This document shows, in pieces, positions 1 to 64,000 of a DNA stretch of 64,000 nt. The notes under the pieces were generated by a model, which ran no database searches, was not told the DNA's origin, and saw only the letters and a program-made list of their open reading frames with translations. A program made the translations under genes and the position numbers. Each line of letters begins with the position of its first letter. Positions within the stretch are counted from its first letter, which is position 1. The stretch comes from Noviherbaspirillum sp. L7-7A (GTDB lineage Bacteria > Pseudomonadota > Gammaproteobacteria > Burkholderiales > Burkholderiaceae_D), in the NCBI RefSeq assembly GCF_019052805.1, contig NZ_JAHQRJ010000001.1, positions 62,001 to 126,000 of the forward strand. Reading direction: 5' to 3'.

Positions 1-256
1 GCGGCTACGCGCCGCCGGCCCGGCGTTCGACGCTCTGATCAGCGTCATTGCCGCCGACACGGAATATGATGTCGAAAGCGCAAGGGCGGAACTGGCTGGT
101 GCCGTACGGCAGACGCGCTTGAAGCTGTTGAACGCGGAAATGGAAAGGCTGGCAGCCGGCACCATGACGCCTGACTCGCATGCGCGTTACCGCCAGTTAA
201 TGATGGAACGCGAGGAGTTGAAGCAGCAGGCGGCGGCCGAGGCAAAATTGCGCTGA
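1..256 (+). CDS. dnaG: DNA primase DnaG, C-terminal end (partial)
   Basis: The window opens inside a frame that runs from base 2 to a TGA at 254-256 and gives about 84 residues. The helical, charged tail (ending QQAAAEAKLR) resembles the C-terminal helicase-interaction domain of DnaG, which contacts DnaB at the replication fork. The zinc-binding and TOPRIM domains lie outside the window. The assignment rests mainly on position, because dnaG directly precedes rpoD in the macromolecular synthesis operon of many proteobacteria. The sequence alone is too short to prove it. Confidence 0.75.
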   Translation, partial: RLRAAGPAFDALISVIAADTEYDVESARAELAGAVRQTRLKLLNAEMERLAAGTMTPDSHARYRQLMMEREELKQQAAAEAKLR

Positions 257-257
257 A

Positions 258-287
258 TTGGCAATGTTGCTTGTGCGATAGTATGCT
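258..287 (+). promoter_or_regulatory. Candidate sigma-70 promoter for rpoD
   Basis: TTGGCA at 258-263 and TATGCT at 282-287 are separated by 18 bp. The pair sits right after the dnaG stop and 150 bp before the rpoD start. It would give rpoD its own transcript in addition to readthrough from dnaG. It is inferred from sequence only. Confidence 0.5.
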
Positions 288-438
288 ATGTTATTATTTA
301 AAGCTTTTTATTCAAGATCTTAGGAGTGGTCGAGGTCCGGTTTCAGCAGTTCATGAAATACCATAGCGCTGCACTTTCGCGCGATACGCAATCAATCTGA
401 TGTAGGGCGCAAGTCCGCAAACTGTTGGTTTTGATTCC

Positions 439-2961
439 ATGGCGAACGCAATGAAGAAACCCGTGAAACACCAGGCGGCCCCGGCAACCGAGGCCCAGAC
501 AGCGCCGGCCACACCGGCGGACAAGGTCGGCGCGACTGCGCCGAAAGCGGTTTCCCGTGCAGCCACGGCGCCTTCCGCCAGCAAGTCATCTCCCGCAAAA
601 CGAGCATCCACTCCCAGGCCTGAAACAGCGACGGCCAAGCCAGGCAAGGCAAGCCGGCAAGTGGAAAAATCTTCATCCAAAGCGGCCATAGAGCCGGCTT
701 CTGCGCATTTGAAAGCTCCCGTGACAACCAAGAAAACCGAATCCAAAGCCGCCGGAAAGACCGCCAAGCTGGCAGCGCCTGTCGAGACCAGGCAAGAGAC
801 ATCCGTATCCCCGGCCATGGGCACTGTCAGCCAGACCACCGACGCGGCAACGCTTGCCGCGATCGACACGTCCGGCTACGTGCTGCCTGGCGTGAAAGTG
901 CCAGGCCGCCGTGGCCGCAAGCCCAAGGACTTCCAGCCGGAGAACGAGGAAGTCGCCGCGCTGAATGCCGTCGAACGCGCCGAACTGAAGGCGGCCGACA
1001 AGGCCAAGGCGCGCGACCGCAAGGCCAAGGAAAAGGCGTTGCTGAAAGACGCCTTCTCGTCCGACACCGAGGCCAGCGAAGAAGAACTCGAGCGCCGCCG
1101 GCAAAAGCTCAAGACGCTGATCAAGCTCGGCAAGGAGCGCGGTTTCCTGACCTATTCGGAAATCAACGACCATCTCCCGGAAAACATCGTCGACCCGGAA
1201 GCGATCGAAGGCATCATCGGCACCTTCAACGACATGGGCATCGCGGTCTACGAGCATGCGCCGGATGCGGAACAGCTGCTGCTGTCCGACAGCGTGGCGT
1301 CGGCCGCCAGCGACGACGACGCCGAAGCCGCCGCCGAGGCGGCGCTGTCAACCGTCGACTCCGACTTCGGCCGCACCACTGACCCGGTGCGCATGTACAT
1401 GCGCGAGATGGGCTCGGTCGAGTTGCTGACCCGGGAAGGCGAGATCGAGATCGCCAAGCGGATCGAAGACGGCCTGAAGGACATGATCCAGGCCATCTCC
1501 GCGTGCCCGACCACGATTTCCGAAATTCTCGCCGCCGCCGATCGCATCTCCAAGGACGAGATCAAGATCGACGAAATGGTGGATGGCCTGGTCGACGACA
1601 ACCAGGCCGAGGCGACGCCTGCGCCGGCTGTCGTTGCCGCTGACGCCGACGACGAAGACGAGGAAGAAGGCGACGAGGAAGAGGACGAGGAAGAGGAGGA
1701 AGCCAGCACTGCTGCTGGCGCCGCAGGCTTCTCGGCCGAGCAGCTCGAGCAGCTCAAGCGCGACGCGCTGGGCAAGTTTGGCGTGATTGCCGAGCAGTTC
1801 GACAACATGCGCAAGGCGTTCGAGAAGGAAGGCTACAACTCCAAGGCCTACGTCCGGGCGCAGGAAGCCATTTCCAATGAATTGCTGGGCATCCGCTTCA
1901 CCGCCAAGGTGGTCGAAAAGCTGTGCGACACCCTGCGCGGCCAGGTCGATGAAGTCCGGCACATCGAGAAGCAGATTCTGGATGTGGCAGTCAACAAGTG
2001 CGGCATGCCGCGCAACCATTTCATCAAGGTCTTCCCGGGCAATGAAACCAACCTGGACTGGATCGATGGCGAAGTGGCCGGCAATCATCCTTACAGCGTC
2101 ATACTCGGCCGCAATGTGCCGACCATCAAGGAACTGCAGCAGAAGCTGATCGACCTGCAGGCCCGCGTGGTGCTGCCGCTGCCCGACCTGCGCAACATTA
2201 ATAAGAAAATGGCCGCCGGCGAAATGAAGGCGCGCAAGGCCAAGCGTGAAATGACCGAGGCCAACCTGCGCCTGGTGATCTCGATTGCGAAGAAGTACAC
2301 CAACCGCGGCCTGCAATTCCTGGATTTGATCCAGGAAGGCAATATCGGCCTGATGAAGGCGGTAGACAAGTTTGAGTACCGTCGCGGCTACAAGTTTTCG
2401 ACCTATGCCACCTGGTGGATACGCCAGGCCATCACCAGGTCGATCGCGGACCAGGCGCGCACGATCCGTATCCCGGTGCACATGATCGAGACCATTAACA
2501 AGATGAACCGGATTTCCCGCCAGATCCTGCAGGAAACCGGCGCGGAACCGGATCCGGCGACGCTGGCCATCAAGATGGAAATGCCGGAAGACAAGATCCG
2601 CAAGATCATGAAGATCGCCAAGGAGCCGATCTCGATGGAAACCCCAATCGGCGATGACGACGACTCGCATCTGGGCGATTTCATCGAGGACAACAACACA
2701 CTGGCGCCTTCCGATGCCGCCCTGCATGCCTCGATGCGGGGTGTGGTGAAAGACGTGTTGGATTCGCTGACACCACGCGAGGCCAAGGTGTTACGGATGC
2801 GTTTTGGCATCGAAATGTCGACCGATCACACCCTGGAAGAAGTGGGCAAGCAGTTTGACGTCACACGTGAGCGGATCCGCCAGATAGAAGCCAAGGCACT
2901 AAGAAAACTGCGTCACCCGTCGCGTTCGGACAAGCTAAAGAGTTTCCTCGAAGGCAGTTAA
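439..2961 (+). CDS. rpoD: RNA polymerase primary sigma factor RpoD (sigma-70)
   Basis: This is the housekeeping sigma factor, directing RNA polymerase core to -10/-35 promoters. It has 840 residues against 613 in E. coli. Region 1.1 lies at about 219-285, region 1.2 at 313-345 ([11 protein letters not shown]), and a very acidic run at 403-421 belongs to the non-conserved region. Region 2 starts near 600 and includes the -10-binding helix ([15 protein letters not shown], 651-665). Regions 3 and 4 follow, ending with the region 4.2 HTH ([19 protein letters not shown]). The first ~210 residues are an Ala/Lys/Pro/Thr-rich extension, common in form in Burkholderiales. The ATG at 439 has a poor ribosome site, and an in-frame ATG at 451 is an alternative start. 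Confidence 0.97.
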
Positions 2962-3018
2962 TCGGCTGCACTTTTCGTTGTACAATGCTGCCGGCCCTGA
3001 GCAAGGGTCGTGCAGTTT

Positions 3019-3037
3019 TGGCAAGCCATGCTTGCCA
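3019..3037. repeat. Perfect 8+3+8 palindrome just upstream of the tRNA
   Basis: TGGCAAGC-CAT-GCTTGCCA lies between rpoD and the tRNA gene, 7 bp before the mature tRNA 5' end. A TACAAT hexamer at 2981-2986 followed by a GC-rich stretch could be the tRNA promoter -10. The hairpin would then sit in the tRNA leader. There is no T-run, so it is not an intrinsic terminator of rpoD. Its role is unknown. Confidence 0.5.
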
Positions 3038-3044
3038 CCCAATT

Positions 3045-3123
<79 letters not shown>

Positions 3124-3131
3124 GAATAAAG

Positions 3132-3159
3132 AAAGCCAACCTGTTTAAGGTTGGCTTTT
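3132..3159 (+). terminator. Intrinsic terminator after the tRNA
   Basis: AAAGCCAACC at 3132-3141 pairs perfectly with GGTTGGCTTT at 3149-3158 around a 7-nt loop, and the stem ends in a T-run. It closes the rpoD-tRNA transcription unit. Being A-rich on the other side, it could also stop transcripts from the convergent lipoprotein gene. Confidence 0.9.
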
Positions 3160-3214
3160 CATTTTCAGGGATTCCGATGGCCGCTCGCTGGACGATCCAA
3201 TCAGGACTCAGGGC

Positions 3215-3520
3215 TCAGGGCAGCACCCGCCATTTGCCATCAACCCTGATAAAGAGATACTTCAACACCAGCCCTTTTCCCGCTTTTGCAGTCACCCCGC
3301 ATCTGTACGTATTTTCTCCGGCATCTTCACATCCAGTTTTTCTTGCATCTGCCCGCATCATTGCCAGATCCCCAAGCAGCATTTTCGTCGGTCCGAAATC
3401 ACTAAGGGTGTCGAATATCTCGGCTTCTGATGGCTCGCCTTTGCCGCAACCTGCCAGCGTAAGCAGGAGGGCCGCGACGCCAGCGCGAAAGGGATGAGGG
3501 GAACGATATCCTGCTGCCAT
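3215..3520 (-). CDS. Small putative lipoprotein, unknown function
   Basis: The product is a 101-residue protein with a hydrophobic signal and a lipobox (LTLAGC, Cys25), so it is probably lipidated and anchored in the envelope. The mature part has two further cysteines (KTGCED and TYRCGV), a possible disulfide, and ends in a strand-like segment (YLFIRVDGKWRVLP). I do not recognise the family. The ATG at 3520 is chosen because it places the signal peptide at the N-terminus; the longer open frame upstream runs into the insertion sequence. The ribosome site is weak. Its upstream region is cut short by the IS that begins near 3592. Confidence 0.7.
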   Translation of the reverse strand: MAAGYRSPHPFRAGVAALLLTLAGCGKGEPSEAEIFDTLSDFGPTKMLLGDLAMMRADARKTGCEDAGENTYRCGVTAKAGKGLVLKYLFIRVDGKWRVLP

Positions 3521-3591
3521 GGCTAGTCGGTGTTTCGTGCGGCGTGATAAGTAGTCGGCGCTGAAATATAGCGAACGCCCAGCACGGATGC

Positions 3592-5001
3592 GGTCTTGGC
3601 TGAGATAGGTCAGTGTTAGATTTGCAGGAACAGCCACTATAACTGGCCTTTTCCTTGCAAATTTGGCGGAGGTTTCCATGCGCAGGAAACGCCGTATTTT
3701 CCAGCACAGCAACACGCAGGGGTACCCGCTGCGGGAGCATATCGACCTGCACCATCCTCTCGTGGAATTGGCCGACATGATCGACTGGGCCGCCATTGAC
3801 CGCGTCGCGACCGAGCCGTTTCAGCCCGGGCCGGGGCGCCCAATCCTGCGGCCACGGCTTGTCGCCGGCCTCCTGTACCTGCAGCATGCATTCAATCTCT
3901 CCGATGAACAGGTCGTCGCCGGCTGGCTGGAGAACCCATATTGGCAGGTGTTCACCGGCGAGACACATTTGCAGACTGAGCCACCCATCGACCCGTCAAG
4001 CCTGTCGCGCTGGCGCAATCGTTTAGGCGAAGTCGGCATGGAGGAATTGCTGGCGCAAAGCATCGAAGCAGCCAAACGCGCCAATGTGATCAAGCCGTCG
4101 AGTATGCAGCGAGTGATTGTCGATACGACAGTCATGGAGAAGGCAATTGCCTATCCAACCGATTCGGCATTGCTGGAACGCAGTCGTGAACACTTGGTAA
4201 AGGCAGCACGCCAGTGCAGCCTGCGTCTTCGTCAGAATTACAACCGTGAAGCGCCCCGCCTGGTGCAGCAGATTAGCCGCTATGCCCATGCCAAACAGTT
4301 CCGGCGCATGCGTGCAGCCTTGCGTACCCTACACTCACGAGTGGGACGAGTTCACCGCGATATCGCACGTCAGCTGGACCAGGTGTGCCTGCCGCAGCGC
4401 AAGGCACTCGATGACCTGCTGTCGCGGACTGGCCGCATCCTGACGCAACTGCGCAAAGACAAGAACAAGTTGTATGCGCTACATGCGCCTGAAGTGGAAT
4501 GCATTGCCAAGGGCAAGGCCCGAACACCGTATGAATTTGGCGTAAAGGTGTCAATCGTCACTACGTTGAAAGAAGGTCTGGTGGTCGGCGCGCGTTCCAT
4601 GCCAGGCAATCCCTACGATGGCCATACGCTCCACGAGGCGCTGGAGCAGGCCGAAATCCTCTCCGAGGTCAAACCGCTGATGGCATTCGTCGACCGCGGC
4701 TATCGCGGTATCGAGGTCGACGGGGTGCAGATCTGGAAGTCAGGCCAGCGACACGGTGTCACGCGAGGCCTCAAGGCGATGATCAAGCGCCGCAGCGCTA
4801 TTGAACCCATCATCGGCCATATGAAGAACGACGGTAAGCTGGGGCGTAATTGGCTTAAAGGGGCATTGGGCGATGCCATGCATGCAGTGCTTTGCGGCGC
4901 TGGACATAACATCCGGCTCATCATTAACAAGCTTAAATCCTGTCGGCCGATGACTCCGGCTTATTGAAAAGTAGAATTGTTCAGCATCGACTAAGTAAGA
5001 C
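3592..5001 (+). mobile_element. IS5-type insertion sequence (approximate ends)
   Basis: The element carries one transposase gene and about 80 bp of left flank. Candidate imperfect termini are TCTTGGCTGAGATA near 3594 and, on the reverse strand from 5000, TCTTACTTAGTCGATG. The trinucleotide CGG occurs just outside both (3591-3593 and 5001-5003) and could be a target duplication. The inverted repeats are poor, so the ends are estimates. No second copy is present in the window. Confidence 0.6.
3678..4967 (+). CDS. IS5-family-like DDE transposase
   Basis: The product is a 429-residue transposase. The N-terminal half contains the DUF772-like segment (RPRLVAGLLYLQHAFNLSDE...PSSLSRWRNRLG). The catalytic acids are visible as VDTTVMEKAIAYPTDS (first Asp), AFVDRGYRG (second Asp) and RSAIEPIIGHMK (Glu), the last matching the R-x3-E-x6-K signature of IS4/IS5 enzymes. 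A basic insert follows the first Asp. ATG 3678 is preceded by GGAGG at a spacing of 5, so it is preferred over an upstream TTG. The reading frame is intact and the element may still be active. Subgroup assignment needs ISfinder. Confidence 0.9.
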   Translation: MRRKRRIFQHSNTQGYPLREHIDLHHPLVELADMIDWAAIDRVATEPFQPGPGRPILRPRLVAGLLYLQHAFNLSDEQVVAGWLENPYWQVFTGETHLQTEPPIDPSSLSRWRNRLGEVGMEELLAQSIEAAKRANVIKPSSMQRVIVDTTVMEKAIAYPTDSALLERSREHLVKAARQCSLRLRQNYNREAPRLVQQISRYAHAKQFRRMRAALRTLHSRVGRVHRDIARQLDQVCLPQRKALDDLLSRTGRILTQLRKDKNKLYALHAPEVECIAKGKARTPYEFGVKVSIVTTLKEGLVVGARSMPGNPYDGHTLHEALEQAEILSEVKPLMAFVDRGYRGIEVDGVQIWKSGQRHGVTRGLKAMIKRRSAIEPIIGHMKNDGKLGRNWLKGALGDAMHAVLCGAGHNIRLIINKLKSCRPMTPAY

Positions 5002-5018
5002 GGTCCCGGCGCATCGGC

Positions 5019-5819
5019 TTATCGTTGCACCGCAAGGAAATAATGGAAGCGATAGGGTGCAATGCCGTCACTTCCCACACTCGACTGCAGCACGATGGCG
5101 TATCGGGTGACCCCGTTGACACCGTAACGGAATGCCTGGCCGGAATAGGCGCCGCTTCCCCTGCCATTTGCGTTGGCAATCAGGATGCCTGGATATCGTT
5201 CAGGATTGAGCAGGTCAAACGCCTGGTTCTTCGGGAGGGTCGAGTTCGTGATCGACATATATAACGTGCCATCCGTATTGATCTTCAATGTTTCCACTTT
5301 CGATTGTGCGAGCAGCGCGCAATCGAAAACATCAAAGGTAGTGCCCGACAGGTCATCCACGGACCCGTTCTGCACGCGTTCCAGAGAACTCGATGCAAAT
5401 ACCTGGGTGACTTCATTCGTGGTGGAGGCGGATGCATTGCAGCCCATCAGCAGATTGCCATTGAACCGGTACGCCCCGCTCGACAAGGGCCCAGCCCATG
5501 ATACCGTCGCGTAGGCATCCGACGTGGATACCAGTTCCGTTCCTGCTGCAACGGGAAACTGGATTGAACCTTTTTTCGATGCGGGATCGAAATTCACCGC
5601 CGCACTGAGTGAAGGGACGGCATAGCCTTTGTCCGACATCACAGTATTCGTCGCCTGATACTGGGCATACCGGATTGTTCCCTGGGCTGCCGCGGTCTCC
5701 GCCGATGCAACCGAGGAGCCTGGTCCGGCCGTGGTGGCTTTATAAGCACCCGGATCGCTGCTGCCGCCGCAGGCGGCCAGGGCCAATAGCATCAAGGAGG
5801 CACAGACATTCTTTTTCAT
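5019..5819 (-). CDS. Putative lipoprotein, unknown function
   Basis: The product has 266 residues, with a short signal peptide and lipobox (LALAAC) followed by GGSSDPG, so it is probably an outer-membrane or periplasmic lipoprotein. The mature part is rich in Ser, Ala, Gly and Asn with beta-type alternation, and has a likely Cys pair (MGCNAS and FDCALL). No catalytic motif is recognised. ATG 5819 is preceded by AAGAAAAG. It lies 141 bp downstream of the next lipoprotein on the same strand, shares its AACGGSS mature start, and may be co-transcribed with it. The IS ends just beyond its stop codon. Confidence 0.75.
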   Translation of the reverse strand: MKKNVCASLMLLALAACGGSSDPGAYKATTAGPGSSVASAETAAAQGTIRYAQYQATNTVMSDKGYAVPSLSAAVNFDPASKKGSIQFPVAAGTELVSTSDAYATVSWAGPLSSGAYRFNGNLLMGCNASASTTNEVTQVFASSSLERVQNGSVDDLSGTTFDVFDCALLAQSKVETLKINTDGTLYMSITNSTLPKNQAFDLLNPERYPGILIANANGRGSGAYSGQAFRYGVNGVTRYAIVLQSSVGSDGIAPYRFHYFLAVQR

Positions 5820-5960
5820 TGTTCTTTTCTTGGAAATCGCATTGCAAAAACCGCCTGAAGCGCATGGCCCTGCAAAGTGATGGCATGGCGTGTATCCGTT
5901 TTCTCGGATGGCCTGTGCATCGCCGGCACCGGATGCCGACGAAGACAGTTGCTGAAGCAA

Positions 5961-7139
5961 TTACAACCTGGTTGCCGTCACGCTTCCTGCCGCCGTGCAT
6001 TCCTGGCGCGTGGCGTCCAATGACCAGGTGTTCGCAGACAGTTCAGCGTAGTTGCCCGTGAACTTTCCAGCTGAAATATCGAGTGTGCCGTTCAGCTTGA
6101 AATAGCCTTCCGCGTAATAGGTGACCTGGGAAGTCATCATGGAAACCGCGAGTGGATCCGGTTCCGTCAGGCTGACCGCACCGGTTTTCGGGTTGTAGCT
6201 TCCCACGGTCTGGATGCCGTCATGCCTGAGCACGAAAATGCCGCGCGACGCGTCGACCGCAATGTCCACAATCACAGATTCATTGCTGGTATTGATTTCG
6301 CAGAAAATGCTTGAGCCATTATTGAAGCTGACGGCAGACGGAACGTGAAAGGAAGTCACCTTGGTGGAAAACTGGTAGCTCGCGAAATTGGCCGCCATTG
6401 CGTTTGCCAGATCCTGGTCGACAGCGCTGACGACACTGGCATTGGCTGCATCGTTTACCCATTGCGTCGCTGTCTTGCTGGTTGTGCCCAAGGTTTGGCC
6501 CCTGACTGCCGCTGACGCCAGCAGCAGCGTGTTGCTGGCCTGGCTGCCAAGCAGCGAACCGGCCTGCCCGAAGTCAATCACGGCCTTGACGACCACTGCC
6601 GCAGGGCGAATTTTCGTGTAATCGGGAACGTAGGCATCGATTTCGGCCTTGGACACGGTGCCGTCGTTATTGATATCGGCCAGAACGAAATCTGCGGTGG
6701 TGAAATGCGAGATGCGGGCGGAAGGCAGGCTGGATGCTGTCACAGTAGTGCCGCCGCCCGCCGCCTCCATGACCTGCGCAAGCGTGCCCAGCGCCGAGGC
6801 GAGCTTGATATTGCTGCCTTTGCTGGCAACCAGGGTCAGGAAGCCAGGCGCGAGATCGTTCGGTATCGCGATCGTGTAATTGCCCTCTGCATCGGTGTCG
6901 CTGGAACAGAGGGCAGCGCCGGCCGCATTTTTCACCAGCACGCCATCGGAAAAGAGACAGACCTGGGCTCCGGCGATCGGGCCGTCGCTGACCAGTCCGC
7001 TCAGCGTAATGGCATTACCACCGGCTCCGGCTCTGGCGCCGGAGCCTGACGCATTGCTGCTGTCGCCGTTGTTGCTGCTACTGCCGCCGCAGGCGGCCAG
7101 GAAAAAGGGGAGAACGGCAATGGCTGCTGCTTTATGCAT
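5961..7139 (-). CDS. Putative lipoprotein with carboxypeptidase-regulatory-like domain and EF-hand loop
   Basis: The product is a 392-residue lipoprotein (lipobox FFLAAC, then GGSSSNNGDSS linker). Residues ~42-115 (LSGLVSDGPIAGAQVCLF...EGNYTIAIP) resemble a carboxypeptidase-regulatory/CNA-B-like beta sandwich used in surface proteins. Further on, DINNDGTVSKAE matches a 12-residue calcium-binding EF-hand or dockerin-type loop. The C-terminal part is beta-rich. ATG 7139 has a strong GAGG ribosome site at a spacing of 7. The function is unknown; a calcium-responsive surface protein is inference. The adjacent LuxR gene may control it. Confidence 0.75.
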   Translation of the reverse strand: MHKAAAIAVLPFFLAACGGSSSNNGDSSNASGSGARAGAGGNAITLSGLVSDGPIAGAQVCLFSDGVLVKNAAGAALCSSDTDAEGNYTIAIPNDLAPGFLTLVASKGSNIKLASALGTLAQVMEAAGGGTTVTASSLPSARISHFTTADFVLADINNDGTVSKAEIDAYVPDYTKIRPAAVVVKAVIDFGQAGSLLGSQASNTLLLASAAVRGQTLGTTSKTATQWVNDAANASVVSAVDQDLANAMAANFASYQFSTKVTSFHVPSAVSFNNGSSIFCEINTSNESVIVDIAVDASRGIFVLRHDGIQTVGSYNPKTGAVSLTEPDPLAVSMMTSQVTYYAEGYFKLNGTLDISAGKFTGNYAELSANTWSLDATRQECTAAGSVTATRL

Positions 7140-7235
7140 GAATTTCCTCAATTGGATAGGCAAAAAACCTGTTGCGGCGAACAGCATTTGACAAGGCTGA
7201 ACGGAATTGTCTTTTGTTAATCCTAGGGCTTGAGG

Positions 7236-7266
7236 GATAGAACATCCATAGGACGGATGTTCTATC
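7236..7266. repeat. Perfect 12-bp inverted repeat between luxR-type and lipoprotein genes
   Basis: GATAGAACATCC at 7236-7247 and GGATGTTCTATC at 7255-7266 are exact reverse complements around ATAGGAC. The right arm overlaps the LuxR-type stop codon, and the repeat lies about 100 bp before the lipoprotein start. No T-run follows on either strand, so it is either a factor-dependent end or an operator. See findings. Confidence 0.8.
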
Positions 7267-8257
7267 AGGCCAAATCAGGAAGCGCGTTTCTCAATGCGGT
7301 TTTATTGGAAACGCCTAATTTCCGGTAGGCCGAATGCAATTGATTGCGAATGGTGGCGGGGGATATATCCAGTTGCCTGGCAATTTCCTTGTAGCTCAAT
7401 CCCTCCGCGGCAAGCCTGGCGGCGCGGTATTCTGCCATTGAAAGCGGTATCGGATGCTTGCGCTTTTCGGTAATGGTCATGCAGATGACATTGCCCTGCA
7501 CGGACGCTTTTACCTGAATTGATGTGCCGACGAACATCATTTCATTGTTCTGCCTTAGCGAGTCGATCAAAGGACGCGGTAAAAGCGGCGGCGTCCATTC
7601 CTTCCATTCAAGTTGAATCAGCCGAATTACCTCCGGATCCACAAAATGCAGGCAGCCGTCATGCGTGGCCAGTGCAGTTGAACTGCCGTCTGCTGTCGGG
7701 GAAGAAGATACATTGAGACGGCCATTGATTCTTTTGGCCTGAAGAATATGCGGCAGCAGCATGTTTGCCGCATGGGCGTCTTTTTCGGAATAGGGATTGG
7801 TCTTGACCGCGCGCCAGAGCGCGATGGTGGGCACCGTATGGATGGTCGGCTGGCTTGACACGAATGTCAGGGAATGGGCGGTTTCATACTTGCGGCAGTA
7901 ATCCAGTATGTCGGGGTCGGACACGCCCTCCGTGAGGTTGGCAATGACGCTGTTGCCACGCTCGGCCAATGCCTTCTTCAGCACGAAATCACGGCTGCTC
8001 AGCGCGCCATTCCTGTTCAGGCTCTCGGTGCCCATTGCCTTTGGCCTGTCCAGCATCTTTTCGACAGGCGCATCGTGCAGGTGAATTGACTGGATAATGA
8101 ACTTTTGCTGCTGTATCGCGGAAAAATCGACAATGACCGCGGAGTCGAATTGCAGTACATTCCTGAATTTATTCAACGCATGCTGGTTGAAGTCCGGAAT
8201 CGTGCAGTGTTGTGCACTATCGTAGATGTCAAGAAGTAGGTTGAGTTGGCTCTCCAT
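7265..8257 (-). CDS. LuxR-family transcriptional regulator
   Basis: The product has 330 residues. The C-terminal ~60 residues form a LuxR/FixJ-type HTH (MAEYRAARLAAEGLSYKEIA, then a recognition helix in ISPATIRNQLHSAYRKLG). The N-terminal ~230 residues are a ligand- or signal-sensing region without receiver-domain acidic residues, and no autoinducer-binding signature could be made out. It belongs to the stand-alone LuxR type with an unknown effector. It is oriented toward the two lipoprotein genes and ends 126 bp before the nearer one, so a regulatory link is plausible. ATG 8257 has only a weak purine-rich site (ACAAGAAAAT). Confidence 0.85.
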   Translation of the reverse strand: MESQLNLLLDIYDSAQHCTIPDFNQHALNKFRNVLQFDSAVIVDFSAIQQQKFIIQSIHLHDAPVEKMLDRPKAMGTESLNRNGALSSRDFVLKKALAERGNSVIANLTEGVSDPDILDYCRKYETAHSLTFVSSQPTIHTVPTIALWRAVKTNPYSEKDAHAANMLLPHILQAKRINGRLNVSSSPTADGSSTALATHDGCLHFVDPEVIRLIQLEWKEWTPPLLPRPLIDSLRQNNEMMFVGTSIQVKASVQGNVICMTITEKRKHPIPLSMAEYRAARLAAEGLSYKEIARQLDISPATIRNQLHSAYRKLGVSNKTALRNALPDLA

Positions 8258-8936
8258 ATTTTCTTGTAAGACGTTTTTCTGGAATTGAGCTGAGGATCGA
8301 AATACTGGAAATTATCAAATAGATACTTTCAGTATAATTGAAAATTCGAAACATTTTTTATAAATAAAAGCATTTATTCCAGAAACAATCAGGTGCCGTC
8401 CCAATTGGAATTTCCTTTCTTCATTCTCCGTATCCTTTTCAGGAATTAATGGCCGCAGCCTGAAACAGAAAGAACAGCGCTCCCGAGCCTCCATGCAGCT
8501 GCGCTCACTGACGACTTGGCTTTTAACGTGCTCCTGAACACAAGCCGTGCAGATGCCCTGTCTGACTCACGCGCTCTGAATGAATTCGCAATGCCTTCTT
8601 TGAAAGCAGGCCTTGATCAAAGGCTGACAGGTGTATGCGATATCGCTGCAAGCGTGCTGGCGCATTGCAGCCGCCTCCGTGATGGGCAATGTCGCCGCCT
8701 TGCAAAATGTCTTCCTCCGGCCACACATATGTCAGCATCCTTACTGACATCCGCCGCGCCAAGCCTCAGCATGCCGCTTCACTTTAAAAATGCGAGGCGG
8801 ACGACATTCCATGGCGAGTTCGATTGGGACAGCGCAATCAAATACAAGCATCTTGTCGATTACGCCATAGCCGATCAATGATCTGCAGTCGTGATTTGAT
8901 ACGTCAACGCCTTACTTATAACGATCAAGAAATACG
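8258..8936. other. AT-rich intergenic region with no confident gene
   Basis: This is 679 bp between the LuxR-type start and the Crp/Fnr-type start. The first ~150 bp are AT-rich (runs such as TTTTTTATAAATAAAAG) and probably hold the LuxR-type promoter. A TTG-started frame at 8516-8881 (121 codons) is open on the plus strand. It has no ribosome site and no recognisable domain, and overlaps a minus-strand open frame, so I do not call it a gene. Nothing else was recognised. Confidence 0.5.
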
Positions 8937-9662
8937 ATGTATCAGTCGATGAGCGAAGGGCACACTTGCCAGAACCGTATCCTGGCAAGGCTGTCAGCTG
9001 AAGAATACGCCAGCATTGCGCCGCGGCTGGAACTGGTAAGAACCCAGCTCAAGGAGGTTCTCTACGAGCGCGGCCGCCCGATTTCCTATGTATATTTTCC
9101 CTGCAGTTCGGCGCATTCCAATCTGATCATGCTGGAAAACGGTTCGGCAGTGGAAGTGGGTACGGTGGGCAATGAGGGCTTGTCGGGCGTGGAATTGCTG
9201 ATCGGCGCCAGCACGGCCATCGAGACCGGGGTATGCCAGGTCGCGGGCACCAGCCTGCGCATGAGCGCGCATGACTTCCGGGCGGCGGTGAAGGGGAAGA
9301 CTGCCTTGAGGTTATTGGCGGAACGGTATTTTCATGGCTATCTGTCGCAGGTGTCGCAATCGGTTGCCTGCAACCGCATGCACACCATCGTGCAGCGCTT
9401 TGCGCGCTGGCTGCTGATCATGCACGACCGGGTGCGGGGCGAGGAATTTTCGCTGACCCAGGAATTCCTGGCGACCATGCTCGGCGTGCACCGGCCCAGC
9501 GTCAGCATGGTGGCGGGGGAATTCCAGAAGGCCGGGCTGATTGAATATACCCGCGGCCAGATGAAGATCGTCGACCGGACGATGCTGGAACAGATGTCCT
9601 GCGAATGCTATGGCATCGTGCGCGCCGAATTCGAAAAGGCGCTGGGAATGCCGCTTGGTTGA
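8937..9662 (+). CDS. Crp/Fnr-family transcriptional regulator
   Basis: The product has 241 residues. Residues ~20-140 form a cyclic-nucleotide-binding-type beta roll (SYVYFPCSSAHSNLIMLENG, VGTVGNEGLSGVELL). It is followed by the dimerisation helix and a winged HTH (FSLTQEFLATMLGVHRPSVS). It lacks the N-terminal cysteine cluster of FNR, so it is not an obvious oxygen sensor. The FPCSSAHSNLI type is common in proteobacteria and poorly characterised. Start choice is uncertain: ATG 8937 and ATG 8949 are both possible. It lies alone between divergent and downstream units. Confidence 0.88.
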   Translation: MYQSMSEGHTCQNRILARLSAEEYASIAPRLELVRTQLKEVLYERGRPISYVYFPCSSAHSNLIMLENGSAVEVGTVGNEGLSGVELLIGASTAIETGVCQVAGTSLRMSAHDFRAAVKGKTALRLLAERYFHGYLSQVSQSVACNRMHTIVQRFARWLLIMHDRVRGEEFSLTQEFLATMLGVHRPSVSMVAGEFQKAGLIEYTRGQMKIVDRTMLEQMSCECYGIVRAEFEKALGMPLG

Positions 9663-9728
9663 TTACTATCGCTGTGCTTGACTCAGAGCAATGCGCTGTT
9701 AGTCAGGACACACTACATTGTTGATCAT

Positions 9729-9758
9729 TTGTCATGCATGCTGTTGCGCGGTGATAAT
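9729..9758 (+). promoter_or_regulatory. Candidate promoter for the 9846 lipoprotein
   Basis: TTGTCA at 9729-9734 and GATAAT at 9753-9758 are separated by 18 bp, about 90 bp before the lipoprotein start codon. It is inferred from sequence. Confidence 0.45.
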
Positions 9759-9845
9759 AGTTACTGCGTCGATGTCGATTATCGAAGGCGCACGCTCTGC
9801 CAGCGTCGTCTGCATCTGATCAACCTGTTTCGAAAAGGACTTCCC

Positions 9846-10262
9846 ATGTTCAAGCCGTTAGCCGCCGGATTTCTGGCCGTCAGCCTGCTGTTTTCCGCCT
9901 CCGGTTGCACTACGCTCGCCGACGCCCGCGCCGGACAGGGTACGGGCCAGGTACGCGTCTATGATGCCTCCTGGGACAAGGTGTGGAACACGATACCCGT
10001 AGTGCTGAAGGACCTCGGCCTGAAGGAAGAGGGCTATCACAAGGGAACGGGCTACGTGGTGGCGCAGAGCAAGGTGCCGATGCTGAGGGCGCTGCCAGGC
10101 GTGGGCGTGGGCGAGAACATCGCCATCTTTGTCGACAAGGCCGACAGCCCGAACCAGACCAAGGTGGAAGTGGTGGCAAAGAACAAGTTTGCCGTCGACG
10201 CATTCGCCAACAAGTGGGAAGACAAGGTCCACGAACAGCTCAAGACCAGGTTGGCACGCTGA
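9846..10262 (+). CDS. Small putative lipoprotein, unknown function
   Basis: The product has 138 residues with a signal peptide and lipobox (SASGCTTL). The mature part has the pattern VRVYDASWDKVWNTIPVVLKDLGL...TGYVVAQ, which recalls small lipoproteins of unknown function with an alpha/beta fold. The role is unknown. ATG 9846 has AAGGA at a spacing of 6 and puts the signal peptide first; the open frame extends further upstream without signal character. It is probably transcribed alone from the promoter at 9729-9758, and a strong hairpin follows. Confidence 0.8.
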   Translation: MFKPLAAGFLAVSLLFSASGCTTLADARAGQGTGQVRVYDASWDKVWNTIPVVLKDLGLKEEGYHKGTGYVVAQSKVPMLRALPGVGVGENIAIFVDKADSPNQTKVEVVAKNKFAVDAFANKWEDKVHEQLKTRLAR

Positions 10263-10296
10263 GGCGGATTCGAGTCCGCTTTAATTCTTAAAAAAG

Positions 10297-10340
10297 CCAG
10301 GGCGCTGGTTGCTCGCTGCCTGAGGCAACCGGCGCCCTGG
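10297..10340 (-). terminator. Strong hairpin terminator (minus strand)
   Basis: The arms at 10297-10312 and 10325-10340 pair over 16 bp with one G-T wobble. Read on the minus strand the stem is followed by CTTTTTTAAG, a proper U-tract for the convergent Ldh-family gene. On the plus strand there is no T-run, but the hairpin could still help end the lipoprotein transcript. Confidence 0.85.
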
Positions 10341-10362
10341 AATGCAGCGCCATCCGGCCGGT

Positions 10363-11469
10363 TCAGCCGGCTGCAACCCCTGCCAGTTCCCCAATCCGGG
10401 TATCCGTCATGCCCACTGCGCGCGCGGTGTCGCTGATCTGCTTCCATGTTGCCTTGTCCACCGGCGTGCCATGCGCGCTGCGCTCGGCGCAGCGCGCCAG
10501 TTCCGGTTCGCCCGGCAGCAGCACCTCGTCCACGCCCTGCGCCCGGCGCGATGCCTTGAGCCAGTCGATGAAGGCGTCGGCTTCGCCCTGGGCATCGGGC
10601 GCGTCGAAGGCGGCCGGGCTGACGATGACGGACATCATGCAGTTGATGATGGCGCTGTTGGTCATCAGCGTGTCCTCATGGGTAGTGAAGCCGCCCGACA
10701 GCGCGCCGGCAAGGATCTCGCACAGGGCGGCCATGCCGTAACCCTTGTGGCCGCCGAAGGGCAGCAGGCAGCCGCGCGGGTCTTCATGCACGACACGCGG
10801 CTCGTTGCTGGGCTGGCCGGCATGGTCGATCAGGCTGTCGGGCGGCACCTGGTGCCCCTTGTTATAGGCCACGCGGGTCTTGCCGAAGGCAATGCGGCTG
10901 GTAGCGAAGTCCAGCACCAGCGGCGGCTTGCCGGCGCGTGGGAAGGCGGCGCAGAACGGATTGGTGCCGATGCGCGCATCGATCCCGCCGAAGGCGGCGA
11001 CCAGCGGGTCGCCAGCCACGTTGACGAAGTGGAAGGACACCATGCCGGCCTGCGCGCATTGCTCTGCCCAGTGGCCGATGCGGCCGATGTGATGGGCGTT
11101 GCGCAGCCCCACCGCGCAGATGCCGAGCTGGGCGGCGCGGGCAATGCCGGCCTGCATCGCTTCATGGGCCACCACCTGGCCGAAGCCGCGTCCGCCTTCG
11201 ACCGTCAGCACCGCGCCGGCGTCGCGCGCGATCTGCGCATGCATGTTGAGCTTCAGTTCACCGTCCTGCAGCGAGCGCAGATAGCGCGGAATCATGCCCA
11301 CGCCATGCGAGTCATGGCCCGACAGATTGGCCTGCACCAGATGGTCGGCCACCAGCCGCGCTTCGGTCGGTTCGCTGCCTGCCTGCTCCCATAGCGCGCA
11401 GACCAGCGCATGCAGGCGGGTTGCGTCGATCAGGATGTCGGTTCCGGTGGAAATATCCTTGGCATTCAT
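10363..11469 (-). CDS. Ldh-family oxidoreductase (malate/L-lactate/ureidoglycolate dehydrogenase type)
   Basis: The product is a 368-residue NAD(P)-dependent 2-hydroxyacid or related dehydrogenase of the type-2 malate/lactate dehydrogenase family, which has a fold unlike classical MDH. Family signatures seen are DSHGVGMIPRY near the N-terminus (His/Ser region), GLRNAHHIGRIGHWAE in the middle and LLPFGGHKGYGMA toward the end. The substrate cannot be told from sequence. Start ATG 11469 has AGGAG at a spacing of 9; an ATG 7 bp upstream is out of frame. It stands alone and ends at the strong terminator at 10297-10340. Confidence 0.9.
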   Translation of the reverse strand: MNAKDISTGTDILIDATRLHALVCALWEQAGSEPTEARLVADHLVQANLSGHDSHGVGMIPRYLRSLQDGELKLNMHAQIARDAGAVLTVEGGRGFGQVVAHEAMQAGIARAAQLGICAVGLRNAHHIGRIGHWAEQCAQAGMVSFHFVNVAGDPLVAAFGGIDARIGTNPFCAAFPRAGKPPLVLDFATSRIAFGKTRVAYNKGHQVPPDSLIDHAGQPSNEPRVVHEDPRGCLLPFGGHKGYGMAALCEILAGALSGGFTTHEDTLMTNSAIINCMMSVIVSPAAFDAPDAQGEADAFIDWLKASRRAQGVDEVLLPGEPELARCAERSAHGTPVDKATWKQISDTARAVGMTDTRIGELAGVAAG

Positions 11470-11805
11470 TGTCCATGTCTCCTTGTTTGTTATGACGTAC
11501 GCGGCGCGGGCTTGCGCGACACGGCAGGGCATCATAGAGGGCGAAGCGGCGTGGCAGCAAGCCGGCGTCGGACGCGCTTGATCGGACCGGGGCGCCTGTG
11601 CCAGCGGCGGTGATCGGCGGACGAGAAAGCAGGTTGTGCAATCAGGAAGGCGGCGAGTACCCGGTGCTGGGTGCCAGAGGCAGAAATGGGAATGCCATGC
11701 GCCTGGCCGTGATGACTCGGCGGGCAAGACCACATCGGCCTTGCCGGCACTCTGCAGATGACCGGCGGCCGGGCGCCGCCTGTGTCGGCTACCCCGGCCC
11801 GTGGC
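11470..11805. other. Intergenic region, nothing recognised
   Basis: This is 336 bp between the Ldh-family start and the YCII-domain stop. Several frames are open because of high GC, but none has a domain, a ribosome site or convincing codon use. It must hold the promoter of the Ldh-family gene, but no convincing -10/-35 pair was found. Confidence 0.5.
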
Positions 11806-12225
11806 TCAGCCCGGCCGCGCGCCGGCCTGCATTTCCTGGAAGCCGGCAGCGGCCTGCTGCACGTCGGGCGGGAATTCCTCGAATTCCTGTACCTGGCGCA
11901 CTTCGATGATTTCATTGCCCGAGGCAGGGCAGCGGCTGGCCCAGGCAATGGCTTCGGCGCGCGAGGCGACGTCGATCATCCAGTAACCACCCAGCACTTC
12001 CTGCACGCCGGGGAAGGGGCCTTCGGTCACCTTCGGCGTGCCGCCCTCGAAGCTGATGCGGGCGCCGGCGGCCGGCGGATGCAGGCCGTTCAGGTCGCGC
12101 AGCACGCCGGCTTCCTTGAGCGCCTCGTTGTACTTCATCATGGCTTCGACAGCCTTCGCATCGGGCATGGTGCCTGCGGCGGCGGTTTCGTAGCCCCTGG
12201 GGATCATCAGCATCATGAAGCGCAT
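11806..12225 (-). CDS. YCII-related (DGPF-type) domain protein
   Basis: The product has 139 residues. It opens MRFMMLMIPRGYE and carries KVTEGPFPGVQEVLGGYWMI, the TEGPF..KE..GGY-like signature of YCII/DGPF proteins. These small ferredoxin-like-fold proteins often sit beside sigma factors or VOC proteins. The biochemical role is unknown. The start has AAAGGAC at a suitable distance. It is the second gene of a two-gene unit, 42 bp after the VOC-family gene on the same strand. Confidence 0.88.
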   Translation of the reverse strand: MRFMMLMIPRGYETAAAGTMPDAKAVEAMMKYNEALKEAGVLRDLNGLHPPAAGARISFEGGTPKVTEGPFPGVQEVLGGYWMIDVASRAEAIAWASRCPASGNEIIEVRQVQEFEEFPPDVQQAAAGFQEMQAGARPG

Positions 12226-12267
12226 GGCGGTAGTCCTTTTGGTGTTGGGGGGGAAATCGACGGCGCT

Positions 12268-12678
12268 TCAGGCAGGGACGAGGACCATCCAGCCCAGGCC
12301 ATAGCGGTCAGCCAGCATGCCGAAGCGGGAAGAAAAGAATGTGGGCGCCATCGGCATGCGGATCTGGCCGCCTTCGGCCAGCGCGGCAAAAAGGCGTTCC
12401 GCCTCGGCGTCGGTAGTGGCGTTGAGCGTGAGCGAGAAGCCGTTGAAACCGGTGGTGCCCGAGCAGTTGCCGTCGGAGGCCAGCACCGTGCTGTCGCCGA
12501 TGCGCATGCTGGCATGCATGATGCAGTTTTCCGAGCCGGGCGGCAGCATGCCGGGCGGTGGGTCGGGATTGTCGCTGTAGCGCATCAGCTGCGTGATTTC
12601 GGCGCCGAGCACATCGCGGTAGAACATCAGCGCTTCTTCACAACGGCCTTCGAAAAACAGGTAGGGCTGGATCTGCAT
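12268..12678 (-). CDS. VOC-family protein (PhnB/3-demethylubiquinone methyltransferase-like)
   Basis: The product has 136 residues with the glyoxalase/bleomycin-resistance fold of the PhnB type (IQPYLFFEGRCEEALMFYRDVLGAEI, then FSLTLNATTDAEAERLFAALAEGG and DRYGLGWMVL). Such proteins often lack metal ligands, and the substrate is unknown. ATG 12678 has GGGAG at a spacing of about 7. It is the first gene of the VOC-YCII pair and is divergent from the HxlR-family regulator, whose candidate operator lies between them. Control of this pair by that regulator is likely. Confidence 0.88.
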   Translation of the reverse strand: MQIQPYLFFEGRCEEALMFYRDVLGAEITQLMRYSDNPDPPPGMLPPGSENCIMHASMRIGDSTVLASDGNCSGTTGFNGFSLTLNATTDAEAERLFAALAEGGQIRMPMAPTFFSSRFGMLADRYGLGWMVLVPA

Positions 12679-12783
12679 GGCATTGCTCCCGTTGGCTGCA
12701 TGGATGCTGCTGGAAGGCGCCTTCCGATGGACGGATGACGTGACCTGCGAATAGGCGTGGCTTGGCATCGAGTATATCAACTC

Positions 12784-12800
12784 GCTTGCATTATGCAAGC
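12784..12800. promoter_or_regulatory. Candidate HxlR-family operator
   Basis: GCTTGCA-TTA-TGCAAGC is a perfect 7+3+7 palindrome, 17 bp upstream of the HxlR-family start and 105 bp upstream of the divergent VOC gene. It is a natural site for autoregulation and control of the VOC-YCII pair. The assignment is inference. Confidence 0.55.
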
Positions 12801-12816
12801 ATGTTAAGATTGCCGC

Positions 12817-13269
12817 ATGAAACGTTCTGAAAACAAGTCGCACTGCCCGGTGAATTTTGCGCTGGAGACCTTTGGCGATGCCTGGTCGCTGCTGGTCGTG
12901 CGCGACATCGTGTTCTGGGGCAAGCGCACCTACAAGGAATTCCTGTCGTCGGATGAAGCCATTTCCACCAATGTGCTGGCGGCGCGCCTGGCGCATCTGG
13001 AACAGCGCGGCATCCTGGTGCGCGAGCCGCATGCCAATGACCGCCGGCGCGAGGTCTATACACTGACGGAGAAGGGACTCGGCCTGATTCCGGTCCTCCT
13101 GGAAATGTCGGGCTGGAGCGCCCGCAACGATCCGGACACCACCGCGCCCCAGGCATTCGTCGAAGCGGTGTATGCCGACCGCGCCGCCATGTTCGCAGCG
13201 GTGCAGGACGCGGTGCGGCGCGGCGGCTCGCTGTTCGGGGACGGTGGCCTGCTCAGGCGGCCGGCGTGA
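12817..13269 (+). CDS. HxlR-family transcriptional regulator
   Basis: The product has 150 residues. The N-terminal CPVNFALETFGDAWSLLVVRDI is the HxlR signature, with the conserved Cys in the short N-terminal segment that in some members senses electrophiles or redox. The winged HTH follows (FLSSDEAISTNVLAARLAHLEQRGIL...YTLTEKG). The C-terminal 45 residues extend beyond the core domain. It is divergent from the VOC-YCII pair. Its last 17 bp overlap the end of the convergent MerR-type gene. Confidence 0.9.
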   Translation: MKRSENKSHCPVNFALETFGDAWSLLVVRDIVFWGKRTYKEFLSSDEAISTNVLAARLAHLEQRGILVREPHANDRRREVYTLTEKGLGLIPVLLEMSGWSARNDPDTTAPQAFVEAVYADRAAMFAAVQDAVRRGGSLFGDGGLLRRPA

Positions 13270-14203
13270 TGTCGCCCGTGCTGCCGGTGCGGGCAGCGCG
13301 CCAGGCGGCGAGCGCCTCCTGTGCATGCTGTATCGAGGGAAGTAGTTGTACGCCAGCCTGTGGCTGCAGCCGCTCGACGCCGGCGCCCCCGGCCCAGAGT
13401 TCGACGCTTTCCGGCAGCAGGGCGCGCAGCTGCGCCAGCTGGGGCGCCACCTGGCGTACTGCATAGGCGCCTGAAAACGACAGCGCCACCACATCCGCAT
13501 GCTGTGCCCGCGCCGCCATGGCAATGTCGAACAGCGGCGTCTGAATGCCCAGCGAGACACAGGTGGCGCCGTCCAGCGCCATCAGCGCCTCCACCATCAG
13601 CAGGCCCAGTCCATGCTGCTCCTCGGGCACCGTGGTCAGCACGATGCGCGGGCTGCCGGCCTGCTGCGCCGGCAGGGTGGCGATCGCCTGTCGCAGCAGT
13701 GCCTGCACCTGCTCGGTGTAGAGGTGCTCTTCAAAAATCTCGAATTCACCGCTCATCCAGGCCTCGCCCACTGCCCGGTTCAATGCCGGAAGTGTCTGGA
13801 CCACGAAGTCCTGCAGGCCCTGGCGGAGCATGGCCTGGTTGAGGGCGCTGCGCAGTTGCGGCACGTCGTGGCCTTTCACGAGCGCCAGCAGTTGCTGCGA
13901 CAACGGGTCGGCGGCCATCGGCTGCCGCGCCGGCGCGGCAGCCGCCACGCCCAGGGCCTGCAGTTCTTCCTCGCTGGCAGCCATCAGGCGGCCCGGGCGA
14001 TGGCCCTGGTCCATCAGGCGCTTCAAAAGCCGCAGGCGATCGACCTGGGTGGCAGGGTAGAGCCGCTCGCCATGCGCGTCGCGATCCGGCTTGGGAAAGC
14101 CATAACGCCGTTCCCAGACGCGCAGTATGTCCTTGGACAATCCCGTTTCCCGCTCCGTCGCAGTAATGCCTAGCGCCGGTCGCAGCTGATGTGTAGAACT
14201 CAT
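13253..14203 (-). CDS. MerR-family regulator with B12-binding domain (CarH/LitR-like photoreceptor)
   Basis: The product has 316 residues. A MerR HTH occupies ~10-75 (ITATERETGLSKDILRVWER, RLYPATQVDRLRLLKRL). A helical-bundle plus Rossmann cobalamin module occupies ~100-310. It keeps the CarH signature W-x9-E-H (Trp149, Glu159, His160) and an E-x-H-x2-G motif with the presumed lower axial ligand His197. LGIQTP and WAGGAG follow as expected for a B12 fold. In CarH/LitR proteins adenosylcobalamin binding gives DNA-bound tetramers in the dark and light breaks them. It is divergent from the lipid operon. A perfect palindromic box touches its start codon, so autorepression is likely. Confidence 0.9.
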   Translation of the reverse strand: MSSTHQLRPALGITATERETGLSKDILRVWERRYGFPKPDRDAHGERLYPATQVDRLRLLKRLMDQGHRPGRLMAASEEELQALGVAAAAPARQPMAADPLSQQLLALVKGHDVPQLRSALNQAMLRQGLQDFVVQTLPALNRAVGEAWMSGEFEIFEEHLYTEQVQALLRQAIATLPAQQAGSPRIVLTTVPEEQHGLGLLMVEALMALDGATCVSLGIQTPLFDIAMAARAQHADVVALSFSGAYAVRQVAPQLAQLRALLPESVELWAGGAGVERLQPQAGVQLLPSIQHAQEALAAWRAARTGSTGDITPAA

Positions 14204-14218
14204 TTTGTCCTGGACAAA
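14204..14218. promoter_or_regulatory. LitR/CarH-type operator box 1
   Basis: TTTGTC-CTG-GACAAA is a perfect palindrome directly abutting the start codon of the MerR-type regulator. Part of it (AGGA on the minus strand) also serves as the ribosome site. It lies just upstream of the -35 of the divergent promoter. Regulator binding is inferred. Confidence 0.65.
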
Positions 14219-14221
14219 TTG

Positions 14222-14250
14222 TTGACAAGAAATTGAGGCGTGTCTATATT
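14222..14250 (+). promoter_or_regulatory. Promoter of the lipid-modification operon
   Basis: TTGACA at 14222-14227 and TATATT at 14245-14250 are separated by exactly 17 bp, close to the sigma-70 consensus. The start of transcription would fall near 14257, leaving a leader of about 208 nt that contains boxes 2 and 3. A promoter this strong usually needs a repressor, fitting the boxes around it. Confidence 0.7.
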
Positions 14251-14267
14251 AGCCAGCGTGGGCATGA

Positions 14268-14280
14268 TTGTCCATGACAA
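14268..14280. promoter_or_regulatory. LitR/CarH-type operator box 2
   Basis: TTGTC-CAT-GACAA is a perfect palindrome of the same design as boxes 1 and 3, placed about +11 to +23 relative to the predicted transcription start. A bound tetramer here would block the promoter. Confidence 0.65.
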
Positions 14281-14355
14281 AGAGGTTTCCCGGTTTGCAG
14301 AGTTTTTGCATCCGAATGCTTGCTCCAGCCGTATAACCAATTGAAGATCCGCCGC

Positions 14356-14381
14356 CTTCCATGCTGTCCAGTGCATGGAAG
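14356..14381. repeat. Inverted repeat in the operon leader
   Basis: CTTCCATGC at 14356-14364 and GCATGGAAG at 14373-14381 pair perfectly around an 8-nt loop inside the predicted leader. It could be a transcript hairpin or a separate protein site; no U-tract follows. Confidence 0.5.
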
Positions 14382-14403
14382 CGCAGGGCTATTGTTGCAT
14401 CCT

Positions 14404-14422
14404 GCTTTGTCATGGACAAAGC
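14404..14422. promoter_or_regulatory. LitR/CarH-type operator box 3
   Basis: GCTTTGTC-ATG-GACAAAGC is a perfect 8+3+8 palindrome, the longest of the three boxes, 43 bp before the first operon gene and about 140 bp from box 2. It could act in repression by looping or as a roadblock. Confidence 0.6.
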
Positions 14423-14464
14423 GGGCGAGAAAAAGATGATGATGTGAAAGATAAGGGAGCAGGC

Positions 14465-15838
14465 ATGGAAAATACGATGTCAGGCCAGGCGGTTGACGCC
14501 GGAAACAGGATGGAGGTTGGTCCGACCCGCAGGCGCATAGCGGTCGTGGGCGCCGGCATTTCCGGGCTGGCAAGCGCGTGGCTGCTGTCGCAGCGCTATG
14601 AGGTGACGCTGTACGAGGCGGGCAATTACCTGGGTGGCCATACCAACACGGTGGATGTCACGGTCGACGGCATCAGCCATCCGGTCGACACAGGCTTCCT
14701 GGTATTTAACCACCATACCTATCCAAACCTGACCGCCATGCTGGACCATCTCCAGGTCGACAGCGTGGCAACCGACATGTCTTTTGCGGTCAGCCTCGAC
14801 CAGCCCGACCTGGAATGGGCGGGCAGCAGCCTGGGCACGGTGTTCGGGCAGAAGCGCAACCTGGTGCGGCCGGCTTTCTGGCGCATGCTGGCCGACATCC
14901 TGCGCTTCAACCGCGAAAGCGTGGCCTGGCTGCAGGACCATCCCGAAGGCCGCATGACGCTGCGCGACTTCCTGCGCGCCGGCGGCTATTCCCAAACCTT
15001 CGCCGACTGGTACCTGCTGCCCATGGCAGCCGCCATCTGGTCCTGCCCGGCAGGAGAGATGCTGGACTATCCGCTGGCGACCTTCGTGCGCTTCTGCCGC
15101 AATCACGGCCTGCTGCAGGTGTTCGGCCGGCCGCAGTGGCGCTCCATCGTCGGCGGCGGCAGGGAATATGTGCGCAGGCTGGCGGCCGGCATCGGCCATA
15201 TCCGGCTGGCGACGCCGGTGCGCCAGGTGCGCCGGGTCGAATTCGGCGCGCTGGTGGAAACCGATCATGACTGCCGGCTGTACGACGAGGTGGTGCTGGC
15301 CTGCCACAGCGACCAGGCGCTGGCGCTGCTGGGCGCCGATGCCAGCGCTGAGGAACGCCGCCTGCTGGGCGCGATCTCCTATCAGCCCAATCGCGCCGTG
15401 CTGCATACCGACCCGCGCCTGCTGCCGCGTAACCGGGCGCTCTGGTCAGCCTGGAATTACCAGGCCGCCAGCGATGTGTCGGACGCCGCGCCCGTGGGCG
15501 TGTCCTACCTGCTCAACCGGCTGCAGCCGCTGCCCTTCGACACGCCGGTCATCGTCACCCTGAATCCACGGCGCGAACCGGCTGCCCACACCGTGCTGGC
15601 GGAGTTCGACTATGCCCATCCGCTGTTCGACAGCGCCGCCATCGCGGCGCAGGAAGAGCTGGCGCTGCGCCAGGGGCGTGACGGCATCTGGCTGTGCGGC
15701 GCCTGGAATGGCTATGGCTTTCATGAAGACGGCCTGAAATCGGCGCTGCGGGTAGCCAATGCGCTTGGCTGCCATGCGCCGTGGCAGGCTGACGCCGCCA
15801 CCCAGCCCGCTCAGGCGGAACTGGCGCAGGCGGCATGA
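14465..15838 (+). CDS. FAD-dependent amine-oxidase-type oxidoreductase
   Basis: The product has 457 residues. A dinucleotide-binding motif, VVGAGISGLASA (27-38), is followed by the GGH segment (YLGGHTNTVDV). Near the C-terminus a FAD-closing motif is present (GIWLCGAWNGYGFHEDGLKSA). It belongs to the NAD(P)/FAD amine oxidase-like proteins that sit with DUF1365 and CFA-type methyltransferases. In photosynthetic alphaproteobacteria, related flavoproteins next to a CFA-type enzyme modify fatty acyl chains (furan fatty acid pathway), so a lipid desaturase or oxidase role is inferred. ATG 14465 has AGGGAG upstream. Its stop overlaps the next start by 4 bp. Confidence 0.88.
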   Translation: MENTMSGQAVDAGNRMEVGPTRRRIAVVGAGISGLASAWLLSQRYEVTLYEAGNYLGGHTNTVDVTVDGISHPVDTGFLVFNHHTYPNLTAMLDHLQVDSVATDMSFAVSLDQPDLEWAGSSLGTVFGQKRNLVRPAFWRMLADILRFNRESVAWLQDHPEGRMTLRDFLRAGGYSQTFADWYLLPMAAAIWSCPAGEMLDYPLATFVRFCRNHGLLQVFGRPQWRSIVGGGREYVRRLAAGIGHIRLATPVRQVRRVEFGALVETDHDCRLYDEVVLACHSDQALALLGADASAEERRLLGAISYQPNRAVLHTDPRLLPRNRALWSAWNYQAASDVSDAAPVGVSYLLNRLQPLPFDTPVIVTLNPRREPAAHTVLAEFDYAHPLFDSAAIAAQEELALRQGRDGIWLCGAWNGYGFHEDGLKSALRVANALGCHAPWQADAATQPAQAELAQAA

Positions 15839-16611
15839 AGCCGGCGGCGCGGCTGTTCATGGGGCAGGTGATGCACCGCCGCCTGCGGCCGGTGGTCAAC
15901 CGCTTCGTCTACCCGGTCTGCTTTTGCTTGCTGCCGCTGTCGGCGCTGGAAGCCAGCGCCAACCGGCTGTTCTCCATCAACCGTTTCAACCTGCTGAGCT
16001 TTCATTACGCCGACCACGGCGCCCGCGACGGCAGCCACCCGCTGCCATGGATACGCTCGCTGCTGGCGCAGTCGGGCCTGCATGCCGACGGCGAAATCTG
16101 GCTGCAATGCTTTCCGCGCATGCTGGGCTTCGTGTTCAGTCCGGTCAGCTTCTGGTTCTGCCATGCGGCCGATGGCAAGCCGGTGGCGGTGCTGGCCGAA
16201 GTCAGCAACACCTTCGGCCAGCGCCATCGCTACCTGCTGGCCCATGGCGACGGCAGAGCGCTGGCCGAGGGCGAGACGCTGCAGGCGGCCAAGACCTTCC
16301 ATGTCTCGCCGTTTCTGGCAGTGCAGGGCCACTATCGCTTCCGCTTCTATGCCCGCAGCGTCGACGGCGCGCCGTTCTGGCGGCTGGCCCGCATCGAGCA
16401 TGCCGATGCCGCCGGCGACCTGCTGCATACCGCCGTGTCCGGCGAGGCCGTGGCGCTGGACGCGCCAGGCGTGCTGCGCGCGGCGCTGCGCTATCCCTTC
16501 ATGACGCTCCTGATCGTGCTGCGCATCCACTGGCAGGCATTGAAGCTGTGGTGCAAGGGCGCGCCATTTTTCCGCCAACCTCCTTCTCCGCTCAACGACA
16601 AACAACCATGA
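15835..16611 (+). CDS. DUF1365 family protein
   Basis: The product has 258 residues. DUF1365 features include the N-terminal MGQVMHRRLRPVVNRFVYPV, the central SFWFCHAADGKPVAVLAEVSNTFGQRH split by conserved aromatics, and KTFHVSPFLAVQGHYRFRF. The family has no proven activity but nearly always accompanies a CFA-type methyltransferase and an FAD oxidoreductase, pointing to acyl-chain modification at the membrane. A hydrophobic segment near the C-terminus (PFMTLLIVLRIHWQALKLW) may associate with the membrane. It overlaps both neighbours in ATGA junctions, so translation is coupled. Confidence 0.9.
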   Translation: MKPAARLFMGQVMHRRLRPVVNRFVYPVCFCLLPLSALEASANRLFSINRFNLLSFHYADHGARDGSHPLPWIRSLLAQSGLHADGEIWLQCFPRMLGFVFSPVSFWFCHAADGKPVAVLAEVSNTFGQRHRYLLAHGDGRALAEGETLQAAKTFHVSPFLAVQGHYRFRFYARSVDGAPFWRLARIEHADAAGDLLHTAVSGEAVALDAPGVLRAALRYPFMTLLIVLRIHWQALKLWCKGAPFFRQPPSPLNDKQP

Positions 16612-17837
16612 CCATACCGGAAAACATGCTCAGCCTGCCCGCCGCCATCGGCGCATTGCCGCGTAGTGCCGCCGTGCTGCTGCAGATGCTGGAAAACATC
16701 CGCCACGGCAGGCTGGACATGCGCCTGCCGGATGGCGGGCACTGCTGCTTCGGCGACGAGCAGGCCGGGCCGCATGCGCACATCGAGATCAGCGACTGGC
16801 GGCTGTTCGACGAAGTGCTGGCGCGCGGCGACATCGGCCTGGCCGAGTCCTACATCGCCGGCGACTGGCACAGCCCCGACCTGGCCGCCTTGCTCACGCT
16901 CCTGGCGGGCAACCGCGATGCGCTCGCCCATGCCGTGTACGGCCAATGGTGGCGCCTGCTGGCGGCGCGCCTGCGCCATCTGGTGCGCGACAACAGCCGG
17001 GCCGGTTCGCGCCGCAACATCATGGCCCACTATGACCTGGGCAATGATTTCTACAGCCTCTGGCTCGATCCCACGATGAGCTATTCCAGCGCGCTGTACG
17101 AGGGCGACGCCGCCAGGCCGCTGGCCGAGGCGCAGCTGGCCAAGTACCGCCGCATCCTGCAGCGGCTGGGCGCCGTGCCCGGCCAGCGCATCCTGGAGAT
17201 CGGCTGCGGCTGGGGCGGCTTTGCCGAAGTGGCGGCGCGCGAGGCGGGCGTCGAGGTGGTGGGCGTAACGCTGTCGCCGGCGCAGCTGGCGTATGCGCAG
17301 GACAGGATGCGCCGCGCCGGCCTGGACGGCCAGGTCAAGCTGCTGCTCTGCGACTACCGCGACCTCGGTGGAGAGCAGTTCGACCATATCGTGTCGATTG
17401 AAATGTTCGAGGCGGTGGGCGAGCGCTGGTGGCCTTCCTACTTCAACGCGCTGCAGCGACTGTTGAAGCCAGGCGGCCGCGCCGTGGTGCAGAGCATCAC
17501 CATACGCGACGACCTGTTTGCCCGCTACCGGCGCGGCACCGACTTCATCCAGCAGCATGTTTTCCCCGGCGGCATGCTGCCCAGCCCATCGGCCTTTGCC
17601 GGGCAGGCCAGCCGCGCCGGGCTGGCACTGAGCGACAGCCATGCCTTCGGCCCGGACTATGCGCGCACGCTGGCTGCATGGGCGCAGAGCGTGGAGCAGC
17701 GCTGGACGGAGGTGGCCGCGCTGGGCTTCGACGAGCGCTTCCACCGCATCTGGCGCTTTTACCTGGCCTACTGCGAAGCCGGCTTCAACAGCGGCTGCAC
17801 CGACGTCATGCAGTTCGAGCTGCGGCACGCATCATGA
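16608..17837 (+). CDS. Cyclopropane-fatty-acyl-phospholipid synthase family methyltransferase
   Basis: The product has 409 residues. An N-terminal domain (~1-135) precedes the family motif IMAHYDLGNDFYSLWLDP (138-155) and the SAM-binding loop LEIGCGWGG (196-204). Then come IVSIEMFEAVGE and QQHVFPGGMLPS, both typical of CFA/Mma enzymes. It would transfer a methyl group from SAM to a phospholipid acyl double bond, giving a cyclopropane or, in this operon type, a methylated precursor of furan fatty acids. Which product forms cannot be decided here. The start overlaps the DUF1365 stop (ATGA) and its stop overlaps the next start. Confidence 0.93.
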   Translation: MTIPENMLSLPAAIGALPRSAAVLLQMLENIRHGRLDMRLPDGGHCCFGDEQAGPHAHIEISDWRLFDEVLARGDIGLAESYIAGDWHSPDLAALLTLLAGNRDALAHAVYGQWWRLLAARLRHLVRDNSRAGSRRNIMAHYDLGNDFYSLWLDPTMSYSSALYEGDAARPLAEAQLAKYRRILQRLGAVPGQRILEIGCGWGGFAEVAAREAGVEVVGVTLSPAQLAYAQDRMRRAGLDGQVKLLLCDYRDLGGEQFDHIVSIEMFEAVGERWWPSYFNALQRLLKPGGRAVVQSITIRDDLFARYRRGTDFIQQHVFPGGMLPSPSAFAGQASRAGLALSDSHAFGPDYARTLAAWAQSVEQRWTEVAALGFDERFHRIWRFYLAYCEAGFNSGCTDVMQFELRHAS

Positions 17838-18418
17838 ACGGCTGGCCGGCAGCGGCTGCCATGCGCGCGCAATGGCGTCATGCCGTCACGGCCGCCATCG
17901 CTGCCTGCGCGCTGCTGTGCCCGGCCGGGCCGGCGCTGGCGCTGCCCGATGCCATCCGGGACAACCCCGGCGTTGCGCCGGACGCCTGGAACCGCTGGGG
18001 CAGCGGCGAAATGCGCTGGCTGGGCATTGCCCTCTACCAGGCCACGCTGTATGTGGCCGGCAACGATGCCGGGCAGGCGCCGCTGGCCCTGCGCCTGGAG
18101 TACCGGCGCGACATCCCCGGCACGCGCCTGGTGCAGACGACCATGGAGGAAATGCGCAGGCTGGGCGCCGACCCGGCCCGGCTGCCCGCATGGGAGGCGC
18201 AACTGCAGCGCCTGTTTCCCGATGTGCAGAAGGGCGACACCATTACCGGCGTCCTCATTCCCGGCCTGGGCGTGCGCTTCTTTCATCAGGACCGTCTGCG
18301 TGGCCAACTGACCGATAGCGAATTCGGCCGCTGGTTCTTCGCCATCTGGCTGCATCCAGACAGCCGCAGCCCGGCCTTGCGCAGCCAGTTGCTGCAGCCG
18401 CCGCGAAAGCCCGCATGA
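17834..18418 (+). CDS. Chalcone-isomerase-like periplasmic protein
   Basis: The product has 194 residues with a signal peptide (AAIAACALLCPAGPALALP). The remainder matches the bacterial chalcone-isomerase-like pattern: LGIALYQATLYVAG, LALRLEYRRDIPGTRLVQTTMEEMRRLG, then GDTITGVLIPGLGVRFF. Bacterial members are not flavonoid isomerases as a rule; fatty-acid binding is the usual suggestion, which suits a lipid operon. It overlaps its neighbours by ATGA junctions on both sides. Confidence 0.85.
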   Translation: MNGWPAAAAMRAQWRHAVTAAIAACALLCPAGPALALPDAIRDNPGVAPDAWNRWGSGEMRWLGIALYQATLYVAGNDAGQAPLALRLEYRRDIPGTRLVQTTMEEMRRLGADPARLPAWEAQLQRLFPDVQKGDTITGVLIPGLGVRFFHQDRLRGQLTDSEFGRWFFAIWLHPDSRSPALRSQLLQPPRKPA

Positions 18419-19695
18419 GCGACGCTGCGCCCGGCCTGCGCCAGACGCTGTGCTACGGCGTGCTCGGCCTGCCGGTGGCGATGGCGGCCCTGCCGCTCTA
18501 CGTCCACCTGCCGCAGCGCTATGCGCAGGCCGGACTGTCGCTCGAAATGCTGGGTGCGCTGCTGCTGGCGGCGCGCCTGGCCGATGCCGGCGTCGATCCG
18601 CTGCTGGGCGCCTGGACCGACCGCATGCAACGGCGCGGCCTGCCGCTGGCGCTGGCGCTGGCGATGCTGGCCGGCGGGCTGTTCGGCCTGATGCATCCGC
18701 CGGCGCAGGGCGCCGCCGCCTGGCTCCTGCTGTTCATGCTGCTGACCTTCTTCGGATTCTCGCTGGCCACCATCGTCCATCAAAGCTGGGGCACGGAAGT
18801 CGGCGGCAATGCCGCCGGACGCACCCGCCTGACCGCCAGCCGCGAAGGCTTCGGCCTTCTCGGCATCCTGCTGGCGGCGGCGCTGCCGGGGCTGCTGTCG
18901 GCCGACCTGGCGCGCGGCCTGTCGCTGCTGGCCTGGCTCTATCCGCTGCTGGTGCTCGGCGCTGCGCTGCTGGCCTGGCGCGGTGCGCCGGCGCCGCTGC
19001 GGCGCGCCGCGGTGGCAGCGCCGGCGCCGCTGGCCGCCGGCATGCGCCGGGCATGGCGCAACCCGCGCTTTGCGCGGCTTCTGGCGGTGTTTGCCGTCAA
19101 TGGCATTGCCGGCGCGCTGCCGGCCACGCTGGTGCTGTTCTTCGTTGCCGATGTGCTGCAGGCGCCGCAATGGAGCGGGCCGCTCTTGGCCCTGTATTTC
19201 CTGGCTGGCGCGCTGGGCTTGCCGCTGTGGGTGAGGCTGGCGCGGCGCCTGGGCCGCATGCGCGCCTGGACACTGGGCATGCTGCTGGCGGCGGCGGCCT
19301 TCACCGGCGCGCTTGGCATCGGCGCGGGCGACGTGCGGGCATTCGCCCTGGTGTGCCTGCTGTCGGGCCTGGCGCTCGGCGCCGATCTGGCGCTGCCGGC
19401 GGCGCTGCTGGCCGACATTGCCGATGCCGATGCCGAGGCCGAGACCGGCACGCGGCAGGCACCCAAGGCCGGCGCCTATTTCGGATGGTGGAACCTGGTG
19501 GCCAAGCTCAACCTGGCGCTGGCCGCCGGTATCGCATTGCCGGCACTGGCATGGCTGGGTTACCAGCCCGGCAGCACCGGGCCCAACGCCCGCGCTGCGC
19601 TGATTACCGCTTATTGCCTGTTGCCGCTGCTGCTCAAACTGCTGGCCGCCGCGCTTGCGTGGCGCTGGCGCTCGACCCTGGAGATCCGGACATGA
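18415..19695 (+). CDS. MFS-type transporter (GPH/melibiose-permease-like)
   Basis: The product has 426 residues and appears to have about 12 hydrophobic segments. The N-terminal pattern (CYGVLGLPVAMAALPLYVHLP, then ADAGVDPLLGAWTDRM) is that of MFS_2/GPH transporters, where the DPLLGAWTDR loop follows helix 2. The cargo is unknown; in this operon a lipid or lysolipid is possible, since some MFS_2 proteins (MFSD2A) move lysophospholipids, but that is inference. The start overlaps the preceding stop and the stop overlaps the next start. Confidence 0.88.
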   Translation: MSDAAPGLRQTLCYGVLGLPVAMAALPLYVHLPQRYAQAGLSLEMLGALLLAARLADAGVDPLLGAWTDRMQRRGLPLALALAMLAGGLFGLMHPPAQGAAAWLLLFMLLTFFGFSLATIVHQSWGTEVGGNAAGRTRLTASREGFGLLGILLAAALPGLLSADLARGLSLLAWLYPLLVLGAALLAWRGAPAPLRRAAVAAPAPLAAGMRRAWRNPRFARLLAVFAVNGIAGALPATLVLFFVADVLQAPQWSGPLLALYFLAGALGLPLWVRLARRLGRMRAWTLGMLLAAAAFTGALGIGAGDVRAFALVCLLSGLALGADLALPAALLADIADADAEAETGTRQAPKAGAYFGWWNLVAKLNLALAAGIALPALAWLGYQPGSTGPNARAALITAYCLLPLLLKLLAAALAWRWRSTLEIRT

Positions 19696-20237
19696 AGAAA
19701 CTGCTTGCCATCGCTTCCCTCTGCATGCTGCTGGCCGGCTGCGCCGGCGTGCCGGTGGCGCATTACCAGGCCGCCCAGCCGGTGCTGGACCTGCCGCGCT
19801 ATTTCAACGGCACCGTGGATGGCTGGGGCATGTTCCAGTCGCGCTCGGGCGAAGTCGTCAAGCGCTTCCATGTGGTGATCGAGGCCAGCTGGACCGAGCG
19901 CGACGGCCAGCAGGTGGGCACGCTGGATGAACATTTCAGCTGGTCCGACGGCACCACGTCGCGCCGGGTCTGGACCATCAGCCGCGACGGCGAGCGCGGC
20001 TTCGTCGGCCGCGCCGATGATGTGGTGGGACCGGCGCGCGGCGAGACCGCGGGCAATGCGCTGCACTGGCGCTATGTGCTGGCGCTGCCGGTCGATGGCA
20101 GGGTATGGAATGTGGATGTCGACGACTGGATGTTCCTGTTCGACGAGAAGGTGATGCTGAACCGCTCGGCGGTCAGCAAGTTCGGCATCCATGTCGGCGA
20201 TGTCACGCTGAGCTTCATGAAGCGGCCGGCGCCATGA
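19692..20237 (+). CDS. DUF3833-like lipoprotein
   Basis: The product has 181 residues with signal peptide and lipobox (MLLAGCAG). The mature part, LPRYFNGTVDGWGMFQSRSGEVVKRF, then GTLDEHFSWSDGT and HWRYVLALPVDGRVWNVDVDDWMFLFDE, matches the DUF3833 family found in these light- or stress-induced CFA operons. Probably an outer-membrane-facing lipoprotein taking part in lipid handling. The gene overlaps both neighbours by 4 bp, as throughout the operon. Confidence 0.85.
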   Translation: MKKLLAIASLCMLLAGCAGVPVAHYQAAQPVLDLPRYFNGTVDGWGMFQSRSGEVVKRFHVVIEASWTERDGQQVGTLDEHFSWSDGTTSRRVWTISRDGERGFVGRADDVVGPARGETAGNALHWRYVLALPVDGRVWNVDVDDWMFLFDEKVMLNRSAVSKFGIHVGDVTLSFMKRPAP

Positions 20238-21010
20238 ACCCGGCGATTACGGACTGGCGCGGCAAGCGGGTCTGGCTTATGGGAGCGTCCAGCGGCATCG
20301 GCGCGGCGCTGGCGCGCGAGCTGCTTGCACGTGGCGCAAGGGTGGCGCTGTCGGCGCGCAAGGAAAGCATGCTGCATGAACTCGCCGGCACTGCGCCCGA
20401 CGCGGCCGATGCGCTGGTGCTGCCATGCGACGCTGCCCATCCGGCCAGCCTGGCGCAGGCCTGCGCCTGCGTGATCGACCGCTGGGGCGGCGTCGATGTG
20501 GCGATCTATCTTGCCGCCGACTATCAGCCGATGCGGGCCTGGGAGCTCGACCTTGATGTAGCCAGCCGCATGATCGACATCAACCTGGGCGGCGCCATTG
20601 CCTTTGCCGCCTGCCTCATGCCCTGCCTGCTGCGGCAGGGGCAGGGCCAGCTGGCCTTCGTCGCCAGCGTGGCCGGCTACGGCGGCCTGCCGAAATCCCT
20701 GATCTACGGCCCGACCAAGGCCGCGCTGATCAATTTCGCCGAAACCCTGTACCTGGATTTGGCGCCGAAGGGCATCGGCGTGAGGGTGATCAATCCGGGC
20801 TTCGTCGCCACGCCGCTTACCGCGGGCAACGACTTCTCGATGCCGGCGCTGATCACGCCGGAACAGGCGGCGCAGGCCATACTCAAGGGCTATGCCGGCA
20901 CCGCGTTCGAAATCGATTTCCCGCGCCGCTTCACGCGGCCGATGAAGCTGCTGTCACTCTTGCCGTACCGCTGGTACTTCCCGCTGGTGCGGCGCATTAC
21001 CGGACTGTGA
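20234..21010 (+). CDS. Short-chain dehydrogenase/reductase
   Basis: The product has 258 residues and is a classical SDR: NAD(P) motif GASSGIG near residue 17-23, DINLGGAIAF, and the catalytic Ser...YxxxK (VASVAGYGG, then YGPTKAALINF). The Arg shortly after the first strand suggests NADPH. The C-terminus (RFTRPMKLLSLLPYRWYFPLVRR) is basic and hydrophobic and may bring the enzyme to the membrane. It probably reduces or oxidises an acyl-derived carbonyl made by the operon; the substrate is unknown. Confidence 0.9.
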   Translation: MNPAITDWRGKRVWLMGASSGIGAALARELLARGARVALSARKESMLHELAGTAPDAADALVLPCDAAHPASLAQACACVIDRWGGVDVAIYLAADYQPMRAWELDLDVASRMIDINLGGAIAFAACLMPCLLRQGQGQLAFVASVAGYGGLPKSLIYGPTKAALINFAETLYLDLAPKGIGVRVINPGFVATPLTAGNDFSMPALITPEQAAQAILKGYAGTAFEIDFPRRFTRPMKLLSLLPYRWYFPLVRRITGL

Positions 21011-21021
21011 AGGAAAGAACC

Positions 21022-21465
21022 ATGGATGCCGCGCAGGCGCTGGCCAGGCTGGCCGACTATTTCGAAAGCATGACGCCACAGAGCGTGGACCGCATCGGCG
21101 ACTTCTATGCGCCCAATGCCCGCTTCAAGGACCCGTTCAACGATGTGCGCGGCGTGCCGGCGATCCGGCAGGTGTTTCAGCACATGTTCCGCCAGGTCGG
21201 ACAGCCGCGCTTCATCGTCACGGAACGCATTGGTGGCGAGGTTGGCGACGCCGGCGCGGTGCTGCTCTGGCAGTTTCACTTCCATGCCCGCTTCGGCCTT
21301 CGGGAACGGGCGCAGATCATCCATGGCGCCTCGCATCTGCGCTTCGACGCGGCAGGCCTGGTGGTGCTGCATCGGGATTACTGGGACGCCGCCGAAGAGC
21401 TGTATGCCAAGCTGCCGCTATTGGGAACGCTGATGCGGGCGCTGGCCGGCAAGCTGGCCGCTTGA
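21022..21465 (+). CDS. SnoaL-like (NTF2-fold) protein
   Basis: The product has 147 residues with the NTF2/SnoaL cone fold pattern: LADYFESMTPQSVDRIGDFYAPNARFKDPFNDVRG at the N-terminus and IIHGASHLRFDAAGLVVLHRDYWDAAEELYAKLP toward the end. Family members bind small hydrophobic ligands. It is the last gene of the eight-gene lipid operon. A GTG at 21007 overlaps the SDR stop, but ATG 21022 has AAGGAAAG at the right distance and is preferred. No clear intrinsic terminator follows. Confidence 0.85.
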   Translation: MDAAQALARLADYFESMTPQSVDRIGDFYAPNARFKDPFNDVRGVPAIRQVFQHMFRQVGQPRFIVTERIGGEVGDAGAVLLWQFHFHARFGLRERAQIIHGASHLRFDAAGLVVLHRDYWDAAEELYAKLPLLGTLMRALAGKLAA

Positions 21466-21502
21466 GCCTGCCCTTGCCAGGCTGATCCTGCCCGAGCCGC
21501 GT

Positions 21503-22240
21503 TCAGGCGCCGCGCTGTCCCGGCTGGTCCGGCTCGGGTGGTTCCTCCACCATCATCCCGCTGGTCGGCTCGCACCAGACCAGGTGATCATGGACGGCAG
21601 TCACGCCCGGTATGTTGCGCGCCGCCACGCACAGCGCCTCGCGCTCCCGTCCGTCGAGGATGGTGCCGTACAGATGCACCTCGCCCTTCTGCACCACCAG
21701 ATTGAGCATCGAGCGCGGCGCCCAGGCGCTGGCAGCCAGCTCCGTTTCCAGCTGCTGGCGTATCTCTTCGTCGGTTGGCAGTGACGCCGGCAGGGTGGGC
21801 GCCACCAGTGCCAGGGCACGCAGCAGATTGGCGCGGGTGATGATGCCCGCCAGCCGTCCCTGGTCCAGCACCGGCACCCGCTTGATGCGCTGCCTTTCCA
21901 TCATGTCCACCACCTGCTGCAGCGGCATGTCGGGCGTGGCGCAATGCAGGCTTGCGCTCATGGCATCGGCCACGGTGCGGCCATGGGCATGGGTGTATTC
22001 GGCGGCCAGCTTGCCGGGGCCGATCAGGAATTCCAGCCAGCGAGGACGATGACGCTCCGTGCCCAGCTCGCTGCGCCGCAGCAGGTCGCCTTCGGTCAGC
22101 ATGCCGACCAGCGTGCCGTTCTCGTCCGTCACCGGCATGCCGCTGATGCCATGTTCCAGCATGGCCGCGATGGCGTCCTTGAGCTCGGTGTCGCGCCGTA
22201 CCGTGATGACCCGCCTGCTCATGATGTCCTGTGCTTTCAT
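21503..22240 (-). CDS. CBS-domain pair plus BON-domain protein
   Basis: The product has 245 residues. Two CBS motifs (IMSRRVITVRRDTELKDAI...GMPVTDENGTLVGMLTEGDLL, and ADAMSASLHCATPDMPLQQV...RVPVLDQGRLAGIITRANLL) form a Bateman module that usually binds adenine nucleotides. The C-terminal ~70 residues are a BON domain (EIRQQLETEL...GEVHLYGTILDGREREALCVAARNIPGVTAVHDHL). CBS-BON proteins are common stress-related regulators with no fixed partner. ATG 22240 has GGAGG. It converges on the lipid operon and is probably unrelated to it. Confidence 0.92.
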   Translation of the reverse strand: MKAQDIMSRRVITVRRDTELKDAIAAMLEHGISGMPVTDENGTLVGMLTEGDLLRRSELGTERHRPRWLEFLIGPGKLAAEYTHAHGRTVADAMSASLHCATPDMPLQQVVDMMERQRIKRVPVLDQGRLAGIITRANLLRALALVAPTLPASLPTDEEIRQQLETELAASAWAPRSMLNLVVQKGEVHLYGTILDGREREALCVAARNIPGVTAVHDHLVWCEPTSGMMVEEPPEPDQPGQRGA

Positions 22241-22496
22241 GGGTTGCCTCCGTGAGTGCGCCCCGGCCAGTGGGCCGGGCATGAGCCATGGTAAGGAAAA
22301 GTCCCGCGGAAAAAACGAAGGCGGATCAAGAAACCGTGTCCAGCGGGTCTTGATGCTGCTGCCGGCCAGCCAGCCGGCTGCGCAGGCGGCTTATCTCTGG
22401 CGCAGGACGCCGGCGACCTTCGGTTTCGTGACGTTTCGCATGAGCCGGCGCGCCGGACACCGCCGGCAGCGCAGCAATTCCGTCGTTGCCGCGCCG

Positions 22497-23753
22497 CTAT
22501 TGCTGCGCCGATGCGCCGACCACGGCCGCTTCCAGTTCGGCGATGGCGGTGGCGATATCGGCCTGGTCCGGCATGCGGTTGAAGGCCACGGCCCAGGTCC
22601 AGCCGTCGTCGCGGGTCTGCAGGAAGGCGTAGGAACCGGTGGGCAGCGGGCCGCTGCGCTGCAGGATGGTCACGCCGCCTTCGCTGCGGAGATCCCAGCC
22701 GGGCGAGTAGGGCGAGTCGGGCAGGCGCTGGTCGCGGCTGGCCATCAGCGCCAGGGTTTTCTTCTGCAGCAGCGGCGTCACACTTTCATTGCCGCCCAGG
22801 CCGGTGGCAAAGCGCACCAGGTCGGTGGGCGTGGCGACCCAGCCGGCCTGGGCATCGGCGGTGGAAAACACATAGCCGGTGTAAGCCGGTGCGCCGCGCC
22901 GCTGGCTGCCATCCTGCGCCAGCACCGGCCTGGTGCCCGGGCGGTCGTAGTAGGTCGCTTCATTGGGCAGGCGGCTGGCCGCATCGGCGCCGGCGATGCG
23001 CATGCCAACCGCGCCGGTGGGCTGCAGCACCAGTTGCTGCATGGCTTGCGCATAGGGCATGCCGCTGCGGTACTCGACGATGCGGCCCAGCAGGTTGTAG
23101 CCAAAGCTGCCTGGCTGCGCCTTGCTCGCCGGATCGGCGTCGAGCCGGCGCTGGCGCAGCATGTAGCCGGCCACGGTGCGGGCATTGGCCGGGGCGGTGG
23201 CGCCCATCGCGCGGGCGATGCCGGCCAGGTCGGCATAGGGATCGTCATCGTCGGTCTGCCAGCCGGATGTGTTGAGCAGCAGGTCGCGCAGGCGGATGTC
23301 GGTAACGCGGCGGTCGCGGCGCGGCAGCCAGTCGGGGAAGGCGGCATCGGGCAGCAGGGCGGCGCCGCCGAATACCCGGTAATCCAGCGCTTCCGGCAGT
23401 TCGGCCTCGAACTGCTTCAGGATTGCCGCGCCGGTCAGCGCAGTCGATACCGCGCCGATGCGAAACAGCGTATCGACTGTTGCCGCGGCGCCCGAATTGG
23501 CGTCGGCGCGGCCATAGCCGCTGCGAAACACCAGCATGCCGTCATGCGACACGGCGATGCTGCCGCCGGGGATGTCGTTGCGCTTCATGATGTCGCGCAT
23601 GGCCGCGCCAACCCGGCTGTTGAGCGACTCGTTGAGCGCGCGCTGTTCGGCATTGCCGTCGCAGCCGGGCGGCAGGGCGACGCAGCACATCACGGCCAGC
23701 GCTGCGCCGTTCTGCAGGCGTTTCAGAAAGGGGATGGCGTTGAGCGGATTCAT
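22497..23753 (-). CDS. Serine-hydrolase/beta-lactamase-fold protein lacking catalytic residues
   Basis: The product is a 418-residue lipoprotein-like protein (signal with PPGC, Cys31) and a clear paralogue of the upstream gene. The class C beta-lactamase/PBP fold is intact (IPGGSIAVSHDGMLVFRSGYG, LRDLLLNTSGW, TPTDLVRFATGLGG). The nucleophile motif SVSK of the paralogue is AVST here (101-104) and YSN is PGS (214-216), so Ser, Lys, Tyr and Asn are all replaced. It should be hydrolytically dead and may bind peptidoglycan or act as a partner. Its start overlaps the stop of the active paralogue (ATGA), so translation is coupled. Confidence 0.85.
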   Translation of the reverse strand: MNPLNAIPFLKRLQNGAALAVMCCVALPPGCDGNAEQRALNESLNSRVGAAMRDIMKRNDIPGGSIAVSHDGMLVFRSGYGRADANSGAAATVDTLFRIGAVSTALTGAAILKQFEAELPEALDYRVFGGAALLPDAAFPDWLPRRDRRVTDIRLRDLLLNTSGWQTDDDDPYADLAGIARAMGATAPANARTVAGYMLRQRRLDADPASKAQPGSFGYNLLGRIVEYRSGMPYAQAMQQLVLQPTGAVGMRIAGADAASRLPNEATYYDRPGTRPVLAQDGSQRRGAPAYTGYVFSTADAQAGWVATPTDLVRFATGLGGNESVTPLLQKKTLALMASRDQRLPDSPYSPGWDLRSEGGVTILQRSGPLPTGSYAFLQTRDDGWTWAVAFNRMPDQADIATAIAELEAAVVGASAQQ

Positions 23754-25048
23754 CGCAAGGCGATTGCCGCGGCGGGCTTGCTGGATCTGGCGATCACATC
23801 GACGGCCTTGCTGACTGCGTCCCTTGCGTTGGTGAGATCGATGGCGATCTTGTCCATGCTCAGGTTGACGGGATCAGAGATCGGCATCCGGTTCAGCGCC
23901 AGCGCCCAGGTCCAGCCGTCGTCGCGCATCTGGACGATGGCATAGGTGCCGCCGACCAGCGCGCCCGGACGTTCCAGGATGCGCACGCCGTTCTCGTCGA
24001 GCACGTTGAATGCCAGGCCGTACTGGGAATCGGGGAAGCGGGGGCTGCGCTGTGAAACCAGCTTCATGGTCTGTGGCGACAGGAGGGCCGGCTTGCCATC
24101 CTTTCCCTGCAGCGCCAGCGCGAATCGCACCAGGTCGGCCGGCGTGCCGGCCCAGCCGCCATGGGCGTCCATGCTGTTGAAGTCCAGGCCGACATACGAG
24201 GCCGGACCCTTGAGGCCGCTGCCGTTGACGCTGGTAGAGAGTTCCGCGTTCGGGTAGTCGTAATAGACGGTTTCGCCTGGCATGCGGATGGCGCCGCTTG
24301 CCGCCGGGATGAACATGGAAGCGGCCCCGGCGCGGCGCAGTACGGTGTCCTTTACCGCCTGCACATAAGGCTTGCCGGTCTTGTACTCGATGATGCGGCC
24401 CAGTATGTTGTAGCCGAAGTTGCTGTACATGGCCTGGCTGCCGGGCGCGGCGCCGAGCTCGTGATGCCGCAGCATGTAAGCGATGATGGTCCGCGGCGAC
24501 GCCGGCGCGGCAACGCCCATTTCCCGCGCCACGTTGACGAGGTCGAACTGCGGATCGTAGCCGTCGATGCTCCAGCCCGACGTGTGCTGCAGCAGGTCGC
24601 GCAGGGTGATGTCGAGCACCCGTGCATCCTTCGGTTTGACGTACTCGGGAAAGGCGGCGTCCGGCAGCAGGCCCTGCGGTCCGAACACCTTCTGGTCCAG
24701 CGCCTCCGGCAGTGACTTTTCATACAGCCGCAGCACCGTCACTGCGGTAAGCGCCTTGGACACGCTGGCGAAGCGAAACCGCGTCTGCGCGGTTACCTTT
24801 TCGCCAGTAGCCACATCGCTCAATCCAATGCCGCCCTGATAGACCATCTTGCCTTGATAAGCGACGGCCACGCTGGCGCCGGGAATGCCGTACTGCTTCA
24901 TCAGGCCCTTGATTGCCGGTTCGACCCGGCTCTTGACGGTCTGCTCGGTCCCGGCTGATGCCCCGGCCCCGCACGCCCCCAGGGAAGCGACTGCGGCGAA
25001 CAGCGTCGCGCTGGCAAGAAAAGATAGACGCTTGCAGCCTTTAAGCAT
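23750..25048 (-). CDS. Serine hydrolase, beta-lactamase class C/esterase family lipoprotein
   Basis: The product has 432 residues with signal peptide and lipobox (ASLGAC). The nucleophile motif is FASVSK (Ser95-x-x-Lys98), then LLQHTSGW and the second motif MYSNFGYN (Tyr208-Ser-Asn). A clear C-terminal KTG/HxG box is not evident; RPGALVGGTYA occupies the expected place, as in esterase-like members. It may be a DD-peptidase, esterase or lactamase; the substrate is not predictable. The start has AAGAGG, and the longer frame upstream begins with GTG and lacks a signal. It is first in a two-gene unit with the dead paralogue. Confidence 0.88.
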   Translation of the reverse strand: MLKGCKRLSFLASATLFAAVASLGACGAGASAGTEQTVKSRVEPAIKGLMKQYGIPGASVAVAYQGKMVYQGGIGLSDVATGEKVTAQTRFRFASVSKALTAVTVLRLYEKSLPEALDQKVFGPQGLLPDAAFPEYVKPKDARVLDITLRDLLQHTSGWSIDGYDPQFDLVNVAREMGVAAPASPRTIIAYMLRHHELGAAPGSQAMYSNFGYNILGRIIEYKTGKPYVQAVKDTVLRRAGAASMFIPAASGAIRMPGETVYYDYPNAELSTSVNGSGLKGPASYVGLDFNSMDAHGGWAGTPADLVRFALALQGKDGKPALLSPQTMKLVSQRSPRFPDSQYGLAFNVLDENGVRILERPGALVGGTYAIVQMRDDGWTWALALNRMPISDPVNLSMDKIAIDLTNARDAVSKAVDVIARSSKPAAAIALR

Positions 25049-25236
25049 GAGGTACCTCTTATGAAATGAAAAAGGAGGGTGGCGCGCGTCGGCAATGGCA
25101 TGCAACGCCTGCGGCAGACCCATCAGGCTCAGTGGCACGCCCGGCTTAAGCGTTCATCAAATCGCTGTATAATCCGATGTTCCCTACTTTTCCCATCTTT
25201 TGGTGCAGTTCGCTTGCTCCGGAACCCACCCACACC

Positions 25237-26703
25237 ATGTCCGACATTCAGTCTGCAGCCGCGCAAACCCCCGCGGCACCCATCCGCTTTGAAGATTTCG
25301 GCCTGTCGCCAGACATACTGAAAGCGCTCGCCGAGCAAGGCTATGCGCATCCGACGCCCATCCAGGCGGCGGCAATTCCGGTCGTGCTGCAAGGGCGCGA
25401 CGTGATGGGCGCTGCCCAGACCGGCACCGGCAAGACCGCCGGCTTTTCCTTGCCCATCATCCAGCTGCTGCTGGCCCACGCCAGCAGCAGCGCCTCGCCG
25501 GCGCGCCATCCGGTGCGGGCGCTGGTGCTGACGCCCACGCGCGAGCTGGCCGACCAGGTGGCGGAAAACGTCAAGGCCTACTGCCGCTTCACGCCCCTGC
25601 GCTCGACCGTGGTGTTCGGCGGCGTCGACATGGCGCCGCAGACGGCCGCCCTGCGCGCCGGCGTCGAGATCGTGATCGCCACGCCGGGCCGCCTGCTCGA
25701 CCATGTGCAGCAAAAGACGATCAGCCTGTCGCAGACCCAGATCCTGGTGATGGACGAGGCCGACCGCATGCTGGACATGGGTTTCCTGCCGGACCTGCAG
25801 CGCATCATCAACCTGCTGCCCAAGGCGCGCCAGAACCTGATGTTCTCGGCCACCTTCTCGCCGGAAATCAAGAAGCTGGCATCGAGCTTCCTGAACGACC
25901 CGGTCACCATCGAGGTGGCGCGCAGCAACGCCACCGCCGACCGCGTCACCCAGACCGTCTACAAGGTGTCCGAGGATGACAAGCGCGATGCGGTGCTGCA
26001 CCTGATCCGCGGCCGCGACCTGAAGCAGATCCTGGTGTTTTCCAATACCAAGATCGGCGCCTCGCGCCTGGCGCGGCACCTGGAGCAGGAAGGCGTGAAG
26101 GCGTCCGCCATCCACGGCGACAAGACCCAGAACGAACGCATGGCGGCGCTGGAAGCCTTCAAGAACGGCGGCGTCGACGTGCTGGTGGCAACCGACGTGG
26201 CGGCGCGCGGGCTGGACATTTCCGACCTGCCCTGCGTGATCAACTATGACCTGCCCTATAACGCCGAGGATTATGTGCACCGCATCGGCCGAACCGGCCG
26301 CGCCGGCGCCTCGGGCGACGCAATCTCGCTGTATTCCGACAAGGATGCGCGCCTCTTGCAGGACATCGAGAAGCTGATTCGCGCCAAGCTGGCGCCCGCG
26401 GCGCTGGAAGGCTTCACGCCCCGCGCGCATCATGGCGAACGCTCGGCCGAGCGTGCCGAGCGCAGGCCGCGCCGCGACGAGGGCGCACGCGAACCGGGCG
26501 GCCGTGAACAGGGCAGCCGGGAAGCCCGTTCGGCCGCGCCGCGCAGCGGTGGCTATGCGCCGCGCCGCGAGAAGGTCGATCCCTGGTTCCTGAAGCCCTA
26601 TGAGCCCAGCACGTCGGCGCCGCAGCCGGCCAACGAGCCGCAGGAAGCCGCCGCCAAGCCGCAGAAGCGGGCAGCCCTGCTGGGCGGCCTGCCCAAGCGC
26701 TGA
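25237..26703 (+). CDS. rhlE: DEAD-box ATP-dependent RNA helicase RhlE-type
   Basis: The product has 488 residues. Helicase motifs appear in order: Q motif (FEDFGLSPDI...HPTPIQ), AQTGTGKT (Walker A), PTRELADQV, DEAD (VMDEADRMLDMGF), SAT (MFSATF), and HRIGRTGRAG with ARGLDI. After about residue 385 comes an Arg/Glu-rich, disordered tail (ERAERRPRRDEGAREPGGRE) typical of RhlE, used to hold RNA. It helps ribosome maturation and RNA turnover, often in the cold. ATG 25237 is used because the N-terminus then matches the family; the frame is open 60 bp further. Confidence 0.93.
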   Translation: MSDIQSAAAQTPAAPIRFEDFGLSPDILKALAEQGYAHPTPIQAAAIPVVLQGRDVMGAAQTGTGKTAGFSLPIIQLLLAHASSSASPARHPVRALVLTPTRELADQVAENVKAYCRFTPLRSTVVFGGVDMAPQTAALRAGVEIVIATPGRLLDHVQQKTISLSQTQILVMDEADRMLDMGFLPDLQRIINLLPKARQNLMFSATFSPEIKKLASSFLNDPVTIEVARSNATADRVTQTVYKVSEDDKRDAVLHLIRGRDLKQILVFSNTKIGASRLARHLEQEGVKASAIHGDKTQNERMAALEAFKNGGVDVLVATDVAARGLDISDLPCVINYDLPYNAEDYVHRIGRTGRAGASGDAISLYSDKDARLLQDIEKLIRAKLAPAALEGFTPRAHHGERSAERAERRPRRDEGAREPGGREQGSREARSAAPRSGGYAPRREKVDPWFLKPYEPSTSAPQPANEPQEAAAKPQKRAALLGGLPKR

Positions 26704-26729
26704 GCCTGCGGCCCGTACGGGCTGCAGGC
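26704..26729 (+). terminator. Hairpin after rhlE
   Basis: GCCTGC-G-GCCCG pairs with CGGGC-T-GCAGGC around TA, a stem of 12 pairs with one wobble, beginning right after the stop codon. There is no T-run, so its efficiency as an intrinsic terminator is doubtful. Confidence 0.4.
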
Positions 26730-26757
26730 CCGCGACAGGCCGTTTGCAGCACCAGAG

Positions 26758-27636
26758 CTAACTTCCCGCCAGCGGGCCATGGCGGTCGCGCCACAGCGCC
26801 ACCGCCGCCTCCAAGAACTCCGCCACGGTTTCCCTGCGCGGCAGCCCCAGTCCCAGAAAGCCCGCCGCCTGCATCAGCCCCTCCAGCGGATGGCTGTTGT
26901 CCAGCGCCGCCGCGCCGGTCTGCTTGGACAGCTTCTCGCCATGCTCATTCTGCAGCACCGGCACATGCATGTAGCGCGGCGTCTGATAGCCCAGGAGCCG
27001 CTGCAGGTGGATCTGGCGGGCCGTGGAGTCGAGCAGGTCGGCCCCGCGCACCACGTGCGTGATGCCGCATTCGGCATCGTCCACCACCACCGCCAGCTGA
27101 TAAGCCCAGTAGCCGTCGGCGCGTTTCAGCACGAAGTCGCCCACTTCGGTGGACAGGTGCTGGCTGACCGGCCCGATCCAGCGATCGTTGAAGCGGATGA
27201 CCTGGTCCGGCACCCGCAGCCGCCAGGCGCGCGCGGCGCGGCCGGGGGCCAGGCCATGGCGGCAGGTGCCCGGATAGACCGCGGCGCCATCAGAGGCCAC
27301 GCCCAGGCGCGAGTCGGCAATCTCGCGCCGGCTGCAGCCGCAGGGATAGACCGCATCGCCCAGGCGCTCGAACGCCGCCTGGTACAGCGCCTTGCGCCGG
27401 CTTTGCCACAGCGGTTTGCCATCCCACTGCATGCCGTGCGCCTGCAGGCATTGCATGATGGCCTGCGCCGCCTCGGGCAGGGCGCGCGCCTCGTCGATGT
27501 CCTCGATGCGCAGCAGCCAGGCGCCGTCGTGGGCGCGGGCATCCAGGAAGCTGGCCATGGCCGCCACCAGCGAGCCGGCATGCAAGGGGCCGGTGGGCGA
27601 GGGCGCGAAGCGGCCGCGGTAAGTCGTTGGATTCAT
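26758..27636 (-). CDS. gluQ: Glutamyl-Q tRNA(Asp) synthetase
   Basis: The product has 292 residues. It is a truncated glutamyl-tRNA synthetase that attaches glutamate to queuosine in the wobble position of tRNA-Asp. Signatures: [14 protein letters not shown] (HIGH region), [11 protein letters not shown], the zinc site CGCSRRE...[17 protein letters not shown], and HGEKLSKQ (KMSKS region). It lacks the anticodon-binding domain, as expected. ATG 27636 overlaps the stop of the upstream LysR gene (ATGA), so it is translationally coupled to an apparently unrelated regulator. Confidence 0.93.
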
Positions 27637-28556
27637 GATGCGTTTTCCAGCAGGCGATGTCTGACCTCGGGCTCGGACAACCGGGCCAGGAACCATTTCA
27701 GGGCCTTGCCGCGCGCGCCGCTGCGCCAGGCCAGATGGGCGGCGCCGGCCGGCTTGGACTCGACCGTCTGCTTTTCCACCAGCGCGCCGCTGGCAAGGTA
27801 GGGCGCGGCCAGCATGCGCGGCAGGTGGCCGCAGCCCAGGCCGGCCAGTTGCGCGGCCAGCTTGGCTTCCAGCGACGGCACGGTCAGGGTGTCCTGTCCG
27901 GTCAGCAGGCCGGCGGTGATGCCGGGCAGCATGCGTCCGGTGTCGCCGGCGGCGACTGCGCGGTGCCGCCGGATCAGCTCGGCCGGCAGCGGGTCGGGTT
28001 CGCCGGCCAGCGGATGGGCCGGCGCCACCGCGAACACCCAGTCGATGCCGCCCAGGAGGCGGGTGCGGAAGTCGCTGCTCATGCGCATGGTTTCCGGACC
28101 GTCGTAGGCGGCGCCGATGGCGAGATCGGCGCGGTCGGTCAGCAGCGCTTCCCAGACGCCCGACAGCACTTCCGACGTCAGCCGCAGCCGGGTGCCCGGC
28201 TGCTCCCGGCCGAAATCGTCCAGCAGCGGCAGCAGGCGCTGGAACGGGATCACGCTGTCGACCACGATGCGCAATTCCGCTTCCCAGCCGGCCGCGGTGC
28301 GCTTGACCCGCTGTTCCAGCGCCTCGGCAGCCTGCAGCAGATGCCGGCCCTGCGCCAGCAGTTCCTCGCCGGCCGAGGTCAGCTGGGCGCGGTGGCCGCG
28401 CCGGTCGAACAGCAGCACGTCGAGGTCGTCCTCCAGCTTGCGCACCGTATAGGTCAGTGCCGACGGCACCCGGTCGAGCGCGGCGGCGGCGGCGGCAAAG
28501 CTGCCGCGGCGGTCGATCTCGTCCAGGATGCGCAACGATTCCAGGGTCAGGTTCAT
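27633..28556 (-). CDS. LysR-family transcriptional regulator
   Basis: The product has 307 residues. The N-terminal winged HTH ([43 protein letters not shown]) is classic LysR, and the periplasmic-binding-like effector domain fills the remainder. It is divergent from the pirin gene at 28674, an arrangement typical of a regulator and its target. A candidate site lies between them at 28602-28628. The start ATG 28556 puts the HTH at the N-terminus. Its stop overlaps the start of gluQ. Confidence 0.92.
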
Positions 28557-28601
28557 CGGGAAAAGAGGTTCAGGAAATTTGAATGAAAGGTACAGCATTA
28601 T

Positions 28602-28628
28602 GCCCTTATTCGTTCGCTTTCAAAGGGC
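28602..28628. promoter_or_regulatory. Candidate LysR-type binding site
   Basis: GCCCTT at 28602-28607 and AAGGGC at 28623-28628 form a spaced inverted repeat in the 117-bp gap between the divergent LysR and pirin genes, near where the pirin promoter should be. It is inferred from position and symmetry only. Confidence 0.4.
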
Positions 28629-28673
28629 TATAGTGCTTCACATCCAATCAACATCAATACAAGGAGCGACCAG

Positions 28674-29372
28674 ATGAACCAAGTACGCAAAGCCAATGAA
28701 CGCGGTCATGCCAACCATGGATGGCTGGACTCCTGGCACAGCTTTTCGTTCGCCGACTACTACGATCCGCAGCACATGGGTTTTGGCGCGCTGCGCGTGA
28801 TCAATGAAGACCGCGTCGCGCCCGGCAGCGGCTTTGGCACCCATGGCCATCGCGACATGGAAATCATCACCTACGTGCTGGAAGGCGAACTGGGCCACAA
28901 GGACAGCATCGGCAATGGCAGCGTGATCCGGCCCGGCGATGTGCAGCGCATGAGCGCCGGCAGCGGCATCCGCCACTCCGAGTTCAACCACGCCAGCCAG
29001 GCGCAGACCCATTTCCTGCAGATCTGGATCGAGCCCAACGTGCGTGGCATCGCGCCCGGCTACGAGGAAAAGCGCTTCGACGCCGCCGACAAGCGCGGCC
29101 GCCTGCGCCTGGTGGCCAGCCCGGACGGCGCCGACGGCTCGGTGACGATCCACCAGGATGCGCGGCTGCTGGTCGGCCTGTTCAGCGGCGACGAATCGGC
29201 CGAACTGCCGCTGGCGGCGGGGCGGCGCGCCTATGTGCATGTGGCGCGCGGCAGCATCACGGCCAATGGCGTGGCCCTGCAAACGGGCGATGCGCTGAAG
29301 GTGTCGGATGAAGCGCTGCTGACGCTGGCCGATGGCGCCAATGCCGAGGTGCTGGTGTTCGACCTGGCCTGA
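28674..29372 (+). CDS. Pirin-family protein (YhaK/quercetinase-like)
   Basis: The product has 232 residues forming a bicupin. The N-terminal metal site motif is seen as FGTHGHRDMEIITYVLEGELGHKDS, followed by GDVQRMSAGSGIRHSEFN, which together supply His/Glu ligands for an iron or similar metal. Some YhaK/YhhW-type pirins oxidise quercetin; others are redox sensors. The C-terminal half (LVGLFSGDESAELPL...HVARGSITANG) is the second cupin barrel. It has an AAGGAG ribosome site. It is probably controlled by the divergent LysR regulator. Confidence 0.93.
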   Translation: MNQVRKANERGHANHGWLDSWHSFSFADYYDPQHMGFGALRVINEDRVAPGSGFGTHGHRDMEIITYVLEGELGHKDSIGNGSVIRPGDVQRMSAGSGIRHSEFNHASQAQTHFLQIWIEPNVRGIAPGYEEKRFDAADKRGRLRLVASPDGADGSVTIHQDARLLVGLFSGDESAELPLAAGRRAYVHVARGSITANGVALQTGDALKVSDEALLTLADGANAEVLVFDLA

Positions 29373-29389
29373 TCCCGCAGGCTGTTCAG

Positions 29390-29415
29390 GGCGCGTCCGC
29401 CGTCGCGGACGCGCC
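29390..29415 (+). terminator. Strong GC hairpin after the pirin gene
   Basis: GGCGCGTCCGC at 29390-29400 pairs perfectly with GCGGACGCGCC at 29405-29415 around a 4-nt loop, 18 bp after the pirin stop. No T-run follows, so it is a terminator-like hairpin rather than a textbook one. Confidence 0.5.
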
Positions 29416-29492
29416 TGGCGTCGCGCCAGCGGCGCCGCATCCCCAAACTTGCCAGGCCGGCTATACTGCTCCCTCCGTCCAATGCCGCCGCC

Positions 29493-29972
29493 ATGCAACA
29501 CAAGCCTTACAAGATCCCCGAATCGGTCCTGGTCGTGATCCACACCGCCGACCTCGACGTGCTCCTGATCGAGCGCACGCCCAATCCCGGCTTCTGGCAG
29601 TCGGTGACGGGCAGCAAGGATACGGTCGACGAGCCGCTGACGCTCACCGCCGCGCGCGAGGTGATGGAGGAAACAGGCATCGTCGTTGCGCAGAATCATC
29701 TGCAGGATTGGCAACTTTCGAATGTCTACGACATCTACCCCGTATGGCAGCACCGCTATGCGCCGGGCGTGACGCGCAACACCGAGCATGTCTTCAGCCT
29801 GCAGGTGCCGCGCGACATCCCGGTGACGCTGGCGCCGCGCGAACACCGCGACTATCTGTGGCTGCCCTATCGGGAGGCGGCGGACAAGTGCTTTTCGCCG
29901 TCCAACGCGGAAGCGATATTGCAACTGCCGCAACGCACCGCCATGTCCAGGATGGAGAACACACCGCATTAA
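29493..29972 (+). CDS. nudB: Dihydroneopterin triphosphate diphosphatase NudB
   Basis: The product has 159 residues. The Nudix box is complete: G-x5-E-x7-REVMEETGI at about residues 41-63. The surroundings (KIPESVLVVIHTADLDVLLIERTPNPGFWQSVTGS) match NudB, which removes pyrophosphate from dihydroneopterin triphosphate in folate synthesis. It is first in a three-gene set with an EEP-family enzyme (18 bp gap) and clsB, an order widely seen in Burkholderiales. Here aspS is not next to it, since a pirin gene precedes. Confidence 0.92.
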   Translation: MQHKPYKIPESVLVVIHTADLDVLLIERTPNPGFWQSVTGSKDTVDEPLTLTAAREVMEETGIVVAQNHLQDWQLSNVYDIYPVWQHRYAPGVTRNTEHVFSLQVPRDIPVTLAPREHRDYLWLPYREAADKCFSPSNAEAILQLPQRTAMSRMENTPH

Positions 29973-29990
29973 CACGAACAGGATCACCTC

Positions 29991-30785
29991 ATGAAGCTGC
30001 GCATAGCCACTTACAACATCCACAAGGGCGTGTCGACGATAGGAAGCCGGCCCCGTGTCCATGCGCTCAAGCAAGCCCTGTCGGCCCTGGGAGCCGACGT
30101 GATTTTCCTGCAGGAAGTGCAGGGCAGGCATGACCTCCTGGCCCTGAAGCACTCCGCCAACTGGCCAAGCCAGAGCCAGCACGAATTCTTCGCCGGCGAG
30201 GACAAGCACTGCGCCTACGGCGTCAATGCGGTCTATGACCACGGCCATCACGGCAATGCGCTGGTCAGCAGCTTTCCTATCGCATCCTCGCGCAACCAGG
30301 ATGTGTCGGACCATGCCTATGAATCGCGCGGCATCCTGCATTGCGTGGTCCAGTGCAACGATGTCGATGTGCATTGCTACGTGGTGCATCTTGGCCTGTT
30401 CGCAGGCAGCCGCAAGCGCCAGACCGATGCGCTGATCGATGCCGTGTCGTCATCGGCCCCGCCGGGCGCGCCGGTGATCATCGCCGGCGACTTCAACGAC
30501 TGGAACAACAAGCTGAGCGACACCCTGCGCGCCGGCCTCGGCGTGACCGAAGTGTTCGACGAGAACCTGTCGCGGCGCGGCTTCGGCACCTACCTGCGGC
30601 TTCTGTCCGGCCGCGGCCCCAAGATCCAGCCGGCCCGCACTTTCCCGGCGGCGATGCCGCTGCTGCAGCTCGACCGCATCTACGTGCGCGGCTTCAGGGT
30701 GGCGTCGGCCAAGGTGATGCATGGCATCCTGTGGAGCCGCTTGTCCGACCATGCGCCGATCGTGGCGGAGCTTGAGCTGGCATAA
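29991..30785 (+). CDS. Endonuclease/exonuclease/phosphatase (EEP) family protein
   Basis: The product has 264 residues. It has EEP catalytic motifs: TYNIHKG (Asn), FLQEV (Glu, metal), GDFNDW (Asp/Asn) and SDHAPI (Asp-His). No signal peptide is present, so it is probably cytoplasmic. The family spans DNases, phosphodiesterases and lipid phosphatases; its constant association with clsB suggests a phospholipid-related phosphodiesterase, but that is inference. It lies between nudB and clsB on the same strand. Confidence 0.9.
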   Translation: MKLRIATYNIHKGVSTIGSRPRVHALKQALSALGADVIFLQEVQGRHDLLALKHSANWPSQSQHEFFAGEDKHCAYGVNAVYDHGHHGNALVSSFPIASSRNQDVSDHAYESRGILHCVVQCNDVDVHCYVVHLGLFAGSRKRQTDALIDAVSSSAPPGAPVIIAGDFNDWNNKLSDTLRAGLGVTEVFDENLSRRGFGTYLRLLSGRGPKIQPARTFPAAMPLLQLDRIYVRGFRVASAKVMHGILWSRLSDHAPIVAELELA

Positions 30786-30835
30786 GGCAGGGGATGGCGT
30801 TAGCGGTGAACGTGACTTATTTCAGGCGGTAATCC

Positions 30836-31999
30836 ATGCGTCCGGTCTCCTACACCGCCAACAACAAGCTGACCCTGCTGCATTGCGGCGCCGAGTTCTT
30901 TCCCGAACTTGAAGCGGCATGCGACGGCGCGGTTTCCGAGATCTATCTGGAAACCTACATCTTCGCGGATGACCCTACTGCGCGCCGCGTCGAGGAAGCG
31001 CTGATCCGGGCCGCGAAGCGCCATGTGCGGGTGCATGTCATCACCGACTGGACCGGAACCGGCAACAGCCATACCAGGAAACTCAGGGAACGGCTGCTGG
31101 CAGGCGGCGTGCAGCATCGCAGCTTCAATCCCTTCTTCCGGCGCGGCGTGGCCCGCACCCACCGCAAGATCTGCGTGGTCGACCGCAAGGTCGCCTTTCT
31201 TGGCGGCCTCAACATCAATGACGACCTGATCTCGGACGACGATTCAGCCATGCCGCTGCCGGCGCCGCGCTGGGATTTCGGCGTGCGCATCACCGGACCG
31301 CTGGTGGCCGCCATCCACGAGGAAGTCACCACCCAGTGGGCCAGGCTGGGCAAGCTGGACCTGAAGCAGCGCATCGAACGCATCCGCAAGCTGCGCACCA
31401 CCCATGTGGAGAACGTCAATGCGCCGGCCTTCGCGGCGCTGGTGGTGCGCGACAACCTGCGCAACCGCCGCACCATCCAGCGCGCCTACATGCATGCGCT
31501 CGGCCATGCGCGGGAAAGCGCCTGGCTGGCCAATCCGTATTTCGCGCCGGGCCGCAAGATGCGCGACGCGCTGTGCCGCGCCGCCGAGCGCGGCGTGGAT
31601 GTGACGCTGCTGCTGGGCGTGGGCCAGTTCAGGATGCAGGACGCGGTGGCGCGCTCCTACTATCCCAAGCTGCTGGAGCATGGTGTGAAGATCTTCGAGT
31701 ACCAGAAGACCCAGCTGCACGGCAAGGTGGCGGTGGTCGACGATGAATGGGCCACCGTGGGCTCCAGCAACTACGACGGCTTTTCGCTGTTCGTGAACCA
31801 GGAAGCCAACATCGTGGTCAAGGATGCGGAATTCGCGCACGCGCTGCGCGACCATATCCGCCACGGCGTCAGGGACGCAGTGCCTATCCATGCCGAGGAA
31901 TTCCGCAACACGCCATGGCACCGGCGGGCCTGGTATGGCACCGCCTTCCTGATTTACCGCGGCCTGATGCGGCTCATCACCATGGGGCGCTATACCTGA
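30836..31999 (+). CDS. clsB: Cardiolipin synthase B
   Basis: The product has 387 residues and two phospholipase D motifs: HRKICVVD (HxKx4D) with downstream GGLNIND, and HGKVAVVD with GSSNYDGFS. It lacks the N-terminal membrane segments of ClsA, matching the ClsB type, which joins phosphatidyl groups to make cardiolipin at the inner membrane. A short hydrophobic C-terminus (WYGTAFLIYRGLMRLI) could anchor it. It closes the nudB-EEP-clsB unit and ends 16 bp from the convergent anti-sigma gene. Confidence 0.92.
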   Translation: MRPVSYTANNKLTLLHCGAEFFPELEAACDGAVSEIYLETYIFADDPTARRVEEALIRAAKRHVRVHVITDWTGTGNSHTRKLRERLLAGGVQHRSFNPFFRRGVARTHRKICVVDRKVAFLGGLNINDDLISDDDSAMPLPAPRWDFGVRITGPLVAAIHEEVTTQWARLGKLDLKQRIERIRKLRTTHVENVNAPAFAALVVRDNLRNRRTIQRAYMHALGHARESAWLANPYFAPGRKMRDALCRAAERGVDVTLLLGVGQFRMQDAVARSYYPKLLEHGVKIFEYQKTQLHGKVAVVDDEWATVGSSNYDGFSLFVNQEANIVVKDAEFAHALRDHIRHGVRDAVPIHAEEFRNTPWHRRAWYGTAFLIYRGLMRLITMGRYT

Positions 32000-32014
32000 C
32001 AACCTGGCATGGCA

Positions 32015-32719
32015 TCAGATGCGCAGCCAGGCGCCCTTGAAAACGATGGGCCCGGTCGGTCCGTCGGCCTTGGGCGAGCCGCCCTTTGGTTCGACCGTGA
32101 CCGCCAGCAGCGCCACCGTGTCGGGCGTTGCGTTCTCCGGCAAGGGCAGGGTAATGCTGCCATCGGCGGCCAGCAGGCCCAGCGAGCGCGGATTGCCCTG
32201 CTTCGGCACGGCCCACAGCTCCAGGCTGCGGTCGGCCGCCACCGCCTGCGGTGTCACCAGCTTCACCGTCAGTTGATGCCGGCGGGCGTCGCCGGTGACC
32301 ACCGCCACCGGTTGCGACTTGTCGTCGGCCAGCATGGCAACGAAGGACGGCGGCGCCTGAACGCCGACCTGCTGCGTCAGCAGCACGGCCGCCAGCACCA
32401 TGGCCAGCGCGCTGGACGTCAGGCCAAGGCCGCGCCAGAAAGAGAGGCTCTCGCGCAGCCGCGACATCCAGCTGGAAGGCTGCGGCGCGATGCCGGTGGC
32501 GCGCGCGATGTTGTCCCACACCTGCAGACGCGGCGCCTCTGACGGCGCGAACTGCGCCAGCGGGCACAGCCTGTCCTGCCATTGCTCCACCACGCGCCGC
32601 ATGGCCGCATTGCGCGCCAGCAGGGTGTCGAAGCGGCGGCGGGCGCCGTTGCGCAGCGTGCCCAGCACATACTCGGCGGCCAGCCGGTCTACCAGCTCGG
32701 GATTGCGTTCGATGTTCAT
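32015..32719 (-). CDS. Anti-sigma factor, RskA/anti-SigK type
   Basis: The product has 234 residues. The N-terminal ~85 residues form the sigma-binding domain (VDRLAAEYVLGTLRNGARRRFDTLLARN) without the zinc-binding HxxxCxxC motif. One transmembrane helix follows (LTSSALAMVLAAVLLTQQVGV), then a periplasmic RskA-like domain (LELWAVPKQGNPRSLGLL, MVTVEPKGGSP-type end). Its start overlaps the stop of the sigma-factor gene by 4 bp, so both are made together. It would hold the ECF sigma factor at the membrane until an envelope signal leads to release. Confidence 0.9.
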   Translation of the reverse strand: MNIERNPELVDRLAAEYVLGTLRNGARRRFDTLLARNAAMRRVVEQWQDRLCPLAQFAPSEAPRLQVWDNIARATGIAPQPSSWMSRLRESLSFWRGLGLTSSALAMVLAAVLLTQQVGVQAPPSFVAMLADDKSQPVAVVTGDARRHQLTVKLVTPQAVAADRSLELWAVPKQGNPRSLGLLAADGSITLPLPENATPDTVALLAVTVEPKGGSPKADGPTGPIVFKGAWLRI

Positions 32720-33294
32720 GCGCCCTCCAGCCGGGTGAGGCAAGTGCGCAGCCGTTCCAGCCCGCGCCGCACCCAGGTCTTGACCGTGCCCAGCGGCAGC
32801 TTCATCTGTTGAGCCACCTCGCTGTGCGACAGGTCATGGTAGAAGGCCAGCGCAATGGCCTGCCGGTGCAGGCCTTCCAGGCGGGAAAAGCATTGCGCCA
32901 GCGCCTTGGCCTCGCCATCCATGCGAAGGGCGTCGAAGGGGCTGGGGTCGCTGCTTTCAAGGGCTTCCATCACATCCTTGTCAAAAGTATTGGCATCGAT
33001 TTCCACCGTGGCATCCACGCGGCGCAGGAGGTCATAGGCCCGGTTGCGCACGATGGTCGTCATCCAGGTCATTGGTGCGGCTAATCCGGCCTGGTAGCTG
33101 CCGGCATTGTTCCAAACGCTGACGAAGCTCTCCTGCAAGACTTCTTCCGCCAGTTCCTTCCTGTTCAATATACGCAGCGCAAAGCCAAACAGTTTCGGCG
33201 ATGTGGCGTCATACAGCGCGCGGAAGGCGGCCGCGTCCCTGCGGGCCACGGCGGCCAGCAGGCTTCGAAGCTGTTGCGGATCGGTATCGGACAA
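32716..33294 (-). CDS. ECF-family RNA polymerase sigma factor (SigK-like)
   Basis: The product has 192 residues with region 2 (FRALYDATSPKLFGFALRILNRKELAEEVLQESFVSVW, then MTWMTTIVRNRAYDLLRR) and region 4 HTH (LEGLHRQAIALAFYHDLSHSEVAQQMKLPLGTVKTWVRRGLERLR). It is paired with the RskA-type anti-sigma factor. Its target promoters are probably its own and nearby stress genes; none could be identified. The 149-bp gap to the divergent hslR holds an inverted repeat at 33348-33382. Confidence 0.92.
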   Translation of the reverse strand: MSDTDPQQLRSLLAAVARRDAAAFRALYDATSPKLFGFALRILNRKELAEEVLQESFVSVWNNAGSYQAGLAAPMTWMTTIVRNRAYDLLRRVDATVEIDANTFDKDVMEALESSDPSPFDALRMDGEAKALAQCFSRLEGLHRQAIALAFYHDLSHSEVAQQMKLPLGTVKTWVRRGLERLRTCLTRLEGA

Positions 33295-33347
33295 GGCCTG
33301 GGCCTCCTGAATCGGTGAAAGAGTTGCAGGGATGCATCAGACAGCGA

Positions 33348-33411
33348 TTGTACGCATAAACCGCTGAGCGATATTCGTACAAATGATTGAAAATCGCGTA
33401 AAAACCGCGAT
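33348..33411. promoter_or_regulatory. Two inverted repeats in the ECF sigma-hslR divergent region
   Basis: TTGTACG at 33348-33354 pairs with CGTACAA at 33376-33382. ATCGCG at 33393-33398 pairs with CGCGAT at 33406-33411. Both lie between the two divergent genes and may be regulator sites. The role is unknown. Confidence 0.4.
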
Positions 33412-33443
33412 ATACAGGGTGGATTAGCTTATGGACGAAAGAA

Positions 33444-33818
33444 ATGACGAATGAAAGTGTACGAATAGACAAGTGGCTGTGGGCCGCCCGTTTCTTCAAG
33501 ACCCGCAGCATGGCAACCGACGCCGTCGACAACGGCAAGGTCAGGCTCAACGGCGACCGGGTCAAGCCGGCGCGCGGCGTCAAGCCCGGCGACCGGGTGG
33601 AAGTCGATAACGGTTCGACCGAATGGGAAGTGGTAGTGAAGGAACTGTCGGACGTGCGGCGTGCCGCCAACTTCGCCCAGGCGCTGTACGAGGAAACCGA
33701 AGGCAGCGTCGAACGGCGCGCCAAGGCTGCCGAAGACCGCCGCTATTTCCGCGAGCCGGGCGCCGATATGAAGGGCCGCCCAACCAAGCGCGACCGCCGC
33801 CTGATCAGCCGTTTCTGA
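33444..33818 (+). CDS. hslR: Ribosome-associated heat shock protein Hsp15 (S4 domain)
   Basis: The product has 124 residues. It opens with the S4 RNA-binding domain (VRIDKWLWAARFFKTRSMATDAVDNGKVRLNG) and has the basic C-terminal tail (YFREPGADMKGRPTKRDRRLISRF) that contacts 23S rRNA. Hsp15 binds stalled 50S subunits carrying a nascent chain on peptidyl-tRNA and helps recycle them. The gene is alone and divergent from the sigma/anti-sigma pair. Confidence 0.92.
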   Translation: MTNESVRIDKWLWAARFFKTRSMATDAVDNGKVRLNGDRVKPARGVKPGDRVEVDNGSTEWEVVVKELSDVRRAANFAQALYEETEGSVERRAKAAEDRRYFREPGADMKGRPTKRDRRLISRF

Positions 33819-33869
33819 CCTGCCTCCTGGTTCCATGCTGCATTGCCGCATAGAACCAAATCTCTAGAA

Positions 33870-33929
33870 CAGCCACTCTAGGTTGCAGTTTGACATTTAA
33901 GAGTGGCTGCATAATAGTACGAACGTTCG
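33870..33929 (+). promoter_or_regulatory. tetR promoter with inverted repeats and TetR operator
   Basis: TTGACA at 33890-33895 and TAATAG at 33912-33917 (16-bp spacer) form a good promoter. CGAACGTTCG, a perfect palindrome at 33920-33929, would cover the transcription start and fits a TetR autorepression site. CAGCCACTCT at 33870-33879 and AGAGTGGCTG at 33900-33909 form a second perfect 10-bp inverted repeat bracketing the -35 box. Confidence 0.6.
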
Positions 33930-33983
33930 CATTCAGTTCGTTTCTGTTCCCATCGTTTTTTACAGGACTCACTGAGTTCCATC

Positions 33984-34613
33984 ATGACTGACACGACACC
34001 GAAATTCATGCGCAAGGGCGAACTGACCCGCGCGGCGATCCTTGACGTAGCGCTTGGCCTGGCAAGCCGCGACGGCCTGGAGGGCCTGACCATCGGCCTG
34101 CTCGCCGACAAGATGAACATGAGCAAATCAGGCGTCTTTGCCCATTTTGGATCGCGCGAAGACCTGCAGATCGAAGTACTGAAGCTGTATCACCACCACT
34201 TCGAGCAGGAGGTGTTCTATCCCAGCATGCAGGAGCCGCGCGGCTTGTCGCGCCTGCAAAGCATGTTCTCGCGCTGGGTCAAGCGGGTGACGATGGAAAT
34301 CGCTTCCGGCTGCATCTACATCAGCGGCGCGGCCGAGTACGACGACCGGCCCGGCGCGATACGCGAGGAACTGGTCGGCATGGTCAGGGCGTGGCAGGAC
34401 GCGCTGCGTCGCTGCGTGGAGCAGGCGGTCGAGTGCGGCCATCTGCGCCCCGATACCGACCCGCAGCAAATGGTGTATGAAATGTATGGACTGGTGCTGG
34501 CGCTGCACCACGATGCACGCTTCATCAAGCGCCCCGGCAGCGTTGGCCGCGCGCAGGTCGGTTTCGACCGCCTGCTCGAAAGCTACCGCACCGTGGAAGT
34601 GGCAAGCCGCTGA
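33984..34613 (+). CDS. TetR-family transcriptional regulator (fatty-acid cluster)
   Basis: The product has 209 residues. The N-terminal HTH (LTRAAILDVALGLASRDGLEGLTIGLLADKMNMSKSGVFAHFGSREDLQIEVL) is canonical TetR, and the C-terminal ligand domain is of the type seen beside beta-oxidation genes. It probably senses acyl-CoA and represses itself and the downstream acyl-CoA dehydrogenase cluster; the ligand is inference. A promoter and a palindromic operator lie just upstream. Confidence 0.92.
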   Translation: MTDTTPKFMRKGELTRAAILDVALGLASRDGLEGLTIGLLADKMNMSKSGVFAHFGSREDLQIEVLKLYHHHFEQEVFYPSMQEPRGLSRLQSMFSRWVKRVTMEIASGCIYISGAAEYDDRPGAIREELVGMVRAWQDALRRCVEQAVECGHLRPDTDPQQMVYEMYGLVLALHHDARFIKRPGSVGRAQVGFDRLLESYRTVEVASR

Positions 34614-34690
34614 TGCGACACAGGAACTGAACCACTGTCGACAAGACAGTCCGACTGATCAATCTAGCCATCGCTCTTCTGGAGAAAAAC

Positions 34691-36481
34691 ATGGGTCAAT
34701 ACGTCGCCCCGATACGGGACATGCAGTTCGTGCTGCACGAGTTGCTGCAGGTCGAAAATGAATTGAAGCAGCTTCCGCCGCATGCGGAAGTCGATGCCGA
34801 GATCATCAACCAGGTGCTGGAGGAGGGCGGCAAGTTCACTTCCGAGGTGGTGTTCCCGCTCAATCACAGCGGCGACCGCGAAGGCTGCCGGCTGAATCAG
34901 GAAACCCATGAAGTGGCAACGCCCAAGGGCTTCAGGGAAGCCTACCGGCAGTACATCGACGCCGGCTGGCCGTCGCTGTCGGCCGACCCGGAATTCGGCG
35001 GCCAGGGCCTGCCGGTGGTGCTGAACAATGCATTCTATGAAATGCTGAATTCGTCCAACCAGGCCTGGACCATGTATCCCGGCCTGTCGCATGGCGCCTA
35101 CGAGTGCCTGCATGCGCACGGCACGCCGGAGCAGAAACAGCTGTACCTGCCCAAGCTGGTGTCGGGCGAATGGACCGGCACCATGTGCCTGACCGAGCCG
35201 CATTGCGGCACCGACCTCGGCATGCTGCGCTCCAAGGCCGAGCCGCAGGCCGATGGTTCCTATCGCATCACCGGCGGCAAGATCTTCATTTCCGCCGGCG
35301 AGCATGACATGGTGGACAACATCGTCCACCTGGTGCTGGCCCGCCTGCCTGACGCGCCGGCCGGCACCAAGGGCATCTCGCTGTTCCTGGTGCCCAAGTT
35401 CATCCCGAATCCGGACGGCTCCCTGGGCGACCGCAACCGCATCTTCTGCGGCGCGATCGAGGAGAAGATGGGCATCCACGGCAATTCCACCTGCCAGATG
35501 AACATGGACGGCGCCACCGGCTGGCTGATCGGCCAGCCCAACAAGGGCCTGAATGCGATGTTCGTGATGATGAACGCGGCCCGCCTGGGCGTGGGCATGC
35601 AGTCGCTGGGCCTGACCGAAGTCGCCTTCCAGAATGCGCTGGTGTATGCGAAGGACCGCCTGCAGATGCGCAGCCTGTCCGGCGTGAAGGCGCCGGAAAA
35701 GCCAGCCGACCCGATCATCGTGCATCCGGACGTGCGCCGCATGCTGCTGACCGCCAAGGCCTATGCCGAAGGCGGCCGCGCATTCAGCTACTACACCGCC
35801 CTGCTGATCGACCGCGAACTGAACCACCCGGACGAGGAAGTGCGCAAGGACGCGGCCGACCAGGTTGCGCTGCTCACGCCCATCATCAAGGCCTTCCTGA
35901 CCGACAACGGCTGGATCGCCACCTCCGAGGCGATGCAGGTCTACGGCGGCCACGGCTTCATCTCCGAGTGGGGCATGGAGCAGTATGTGCGCGACTCGCG
36001 CATCAACATGATCTACGAAGGCACCAACACTATCCAGTCGCTGGACCTCCTGGGCCGCAAGGTGCTGATGGATAACGGCGCCAAGCTGCGCAAGTTCGGC
36101 GCCCAGGTGCAGGCCTTCGTCGAGGAGAATGGCACCGATGAAGCCATGTCCGAGTTCATTACGCCGCTGGCCGACCTGGGCGACAAGGTCACCAAGCTGA
36201 CCATGGAAATCGGCATGAAGGCTTTCCAGAACCAGGACGAGGTGGGTGCTGCTGCCGTGCCTTACCTGCGCGTGGTCGGCCACATGGTCTTTGCCTACTT
36301 CTTTGCCCGGATGGCCAAGATCGCGCTGGAGAAGCAGGACTCCGGCGACAGCTTCTACCAGTCCAAGCTGGGCACCGCGCGGTTCTACTTCGCGCGCCTC
36401 CTGCCTGAAACCGCGATGCTGATCCGCCAGGCCCGTTCGGGCTCGGCCAGCCTGATGGCGCTGGACGCCGACCTGATCTAA
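34691..36481 (+). CDS. Acyl-CoA dehydrogenase (long, DmdC/FadE-like type)
   Basis: The product has 596 residues, longer than classical 380-residue enzymes because of an N-terminal segment and a C-terminal extension domain. Core motifs: MCLTEPHCGTDLGMLRSKA and GGKIFISAGEHDM (FAD/substrate region), YGGHGFISEWGMEQYVRDSRI and IYEGTNTIQSLDL containing the catalytic Glu. It does the first step of beta-oxidation, FAD-dependent alpha,beta-dehydrogenation of acyl-CoA, passing electrons to ETF. The start has GGAG at a spacing of 8. It is followed by the hydroxyacyl-CoA dehydrogenase and thiolase genes. Confidence 0.93.
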   Translation: MGQYVAPIRDMQFVLHELLQVENELKQLPPHAEVDAEIINQVLEEGGKFTSEVVFPLNHSGDREGCRLNQETHEVATPKGFREAYRQYIDAGWPSLSADPEFGGQGLPVVLNNAFYEMLNSSNQAWTMYPGLSHGAYECLHAHGTPEQKQLYLPKLVSGEWTGTMCLTEPHCGTDLGMLRSKAEPQADGSYRITGGKIFISAGEHDMVDNIVHLVLARLPDAPAGTKGISLFLVPKFIPNPDGSLGDRNRIFCGAIEEKMGIHGNSTCQMNMDGATGWLIGQPNKGLNAMFVMMNAARLGVGMQSLGLTEVAFQNALVYAKDRLQMRSLSGVKAPEKPADPIIVHPDVRRMLLTAKAYAEGGRAFSYYTALLIDRELNHPDEEVRKDAADQVALLTPIIKAFLTDNGWIATSEAMQVYGGHGFISEWGMEQYVRDSRINMIYEGTNTIQSLDLLGRKVLMDNGAKLRKFGAQVQAFVEENGTDEAMSEFITPLADLGDKVTKLTMEIGMKAFQNQDEVGAAAVPYLRVVGHMVFAYFFARMAKIALEKQDSGDSFYQSKLGTARFYFARLLPETAMLIRQARSGSASLMALDADLI

Positions 36482-36572
36482 ACCACGGAAAACCGCCGCA
36501 GCATCCCGCCGACCCGCTCGCTTGCAGCAGGTCGGCGCGGCGGTCCGCACCCAACGTTCCAGGACTACAACC

Positions 36573-38960
36573 ATGTCAAATTTCATCGTCAAGAAAGTCG
36601 CCGTGCTGGGCGCCGGCGTGATGGGTGCGCAGATTGCCGCGCACTGCGTCAATGCCCGCGTGCCCGTGGTGCTGTTCGATCTGCCGGCCAAGGAAGGCCC
36701 GAAGAACGGCATCGTGCTGCGCGCCATTGAAAACCTGAAGAAGCTGAGCCCGGCGCCACTGGCCGACAAGGATCAGGCGGGGCTGATCGAAGTGGCCAAC
36801 TACGAGGACGACCTCGACATCCTGAAAGGCTGCGACCTGATCATCGAGGCCATCGCCGAGCGCATGGACTGGAAGCATGACCTGTACAAGAAGGTCGCGC
36901 CCCACATCGCGCCGAATACGATTTTCGCTTCCAACACCTCCGGCCTGTCGATCACGGCGCTGTCGGAGGGTTTCGATGCCGACCTCAAGGCGCGCTTCTG
37001 CGGCGTGCATTTCTTCAATCCGCCGCGCTACATGCACCTGGTGGAACTGATCCCGACCGCCGCCACCCGTCCCGAGATCCTGGACCAGCTGGAAGGCTTC
37101 CTCGCCTCCACCCTGGGCAAGGGCGTGGTGCGGGCGATCGACACGCCCAACTTCATCGCCAACCGCGTCGGCATCTTCGGCATGCTGGCCACCATCCGCG
37201 AAGCCGAGAAGTTCGGCCTGTCGGTCGATGTGGTCGACGACCTGACCGGGGCGCGCCTGGGCCGCGCCAAGTCCGGCACCTTCCGCACTGCCGACGTGGT
37301 CGGCCTGGACACGATGAGCCATGTGATCCGGACCATGCAGGACAACCTGAAGGACGATCCTTTCTTCCCGGTGTATGAAACCCCGGCTTTGCTGGGCAAG
37401 CTGATCGAGGCCGGCGCGCTGGGCCAGAAGGCCGGCGCCGGCTTCTACAAGAAGGTGGGCAAGGACATCCAGCGCATCGACCCGGCCAGCGGCGGCTATG
37501 TGCCCGGCGGCGCCAGGGCCGATGACCTGGTGGGCCGCATCCTGAAGGAAAAGGACCCTGCCAAGCGCATGAAGGCGCTGCACGACTCGACCAATCCGCA
37601 GGCGCAGTTCCTGTGGGCGATCTTCCGCGACGCCTTCCATTACATCGCGGTGCACCTGGAAAGCATTGCCGACAATGCGCGCGACGTCGATTTCGCGTTG
37701 CGCTGGGGCTTCGGCTGGAGCCAGGGCCCGTTCGAGAACTGGCAGGCCGCCGGCTGGCAGCAGGTCGCGACCTGGGTCAGGGAAGACATCGAGGCCGGCC
37801 GCGCGCTGTCGAATGCGCCGTTGCCTGACTGGATCTTCGATGGCCGCGACGGCGTGCACACCGCGGAAGGCTCCTGGTCGCCGGCGAAGAAAGCCTATGT
37901 GCCGCGCTCCGACCTGGCCATCTATGGACGCCAGCCTTTCCGCGCGCCGCTGCTGGGCGAAGGCGCGGCCGATGGCAGCAAGGCTGGCACCACGGTGTTC
38001 GAGGACGACTCGGTGCGCGCCTGGCATGGCGGCGACGAGGTGCTGGTGCTGTCCCTGAAGACCAAGATGCATGTGATCGGGCCGGGCGTGATCGCCGGCC
38101 TGAACCGCGCCATCGACGAAGCCGAGGCCAGCTACAAGGGCCTGGTGATCTGGAATGCGGATGCGGCGCAGGGCGGCGCATTCTCGGCCGGCGCCGACCT
38201 GCAGGCCATGCTGCCGGTATTCATGTCCGGCGGCGTCAAGGCGATCGGGCCGGAAGTGGCCAAGCTGCAGAATGCGCTGATGCGCATGAAGTACGCCAAT
38301 GTGCCGGTGGTGGCTGCGGTTGCCGGCCTGGCGCTGGGCGGCGGCTGCGAGCTGGCGCTGCATGCGGCCAAGCGCGTGGCCGCGCTGGAAACCTATATGG
38401 GCCTGGTGGAAGTGGGTGTGGGCCTGGTGCCGGCCGGCGGCGGCCTGAAGGAAGCGGCGCTGCGCGCGGCGGCCGATGCCAAGGGCAACGACCTGCTGCA
38501 GTTCCTGAAGACCTGTTTCACCAATGCCGCCACCGCGCAGGTATCGAAGTCGGCACTGGAAGCGAAGAAGATGGGTTACCTGTCGGCCAACGACACCATC
38601 GTCTTCAATGCCTACGAGCTGCTGCACGTGGCCAGGGTGGAAGCGCGCGCCATGCATGATGCAGGCTACCGCGCGCCGAACCGCGCGCTGTTGCCGGTCG
38701 CCGGCCGCTACGGCATGGCCACCATCGGCGCGCAGCTGGTCAACATGCGCGACGGCGGCTTCATCTCGGCCCACGACTACAAGCTCGGCATGATGATTGC
38801 CGAGATCGTCAGCGGCGGCGATATCGAACCCAACAGCCTGGTGTCGGAGCAGTGGCTGCTCGACCTCGAACGCAAGGCATTCATGGAACTGCTCGGCCAT
38901 CCGAAGACGCAGGAGCGGATCATGGGCATGATGCAAACCGGCAAACCGGTGCGCAACTAG
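36573..38960 (+). CDS. 3-hydroxyacyl-CoA dehydrogenase/enoyl-CoA hydratase fusion (FadB/FadN-like)
   Basis: The product has 795 residues. The dehydrogenase comes first: NAD motif VAVLGAGVMGAQIAAH, ASNTSGLSITALSE and HFFNPPRYMHLVELIP with the catalytic His. An enoyl-CoA hydratase/isomerase-like domain follows from about residue 500 (GGCELALHAAKRVAALETYMGLVEVGVG). This order is the reverse of E. coli FadB and is that of FadN-like proteins. It does steps 2 and 3 of beta-oxidation. ATG 36573 has AGGA upstream; the open frame begins earlier without homology. It lies 91 bp after the dehydrogenase gene. Confidence 0.93.
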   Translation: MSNFIVKKVAVLGAGVMGAQIAAHCVNARVPVVLFDLPAKEGPKNGIVLRAIENLKKLSPAPLADKDQAGLIEVANYEDDLDILKGCDLIIEAIAERMDWKHDLYKKVAPHIAPNTIFASNTSGLSITALSEGFDADLKARFCGVHFFNPPRYMHLVELIPTAATRPEILDQLEGFLASTLGKGVVRAIDTPNFIANRVGIFGMLATIREAEKFGLSVDVVDDLTGARLGRAKSGTFRTADVVGLDTMSHVIRTMQDNLKDDPFFPVYETPALLGKLIEAGALGQKAGAGFYKKVGKDIQRIDPASGGYVPGGARADDLVGRILKEKDPAKRMKALHDSTNPQAQFLWAIFRDAFHYIAVHLESIADNARDVDFALRWGFGWSQGPFENWQAAGWQQVATWVREDIEAGRALSNAPLPDWIFDGRDGVHTAEGSWSPAKKAYVPRSDLAIYGRQPFRAPLLGEGAADGSKAGTTVFEDDSVRAWHGGDEVLVLSLKTKMHVIGPGVIAGLNRAIDEAEASYKGLVIWNADAAQGGAFSAGADLQAMLPVFMSGGVKAIGPEVAKLQNALMRMKYANVPVVAAVAGLALGGGCELALHAAKRVAALETYMGLVEVGVGLVPAGGGLKEAALRAAADAKGNDLLQFLKTCFTNAATAQVSKSALEAKKMGYLSANDTIVFNAYELLHVARVEARAMHDAGYRAPNRALLPVAGRYGMATIGAQLVNMRDGGFISAHDYKLGMMIAEIVSGGDIEPNSLVSEQWLLDLERKAFMELLGHPKTQERIMGMMQTGKPVRN

Positions 38961-38970
38961 GAGAATGGAA

Positions 38971-40167
38971 ATGAGCCAACAAATACAAGACGCCTACATC
39001 GTCGCCGCCACCCGCACGCCCATCGGCAAGGCGCCGCGCGGCATGTTCCGCCATACCCGCCCGGACGACCTGCTGGTACGGGCAATGCAATCGGCCGTGG
39101 CGCAGGTGCCGGGGCTCGACCCGGCGCTGATCGAGGATGCCATTGTCGGCTGTTCCTTTCCGGAAGCCGAGCAGGGCCTGAACCTGGCCCGCATGGCGGT
39201 GCTGCTGGCTGGCCTGCCCAAGACCGTGGGTGGCGTCACCGTCAACCGCTATTGCGCCTCGGGCATTACCGCGGTGGCGATGGCGGCCGACCGCATCCGC
39301 GTCGGCCAGGCCGACGTGATGATCGCGGCCGGTGTCGAATCGATGTCCATGGTGCCCATGATGGGCCATCATCCCTCGATGAACATGGGCATCTTCAAGG
39401 ACGAGAATGTCGGCATGGCCTATGGCATGGGCCTGACCGCGGAAAACGTCGCCAAGCAATGGAAGGTGTCGCGCGAGGCGCAGGACCAGTTCGCGCTGGA
39501 GTCGCACCTCAAGGCCATCCGCGCCCAGCAGGCCGGCGAGTTTGCCGATGAGACCACTGCGGTGGACATCATCGAGAAATTCCCGAACCTGGCCAGCGGC
39601 GAGATCGACGTGAAGACCCGCACCGTGAGCGTGGATGAAGGCGCGCGCGCCGACACCAGCCTGGAAGCGCTTGCCAGGCTGCGCCCGGTGTTTGCCGCCA
39701 AGGGCACGGTCACGGCCGGCAACAGCTCGCAGACCTCCGACGGCGCCGGCGCGCTGATCCTGGTCAGCGAGAAGATCCTGAAGCAGTTCAACCTGACGCC
39801 GCTGGCCCGCTTTGCCTCATTCGCGGTGCGCGGCGTGCCGCCCGAGATCATGGGCATCGGTCCGAAGGAAGCGATCCCGGCGGCGCTGCGCGCGGCCAAC
39901 ATCACGCAGGACCAGATCGACTGGTTCGAGCTGAACGAGGCCTTTGCCGCGCAGGCGCTGGCGGTGATCCAGGACCTGGGACTGGACCCTTCCAGGGTCA
40001 ATCCGATGGGCGGCGCGATTGCGCTGGGCCATCCGCTGGGGGCGACCGGGGCGATCCGGTCTGCTACGGTCGTGCATGCATTGCGTCGCAGGAATCTGAA
40101 GTACGGCATGGTGACCATGTGCGTGGGGACGGGGATGGGGGCGGCTGGCATCTTTGAACGGATGTAG
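38971..40167 (+). CDS. Acetyl-CoA C-acyltransferase (thiolase)
   Basis: The product has 398 residues with all thiolase active-site motifs: the nucleophile in NRYCASGI, GGAIALGHPLGATGA with the catalytic His, and the second Cys in MCVGTGMGAAG. It performs the last step of beta-oxidation, thiolytic cleavage of 3-ketoacyl-CoA. Of two starts, ATG 38971 is preferred because AGGAG lies 7 bp upstream; ATG 38965 would be too close. It follows the FadB-type gene by 10 bp and is certainly in the same operon. Confidence 0.95.
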   Translation: MSQQIQDAYIVAATRTPIGKAPRGMFRHTRPDDLLVRAMQSAVAQVPGLDPALIEDAIVGCSFPEAEQGLNLARMAVLLAGLPKTVGGVTVNRYCASGITAVAMAADRIRVGQADVMIAAGVESMSMVPMMGHHPSMNMGIFKDENVGMAYGMGLTAENVAKQWKVSREAQDQFALESHLKAIRAQQAGEFADETTAVDIIEKFPNLASGEIDVKTRTVSVDEGARADTSLEALARLRPVFAAKGTVTAGNSSQTSDGAGALILVSEKILKQFNLTPLARFASFAVRGVPPEIMGIGPKEAIPAALRAANITQDQIDWFELNEAFAAQALAVIQDLGLDPSRVNPMGGAIALGHPLGATGAIRSATVVHALRRRNLKYGMVTMCVGTGMGAAGIFERM

Positions 40168-40367
40168 GGGTGGAAGCGGTTGCGGTTGTGGAGCTTTCGC
40201 AGTTGCATTTGCTTCTGCTTCTGCCGTTGCCGTTCAAGTCCCTTGAGCGCGCCGTGACGGCGATGCCTGAAGCGGATAAGGTGCGGCGCCTTTCGTAGGG
40301 TGGAATACCCCGAAGGGGCATTCCACGGTTGGTCGATCTAGCCAGAGCTTTGCGTTTACCTATCGTT

Positions 40368-40409
40368 CCAAAGCCAAAGCCAAAGCCAAAGCCAAAGCCA
40401 AAGCCAAAG
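40368..40409. repeat. (CCAAAG)7 tandem array
   Basis: Seven exact copies of the hexamer CCAAAG lie inside the larger inverted-repeat element. Read on the minus strand it gives alternating Gly-Phe or Trp-Leu codons, but no gene is supported. Confidence 0.9.
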
Positions 40410-40573
40410 CGACAGTGCTGCCCGTGCCTTGCCGGGTGAGGCAATGCGGCTGCACTGCCGTGGAGGCAAGCCGGGAATCCGTCCCGGCGGCCGGGTCACT
40501 TTTTTTGCTTCGCCAAAAAAAGTAACCAAAAAAAGGCGACCCGGTGATCGCGCCCTGCTGACGCAGGGTGCCC

Positions 40574-40671
40574 GTGCCAGCGGTGCCCGGAGCGGGGTGC
40601 GGCTAAACTCGCTACACTGCGTTTCGCTCAGACAGACGCCGCACCTTATCCGCTCCGGGCACCGCTGACAC
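40574..40671. repeat. Long imperfect hairpin within the element
   Basis: GTGCCAGCGGTGCCCGGAGC at 40574-40593 and onward to GGTGCGGC (40603) pairs with the inverted copy at 40638-40671 (GCCGCACC ... CTGACAC) with few mismatches and a 4-base bulge. A third, related copy in direct orientation to the first is at about 40251-40290. Confidence 0.75.
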
Positions 40672-40694
40672 GGCGCGCTCAACGGGACTTCACT

Positions 40695-40842
<148 letters not shown>

Positions 40843-40959
40843 AAGCAAGGGCAGCATTAGATGCGTTGGCCCCGCCACCTCCCGAACCGCATTACGTCAC
40901 AATCTTTACTGAAGAATCATCTGTTCCATCACTTACTTCATCAACAACCAGGAGACGAT

Positions 40960-41724
40960 ATGGATATCAGCATCGAACAAGCTAACGGCATCTGCACGAT
41001 CCGCTTCAACCGCCCGGAGAAGAAGAATGCCATTACCGGCGCGATGTACCAGACGATGGCCGAGGCGCTGGCTGCGGCTGAGGCCGATAGCGCGGTGAGG
41101 GTGGTCGTGTTCGCCGGTCATCCCGGTATCTTCACCGCCGGCAATGACCTGGAAGACTTTCTGAAGCAGCCGCCGCAGGGCGAGAACAGTTCGGTGTTTC
41201 GCTTCATGGCCGCATTGAAGGGCGCGACCAAGCCGGTTGTGGCGGCGGTCAGCGGTGCGGCGGTAGGCATCGGCACCACGATGCTGCTGCATTGCGACCT
41301 GGTGTATGCGTCGGACAATGCGAAGTTCTCGATGCCGTTCAGCCAGCTTGGGCTGTGCCCGGAATTCGCTTCCAGCCTGCTGCTGCAACGCGTCGCCGGC
41401 TACCAGCGCGCGGCCGAGAAGCTGATGCTGGGTGAAGCCTTCCTGGCCGACGAGGCACGGCAGATGGGACTGGTGAACCGGGTGCTGCCGGCGGCTGAAC
41501 TCGAATCCTTCGTGCAGGTCCAGGCCGCCAAGCTGGCAGCCTTGCCGGCTTCTTCGGTGCGTACCACCAAGCTGCTGATGAAGCAGGGCACTGCTAGCGA
41601 TATCGATGCGCAGATGGCGCAGGAGGGCGAGCATTTCCGCCGCATGCTGACCGCGCCGGAAGCCAAGGAAGCATTCACCGCCTTCTTTGAAAAGCGCAAG
41701 CCCGACTTCAGCCGCTTCTCCTGA
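40960..41724 (+). CDS. Enoyl-CoA hydratase/isomerase family protein
   Basis: The product has 254 residues with the crotonase fold: IRFNRPEKKNAITGAMY, the oxyanion-hole segments AGHPGIFTAGNDLEDF and AAVSGAAVGIGTTMLLHCDLVYASDNAKFSMPF, and the usual C-terminal helices. One of the usual hydratase Glu residues is not obvious (LGLCPEFASSLLL instead of the common GLIPGAGGT), so isomerase or another crotonase chemistry is possible. The start ATG 40960 has AGGAG at a spacing of 6. It is probably part of the fatty-acid cluster, now separated from it by the repeat element. Confidence 0.92.
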   Translation: MDISIEQANGICTIRFNRPEKKNAITGAMYQTMAEALAAAEADSAVRVVVFAGHPGIFTAGNDLEDFLKQPPQGENSSVFRFMAALKGATKPVVAAVSGAAVGIGTTMLLHCDLVYASDNAKFSMPFSQLGLCPEFASSLLLQRVAGYQRAAEKLMLGEAFLADEARQMGLVNRVLPAAELESFVQVQAAKLAALPASSVRTTKLLMKQGTASDIDAQMAQEGEHFRRMLTAPEAKEAFTAFFEKRKPDFSRFS

Positions 41725-41826
41725 CGGCCTGGCCCGCCCCGAACGGCGCTGCTGCATGGCGCGGCGTTGGGATGCCGCTGATGCGCGCATCTCAACCAAC
41801 CCTTCCAGCCGTGGCACTGCGTTTCG

Positions 41827-42435
41827 TCAGAAGCGATAACCCACGCCCACACCGAACAGCACGGGATCAAGCTTCACCCGGCTGATCTGCTCGCCAGCCA
41901 TGGAGACGTCGCTGCGTATCTGCACCTTCTTCACATCCACATTGATCGACCAGTTGCGGTTGAGCTTGACGTCGAAGCCAGCCTGCAGCGCCAGGCCCCA
42001 GCTGTTCTTCTCCAGATTGATATCGTTGTCCAGCCTGACGCCGGAAATGCGGGTGTAGTTGATGCCGGCGCCCAGGTAGGGGCTGAAAGTGGCATCGGGC
42101 AGGAAGTGGTACTGCAGTGTCAGCGTCGGCGGCAGGTGCTTGAAGCTGCCGATGCTGGTGCCATCCACTTTCACGGTGTGCTTCTGCGGATAGGTCAGCA
42201 CCAGTTCGGCGGCCCAGTTCGGCGTGAAGAAGTAGGAGATATCCACTTCGGGAATCGTCTTCTTGCTTACCGTGATGAGGTCAGGTTCCGTGACGCCGCC
42301 GATCGGAGAGGAACGATCGGCCGGGTCGATATGCACGGCGCGGGCGCGGACCATCCATGGGGATTCCTGGGCGAAGGCAGCGCCGGCTGTCAGTATGGCG
42401 GCGGCGATGGCAATCGTGATGACTGTTCTTTTCAT
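41827..42435 (-). CDS. ompW: Outer membrane protein OmpW
   Basis: The product has 202 residues with a signal peptide cleaved after AGAAFA. The mature protein starts ESPWMVRARAVHIDPAD and ends in GVGVGYRF with the terminal Phe needed for beta-barrel assembly. The GGVTEPDLITVSKKTIPEVDISYFFTPNWAAELVLTYPQKH stretch is typical of OmpW. It forms an 8-stranded barrel with a hydrophobic channel for small apolar molecules. OmpW genes in several proteobacteria respond to oxygen; an FNR-like box lies 58 bp upstream here. Confidence 0.93.
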   Translation of the reverse strand: MKRTVITIAIAAAILTAGAAFAQESPWMVRARAVHIDPADRSSPIGGVTEPDLITVSKKTIPEVDISYFFTPNWAAELVLTYPQKHTVKVDGTSIGSFKHLPPTLTLQYHFLPDATFSPYLGAGINYTRISGVRLDNDINLEKNSWGLALQAGFDVKLNRNWSINVDVKKVQIRSDVSMAGEQISRVKLDPVLFGVGVGYRF

Positions 42436-42492
42436 GATGCTCCCTGGTTGATTGAAACGCCGCCAGCATATTTTCCCGCTCGGGCCAGCCGG

Positions 42493-42506
42493 TTGATGCA
42501 GGTCAA
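42493..42506 (-). promoter_or_regulatory. FNR/ANR-like box upstream of ompW
   Basis: TTGAT-GCAG-GTCAA differs from the FNR consensus TTGAT-N4-ATCAA at one position. It lies 58-71 bp upstream of the ompW start, a usual distance for activation. The remainder of the gap to the DapA-family gene (42507-42745) holds nothing recognisable. Confidence 0.55.
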
Positions 42507-42745
42507 TTTTTTCCGTGGGTCAAAATTTTGTGGCGTAACAGCCACCACGCGTTTTGGGCTGTCCCGATTGAGCGTGCCGCGATATGGACACCATGAGACT
42601 GTGCCTATGTATCCGCCTCATGTCCCCAGGCGCCTGGCATCGAAGGGTGGCAACAATGTGCCGGCTTGTGCATCGCTGTGGATGAATGTCATGATGCGCA
42701 GACCCGTCCGACAGCATCCAGCCCAACCAGCAAGGAGAATCCAGC

Positions 42746-43639
42746 ATGTTCCATGGCCTGAGTGCCTTCCCCCTGACGCCGATGAATGAAGACGCCATCG
42801 ATGAAGCTGCCTTCGCACGGCTGCTTGAGCGCCTGGTGCGGGCGCGGGTCGATTCGATCTGCGTACTGGGATCGACCGGCAACTATGCCTATCTGGGCAT
42901 GGCCGAGCGCAAGCGGGTCGCGGAGCTGGCGCTTGACCATGCAGCGGGCGTGCCGATGATGGTGGGCATCGGCGCGCTGCGCACCCGGGATGTGCTGGCG
43001 CTGGCCGAGCATGCGCAGAAGGCAGGGGCGGATGCCGTGCTGCTGGCGCCGGTGTCCTACCAGAAGCTCACCGACGATGAAGTCTTTGGCCTGTATGAAG
43101 CGGTAACGCGTTCCCTTTCCGTGCCGCTGTGCGTGTACGACAATCCGGGCACGACCCATTTCAGCTTCAGCGACGCATTGCATGCCCGCATCGCGCAATT
43201 GCCCCGGGTCGTTTCGATCAAGATTCCCGGCGTGCCGCTTGACGCCGGGGCGGCAAGGGAACGCGTGCAGCGTCTGCGGGCGCTGATTCCGTCGCATGTA
43301 ACGATAGGCGTGAGCGGCGATGCCCATGGCGCTGCCGGGCTCAATGCCGGATGCGACGCCTGGTACTCGGCCATTGGCGGCCTCCTTGCCAGGCCGCTGC
43401 TGGCCATCACGCGTGCCGCACAGGCCGGCAATGCCGGCGAAGCCACACGCCTGTCCGGGCGCCTGCAGCCTTTATGGGCGCTGTTGCAGCGCCATGGCAG
43501 CCTGCGGGTGGTTGCGGCCGCCGCCGAACTGCTGGGCCTGGTTGCCAGCCCCAGCCTGCCCTTGCCGCTGCAGGCGCTGGCGGGAGAGGACCGGCAGCAA
43601 TTGCACCGCATGCTGGAAGAACTGAAGCTGGCGGACTAA
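42746..43639 (+). CDS. Dihydrodipicolinate synthase (DapA)-family aldolase
   Basis: The product has 297 residues. The TIM-barrel motifs are GSTGNYAYLGMAERKRVAE, VPLCVYDNPGTTHF with the catalytic Tyr and VVSIKIPGVP with the Schiff-base Lys. The G-S-T-G-N start motif differs from the GTTGE of true DapA, so it is more likely one of the paralogous aldolases or lyases of this superfamily than the lysine-pathway enzyme. No neighbouring gene reveals its substrate. The ribosome site AAGGAG is at a good distance. Confidence 0.88.
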   Translation: MFHGLSAFPLTPMNEDAIDEAAFARLLERLVRARVDSICVLGSTGNYAYLGMAERKRVAELALDHAAGVPMMVGIGALRTRDVLALAEHAQKAGADAVLLAPVSYQKLTDDEVFGLYEAVTRSLSVPLCVYDNPGTTHFSFSDALHARIAQLPRVVSIKIPGVPLDAGAARERVQRLRALIPSHVTIGVSGDAHGAAGLNAGCDAWYSAIGGLLARPLLAITRAAQAGNAGEATRLSGRLQPLWALLQRHGSLRVVAAAAELLGLVASPSLPLPLQALAGEDRQQLHRMLEELKLAD

Positions 43640-43702
43640 GTTTTTCCCGGCCCGAAGCTGGCAGCGGCTGCACTGTTCAGCGTTTGCCAGGCCGCTTTCC
43701 TT

Positions 43703-44677
43703 TCAGGACAGCAGGGACAAATGGCCCTGCCGGTCCAGCCCATAACGCTGCAGGTCGCTGGCGAGAAACAGACTGCCCTGATAGCTGGCGCGGGCTTCCG
43801 CCTCGATGTCGCCCAGTGTGGGCGCGCCATTGCGCGCTGCATCCGGCTCCTGATAGCGCGGGCTGAAATGGGTCAGCACGAGGTTGGGGATGCCGGCCTC
43901 GCTGGCAAAGCGGGCCACCGCCGCCGCCGAGCTGTGTTGCGGCCCAGGCCCTGACTTCTCAAGGCCAGCCGCGGTATAGGTGGACTCATGCACCAGCACA
44001 TCGGCCTCGGCTGCCTCGGCGGCCAGCAGCGCCGGGCTGTCATTGTCGCCGCCGACGATGATTTTGCGCGGCTTTCGCGGGGCGAGCAGGTAATCACGCG
44101 CATGTATCGTGCGGCCGTCCGCCAGCATCAGGTCGCGGCCCTGCTGGATCCGGCCCCAGCCGGGGCCGGCCGGCACGGCATCGCGCCTGAGCTTGTCCAC
44201 GTCCAGCTTGCCTTCCACTGTCTTTTCACAAAAACTGTAGGCATAGGACGGCACCCGGTGCGACAGGGCAGTGGCCCGCACATCGAGGTCGGGCAACGGC
44301 TGCGCATCCGCCAGCGCTTCCACATTGATGAATTGCAGCGGATAGGGCAGGCGCAGTTCGGTCGTTTCCAGCACGCAGTCGATGAAGCGGCCTATCGAAG
44401 GCGGGCCAATGATGAACAGCGCTTCGGTCCGGTTCAGCATGCCGGCGCTGGCCAGCAGCCCCGGCAGTCCATAACAGTGGTCGCCATGGATATGGGTGAT
44501 GAAAATGGCGCGCAGCGTCATCAGCGACAGGCTGGTGCGCAGGATGCGATGCTGCGTGGCTTCGCCGCAGTCGATCAGGCACCACTGCCTTGATGACTCC
44601 GTACGCAAGGCCAGCGCAGACAGGTTTCTGCTGCGCGTGGGCGTGCCGGATGAGGTGCCCAGAAACTGGAGTTCCAT
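43703..44677 (-). CDS. rnz: Ribonuclease Z
   Basis: The product has 324 residues. It is a metallo-beta-lactamase-fold nuclease with LGTSSGTPTRSRNLSALAL, the zinc motif FITHIHGDHCYGLPGL, HESTY in the exosite region, and LTHFSPRY near the C-terminus with a further metal-binding His. It removes 3' trailers from tRNA precursors or other RNAs. Since tRNAs here may encode CCA, its role may be in wider RNA turnover. It stands alone, convergent with the DapA-family gene. Confidence 0.92.
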   Translation of the reverse strand: MELQFLGTSSGTPTRSRNLSALALRTESSRQWCLIDCGEATQHRILRTSLSLMTLRAIFITHIHGDHCYGLPGLLASAGMLNRTEALFIIGPPSIGRFIDCVLETTELRLPYPLQFINVEALADAQPLPDLDVRATALSHRVPSYAYSFCEKTVEGKLDVDKLRRDAVPAGPGWGRIQQGRDLMLADGRTIHARDYLLAPRKPRKIIVGGDNDSPALLAAEAAEADVLVHESTYTAAGLEKSGPGPQHSSAAAVARFASEAGIPNLVLTHFSPRYQEPDAARNGAPTLGDIEAEARASYQGSLFLASDLQRYGLDRQGHLSLLS

Positions 44678-44875
44678 TGTCTATCCATTTGTTGAGGCAA
44701 GCCGCTTGAGTGCCATTGGCTTGTCCATAGCCCATAACACCTGTCATCGGCAATTCAAACCGCCCTGACGATGCGCGCTCATGTATCACCATCAGTGAGC
44801 GCTTCGCAGCATGCGTTCCCGGCCGGCGGGGTTGTTCACTATCTGCAGCTTGCGATGCCTTGCCCGCACCGCGTC

Positions 44876-45316
44876 TCACCAGTGCAGGGAAAGCAGCACC
44901 CGCTGCATGTTGGGCCCGCACAGGCTGCTGATCTCATCGCGCCTGGCCCATCGGAAGCCATCCATCTCGGGCGTGGGCTGGCCCGTGACCGGATGGATGA
45001 AATGGCTGATGCAGACCAGATTGTCGATGCCACGCACGTACTCTGGCGCCTGTACCTTGAACAGGTGCAGGCGCTTGTCCGGCCGGAAATCGAAGAGTCC
45101 CAGTTCCAGGAACAGATCGGTGGCGAACTCGAGCCCGGTTTCCTCATGCAGTTCGCGCCGAGCGGTCCTGACGGCCGGCTCGCCCGGTTCCTGCATGCCC
45201 TTGGGCAGATCCCAAAGGTCATGGCCGGTCACGTGGCACAGCAGCAGTTCGCCGCTGCTATTGAGTACCAGGGTGCCGCAGGAAATGGGTAAGTCCTTGC
45301 GTGTACTGAAATCCAT
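44876..45316 (-). CDS. Nudix hydrolase
   Basis: The product has 146 residues. The Nudix box G-x5-E-x7-RRELHEETGLE is complete (GMQEPGEPAVRTARRELHEE). The core is ISCGTLVLNSSGELLLCHVTGHDLWDLPKGM, a pattern seen in housecleaning NTP or dinucleoside polyphosphate hydrolases; the substrate is unknown. Start ATG 45316 has GGAAAGG upstream and is preferred over the longer frame from 45376. The 198 bp on to the RNase Z start hold nothing recognised. Confidence 0.88.
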   Translation of the reverse strand: MDFSTRKDLPISCGTLVLNSSGELLLCHVTGHDLWDLPKGMQEPGEPAVRTARRELHEETGLEFATDLFLELGLFDFRPDKRLHLFKVQAPEYVRGIDNLVCISHFIHPVTGQPTPEMDGFRWARRDEISSLCGPNMQRVLLSLHW

Positions 45317-45501
45317 GAATTTGCCTTTCCAAGGGACTGTCGGGAATGGAAACCCTGGAATGCGCAGGGGCATCACGCTGCCTGCCGTGAGTGATCCTTA
45401 CCACAGGGTCACTGGCGCTGCTAGACATGCTGTAGCACTGGACGCCAGCGGTGGGAGCCGGTCAGGCCCATCGGCACAAGCTGCGGCGCATCGCGGCCAG
45501 C

Positions 45502-45717
45502 CTATTGGGTCTGGTAATACCAGGCAATGAAGCCATTGGTCTTCCAGCCCGCTGCCTTGAGCGCGCTGCGGTCGCTTTCAGACATGGCTGAAAACAGGAA
45601 ATCCTGCAGGCTGATCGGTGCTGGTCCGGATGAGAGCACAACCGCAGGGTTGGGCGAGTACTTCTTGAATATCGGTAAGGCCACTGCAATCGCTGTTTCA
45701 AGTTCAGTCAAGGTCAT
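45502..45717 (-). CDS. Small hypothetical protein
   Basis: The product has 71 residues (MTLTELETAIAVALPIFKKY start), with a short hydrophilic C-terminus (WKTNGFIAWYYQTQ). No domain recognised and no membrane segment clear. ATG 45717 has a strong GGGGAGC ribosome site, the main reason to call it. The open frame extends to 45822 without further support. Unknown function. Confidence 0.5.
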   Translation of the reverse strand: MTLTELETAIAVALPIFKKYSPNPAVVLSSGPAPISLQDFLFSAMSESDRSALKAAGWKTNGFIAWYYQTQ

Positions 45718-46005
45718 TGATGCTCCCCTGGTGGAGGCGGATAGACGACACACCGTGCCGTGAACATACTGCAGGCCTGGTTGAAATTCAGTCAGAAAAA
45801 TTCCCGATCTCATGTAGGACATCGACTGCCTGCAACCCGAGCTTCAGTTCAGATAAAGGGTTTTTCCTACGCCAGATCAGGCAGTTCTCTGACGCAGGCT
45901 GATGGCTGCTTTCGCTAGACTGTTCGTTTGAGCTGACCTTCCAGCCAACTCCGGCATGCCATGCCATGCGGGCAATGTGGTTTACCTGTCGATGAGGTCG
46001 TCAGC
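45718..46005. other. Intergenic region, nothing firm
   Basis: This is 288 bp between the small hypothetical gene and the small membrane-protein frame. No RNA gene, repeat or good promoter was seen. Confidence 0.4.
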
Positions 46006-46104
46006 ATGCTTGCTTTCTTTACAAGCCGCCCCGTGCTACTCGCATTCGCCATATTCACCGCAGCGTTGGCCGTGGGGGCGTTGATTTATTTCGACCTGAT
46101 CTGA
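46006..46104 (+). CDS. Possible small membrane protein (32 aa)
   Basis: A 32-residue frame opens MLAFFTSRPVLLAFAIFTAA and continues into a single long hydrophobic segment before a short IYFDLI end. A GAGG ribosome site lies 8 bp upstream. It fits the one-helix small membrane proteins often missed in annotation. The evidence is limited to the start, the ribosome site and the hydrophobicity. It lies 61 bp before the metallopeptidase gene on the same strand. Confidence 0.45.
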   Translation: MLAFFTSRPVLLAFAIFTAALAVGALIYFDLI

Positions 46105-46165
46105 AGCTGGAAATCTCATTGCCGGGGGGCGACTTCATTCCTATTCCTTTCAATAGCCAAGATTG

Positions 46166-47269
46166 ATGAAAACCTTTCATTGCGACCGATGCGGACAGCA
46201 GGTGTTTTTCGAGAATGTCCTCTGTGAGAATTGCGGTGGAATGCTGGGCTATCTGCCGCAACAGCGCGGAATCACCACGTTCGAACCCAACGGCAATGGC
46301 CTGTGGCGCAGCCTGAACCCGGCCAACGAAGGCCAGCTGTTCAAGCAGTGCTTCAATTATTTCCGCGAAGAGGTATGCAACTGGATGCTGCCTGCCGAAA
46401 GTCCTGAAGATCTATGCGTGTCCTGCCAGCTGACGCATTCCATTCCGGTGTTGTCGGGACAGAACAGGCTCTATTGGCGGCGCCTGGAGGCGGCCAAGCG
46501 GCGGCTGCTGTATTCGCTGATGGAGTTGAAGCTCACGCCGGACTCCAAGCACAAGTCACCGCAGACGGGCCTGGCCTTTGAGTTCCTGCAGGACCTGCCG
46601 ATGAAGCGGGTGATGACGGGCCACGACAATGGCCTGATCACGCTCAATATCGCCGAAGCGGATCCGGCGTTTCGTGAGAAGGTCAGGGAGCAGATGCATG
46701 AGCCGTACCGCACCCTGCTTGGCCACTTCAGGCATGAAAGCGGCCATTATTACTTCGACCGCCTGATCGCGGGCGGCCAGTGGGTGGAGCCCTATCGCGC
46801 CCTGTTCGGCGACGAGCGGGCGGACTATGGGGAAAGCCTGCAGAAGCACTACGAGAACGGCCCGCCGGACGACTGGAACCAGCACTACATCAGCAGCTAC
46901 GCCAGCAGCCACCCATGGGAAGACTGGGCCGAAAGCTGGGCGCACTATCTGCACATGATAGACACGCTCGACACCGCATTCGCCTGCGGCATGACGCTGC
47001 GGCCCAAGCGCAATGACGAGCCGCAACTATTGCTGGAGAGGCAGCCGCTGAAGAGCGCATCGTTCAACGACATGATGGCGGACTGGTTCGCCCTGACCTA
47101 TGTGCTCAACAGCCTGAACCGCAGCGTCGGCATGCCCGATGCCTATCCCTTCACGCTGTCAGCGCTGGTCAGGCAAAAGCTGGAGTTCATCCACAACGTG
47201 ATACTGGAACGGCAGAAGACGGCGCCGCAGGCAACAAGTGGTGAAGGAGCGCCTAGCATCGTGGTCTGA
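46166..47269 (+). CDS. Putative zinc-binding metallopeptidase with zinc-ribbon N-terminus
   Basis: The product has 367 residues. Two CxxC knuckles at the N-terminus (HCDRCG and CENCG) form a zinc ribbon. A third cysteine pair is likely at LCVSCQ. The peptidase motif is FRHESGHYYFDRL (HExxH). Further on, HPWEDWAESWAHYLHMIDTLD provides a probable third ligand. It matches the family of putative zinc-binding metallopeptidases (DUF2248-like) of unknown substrate. It has no signal peptide, so it is probably cytoplasmic. The TTG at 46163 is rejected in favour of ATG 46166. Confidence 0.88.
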   Translation: MKTFHCDRCGQQVFFENVLCENCGGMLGYLPQQRGITTFEPNGNGLWRSLNPANEGQLFKQCFNYFREEVCNWMLPAESPEDLCVSCQLTHSIPVLSGQNRLYWRRLEAAKRRLLYSLMELKLTPDSKHKSPQTGLAFEFLQDLPMKRVMTGHDNGLITLNIAEADPAFREKVREQMHEPYRTLLGHFRHESGHYYFDRLIAGGQWVEPYRALFGDERADYGESLQKHYENGPPDDWNQHYISSYASSHPWEDWAESWAHYLHMIDTLDTAFACGMTLRPKRNDEPQLLLERQPLKSASFNDMMADWFALTYVLNSLNRSVGMPDAYPFTLSALVRQKLEFIHNVILERQKTAPQATSGEGAPSIVV

Positions 47270-47435
47270 GGCCCTTCCGCGGCGCTATCCGGGAGCCTGC
47301 GCGGCACAAGGAGCGGCGGCAGCTCTGTAAGCAGCGCCGCCGCTGCGTCATGCCCACCGTCGATGCCTCACTGCAGCGCGCTTCTGCCGCGGCTGCGGGT
47401 CAGTTCCCTGACTGGCGTCGCGGGGACGGAGCGCT

Positions 47436-47648
47436 TCATGCCTGCGCGCTGCCATCCTTCAGCGGCTCCCCCTCCAGCACCAGCAGATAGTGGCCGCTGT
47501 GATCCGGCCCGAAATAGGCCTTCGCCGTGTAATAGCTTTTCTGATCCGGCGAGAACGGTTCGCCGATGGGAGGCATATGGCTCAGTTCCTGCGTGCCGAA
47601 ATCCTGGCTGGTGCCGTCCGGCAGCTGGCGGGTAATCCTGACTTGCAT
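47436..47648 (-). CDS. Small hypothetical protein
   Basis: The product has 70 residues (MQVRITRQLPDGTSQDFGTQ start), a probable all-beta mini-domain with PPIGEPFSPDQKSYYTAKAYFGPDHSGHYLLVLEGEP. No family recognised. ATG 47648 has GAGGATC as ribosome site. It lies alone between the metallopeptidase and the YihY-family gene, on the opposite strand to both. Confidence 0.55.
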   Translation of the reverse strand: MQVRITRQLPDGTSQDFGTQELSHMPPIGEPFSPDQKSYYTAKAYFGPDHSGHYLLVLEGEPLKDGSAQA

Positions 47649-47892
47649 GGTGATCCTCGGAAAAGGGAAAGCAGGTAGACGCCGTCTGCCGCGCACTGGT
47701 TCAACTGCCGGGCCAGCGTGTCCACATCCCTTGATCCATACGATAGACACGGATCAATAGCCCTGGCCCTATGTGCGCCTGCGTACCGATGACAGCCAGT
47801 CGGCCGGAGTATGATTTTTGCAAGACTGGCTGTGATCCCGTTTCGCAGCGCCATCCGGCAATGAATCAGTACCGACGCCTACCAGACTAGCC

Positions 47893-49482
47893 ATGAACCA
47901 ATTACATGATTTTCCCTCCCGGAGTGCCGTCCAGGTCGATGACCAGGGCAATGCCTTGCTCAGCTACCGGCCCGTGCATCCCAGCCTGGCCGAGCGCGTG
48001 AAGAAACCCGCTGCCGTCACCGGCGCGATGCTGGGCGCTGCCGCACTGGGCTACCTTGCCCTGCTGACCAAGGGCCGCGCGAAGGCGAAGCGGCCGCTTT
48101 CGCCGCAGGAAGCGGCACACAGGCTGGCTGCCAAGCCGGCGCCCGGCATGCCCGCCGGCCGCCTGCCGATGGCGCCGCCGACAGGCATCGCCCGGGTCGC
48201 TGCGCCCGTCATCGCAACGCCCGCTGGCGCTGCCAAGGCGGGAAGCAGCGTTGCGCCGCGCCATGCCAAGGCCAATGCCAAGGCGGTGCGCAAGCAAATC
48301 CGGCAGCAGGGCACATGGCGCCAGCTGTTCAATACCGGCAAGTCGCTGATGGCCCTGTTCAACGCGGTGGCTGCATTGAAGGCGGCTCAGAATCATGTCG
48401 ATCCGGTTCCCACGCCAGACGCACCGCATGCCGGCATGCCGCCGCCCCCGACCAGTGTCGAAACCCTCGCAGCCACCGGCCTGCCAGCCGACGCCAATGC
48501 CAGCGTCAAGGCCGAGGCTGCCACGGCGGTTGCGCCGGCTGCCAGCCAGCCGGCTTTCAAGCCCATACCCAAAGGCTCATTTCTCACCCGCTCCTGGCAC
48601 CTGATCAAGGCAGCCGTGTCGTCATGGGTGGATGACTTTGCCCCCAGCATGGGCGCGGCCCTGTCGTACTACACCGTGTTTTCGCTGGCGCCGATGCTGC
48701 TGATCGTCATCGGCGTGGCCGGCCTGATCTTTGGCGCGGAGGCGGCCCGTGGCGAGATCGTGACCCAGTTGCGTGGTCTCATGGGCGAGCAGGGCGCGGT
48801 TGCGGTGGAAGAACTGCTCAAGTCGGCCAGCGACCCTGGCAAGGGCATCTTCGCCACCATCGTCGGCTTCGTCACGCTGCTGGTGGGCGCCACCGCGGTA
48901 TTCGCCGAGCTGCAAAGCTCGCTGGACCGGATATGGCGTACGCCGGCGCCGCCCAATGAAAGCGGCATCTGGGGCATCATCCGCACCCGCATCCTGTCGT
49001 TCGGCCTGATTCTGGGCCTGGGCTTTTTGATGATCGTGTCGCTGGTGCTCTCGGCGGCGCTGGCGGCGCTGGGCAACTGGTGGGGCAGTTACCTGGGCAA
49101 CTGGGAATTCGTGCTGCAGGCGCTGAACTTCGCGGTTTCCTTCGGCGTGGTCACCGTCCTCTTCGCGGCCATCTACAAGTTCATGCCGCATGCCACCATC
49201 GCATGGAAGAATGTATGGGTCGGCGCCATCGTCACCGCGCTTCTCTTCACCATAGGCAAATTCCTGATCGGCCTTTACATCGGCAAGAGCGGCGTTGCCT
49301 CCGGCTTCGGCGCTGCCGGCTCGTTTGCGGTGCTGCTGGTCTGGGTCTATTACTCGGCGCAGATCTTCCTGCTCGGCGCCGAATTCACCTGGGTCTACTC
49401 GCATCGCAACGATCCGCCGCCGAACGCCGCGCCGGTGCCAGTGCGTAGCGACGCTGGCCAGGCAACGGCGGCAACAGCCTGA
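47893..49482 (+). CDS. YihY/BrkB-family membrane protein with N-terminal extension
   Basis: The product has 529 residues; typical family members have about 280-430. Residues ~228-510 are the YihY domain with about six membrane segments (WVDDFAPSMGAALSYYTVFSLAPMLLIVIG, TLLVGATAVFAELQSSLDRIW, then FAVLLVWVYYSAQIFLLGAEFTWVY). The first ~225 residues form an Ala/Pro/Lys-rich stretch with one hydrophobic segment (VTGAMLGAAALGYLALL) near residues 42-58. Despite the old name, the family is not RNase BN. Function remains unclear, perhaps in envelope transport. It ends at 49482. Confidence 0.88.
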   Translation: MNQLHDFPSRSAVQVDDQGNALLSYRPVHPSLAERVKKPAAVTGAMLGAAALGYLALLTKGRAKAKRPLSPQEAAHRLAAKPAPGMPAGRLPMAPPTGIARVAAPVIATPAGAAKAGSSVAPRHAKANAKAVRKQIRQQGTWRQLFNTGKSLMALFNAVAALKAAQNHVDPVPTPDAPHAGMPPPPTSVETLAATGLPADANASVKAEAATAVAPAASQPAFKPIPKGSFLTRSWHLIKAAVSSWVDDFAPSMGAALSYYTVFSLAPMLLIVIGVAGLIFGAEAARGEIVTQLRGLMGEQGAVAVEELLKSASDPGKGIFATIVGFVTLLVGATAVFAELQSSLDRIWRTPAPPNESGIWGIIRTRILSFGLILGLGFLMIVSLVLSAALAALGNWWGSYLGNWEFVLQALNFAVSFGVVTVLFAAIYKFMPHATIAWKNVWVGAIVTALLFTIGKFLIGLYIGKSGVASGFGAAGSFAVLLVWVYYSAQIFLLGAEFTWVYSHRNDPPPNAAPVPVRSDAGQATAATA

Positions 49483-49546
49483 ACACAACAAATCGCCGGA
49501 GGCCAGCGAGCCATCCGGCCAAAGAAGAAGAATACGGCAACAGGAT

Positions 49547-50044
49547 ATGGTCAAGTTCATCAGCCGGGAAGCCTATTTCTGGATCCTCCAGCGTCTCTGC
49601 GCGATCTATCGCGCCCCGGTCCCCGACGAGCCAGCCCAGCGGCTGGCCGCATCCTTTCATTCGCCTGAAAGCCTGCTGCAGAGCGCGCGCATGTTCGGCT
49701 TCGATACCGCGTCACGCAATTGCAAGGCAGAGCGTCTGTGCAATGAGGCGTTCCCGCTGATTGCCTGGCAGAAGGGGCAGGGCAGGCAGTCAGTGCCGTC
49801 GGCATTGCGGGAAGTGCTGCGGCCGGTGCTGCTGCTGCGTGCAGACCAGCGCAATGTGCTGATCCTCTCGCCAGGCGACGCCGTTCCCAACACCGTGCCG
49901 CTGGTTGAATTCGCCCGCAGCTTCACCGGCGCGATTACTGCGGTGACGCTGCATGAGGCAAGCCAGCAAGCTGCGGCGACCCTGCTGCCTCGGGCAGCGG
50001 CGGCAGCCAGCGCTGCAGCACCTCGGCCAGCATATCGCGGGTGA
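49547..50044 (+). CDS. Orphan C39-peptidase-like domain protein (T1SS ABC transporter N-terminus type)
   Basis: The product has 165 residues. The region SLLQSARMFGFDTASRNCKAERL, then PLIAWQKGQGRQ, VLLLRADQRNVLILSPGDAVPNTVPLVEFARSFTG is the pattern of the C39-like domain that begins HlyB-type type I secretion ATPases. The catalytic Cys and His of true C39 peptidases are not visible. No transmembrane or ATPase domain follows. The last 110 bp overlap the 3' end of the convergent hybrid kinase. It could be a stand-alone adaptor or a remnant. The ribosome site is weak. Confidence 0.55.
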   Translation: MVKFISREAYFWILQRLCAIYRAPVPDEPAQRLAASFHSPESLLQSARMFGFDTASRNCKAERLCNEAFPLIAWQKGQGRQSVPSALREVLRPVLLLRADQRNVLILSPGDAVPNTVPLVEFARSFTGAITAVTLHEASQQAAATLLPRAAAAASAAAPRPAYRG

Positions 50045-52580
50045 TCGGCTTGGGAAGATAGTCATCCATGCCGGCATCCAGGCAGCGCTCGCGGTCGCCC
50101 TCGGCGGCATTGGCCGTCATTGCCACCACGATCTGGTGACCGCCTGTTTCCGACTCCGCGGCCCGGATGCGGCGGGTGGCTTCGAAGCCGTCCAGCAGCG
50201 GCATCTGGCAATCCATCAGCACCAGTGCGTAATCATGCAGCGCCATCGCATTCAGCGCTTCCTGGCCATTCGAAGCGACATGGGCGGTGTAGCCCAGCCG
50301 GGCCAGCTGATGCAGTGCCACCTTCTGATTGGTCAGGTTGTCTTCCACCAGCAGGATCCGCCGGTCGGCATCGTTTTCGGCCGGCGCCGCTTGCAGCGCA
50401 CCGGCAGCCGGGCGAGGCACTGGCAGTGTCTGTTGCAGATAGTGCCGGTGCTCCAGCGCAAAGACGAGCGCCTGATGGAACGCCGCCTGACGTAGGGGGC
50501 AGCGCAGCGTTGCGTGAAAAGCCGCCTGTTCCCGCACCGCTGCCGCATCTTCGGCCAGCAGCACCAGCCGCATGCCGGGCTGCGCTTGCGCCAGCGCATC
50601 CGCGGCTGCTGCCGACATCGGCATGCGGCCGTCGATGACAGCCAGCGCATAAGGCGCGCTGGACGTCAGCGCCAGCGCCTGTTCCTGCGTGGCGGCACAT
50701 TGCGGCTGCATGCCCCAGGCAGCCAGATAGGAAGCCAGCGCATCGGCCTGGCCCGGCAAGGCGCAGACCACCAGGGCCTGTGCTGCCGGCAGGGGCGCTA
50801 CCGCCACTGGTGGCGCCGCTTCGGCCAGATGCAGCTCGAACCGGAATGTGGTGCCTTCGCCCAGCCGGCTTTCGACATCGATGCGCGAGCCCATCAGGCC
50901 CAGCAGCCGCTTGCAGATGGACAGGCCAAGCCCGGTGCCGCCATATTTCCGGGTAACCGAATTATCGGCCTGGATAAAGGGCTGGAACAGCCGCGCCAGG
51001 GCATGCTCGTCGATGCCTATGCCGGTGTCGCTGACCTCAAACAATATCCGGCAGCCATTCCCGGCGCGTTCGCGCAGGCTGACCCGCAGCACCACCTCGC
51101 CCGACTGGGTGAATTTCACCGCGTTGTCGATCAGGTTAAGCAGGATCTGGCGGATGCGGCCGCCATCGGCCCTGACCACGGCGGGCAGCGCGGGATCGAC
51201 AAAGCTGGTCAGCGCCAGCCCGCGGCCGGCCGCGCGGCCGATCAGGGCATCGATGCAGCCCTCTGCCAGCGGCAGCAGCGGGCAGTCGACCAGGTCAATG
51301 TCCATCTTGCCGGCCTCGATCTTCGAGAAGTCCAGCACATCGTTGATGATGGACATCAGCGCGCGCCCCGAGTCCTCGATGGTGCGGGCAAACTCGTCCT
51401 GCTGTGAACTGAGCCGGGTTTCCCGCAGCAGCGCGGCCATGCCCAGCACGCCATTCATCGGCGTGCGTATCTCGTGGCTCATGGTGGAGAGGAAGATGCT
51501 CTTGGCGGCATTGGCCTGTTCCGCCGCTTCCTTCGCCTTGCGCAGTTCCTCGCGCGTGCGCTCGCCGTCGAGGATGGTCTTGTGCAACGCGGTGGTGTAC
51601 AGCAAGGCCAGCACCGCGGCGAAGATGCCGATCAGCCTCAGCTTGTGGGCCGACTGTTCCCAGGCAATCAGCGCATGCTGCTCCGACAGGCCAACCACCG
51701 CCACCACGGGAAAGTTGCGGCTGGCGCGGAAGTTGACCAGGGTATTGTCATCCGTTTCCTCCGCGCTCCTGCGGGTGAGATCGAAGCGGCCGAACTGCTG
51801 GTCATTGTTGAGAGCGTCGAACATGGGCAGCCTGGCGTTGCGGCTGCCGATCACGAAAGGCGCATCCGGCGTTGCCGCCAGCACCACGCCCTGATAGTCA
51901 AACAGCGCTTCATAGCCGGCATCGCTGTGCGGGCCGGAGCGGTGGTCCGGGAACAGGTAGGCCGGATTGACCAGCGCCAGCAGGGTCAGGCTCGCGCCGC
52001 CCACCCGGACCAGTCTGGCGAAGGGAATCACATAGACGCCGCGCTGGCGGTACTGGCCTTCCATGCCGGCATCGATGCTGTCATCGAGTTCATGCAGGTC
52101 GCGCACGAACAGCGGGCGGCCGCTGTTGAGGCCGGTGCCGATCTCGTTGCGAAAGCCCAGCTGCTGCAGCGAGAACCTGCGGCCGATGTTGTCATCGTTC
52201 GAGCTGCTGACCACGCGCCCGCCGGCATCGAGCACCGATACCGAGCGCAGGTGCGTGGAACTGGAAGCGATGGTGTCGAGCAGGGCCTCCACATCCACGC
52301 CGCCCGGATTGCCGCCGTGCCGTTGCGCGGGCAGCATCAGCATCTTGCTGATGGCGGTGAAATTGTTGTCCACGCTGGACAGGGTGCGGCTGACATGGCT
52401 TTCCAGCATGCTGGCCAGCAGCCGCCCGCGCGCGTCCTCGGTGCGCAGCTCGTTCTGCCGGTCGTGCCTGAGCAGGACCAGCGTGCCGGCGAGAATGCCG
52501 ATGCCGCACAGGATGCCCACGGCCACCAAGAAATGCCGCATGCGCAGGGTATGCCGGCCGAGTGGGATTGCAAGCTTCAT
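49935..52580 (-). CDS. Hybrid sensor histidine kinase/response regulator
   Basis: The product has 881 residues. An N-terminal membrane helix (FLVAVGILCGIGILAGTLVLL), a Cache-like periplasmic sensor (~40-310) and a second membrane helix precede the HisKA domain (STMSHEIRTPMNGVLG with the phospho-His). The HATPase follows with N, G1 and G2 boxes (LIDNAVKFT, DTGIGID, GGTGLGLSI). Then comes a receiver-like segment that has lost its usual layout (AVIDGRMPMSAAA). The C-terminal receiver is complete (ILLVEDNLTNQKVA, LVLMDCQMPLLDG with the phospho-Asp, MTANA, PKPI). It lies 20 bp after the solute-binding gene. Confidence 0.92.
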   Translation of the reverse strand: MKLAIPLGRHTLRMRHFLVAVGILCGIGILAGTLVLLRHDRQNELRTEDARGRLLASMLESHVSRTLSSVDNNFTAISKMLMLPAQRHGGNPGGVDVEALLDTIASSSTHLRSVSVLDAGGRVVSSSNDDNIGRRFSLQQLGFRNEIGTGLNSGRPLFVRDLHELDDSIDAGMEGQYRQRGVYVIPFARLVRVGGASLTLLALVNPAYLFPDHRSGPHSDAGYEALFDYQGVVLAATPDAPFVIGSRNARLPMFDALNNDQQFGRFDLTRRSAEETDDNTLVNFRASRNFPVVAVVGLSEQHALIAWEQSAHKLRLIGIFAAVLALLYTTALHKTILDGERTREELRKAKEAAEQANAAKSIFLSTMSHEIRTPMNGVLGMAALLRETRLSSQQDEFARTIEDSGRALMSIINDVLDFSKIEAGKMDIDLVDCPLLPLAEGCIDALIGRAAGRGLALTSFVDPALPAVVRADGGRIRQILLNLIDNAVKFTQSGEVVLRVSLRERAGNGCRILFEVSDTGIGIDEHALARLFQPFIQADNSVTRKYGGTGLGLSICKRLLGLMGSRIDVESRLGEGTTFRFELHLAEAAPPVAVAPLPAAQALVVCALPGQADALASYLAAWGMQPQCAATQEQALALTSSAPYALAVIDGRMPMSAAAADALAQAQPGMRLVLLAEDAAAVREQAAFHATLRCPLRQAAFHQALVFALEHRHYLQQTLPVPRPAAGALQAAPAENDADRRILLVEDNLTNQKVALHQLARLGYTAHVASNGQEALNAMALHDYALVLMDCQMPLLDGFEATRRIRAAESETGGHQIVVAMTANAAEGDRERCLDAGMDDYLPKPITRDMLAEVLQRWLPPLPEAAGSPQLAGLPHAASPQ

Positions 52581-52600
52581 CGTCTCGTTGCCTTGCCGTC

Positions 52601-53419
52601 TCAGCGGTCGAGGATGACCGGATCCAGCTTGTGCTTGCGCGCGAAGCGGAGCAGCCGGCCATCCGTGCGCATGACATCGAGGAAGGCATCGACCCGATTG
52701 CGCAGGCTGGCGTCGCCAGGCGCGAACGCGTAGGCATAGTCGGTGGGGTGGAATGGCGCCGGCGGCGGCACCAGCCTTGCCCAATCGGTCAGGTCCAGCA
52801 TGCGGCGGCTGTAAGGGAAGTCGGTCATGAAGGCATCGGCACGCCCGGACTCGACTTCCTGCTCGCGGCTTTGCGGGGGCGTTACCAGCATCAGCCTGGC
52901 ATGCTTGAGCGACTGCCGCATCACCGGCTCCATCAACGTGCCGGCCTGCACCGCGATCACCCGCCCGGGCTTGTCGATGTCCTGCCACTGCCGTATCGCG
53001 CCGGAAGAGCGGGAAGCAATCGCGTAAATGTCGCTGCGCATATAGGGCCTGGTGAATTGCAGACGGCCCTGCCGCGCCGGCGTGATGCCGACCGCATGCA
53101 TGGCGATATCGCATTCATCGTCGATGAGCTTGTCGATGAGCTGGGTGAAACTGCTGTCGACATAGCGGATCGCCACGCCGAGCTCCTGGCCCAGTTCATT
53201 GGCGATATCGATATCGAAACCGGATAACAGGCGGGTCTTGGGGTTGCGGTAGGTGACGCCGTAATAGTCGGGCCAGATGCATACCCGCAGCTCCCTGCTG
53301 TCGCGGACACGGTCCAGACGCAAAGGCGCCGCCACGGCCTGGGTCGCCAGGCTGGCGCCTGCAAGGGCGAGGACGGCTGCGGACAGCCGCAGCGATCGGA
53401 GGCGGAAATGCATGCTCAT
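52601..53419 (-). CDS. Periplasmic solute-binding protein, family 3
   Basis: The product has 272 residues with a signal peptide cleaved near ATQAVAA. The SBP_bac_3 pattern is clear: LRVCIWPDYYGVTYRNPKTRLLSGFDIDIANELGQELG, IDDECDIAMHAVGITPARQG, then SGRADAFMTDFPYSRRML. No ABC permease or ATPase is nearby; instead it precedes the hybrid kinase by 20 bp, so it probably feeds a ligand signal to that kinase rather than serving uptake. An in-frame ATG at 53413 is another possible start. Confidence 0.92.
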   Translation of the reverse strand: MSMHFRLRSLRLSAAVLALAGASLATQAVAAPLRLDRVRDSRELRVCIWPDYYGVTYRNPKTRLLSGFDIDIANELGQELGVAIRYVDSSFTQLIDKLIDDECDIAMHAVGITPARQGRLQFTRPYMRSDIYAIASRSSGAIRQWQDIDKPGRVIAVQAGTLMEPVMRQSLKHARLMLVTPPQSREQEVESGRADAFMTDFPYSRRMLDLTDWARLVPPPAPFHPTDYAYAFAPGDASLRNRVDAFLDVMRTDGRLLRFARKHKLDPVILDR

Positions 53420-53601
53420 GGTGTCCTGAAGAGGCGAATGCTGCTGGTAACGTGCGGCGCCGGGTGGAGCAGGGTTGGCGTCGGGCGGGCAATGAATTTC
53501 TGGCCGTCAATTTTCCCTCAAAACCGCCTGTTTGCGGAACCTCCATGCCGTCCATCGTCACCTCAGGTGCCGAACGGCGCCTGGCCTGTGGCGTATTCGG
53601 C

Positions 53602-53607
53602 TACAAT
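53602..53607 (+). promoter_or_regulatory. Probable -10 element of rnpB
   Basis: TACAAT ends 7 bp before the predicted first base of the RNase P RNA, the right spacing for a -10 box. The matching -35 is weak. Confidence 0.5.
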
Positions 53608-53614
53608 GGCGCCC

Positions 53615-53955
53615 GAAGCAGGCCAGACAGCCGCTGGTTCGCACGGCACTCGTTGCCGGACGGACGGGAGGAAGGTCCGGACTCCATAGAGCAGGGTGAC
53701 GGTTAACGGCCGTCCGCTGAAAGTCGCAAGACATAAGGCGAGGAATAGGGCCACAGAGACGAGCGTATTTAGTTACGGTGAAACGCGGTAACCTCCACCT
53801 GGAGCAATTCCAAATAGGCACGCGTTGATGTTGCTCGCGGAGCGTGCGGGTAGGAAGCTTGAGCCGTGGAGTAATTCACGGCCTAGAGGAATGGCTGTCA
53901 TAGCGAACGGTTCGCGCCGTTCGCCGTAACAGAATCCGGCCTATCGGCCTGCTTC
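53615..53955 (+). ncRNA. rnpB: RNase P RNA, bacterial class A
   Basis: About 341 nt. The 5' GAAGCAGGCC pairs with the 3' GGCCTGCTTC, forming helix P1. The conserved core is plain: GGAGGAAGGTCCGGACTCC near 53669-53687, GAAACGCGGTAACCTCCACC, and a CAGAATCCGGCCTATCGGCC end. It is the catalytic RNA that cuts 5' leaders from pre-tRNAs. It is read away from the convergent solute-binding gene's start. The ends are set by P1 pairing and are approximate. Confidence 0.96.
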
Positions 53956-54100
53956 AACTGTGAATTCTTGCCTGGCGTCCGTGCTGGACTTCAGGCGCCG
54001 CCCAGGATCCCTGTCAATCTCGGGAGGCTGTTTTTGTGCGATCCAGGCTCCATGCCTGATGTTACAATTCCGGCAATCTTAAGTACGGGTTGTGCACGCC

Positions 54101-54601
54101 ATGGCTCTCGCTCCCCTGATCGATGACACCCAGGCCGCGTTCCTGCAAGGCGGCGTTTCCATCAGCGCCGCATCGAGCGGCGCCCGACCCGCTCCAATCT
54201 TTCCCAGCCTGTGCCGCGTGCTTGCCTGCGAGGTCGCGCCCGACCGCCGTCGGCTGACCTTGCTCGTATCGAGCGCGCAGGCGGCCCAATTGCTGCAGGA
54301 TGTCGGCGAGAGCGGCCGCCTGGCGGTGGTGTTCAGCCAGCCGTCCACTCACCGCACCTTGCAGATCAAGGGTGAAAATGCGCAGGTCGCGCCGGCCAGC
54401 GCAAGCCAGCTCGACGCCGTGCGACGGCATCGCGACGCCTTCGTCAGCGAAGTGGTGCCGCTCGGTTTTCCCGATTCCCTGGTGCGCCTGCTGCTGACCT
54501 GCGACGATGACGACATTCTGGCCATCAGCATTAGCCCGGTTGCGGTATTTGACCAGTCCCCCGGACCGCGCGCCGGCAGCATGTTGCAGGCGGCATCATG
54601 A
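54101..54601 (+). CDS. PPOX/FMN-binding-like protein
   Basis: The product has 166 residues. The split-barrel pattern (PIFPSLCRVLACEVAPDRRRLTLLVSSAQAAQLLQDVGESGRLAVVFSQPSTHRTLQIKGENAQV) is that of pyridoxamine-5'-phosphate-oxidase-like flavin-binding proteins. It binds or may bind FMN or heme-degradation products; the substrate is unknown. Start is either GTG 54092 or ATG 54101; neither has a good ribosome site. Its end overlaps the start of the next PPOX-GAF gene (ATGA), so the two are made together. Confidence 0.7.
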   Translation: MALAPLIDDTQAAFLQGGVSISAASSGARPAPIFPSLCRVLACEVAPDRRRLTLLVSSAQAAQLLQDVGESGRLAVVFSQPSTHRTLQIKGENAQVAPASASQLDAVRRHRDAFVSEVVPLGFPDSLVRLLLTCDDDDILAISISPVAVFDQSPGPRAGSMLQAAS

Positions 54602-55938
54602 TGCTGCCGCTGGAAGGCATACGCGACTGCTTTGAAGGCGTGATCCCGGCCACGATGGCAACCACCGGCGCCGACGGCGCGCCCAACATTGCCTATCTGT
54701 CCCAGGTGCATTATGTGGACGGCAATCACATTGCCTTGTCCTATCAGTTCTTCAACAAGACCCGGCAGAATATTCTGGCGCGTCCCCAGGCCCGGCTTCA
54801 GGTCACCAGTCCCGTCACCGCGGCGCAATACCAGCTCTCCCTGACCTTCCTGCGTACCGAAACATCGGGGCCGCTGTTTGAAAACATGAAGGCCAGACTG
54901 GCGGGCATTGCTTCCCATACCGGCATGAGCAATGTATTCCGGCTGCTGGGCGCCGATGTCTACCGGGTGCATGACGTTGTGCAGGTGCCCAGCCCCGTGC
55001 TGCCCGCTCCAGCGCGCCGCAACCTGCTGCCCGGGCTGCGCGCCGCGCTCGACCTGCTGGCCTGCTGCACCGATCTCGAGACATTGCTGGCCGCGACCCT
55101 GGACTGCCTGCGCAGCCATTTTCATATCGACCATGCGATGGTGCTGATGGCCGACAGTGCCCGCGAACGCCTGTATACGGTGGCGAGCTGTGGCTATGCG
55201 CAATCCGGGGTCGGATCGGAAATCCCCTTCGGGCATGGCGTGATCGGCGTGGCCGCGCGCGAGCACACGCCTATCCGCATCGGCCATATGACATCGGAAT
55301 ACGGCTATAGCCGCGCAATCCGCGAAAACCTGCGGGAAAGCAGCAGCTGTGCGGCAATCGAGCATGAAATTCCGCTTCCCGGCCTCACCGATCCGCACAG
55401 CCAGATAGCCGTGCCGGTGGTTGCCTGCCAGCGCCTGCTGGGCGTGCTCTATATGGAGAGCGGCCAGGACCTGCGCTTCGGCTACGACGAGGAAGACGCG
55501 CTGGCCTCTCTGGCCAGCCACCTGGGCGCGATGATCTGCCTGCTGCAGGGCGCTGCCGACGATGCGGCGGACACGCCGGCGCCCGCGCCGCCCGGTGAAG
55601 CGCCGCGACACGGCGCGCCACTGGTGGTGCGGCACTTCGCCAGCAACGACAGCATCTTCCTTGACGAGGATTACCTGATCAAGGGCGTTGCCGGCGCCAT
55701 CTTCTGGACCCTGTTGCGGGACTACTCGGCAAGCCGACGGGTCGCCTTCACCAACCGCGAATTGCGGCTGGACAACCGGATTCGCCTGCCGGACCTGGCC
55801 GACAATCTGGAGGCACGGCTGCTGCTGCTGTCGCGCCGCCTGCTGGAACGCCAGGCCGCCGTCCAGTTGCAGAAGACCGGCCGCGGCAAGTTCCAGTTAT
55901 GCGTGTCGCGGCCGGTTCAATTGCTGGAGCAGGCCTGA
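54598..55938 (+). CDS. PPOX-GAF multidomain protein
   Basis: The product has 446 residues. Residues ~1-140 are a PPOX-type split barrel (PATMATTGADGAPNIAYLSQVHYVDGNHIALSYQFFNKTRQNI). Residues ~155-320 are a GAF domain (TDLETLLAATLDCLRSHFHIDHAMVLM, VAREHTPIRIGHM, IAVPVVACQRLLGVLYMES). The last ~100 residues (GVAGAIFWTLLRDYSASRRVAFTNRELRLD...) resemble a small winged-helix C-terminal domain. It is thus a likely flavin- or small-molecule-sensing regulator. It is coupled to the upstream PPOX gene and convergent with the hemerythrin-like gene. Confidence 0.82.
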   Translation: MMLPLEGIRDCFEGVIPATMATTGADGAPNIAYLSQVHYVDGNHIALSYQFFNKTRQNILARPQARLQVTSPVTAAQYQLSLTFLRTETSGPLFENMKARLAGIASHTGMSNVFRLLGADVYRVHDVVQVPSPVLPAPARRNLLPGLRAALDLLACCTDLETLLAATLDCLRSHFHIDHAMVLMADSARERLYTVASCGYAQSGVGSEIPFGHGVIGVAAREHTPIRIGHMTSEYGYSRAIRENLRESSSCAAIEHEIPLPGLTDPHSQIAVPVVACQRLLGVLYMESGQDLRFGYDEEDALASLASHLGAMICLLQGAADDAADTPAPAPPGEAPRHGAPLVVRHFASNDSIFLDEDYLIKGVAGAIFWTLLRDYSASRRVAFTNRELRLDNRIRLPDLADNLEARLLLLSRRLLERQAAVQLQKTGRGKFQLCVSRPVQLLEQA

Positions 55939-55945
55939 ACGGCGC

Positions 55946-56662
55946 TCAGGCGGCAATCGCCACGGGCGCCAGCGCTGCCGCCAGCTTGTTCCAGTCGCCT
56001 GGCGACAGGCTGTCGCGGGCTATACCCAGCATCGCTTCAAACGCGGGGGGCGGCGCATCGGCGCGCATGCCCGCCATCACCTGGGCACGCTCGGCCGGAC
56101 TGGAACCGATCATCATCCAGCGGGTCGCCACCACCATTTCCTGTGGCGTCAGGGCGCCCAGGATTTCCTGGTGCAGGGCCACCAGTTCGCCATCGCTGTA
56201 GCAACCCTGAAGCACCTGGTTGTTGGCGCTTTCCTCCAGGTCCATGTGCAGCAGGCTCTCCCCGACAAAGACCGCCAGTTCCCGGTGCAGCCTGCTCCAG
56301 GCAGCCGGCTTCTCGTCCGGCGCACCATGTTCCAGCACATCGGCGGCTGCCCGCAGCGATGCCAGCGTCTGGGCGTGGTGCAGATGGTCGCCTGCGGTAT
56401 CGCCGGAGGAGCCTGGCTGGCGTCGCTCCATGGCCGGATGCACGAAGCGATCTTCGTGCGCAATATGGTCGCTGCAGAATGCGAGCAGTTCACGTAACTG
56501 CCTGATTGTATGAAACATCGCCTGCCGGTCCTCGATGTCCAGCGTGGCGACGCGGACCAGCGTGTCGCAGAGGAAGGCGCGCACGGCCTTGTGGATGCCC
56601 GCATAGATGTTGAACCGTTGCGCGGCTTCGCTTGTTTCTTTTTCGAAATATTGAGTAGGCAT
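55946..56662 (-). CDS. Hemerythrin-like (HHE) domain protein
   Basis: The product has 238 residues. The four-helix HHE pattern is visible: IHKAVRAFLCDTLV, HIAHEDRFVHPAMERR, DHLHHAQTLASL and FVGESLLHMDLEESANN, which give the His/Glu ligands for a diiron site binding O2 or NO. A C-terminal helical region follows. Start ATG 56662 has TGGAG at a spacing of 6, so it is preferred over ATG 56674, which lies on that ribosome site. It faces the PPOX-GAF gene and could form an oxygen or redox-related set with it. Confidence 0.82.
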   Translation of the reverse strand: MPTQYFEKETSEAAQRFNIYAGIHKAVRAFLCDTLVRVATLDIEDRQAMFHTIRQLRELLAFCSDHIAHEDRFVHPAMERRQPGSSGDTAGDHLHHAQTLASLRAAADVLEHGAPDEKPAAWSRLHRELAVFVGESLLHMDLEESANNQVLQGCYSDGELVALHQEILGALTPQEMVVATRWMMIGSSPAERAQVMAGMRADAPPPAFEAMLGIARDSLSPGDWNKLAAALAPVAIAA

Positions 56663-57147
56663 GTCAGTCTCCATTCATTTAAATGCTTATAAACCGTGTC
56701 AGGCACGGATGAAGCGTATGGTAGACATGCGATGGACTGTCCTTTGCTAAAACTTCCTTCAGCAGATCTTAAAAAAATCCTAAGACAAATTCCGCCGGCG
56801 GAACGATATGAAATTCACATGACTAATGGTTAAAAAGGCATGTTTCAGAAAAATTTCTTGCATCAACATTACGTTGACTAATAGCAACAATTCTCTTCAA
56901 AAACCTTGGTCAAATGCACATATTTGGTGCTAAAAAACGGCATTTCCGTTGAATTTCGTCAATATACTTATGGAAACTATTTCGCTTTGAAAACAGTTAA
57001 ACACATGTGTATACATAAGAAGCTTCTTTGATTAAATGAGCTAAGCTATTGATTCGACTATTATTTTGATTTTGAGCAGTTCTCGAGCGAAATCCGCTAA
57101 GTCCTTGACTTAATTGGAGAAAATGCGCTGCCATCGGCGGATATTCC
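56663..57147. other. AT-rich intergenic stretch upstream of mraZ
   Basis: About 485 bp have markedly lower GC (near 36% by eye) than the window. Visible features are the adjacent perfect palindromes ACACATGTGT (57001-57010) and AAGAAGCTTCTT (57017-57028), and AAGTC-CTT-GACTT at 57099-57111. A minus-strand frame at 56997-57245 (82 codons) lacks a ribosome site and any domain and is not called. It may hold promoters or protein-binding DNA. Confidence 0.5.
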
Positions 57148-57210
57148 TTGACCGCAAATAGAGCATCCTCTAAAGTGGGCGGCAGTGTGAAAAAGTGTAT
57201 TTTTGTGGGT
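57148..57210 (+). promoter_or_regulatory. mra promoter and MraZ-type repeat operator
   Basis: TTGACC at 57148-57153 and TAAAGT at 57171-57176 (17-bp spacer) form a good sigma-70 promoter. Starting at the -10, 5-bp units recur every 10 bp: TGGGC (57176), TGTGA (57186), TGTAT (57196), TGGGT (57206). The known MraZ site is a set of TGGG-type repeats with 5-bp spacers, so MraZ autorepression is likely; the inner two units are degenerate. Confidence 0.7.
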
Positions 57211-57285
57211 GATTTTTGATGTGCAGGGCCCGGGCAAAAAAGCATTGCGGCGCAAGCCGAAAACGAAAAAACAAAGGAATCCAGG

Positions 57286-57714
57286 GTGTTTCAAGGCGCG
57301 TCTGCACTAACTCTCGATGCGAAGGGCAGGATGACCATTCCTTCCAAGCATCGTGACGCGCTTGCAGTGCAATGCGAAGGACGGGTCACGCTGACCAAGC
57401 ATCCGCACGGCTGCCTGCTGTTCTTTCCGCGTCCGGTGTGGGAAATCCACCGTGAGCAGATTGCAGCATGGCCAATGTCCGCACGAGCCTGGCAACGTAT
57501 TTTTTTGGGCAACGCGTCGGATGTCGAAATGGATACCGCCGGCCGCATCTTGATTGCGCCGGAACTGCGCAGCGCGGTGGGGCTGTCGCGGGAGGTGATG
57601 ATGCTCGGCATGGGCAGTCATTTCGAGATCTGGGATGCGGCCAAGCTCGCCGAAAGCGAGGCGCAGGCGGTGGCGAACGGCATGCCTGATGTGTTGAACG
57701 ATTTTTCCTTCTAG
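57286..57714 (+). CDS. mraZ: Transcriptional regulator MraZ
   Basis: The product has 142 residues with two SpoVT/AbrB-like halves ([23 protein letters not shown] and [24 protein letters not shown]), the MraZ arrangement. It forms a ring that binds TGGG-type repeats and represses its own division and cell-wall operon. The start codon is GTG with only an AGGAAT-type ribosome site. It is first in the dcw cluster, with a ~100-nt leader from the promoter at 57148-57176. Confidence 0.95.
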
Positions 57715-57720
57715 CCCGTG

Positions 57721-58698
57721 ATGACAGAGAACACGGTGCCAGAGTTGCAGCACCGTACGGTGCTGCTGGAAGAGGCGGTCGATGCACTGGCGATCGAAGG
57801 CGCGCGCGCGGATGGCATCTTTGTGGACGGCACATTTGGCCGTGGCGGGCATAGCCGCCGGATACTTGAACGACTGGGCGCCAAGGGCCGCCTGATTGCA
57901 TTCGACAAGGATCCGCAGGCGATTGCCGTGGCCCACGCGCTGATGCGGTCCGACAGCCGATTTGAAGTAGTGCATGACAGCTTTGCCACGATCAGCGAGG
58001 CGCTGCAGGAACGCGGCATCGAGCAGGTCGACGGCATCTTGCTGGACTTGGGAATTTCTTCGCCGCAGGTCGACGATGCGGCGCGGGGATTCAGTTTTCG
58101 GATGGATGGTCCGCTTGACATGCGCATGGACACGACCCGCGGCATCTCGGCGGCGCAGTGGCTGGCAACGGCGGAACAGCAATTGATTGAAAAGGTGATA
58201 CGGGATTATGGGGAAGAACGGTTTGCTTTTCAGATTGCAAAGGCGATTGTTGCTGGCCGGTCAGTCGCGCCAATTTCAAGCACACGACAGCTTGCCGAGA
58301 TCGTGGCACGCGCCGTCAAGACCCGCGAGAAAGGCAAGGACCCGGCAACACGCACCTTTCAGGCTATCCGGATTTTCATCAATCGGGAGCTTGAAGAGCT
58401 GGAAATAGGCTTGCGCGGCGCATTTGACCGACTGGCTCCGAACGGGAGAATGGCTGTGATCAGCTTTCATTCGCTGGAAGACCGCATGGTCAAGCAATTC
58501 CTTGCCGCCCGTGCCAATGCGCCGCAACCCGACCGTCGCCTGCCTATCCGCGCCGTGGACCTGCCGCAGCCGGAAATGAAGCTGCTTGCCAAGATGAAGC
58601 CGTCCACCACCGAAATCGCCGACAATCCGCGCTCCCGCTCCGCCGTGATGCGCGTGGCCCTGCGTCTTGCGCAGCAATCCGCCGGGAGCCGCCAGTGA
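57721..58698 (+). CDS. rsmH: 16S rRNA m4C1402 methyltransferase RsmH (MraW)
   Basis: The product has 325 residues. SAM-binding motif [18 protein letters not shown], then [30 protein letters not shown], and [15 protein letters not shown] near the end are the RsmH signatures. It methylates C1402 of 16S rRNA in the ribosomal P site. The codon before ATG 57721 is GTG, so either may start it. It follows mraZ by 6 bp, and its stop overlaps the ftsL start. Confidence 0.96.
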
Positions 58699-58967
58699 GC
58701 GCCCGGCTGTGCATCGTGCTGACCGCGCTGCTTGCCGGGAGTGCCTTGTCGCTGGTCAACGCGCAATACCAGGCGCGCCGCCTCTTTATTGAAATCGAGC
58801 GGGCGCAGACCGTCGCCCGCCAGCTGGAAGTGGAATGGTCCCAGCTGCAGCTCGACCAGTCCACGCTGGGCAAGCATGCCCGCATTGAAGCCAATGCACG
58901 GCGCGACCTCAACATGGTGCCGCTGACGCCGGCGCGCACGCAATACATTACCGGAGAGGCCAGATGA
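58695..58967 (+). CDS. ftsL: Cell division protein FtsL
   Basis: The product has 90 residues: a short cytoplasmic N-terminus, one membrane helix ([20 protein letters not shown]) and a periplasmic coiled-coil ([42 protein letters not shown]). It forms the FtsQLB complex of the divisome. The start codon is GTG, overlapping the rsmH stop, and its stop overlaps the ftsI start by 4 bp. Confidence 0.93.
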
Positions 58968-60733
58968 TGCGCGCCGCTTCCCGCCCCAATTCGCGCCGCG
59001 CCACTGCACGCGGCGTTCCCTTTTCTGCCAGTCCGCTGCTGGCCGTAAAGCTGCCGCCATGGCGCTCGCGCCTTGTGCTGTTCATGATGTTCGCGGCATT
59101 CCTGGCGCTGGCCGGCCGCGCGCTGTGGCTGCAGGGGCTGTCCACCGATTTCCTGCAGAAGCAGGGCGAGGCGCGCTACGCCCGCACGCTGGAGTTGCCG
59201 GCCACGCGCGGCCGGATCACCGACCGCAATGGCGAAGTGCTCGCGTCCTCGGTGCCGGTCAAGGCGGTATGGGCCATACCCGATGACGTGCTGGAAGCGC
59301 CGCCGGAGAAGCTGCGCGCCTTGGCCGGCCTGCTGGAAATGCCGGAAGCCGAGCTGCGCAAGAAGCTCGACTCGGACCGCAACTTCGTCTACCTGAAGCG
59401 CCAGGTCGAGCAGGAAACCGTGGACAAGGTGCTGAAGCTGAGCATCGCCGGCATCGAGACCCGCAAGGAATACAAGCGTTTTTATCCGCAGGGCGAGGTC
59501 ATGGCTCACGTGGTCGGCTTCACCAATGTGGAAGACGCCGGCCAGGACGGCATGGAACTGGGCATGCAGAAAACCCTGGCCGGCGTCACCGGCAGCCGCC
59601 GCGTGATCAAGGACCGGCTGGGTCGCATCGTCGAGGACATCGCCGCCGTGCGCGAGCCGCATGACGGCCGCGACCTGGTGCTGTCGCTCGACAGCAAGCT
59701 GCAATACATTGCCTTCACGCATCTGAAGGAAGCGGTCGAGAAGTTCAAGGCCAAGGCAGGCGGCGTGGTGGTGGTGGATGTGAAGACCGGCGAGGTGCTG
59801 GCCTTGGCCAACCTGCCGACCTACAACCCCAACAACCGCTCGATCCTGACCGGCGCGATGCTGCGCAACCGGGTCATCACCGACACCTATGAGCCGGGCT
59901 CGACCCTGAAGCCATTCACCATCGCGCTGGCGCTCGACACCAAGCGGGTCACGCCGAACACCACGGTGCAGACCGCGCCCGGCAAGCTGACCATCGGTAC
60001 GGCCACCATCGGCGACGCCCATGCGCATGGCCTGCTGACGGTGTCCCAGGTCATCCAGAAGTCGTCCAACGTCGGCACCGCGAAGATCGCATTGCAGATG
60101 CAGCCACAGGAAATGTGGGAAATGTTCACCACGGTGGGCTTCGGCCAGCAGCCCAAGCTGGGCTTTCCGGGCGCGGTGGCAGGGCGGGTGCGTCCCTACA
60201 AGGCCTGGCGGCCGATCGAGCAGGCCACCATGAGCTATGGCCACGGCATTTCGGTCTCGCTGCTGCAGATCGCCCATGCCTATACCATCTTTGCCCGCGA
60301 CGGCGACCTGATTCCGCTGTCGTTCCAGAAGCTGGGCGCGCCGCCGGTGGGCCAGCGCGTGATCACGGAAAAAACGGCGCGCGACATGCGCGCGATGCTG
60401 GAAATGGCAGCCGGCCCGGAAGGCACCGCGCCCAAGGCGCAGGTTCCTGGATACCGCGTGGCCGGCAAGACCGGCACCGCGCACAAGCTGGTCGGCGGCC
60501 GCTATGCCAACAAGTATGTATCGTCCTTCGTCGGCTTCGCGCCCGCGTCCGATCCGCGCGTGATCATCGCGGTGATGATCGACGAGCCGACCGGCTCTCA
60601 CTATGGCGGCGAAGTCGCGGCGCCCGTGTTTTCCAGCATCGTCGGCAGCACGCTGCGGGCGATGAATGTCGGCCCCGACTCCACTGTCACCAGCATCATC
60701 GTGCCGGCCAACGCGCCCCAGGAGAGCATGTAA
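58964..60733 (+). CDS. ftsI: Peptidoglycan DD-transpeptidase FtsI (PBP3)
   Basis: The product has 589 residues. One N-terminal membrane helix (LVLFMMFAAFLALAGRALWL) is followed by the dimerisation domain (ATRGRITDRNGEVLASSVPV) and the transpeptidase. The active-site motifs are EPGSTLKPF (SxxK), KSSNVG (SxN) and AGKTGTAHK (KTG). It cross-links septal peptidoglycan and is the target of aztreonam-type beta-lactams. The stop shares one base with the murE start. Confidence 0.97.
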   Translation: MMRAASRPNSRRATARGVPFSASPLLAVKLPPWRSRLVLFMMFAAFLALAGRALWLQGLSTDFLQKQGEARYARTLELPATRGRITDRNGEVLASSVPVKAVWAIPDDVLEAPPEKLRALAGLLEMPEAELRKKLDSDRNFVYLKRQVEQETVDKVLKLSIAGIETRKEYKRFYPQGEVMAHVVGFTNVEDAGQDGMELGMQKTLAGVTGSRRVIKDRLGRIVEDIAAVREPHDGRDLVLSLDSKLQYIAFTHLKEAVEKFKAKAGGVVVVDVKTGEVLALANLPTYNPNNRSILTGAMLRNRVITDTYEPGSTLKPFTIALALDTKRVTPNTTVQTAPGKLTIGTATIGDAHAHGLLTVSQVIQKSSNVGTAKIALQMQPQEMWEMFTTVGFGQQPKLGFPGAVAGRVRPYKAWRPIEQATMSYGHGISVSLLQIAHAYTIFARDGDLIPLSFQKLGAPPVGQRVITEKTARDMRAMLEMAAGPEGTAPKAQVPGYRVAGKTGTAHKLVGGRYANKYVSSFVGFAPASDPRVIIAVMIDEPTGSHYGGEVAAPVFSSIVGSTLRAMNVGPDSTVTSIIVPANAPQESM

Positions 60734-62262
60734 TGGCGGACGGCACCGTCCGCATCGACGACATCGTGGCCTGGCTGCGATCGGCGGCGCCATCGGCGCA
60801 GCTGACGTCGGACTCGCGCCTGCTCAATGCAGGCGATGTGTTTTTCGCCTATCCCGGCGACAGCGCCGATGGTCGCAACTATATCGCCGCCGCCCTGCAG
60901 CGCGGCGCCGCCGCGGTGCTGTACGACGATGCCGACGCCTACGCATGGCCTGCCGCGACCGATGTGCCGCATCGCGCCGTCACCGGCCTGAAGCAGCTGG
61001 CCGGCGAGATCGCCGGTGCATGGTATGGCCGGCCGGACAGCCAGATGCAGGTGGTGGCGGTCACCGGCACCAATGGCAAGACTTCCTGCAGCCAGTGGCT
61101 CGGTCGCGCGCTGTCGAAGCAGGGCGAGCCGACGCTGGTGGTGGGCACGCTGGGCACCGGCGTCTATCGCAACGGCATGGCCGGCAGCTTCAGCAGCACC
61201 GGCTACACCACGCCCGACGCAGTACTGCTGCAGCGCCGCCTGGCACAGGCCCGCGTCGGCGGCGCCCGCGCGCTGGCGATCGAGGCCTCGTCCATCGGCC
61301 TCGACCAGGGCCGGCTCAACGGCCTGCATGTCGACATTGCGCTGTTTACCAATTTCACCCGCGACCATCTGGACTATCACGGCGACATGCAGTCCTATGA
61401 GGCGGCCAAGCGCCGCCTGTTCGACTGGCCCGGCCTGCGCCACGCGGTGATCAACCTCGATGACGAGATGGGCCAGCGCCTGGTGGCGCATCTGCGCGAC
61501 CGTCCCGAGGTGAGCGTCGTCGGCTACAGCCTGACCGATGCCGGCGCCGTGCCGGTGCTGCGCGCCAGCGACATCCGCTCCAGCCAGGGCGGCACCGTGT
61601 TTCAGATGAGCACGCCCCAAGGCGCAACCCAGGTTCGCACGCAACTTGTTGGCCAGTTCAATGTCAGTAACGTGCTCGGCATCGCCGGCGTACTGCTGGC
61701 GCGCGGCGCGACGCTGCGTGCGGTGGTGGAATTGCTGGAAGGATTGCAACCGGTGCCGGGCCGCATGCAGCAACTCGGCGGCGCCGAAGCGCCGCTGGTG
61801 GTCATCGACTATGCGCATACGCCCGATGCGCTGACCAAAACCCTCGCCACCCTGCGCGAGGTCGCCCGGCAACGGCATGGCCGGCTGTGGTGTGTATTCG
61901 GTTGCGGCGGCGACCGCGATCCCGGCAAGCGGCCCCAGATGGGTGCGGCCGCCACCGCCGCCGATCACGTGATCGTCACCAGCGACAATCCGCGCGGCGA
62001 AAATCCCGCGGACATCATTGAACAGATTATTGAGGGCATGAAGATTTCCAACGCAATGCACAGCGCGCCGCACGTGATCGAAGACCGTGCGGCCGCCATC
62101 CTTTACGCAGTCAAGCATGCGTCGCGGGCCGACGTGGTGCTGCTGGCCGGCAAGGGCCATGAAACCTACCAGGAAATCAAGGGCCGCAAGCTGCCCTTCC
62201 AGGATGCCGACCATGCCGCGCTGTCGCTGGCGGCCCGGGTGACCATGAAGGGAATGCTGTGA
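60733..62262 (+). CDS. murE: UDP-MurNAc-L-Ala-D-Glu:meso-DAP ligase MurE
   Basis: The product has 509 residues. The ATP site is VTGTNGKTSCSQW, and the DNPR motif (TSDNPRGENPADI) marks meso-diaminopimelate specificity, as expected in Gram-negatives. NFTRDHLDYHGDMQSYEAAK is the second ligase motif. The real start is ATG 60733, one base overlapping the ftsI stop (TAATG); the much longer open frame upstream runs antiparallel in frame with ftsI and is a shadow. The stop overlaps murF. Confidence 0.96.
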   Translation: MADGTVRIDDIVAWLRSAAPSAQLTSDSRLLNAGDVFFAYPGDSADGRNYIAAALQRGAAAVLYDDADAYAWPAATDVPHRAVTGLKQLAGEIAGAWYGRPDSQMQVVAVTGTNGKTSCSQWLGRALSKQGEPTLVVGTLGTGVYRNGMAGSFSSTGYTTPDAVLLQRRLAQARVGGARALAIEASSIGLDQGRLNGLHVDIALFTNFTRDHLDYHGDMQSYEAAKRRLFDWPGLRHAVINLDDEMGQRLVAHLRDRPEVSVVGYSLTDAGAVPVLRASDIRSSQGGTVFQMSTPQGATQVRTQLVGQFNVSNVLGIAGVLLARGATLRAVVELLEGLQPVPGRMQQLGGAEAPLVVIDYAHTPDALTKTLATLREVARQRHGRLWCVFGCGGDRDPGKRPQMGAAATAADHVIVTSDNPRGENPADIIEQIIEGMKISNAMHSAPHVIEDRAAAILYAVKHASRADVVLLAGKGHETYQEIKGRKLPFQDADHAALSLAARVTMKGML

Positions 62263-63638
62263 TCCGGTCTTCCCTGACGCAATTGCAGCCGCGCCTGACG
62301 TCTGCCCAGCTGACAGCGGCCGCCGCCTTCCAGGGCATTTCCACCAACAGCCGGGAAATCATGCCGGGCAGCCTGTTCGTGGCGCTGCGCGGCGAGCGTT
62401 TCGATGCGCATGATTTCCTCGCCGAGGTCGCCACCAGCGGCGCGGCCGCGGTGCTGGCGGAAAAAGTGCCGCAGGAGTATCCGCTGCCGGCGCTGCTGGT
62501 GCCCGATACCCGCGTCGCTCTGGGCGAGATCGCTGCCTACTGGCGTCGCCAGTTCGCCATTCCCGTCATTGGCGTAACCGGCAGCAACGGCAAGACCACG
62601 GTCAAGGAAATGATCGCCTCCATCCTGGCCGCCGAATTCGGCGCCGACAACTACCTTGCCACCCGCGGCAACCTGAACAATGACATCGGCGTGCCGCTGA
62701 CCCTGTTCCGCATGGATGGCGAGCAGAAGGCCGCTGTCATCGAGCTCGGCATGAACCATCCTGGCGAGATCGCCCAGCTGGCCGCGATTGCCCAGCCGAC
62801 TGTCGCGCTGGTCAATAATGCCCAGCGCGAGCACCAGGAATTCATGGCCAGCGTGGAAGCGGTGGCGCAGGAAAACGGCTCGGTGATCAGCGCGCTGCCG
62901 GCGGACGGGATCGCGGTGTTTCCGGCCGACGATCCGTACAGCCCGCTGTGGCGCAGCCTGGCCAAGGCCAGCGGCAAGCGCAAGATCCTGACCTTCGGCC
63001 TCTCGCTCGACGCCAACGTCAGCTGCACCTATGTGCCGCAGGCTTTCGGCAGCGCGATGACGGTGCGGGTCGGGCAGCGCGAGTTCTCGCTGCGCCTGGC
63101 CGCGGCCGGCGCCCACAATGTGCGCAATGCGCTGGCGGCCATCGCCTGCGCGCTTGCCATCGGCATCCACAAGCGCGCCATCGTGCAGGGGCTGGAAAGC
63201 TTCGTGCCGGTGAATGGACGGCTGCAGCACAAGCGTGGACGCAATGGCGCCACCGTGATCGACGATACCTACAACGCCAATCCCGATTCGGTGAAGGCAG
63301 CCATCGACGTGCTGGCGCTGGCGCCGGCGCCGCGCGTGCTGGTGCTGGGCGACATGGGCGAAGTCGGCAGCGAAGGCCGCAAGTTTCATGAGGAAATCGG
63401 CGCCTATGCCAGCGGCCGCGGCATCGACCACCTGCTGACCCTGGGCGAACTGGCGGCCAGCGCCGCCAACGCCTTCGGCGCGCGCGCCCGCCACCATGAC
63501 AGCGTGGACACGCTCAACGAGGCGGTCTCCACGCTGGTGACGCCGCACACCACCGTGCTGGTCAAGGGCTCGCGTTTCATGCGCATGGAACGCGTGGTGC
63601 AGCATCTGGCAGGTGAGCCGGTGCGGGAGGCGCACTAG
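62259..63638 (+). CDS. murF: UDP-MurNAc-tripeptide:D-Ala-D-Ala ligase MurF
   Basis: The product has 459 residues. [18 protein letters not shown] is the ATP-binding loop, and [35 protein letters not shown] and [16 protein letters not shown] are MurF signatures. It adds D-Ala-D-Ala to the tripeptide precursor in the cytoplasm. The start codon is GTG overlapping the murE stop. mraY begins 1 bp after the stop codon. Confidence 0.96.
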
Positions 63639-63639
63639 C

Positions 63640-64000
63640 ATGCTGCTTTGGCTGGCTCAATTTTTCCAGGACGAATTCGGTCCGCTGCGGGTATTCAACT
63701 TCATCACCTTCCGCGCTGTGTTCGCCACGTTGACCGCACTCGCTATCGGCCTGTTTTCCGGCCCGGCGGTGATCCGCATGCTGACCCGCATGAAGGTCGG
63801 CCAGGCGGTGCGCACCGACGGCCCGCAAACCCACCTGATCAAGTCAGGCACGCCGACCATGGGCGGCGCGCTGATTCTGATCTCCATCGGCATTTCCACG
63901 CTGCTGTGGAGCGACTGGAGCAACCGCTTCATCTGGCCGGTGCTGGTGGTGACGCTGGGCTTCGGCGCGATTGGCTGGGTCGATGACTACCGCAAGGTGG
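63640..64000 (+). CDS. mraY: Phospho-MurNAc-pentapeptide transferase MraY (partial)
   Basis: The N-terminal 120 residues are present; the gene runs off the window. [20 protein letters not shown], the first membrane segments, then [25 protein letters not shown] and [14 protein letters not shown] with the conserved Asp pair are typical MraY. It makes lipid I at the inner membrane. It continues the dcw cluster order. Confidence 0.96.

Follow-up and report, generated by a model that had tools for sequence, protein, structure and literature searches.

The window, a 64,000-nucleotide stretch of the Noviherbaspirillum sp. L7-7A genome, carries a gene for a LitR/CarH-type MerR regulator (13253..14203, minus strand; 316 aa) and, divergent from it, an eight-gene operon on the plus strand. 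All nine open reading frames lie where a first-pass annotation, made from the sequence alone, had placed them. The regulator consists of an HTH, a four-helix B12-binding_2 domain and a Rossmann B12-binding domain, and its matches to PF13411 (MerR_1), PF02607 (B12-binding_2) and PF02310 (B12-binding) all exceeded the Pfam gathering scores. Thermus CarH was its best PDB relative by sequence (2.5e-26) and also headed the Foldseek matches of its AF2 model (pLDDT 88; 5c8e/5c8d, best 4.9e-17), in agreement with its annotation as a CarH/LitR-like protein. In the fold comparison of this model, the B12 domain superposed on 8c73 with an rmsd of 2.6-2.8 Å.

We analyzed the conservation of the cobalamin site in an alignment of 80 rows, comprising 79 loci and the window protein (L072, whose translation spans only 90 residues, was left out). 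W149, E159, H160, E195 and H197 were invariant in all 80 sequences. The annotation had stated that every CarH cobalamin-site residue is retained; this holds for the Wx9EH motif and the ExHxxG histidine (W149, E159, H160 and H197) but not for the residue after the tryptophan, which is Met150 here and His132 in Thermus CarH, where we take it to be the upper ligand after photolysis. The same column holds E, M, A, T, V or R, never His, across the 80 sequences, and we do not treat the missing histidine as family-defining for LitR/CarH. Against the NCBIfam CarH equivalog the regulator scored 118.9 bits, with a cut-off of 400, and so falls outside CarH as NCBI narrowly defines it. A cobalamin adenosyltransferase is encoded in the same genome. 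We assign the gene to the cobalamin-type (class I) LitR/CarH family; the preserved B12 site suggests that its product uses AdoB12 and responds to light, as part of an overall explanation that we consider probable.

The first three genes of the operon resemble ufaD-ufaO-ufaM of the furan-fatty-acid pathway. They encode a UfaD-like FAD/amine-oxidase-fold oxidoreductase (14465..15838; PF01593/PF13450; present close to the regulator at 65 of the 80 loci), a UfaO-like DUF1365 protein (15835..16611; PF07103, 1.6e-75; 65/80 loci) and a UfaM-like CFA-type SAM methyltransferase (16608..17837; PF02353 (CMAS), 6.7e-85; 61/80 loci), the last of which matches three NCBIfam CFA-synthase models, each below its cut-off. 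Position 14465 is the most likely start of the first gene, given that it follows a ribosome-binding-like AAGGGAG and has candidate operator C, described below, upstream. UfaO of R. sphaeroides carries DUF1365 (PMC7380195). Further downstream are genes for a chalcone-isomerase-like protein (17834..18418; PF16036 (Chalcone_3), 7.6e-10), an MFS_2 transporter (18415..19695; PF13347, 2.9e-51), a DUF3833 lipoprotein (19692..20237; PF12915, 5.4e-63), a short-chain dehydrogenase (20234..21010; PF00106 (adh_short), 1.2e-36) and a SnoaL_2-like protein (21007..21465; PF12680, 1e-13; start GTG 21007 or ATG 21022). These Pfam matches back the protein families originally proposed. With the UfaD/O/M identities putative, by family and gene order, the operon appears to be a lipid-modification set of the ufaD/ufaO/ufaM kind that may yield a furan product. 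Six of its seven junctions are 4-bp ATGA overlaps, as had been noticed; at the seventh (21007) the overlap reads GTGA, unless ATG 21022, which has AAGGAA before it, is the true start, in which case the genes are 11 nt apart. The overlaps had been read as an argument for fixed stoichiometry, but they suggest translational coupling only.

A gene-neighbourhood comparison, as the first-pass annotation had proposed, recovered the pairing of the regulator with a ufa-like operon at a majority of the 80 nearest loci. LitR-controlled ufaM loci are indeed known elsewhere, in Pseudomonas (PMC9758184), and the pairing alone is therefore of a known type. Two features singled out earlier, the lack of a photolyase gene in the operon and the presence of an MFS_2 gene, are real but not distinguishing, since in the flanks examined a photolyase occurs in only 1 of the 80 homologous loci and an MFS_2 gene in 49. 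We accordingly no longer regard photolyase absence as a special trait or the MFS_2 protein as a novel lipid exporter. In the ufa operon of R. sphaeroides, RSP1089 is third counting from the ufaD end; its deletion left fatty acids unchanged, so the gene is dispensable for the furan lipid (PMC7380195), and an essential transport step gains no support from this. Order and size suggest RSP1089 as the MFS counterpart. The new result is that the gap between regulator and operon holds three palindromes that are linked to photoactive yellow protein (PYP), a link that lies beyond the coordinates of the annotation.

The 261-nt gap contains three exact copies of a 13-bp palindrome, TTGTCNNNGACAA. Candidate operator A (TTGTCCTGGACAA, 14205..14217) lies 4 nt before the predicted -35 of the operon and a single base away from the start codon of the regulator, and relatives often have a site at the corresponding place. 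Candidate operator B (TTGTCCATGACAA, 14268..14280) is 63 bp from operator A, and candidate operator C (TTGTCATGGACAA, 14407..14419) lies between the operon promoter and the first gene; N. soli (L012) and N. pedocola (L035) have exact copies at about the same offset. By eye, we predicted a sigma70-type operon promoter, TTGACA-N17-TATATT (14222..14250, plus strand), and a regulator promoter, TGGACA-N17-TAATAT (14246..14274, minus strand), whose -35 falls within operator B and whose -10 overlaps that of the operon. TnnACA cores 11 bp apart, of the kind in CarH direct repeats (nAnnTnnACAn), could also be seen by eye in operator A and the -35; operators B and C are without them. The 5.22-Mb genome holds eight exact palindrome copies, three inside this gap and five elsewhere. 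A photolyase gene of the same genome (C1:2397104, found by Pfam search) has no copy at ≤1 mismatch in the 13 kb around it.

Across related loci, the palindrome was found upstream of the regulator in 74 of 80 at ≤1 mismatch and in 62 of 80 exactly; six loci had none there (L025, L030, L045, L063, L064 and L090), three of which have the palindrome at pyp instead. Exact copies in the 80 loci numbered 79 in the 34 kb upstream of the regulator versus 9 in 1.38 Mb elsewhere, and five of these nine are pyp promoters. We discarded a background count of 31 one-mismatch matches in 80 segments within regulator genes, because conserved coding sequence makes such segments unfit for that purpose, and used exact-site density and shuffles instead. 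Adjacent palindromes were 63 bp apart in 15 of 77 pairs and 72-75 bp apart in 40 (together 55/77). Given the modest periodicity of the distinct spacings (best period 11.2; R 0.68 at 10.5 bp) and the relatedness among the loci, helical phasing of the pairs was not upheld and we claim only a spacing preference. More generally, many of the 80 loci and of the 18 pyp genes considered below come from related genera, and the counts are therefore not independent events.

One of the copies outside the gap starts 115 bp before an unlinked gene for PYP (C3:414989-415363; E 3.6e-55 to PDB PYP over 1-125). The encoded protein has all five chromophore-site residues, Y42, E46, T50, R52 and C69. In related genomes, the palindrome precedes 16 of 18 pyp genes, 13 of them exactly, compared with a mean of 0.17/18 and a maximum of 2 in shuffles. 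The truncated pyp of L107, which has no site, was left out of both the count and the shuffles; with it the count is 16/19. Genome G015 has pyp and the regulator but no palindrome at pyp, and G415, from another family of the order, has four clustered pyp copies with no site at ≤1 mismatch within 1.5 kb. We then counted exact sites in 16 genomes, namely 15 of the 16 pyp genomes (without G086) plus G055; 15 of these have the regulator, with none detected in G071 at 1e-45. There were 43 sites versus 16 for the reversed control, 12 at pyp promoters and 12 at regulator promoters; 14 of the 43 lie outside the promoters of regulator, pyp, fasciclin and SDR/lipocalin genes and were not distinguished from background. 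No excess was found in 16 of the 196 genomes without a regulator match at 1e-45 (10 versus 12 in the control). Some of these ten sites look like good copies. Further possible targets are a fasciclin gene in three genomes, this one included, an SDR/lipocalin pair in two related genomes, and the FolE2 gene next to the regulator in N. pedocola.

Another factor might bind the palindromes at pyp. A candidate in this genome is a second LitR-like HTH protein, encoded at C3:179109, which has no B12 domain. Its HTH is similar (48% identity over query residues 12-93), and its gene is divergent to a fasciclin gene. However, no palindrome at ≤1 mismatch occurs in the 3.2 kb around its gene, and motif enrichment follows the B12-type regulator over the 80 loci and is absent in the 16 regulator-less genomes. 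We consider binding by such a factor very improbable.

The regulator and pyp are also linked by distribution and by gene order. Of 16 genomes with pyp, 14 also have the regulator (p about 7e-6). Seven genomes carry pyp, its ligase and the regulator as a single same-strand cluster, which includes an aromatic amino-acid lyase in five of them. In four pyp-cluster genomes searched whole (G097, G148, G279 and G285), ufaO was not found; the regulator there lies within the pyp cluster itself, and six of the seven exact TTGTCHWDGACAA sites are at that cluster (the seventh is G148:C11). This concentration of sites, together with the missing ufaO, makes pyp and the regulator look like a self-contained unit. 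Such linkage would fit PYP as a light-dependent partner, in which lit PYP binds the regulator and prevents (or restores) DNA binding, with pyp under feedback; one repressor would then receive light input from both B12 and PYP. There are precedents: the short LOV protein PmSB-LOV acts on the class II LitR PmlR2 (PMC9758184), and CarS, an acidic DNA mimic, acts on CarA/CarH (PMC8156234). Yet co-regulation alone explains the palindromes and the linkage, 84 of 98 regulator genomes are without pyp, and no second sensor is needed, given that the B12 motif set is complete in the regulators of all seven pyp clusters. PYP of this genome, unlike CarS, is not acidic (13 D+E, 18 K+R), a composition that led us to drop the idea of a CarS-like acidic DNA mimic. 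A partnership of this kind is conceivable but doubtful. Its fullest form would be a two-photoreceptor circuit, which we put forward only tentatively: a B12-type LitR would repress the genes for holo-PYP, and lit PYP would act back as a reversible antirepressor or co-regulator, giving a dedicated light-switch module with one pyp-ligase-lyase-litR operon in Massilia and its kin and split loci with a furan-lipid output in Noviherbaspirillum.

Starting from gene content, the palindrome and its distribution, the pyp-regulator clusters and B12-site conservation, all read directly from the sequences, we infer that an AdoB12-type dark repressor probably controls both furan-lipid synthesis and PYP production. 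The LitR/CarH repressor would bind 13-bp palindromes with the consensus T-TTGTCCWRGACAA-A, frequently in pairs spaced by 63 or 72-75 bp, which flank or adjoin predicted sigma70-type promoters. In the dark, it would shut off its own gene, the divergent ufa operon, whose products may use membrane cis-vaccenate to make furan fatty acids that scavenge singlet oxygen, and unlinked genes, chiefly pyp and p-coumarate:CoA ligase, with the fasciclin lipoprotein gene as a probable further target. Light would cleave the Co-C bond of AdoB12 and release the repressor from DNA, and PYP, a blue-light sensor, would then be produced along with the protective lipid. We counted the motif distribution, the sites upstream of pyp, the pyp-regulator clusters, the B12 domains, the CarH fold, the cobalamin adenosyltransferase, the ufa chemistry of R. 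sphaeroides and the LitR-family control of ufaM in Pseudomonas for this dark repressor, and the equivalog score, the non-His residue after Trp, the palindromes in place of direct repeats and the site-less loci against it. Alternatively, the regulator may sense B12 supply, oxidative or other signals through its bound corrinoid, not light, with the PYP link reflecting a shared stress regulon. M. xanthus CarA, which represses without B12 though able to bind it (PMC8156234), and the absence of the Thermus histidine are in keeping with such a role, but the occurrence of this palindrome before a photoreceptor gene and the invariance of Wx9EH/ExHxxG in all 80 sequences both fit a light sensor better, and we regard a non-light signal as unlikely.

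According to its abstract, a December 2025 survey considers the PYP signalling chain an important gap, and the main text of this survey of 113 pyp operons names no MerR, LitR or cobalamin regulator (PMC12826048). PYP is among the best-studied photoreceptors, and control by a LitR-type dark repressor could help explain how it is wired into the cell. The palindrome and the seven pyp-litR clusters offer a concrete handle on PYP control and possible PYP partners. Such control would bring B12 photolysis and coumarate isomerisation, two unrelated photochemistries, under a single regulatory hierarchy, and the defined palindrome and promoter pair may be of optogenetic use.

The system resembles the LitR/CarH photoreceptor-repressors of T. 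thermophilus, B. megaterium and M. xanthus in its MerR HTH, four-helix and Rossmann B12 domains, in Wx9EH and ExHxxG, and in a DNA element that overlaps sigma70-type promoters. It differs in its neighbours, which are lipid genes instead of carotenoid genes, with additional sites before pyp; in its conserved element, a 13-bp inverted palindrome in spaced pairs, as opposed to 11-bp direct repeats nAnnTnnACAn (PMC8156234); and, compared with Thermus CarH, in the Met after Trp. The Pseudomonas PmlR/PplR class II LitR loci (PMC9758184) likewise pair a LitR-family gene with ufaM, an FAD oxidoreductase gene and an SDR gene and tie a small PAS-type blue-light sensor to the regulator. However, their sensor is LOV, not PYP, their element is TGTACA-N12-TGTACA, not TTGTCNNNGACAA, and their C-terminal domain is 19.3% similar to the Thermus LitR B12 domain, whereas the B12 site is kept here. 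The P. putida regulon includes folE2, and a FolE2 gene adjoins the regulator in N. pedocola. R. sphaeroides ufaM, ufaD, ufaO and RSP1087-1089 (PMC7380195) share the DUF1365 UfaO and, on the putative assignments made here, the methyltransferase and the oxidoreductase, and RSP1087-1089 are similar in order and size to the further genes here (402/186/245 aa there versus 426/181/258 aa here). Those genes are linked to ChrR rather than LitR; in the present case ufaM lies within the operon, along with extra chalcone-like and SnoaL-like genes. As in the pyp-pCL-TAL operon of Halorhodospira halophila (PMC12826048), PYP is followed by a CoA ligase, with a lyase in five of the seven clusters; here, in contrast, LitR-type palindromes stand in front, and in seven genomes a LitR gene stands behind.

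The LitR/CarH-type regulator gene (13253-14203, -) encodes a MerR helix-turn-helix and both cobalamin-binding subdomains. Thermus CarH matched its residues 13-298 (2.5e-26), and the top PDB match of an AlphaFold2 model (pLDDT 88; input alignment of 31 sequences, the first row without Met1) was CarH with AdoB12 and DNA (4.9e-17). W149, E159, H160, E195, and H197 were invariant in 80/80 aligned sequences (79 relatives and the window protein). The first-pass annotation had described all CarH cobalamin-site residues as kept; this holds for W149, E159, H160, and H197, but "all" needs an exception because the position after the Trp, a His in Thermus CarH, is His in 0/80 aligned regulators. The genome also encodes a cobalamin adenosyltransferase. 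A likely HxlR-type regulator gene, recognized by eye at 12817-13269, is convergent with the regulator gene, with a 3' overlap of 17 bp.

The coordinates and families of all nine genes annotated earlier were borne out. The divergent ufa-like operon, which extends to 21465 (+), encodes amine-oxidase/FAD, DUF1365, CMAS, Chalcone_3, MFS_2, DUF3833, SDR, and SnoaL_2 proteins, and the 4-bp ATGA overlap claimed for almost every junction occurs at six of seven. According to the accessible text of PMC7380195, R. sphaeroides UfaM methylates cis-vaccenate, UfaD desaturates the UfaM product, and UfaO (DUF1365) adds O2-derived oxygen to yield the furan fatty acid 9M5-FuFA, which is lost on singlet oxygen exposure and protects against singlet oxygen; RSP1087-1089 are dispensable for its synthesis. 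As far as that set is described there, it shares these three enzyme kinds with the window operon, along with further genes of similar size in the same order. In the examined flanks of the regulator genes at 80 homologous loci (the best 80 of 368 relatives), we found ufaD in at least 65, ufaO in at least 65, ufaM in at least 61, MFS_2 in at least 49, and photolyase in at least one, all lower bounds because several contigs end early. LitR-controlled lipid gene sets are indeed known in other proteobacteria, as the annotation had stated: the available text of PMC9758184 reports LitR-family loci with ufaM in Pseudomonas, and that of PMC8508746 places folE2, ufaM, and phrB in a P. putida regulon. 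The pairing of regulator and ufa-like operon is a further example of this known arrangement. In N. pedocola, it is the GTP cyclohydrolase gene folE2 (L172 8415-9251, -), in place of the ufa operon, that diverges from the regulator, and the palindromes described below are retained; folE2 also belongs to the P. putida PplR light regulon (PMC8508746, available text). In N. suwonense, a ufaD-like gene alone was found divergent from the regulator (L171 10559-11962), and ufaO had no match in this genome (G015).

The 261-nt gap between the regulator and the first operon gene contains three exact copies of the palindrome TTGTCNNNGACAA, at 14205, 14268, and 14407 (candidate operators A, B, and C). By eye, operator A lies one base off the start codon of the regulator and precedes the predicted operon promoter (TTGACA-N17-TATATT) by 4 nt, operator B covers the -35 of the predicted divergent regulator promoter (TGGACA-N17-TAATAT), and the -10 elements of the two promoters overlap. 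Across the genome (5.22 Mb) there were eight exact copies, versus six for a reversed-pattern control. Upstream of the regulator, in a stretch from 400 nt before the start of the match to 29 nt within it, 74/80 homologous loci carried the palindrome with at most one mismatch and 62/80 carried it exactly. These loci held 79 exact palindromes in 34 kb of regulator-upstream sequence versus 9 in 1.38 Mb elsewhere. Neighboring palindromes (77 pairs) were spaced 63 bp apart in 15 cases and 72-75 bp in 40, and the aligned sites gave the consensus T-TTGTCCWRGACAA-A.

Five exact copies lie outside the gap, and one of them (C3:414874) starts 115 bp upstream of a gene encoding photoactive yellow protein (PYP). 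This pyp gene (G000:C3:414989-415363; L006 3490-3867), on a 0.52-Mb contig, stands behind a TTGTCCAGGACAA site and is directly followed by an AMP-ligase gene of the p-coumarate:CoA-ligase type (L006 3870-5108); its product keeps Y42, E46, T50, R52, and C69. Counting this genome, pyp is scarce, occurring in 16/294 genomes of the family at 1e-20 and 3/399 of an order-wide draw at 1e-15. We then considered 18 pyp genes, namely 15 of the 16 family genes, this genome included, and three Massilia loci; the other pyp genes played no part in defining the palindrome. It lay within 300 bp upstream of 16/18 with at most one mismatch and of 13/18 exactly. In 200 dinucleotide-shuffled sets, the corresponding count averaged 0.17 and never exceeded 2. 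The exceptions were G071, a genome 86% complete with no regulator match at 1e-45, and G015, which has the regulator. A truncated pyp gene outside the 18 had no palindrome upstream. In four pyp promoters (L092, L095, L097, and L099), inspection by eye shows the site immediately before a TTGAC-type -35 that has a 17-nt spacer, the same placing as in the ufa promoter. The regulator was present in 14/16 pyp genomes versus 84/278 others (Fisher p = 6.7e-6). A genome from a different family of this order has four pyp homologs within 3.5 kb (G415:C1:133878-137370; L154-L157), with no palindrome found nearby.

Seven loci, from Massilia (L045, L063, and L064) and four genomes of genus g18 (L159-L162), carry pyp, ligase, (lyase), and regulator in this order on one strand. 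The aromatic amino-acid lyase gene is present in five of the seven; Pfam confirmed one lyase and one ligase. Each cluster is preceded by two palindromes with at most one mismatch, and the Wx9EH and ExHxxG motifs are intact in every one of the seven regulators. The four whole g18 genomes had no ufaO match at 1e-10, and six of their seven exact TTGTCHWDGACAA sites lie at the pyp-regulator cluster, the other one being in G148.

A set of 16 genomes, of which 15 have the regulator, contained 43 matches to this sharper pattern, TTGTCHWDGACAA, versus 16 for its reversed control. Twelve sites lay at pyp, 12 at regulator promoters, three at fasciclin genes, two at SDR/lipocalin genes, and 14 elsewhere. 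Sixteen family genomes without a regulator match showed no excess (10 versus 12 for the control), though a few of those 10 sites resemble good copies. An exact palindrome between divergent SDR and lipocalin genes in two related genomes (L137 and L138) suggests that this pair is likely a further target. One of the three fasciclin sites, an exact copy in the present genome (C1:909877; L002 site 2978), lies 248 bp upstream of a two-domain fasciclin gene (L002 1803-2729, -), and in related genomes the palindrome lies 121 (L143) and 40 bp (L146) upstream of the listed fasciclin gene start. A further exact copy, which may be real or background, lies 28 bp upstream of a gene that by eye resembles one for a heme-NO-binding protein (L150 near 3974; G003:C40). 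A second LitR-like MerR protein (G000:C3 near 179109; L010 823-1809, -), 48% identical over the HTH stretch and without a B12 domain, may belong to the class III type reported in Burkholderia; its gene is divergent to a fasciclin-domain gene (L010 2068-2523, +).

By analogy with the LitR/CarH family as presented in the available text of PMC8156234, from which we infer repression, AdoB12 use, and light release, the regulator is most likely an AdoB12-loaded dark repressor acting via paired palindromes. In the dark, the loaded regulator would occupy the palindromes and block the promoters; in light, destruction of the cofactor would free furan-lipid synthesis and PYP production together. Lit PYP would then either signal elsewhere or act on the regulator itself.

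No link between LitR/CarH and PYP was reported in the titles and abstracts found, although supplements and subscription papers may hold one. As far as their accessible text goes, PMC8582858 and PMC8508746 treat PYP and LitR apart, as the review PMC9614035 does CarH and PYP. In the searchable text of the 2022 PYP family paper (PMC9664959), MerR, LitR, CarH, cobalamin, and Massilia do not occur. In its available text, a 2025 PYP survey (PMC12826048), which covers 984 proteins and 113 pyp operons, lists GGDEF/EAL, histidine kinases, pCL, TAL, and BLUF; the terms MerR, LitR, cobalamin, Massilia, and "transcriptional regulator" are absent from that text. The candidate sites are 13-bp palindromes, whereas the available text of PMC8156234 gives 11-bp direct repeats for CarH, and they differ from the class II LitR sequence TGTACA-N12-TGTACA as given in that of PMC9758184. 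The same partial sources describe a short LOV protein acting on class II LitR (PMC9758184) and CarS acting on CarA (PMC8156234); PYP may act on the regulator in an analogous way. The self-contained pyp-litR clusters favor such action, without proving it, more than mere co-regulation would.
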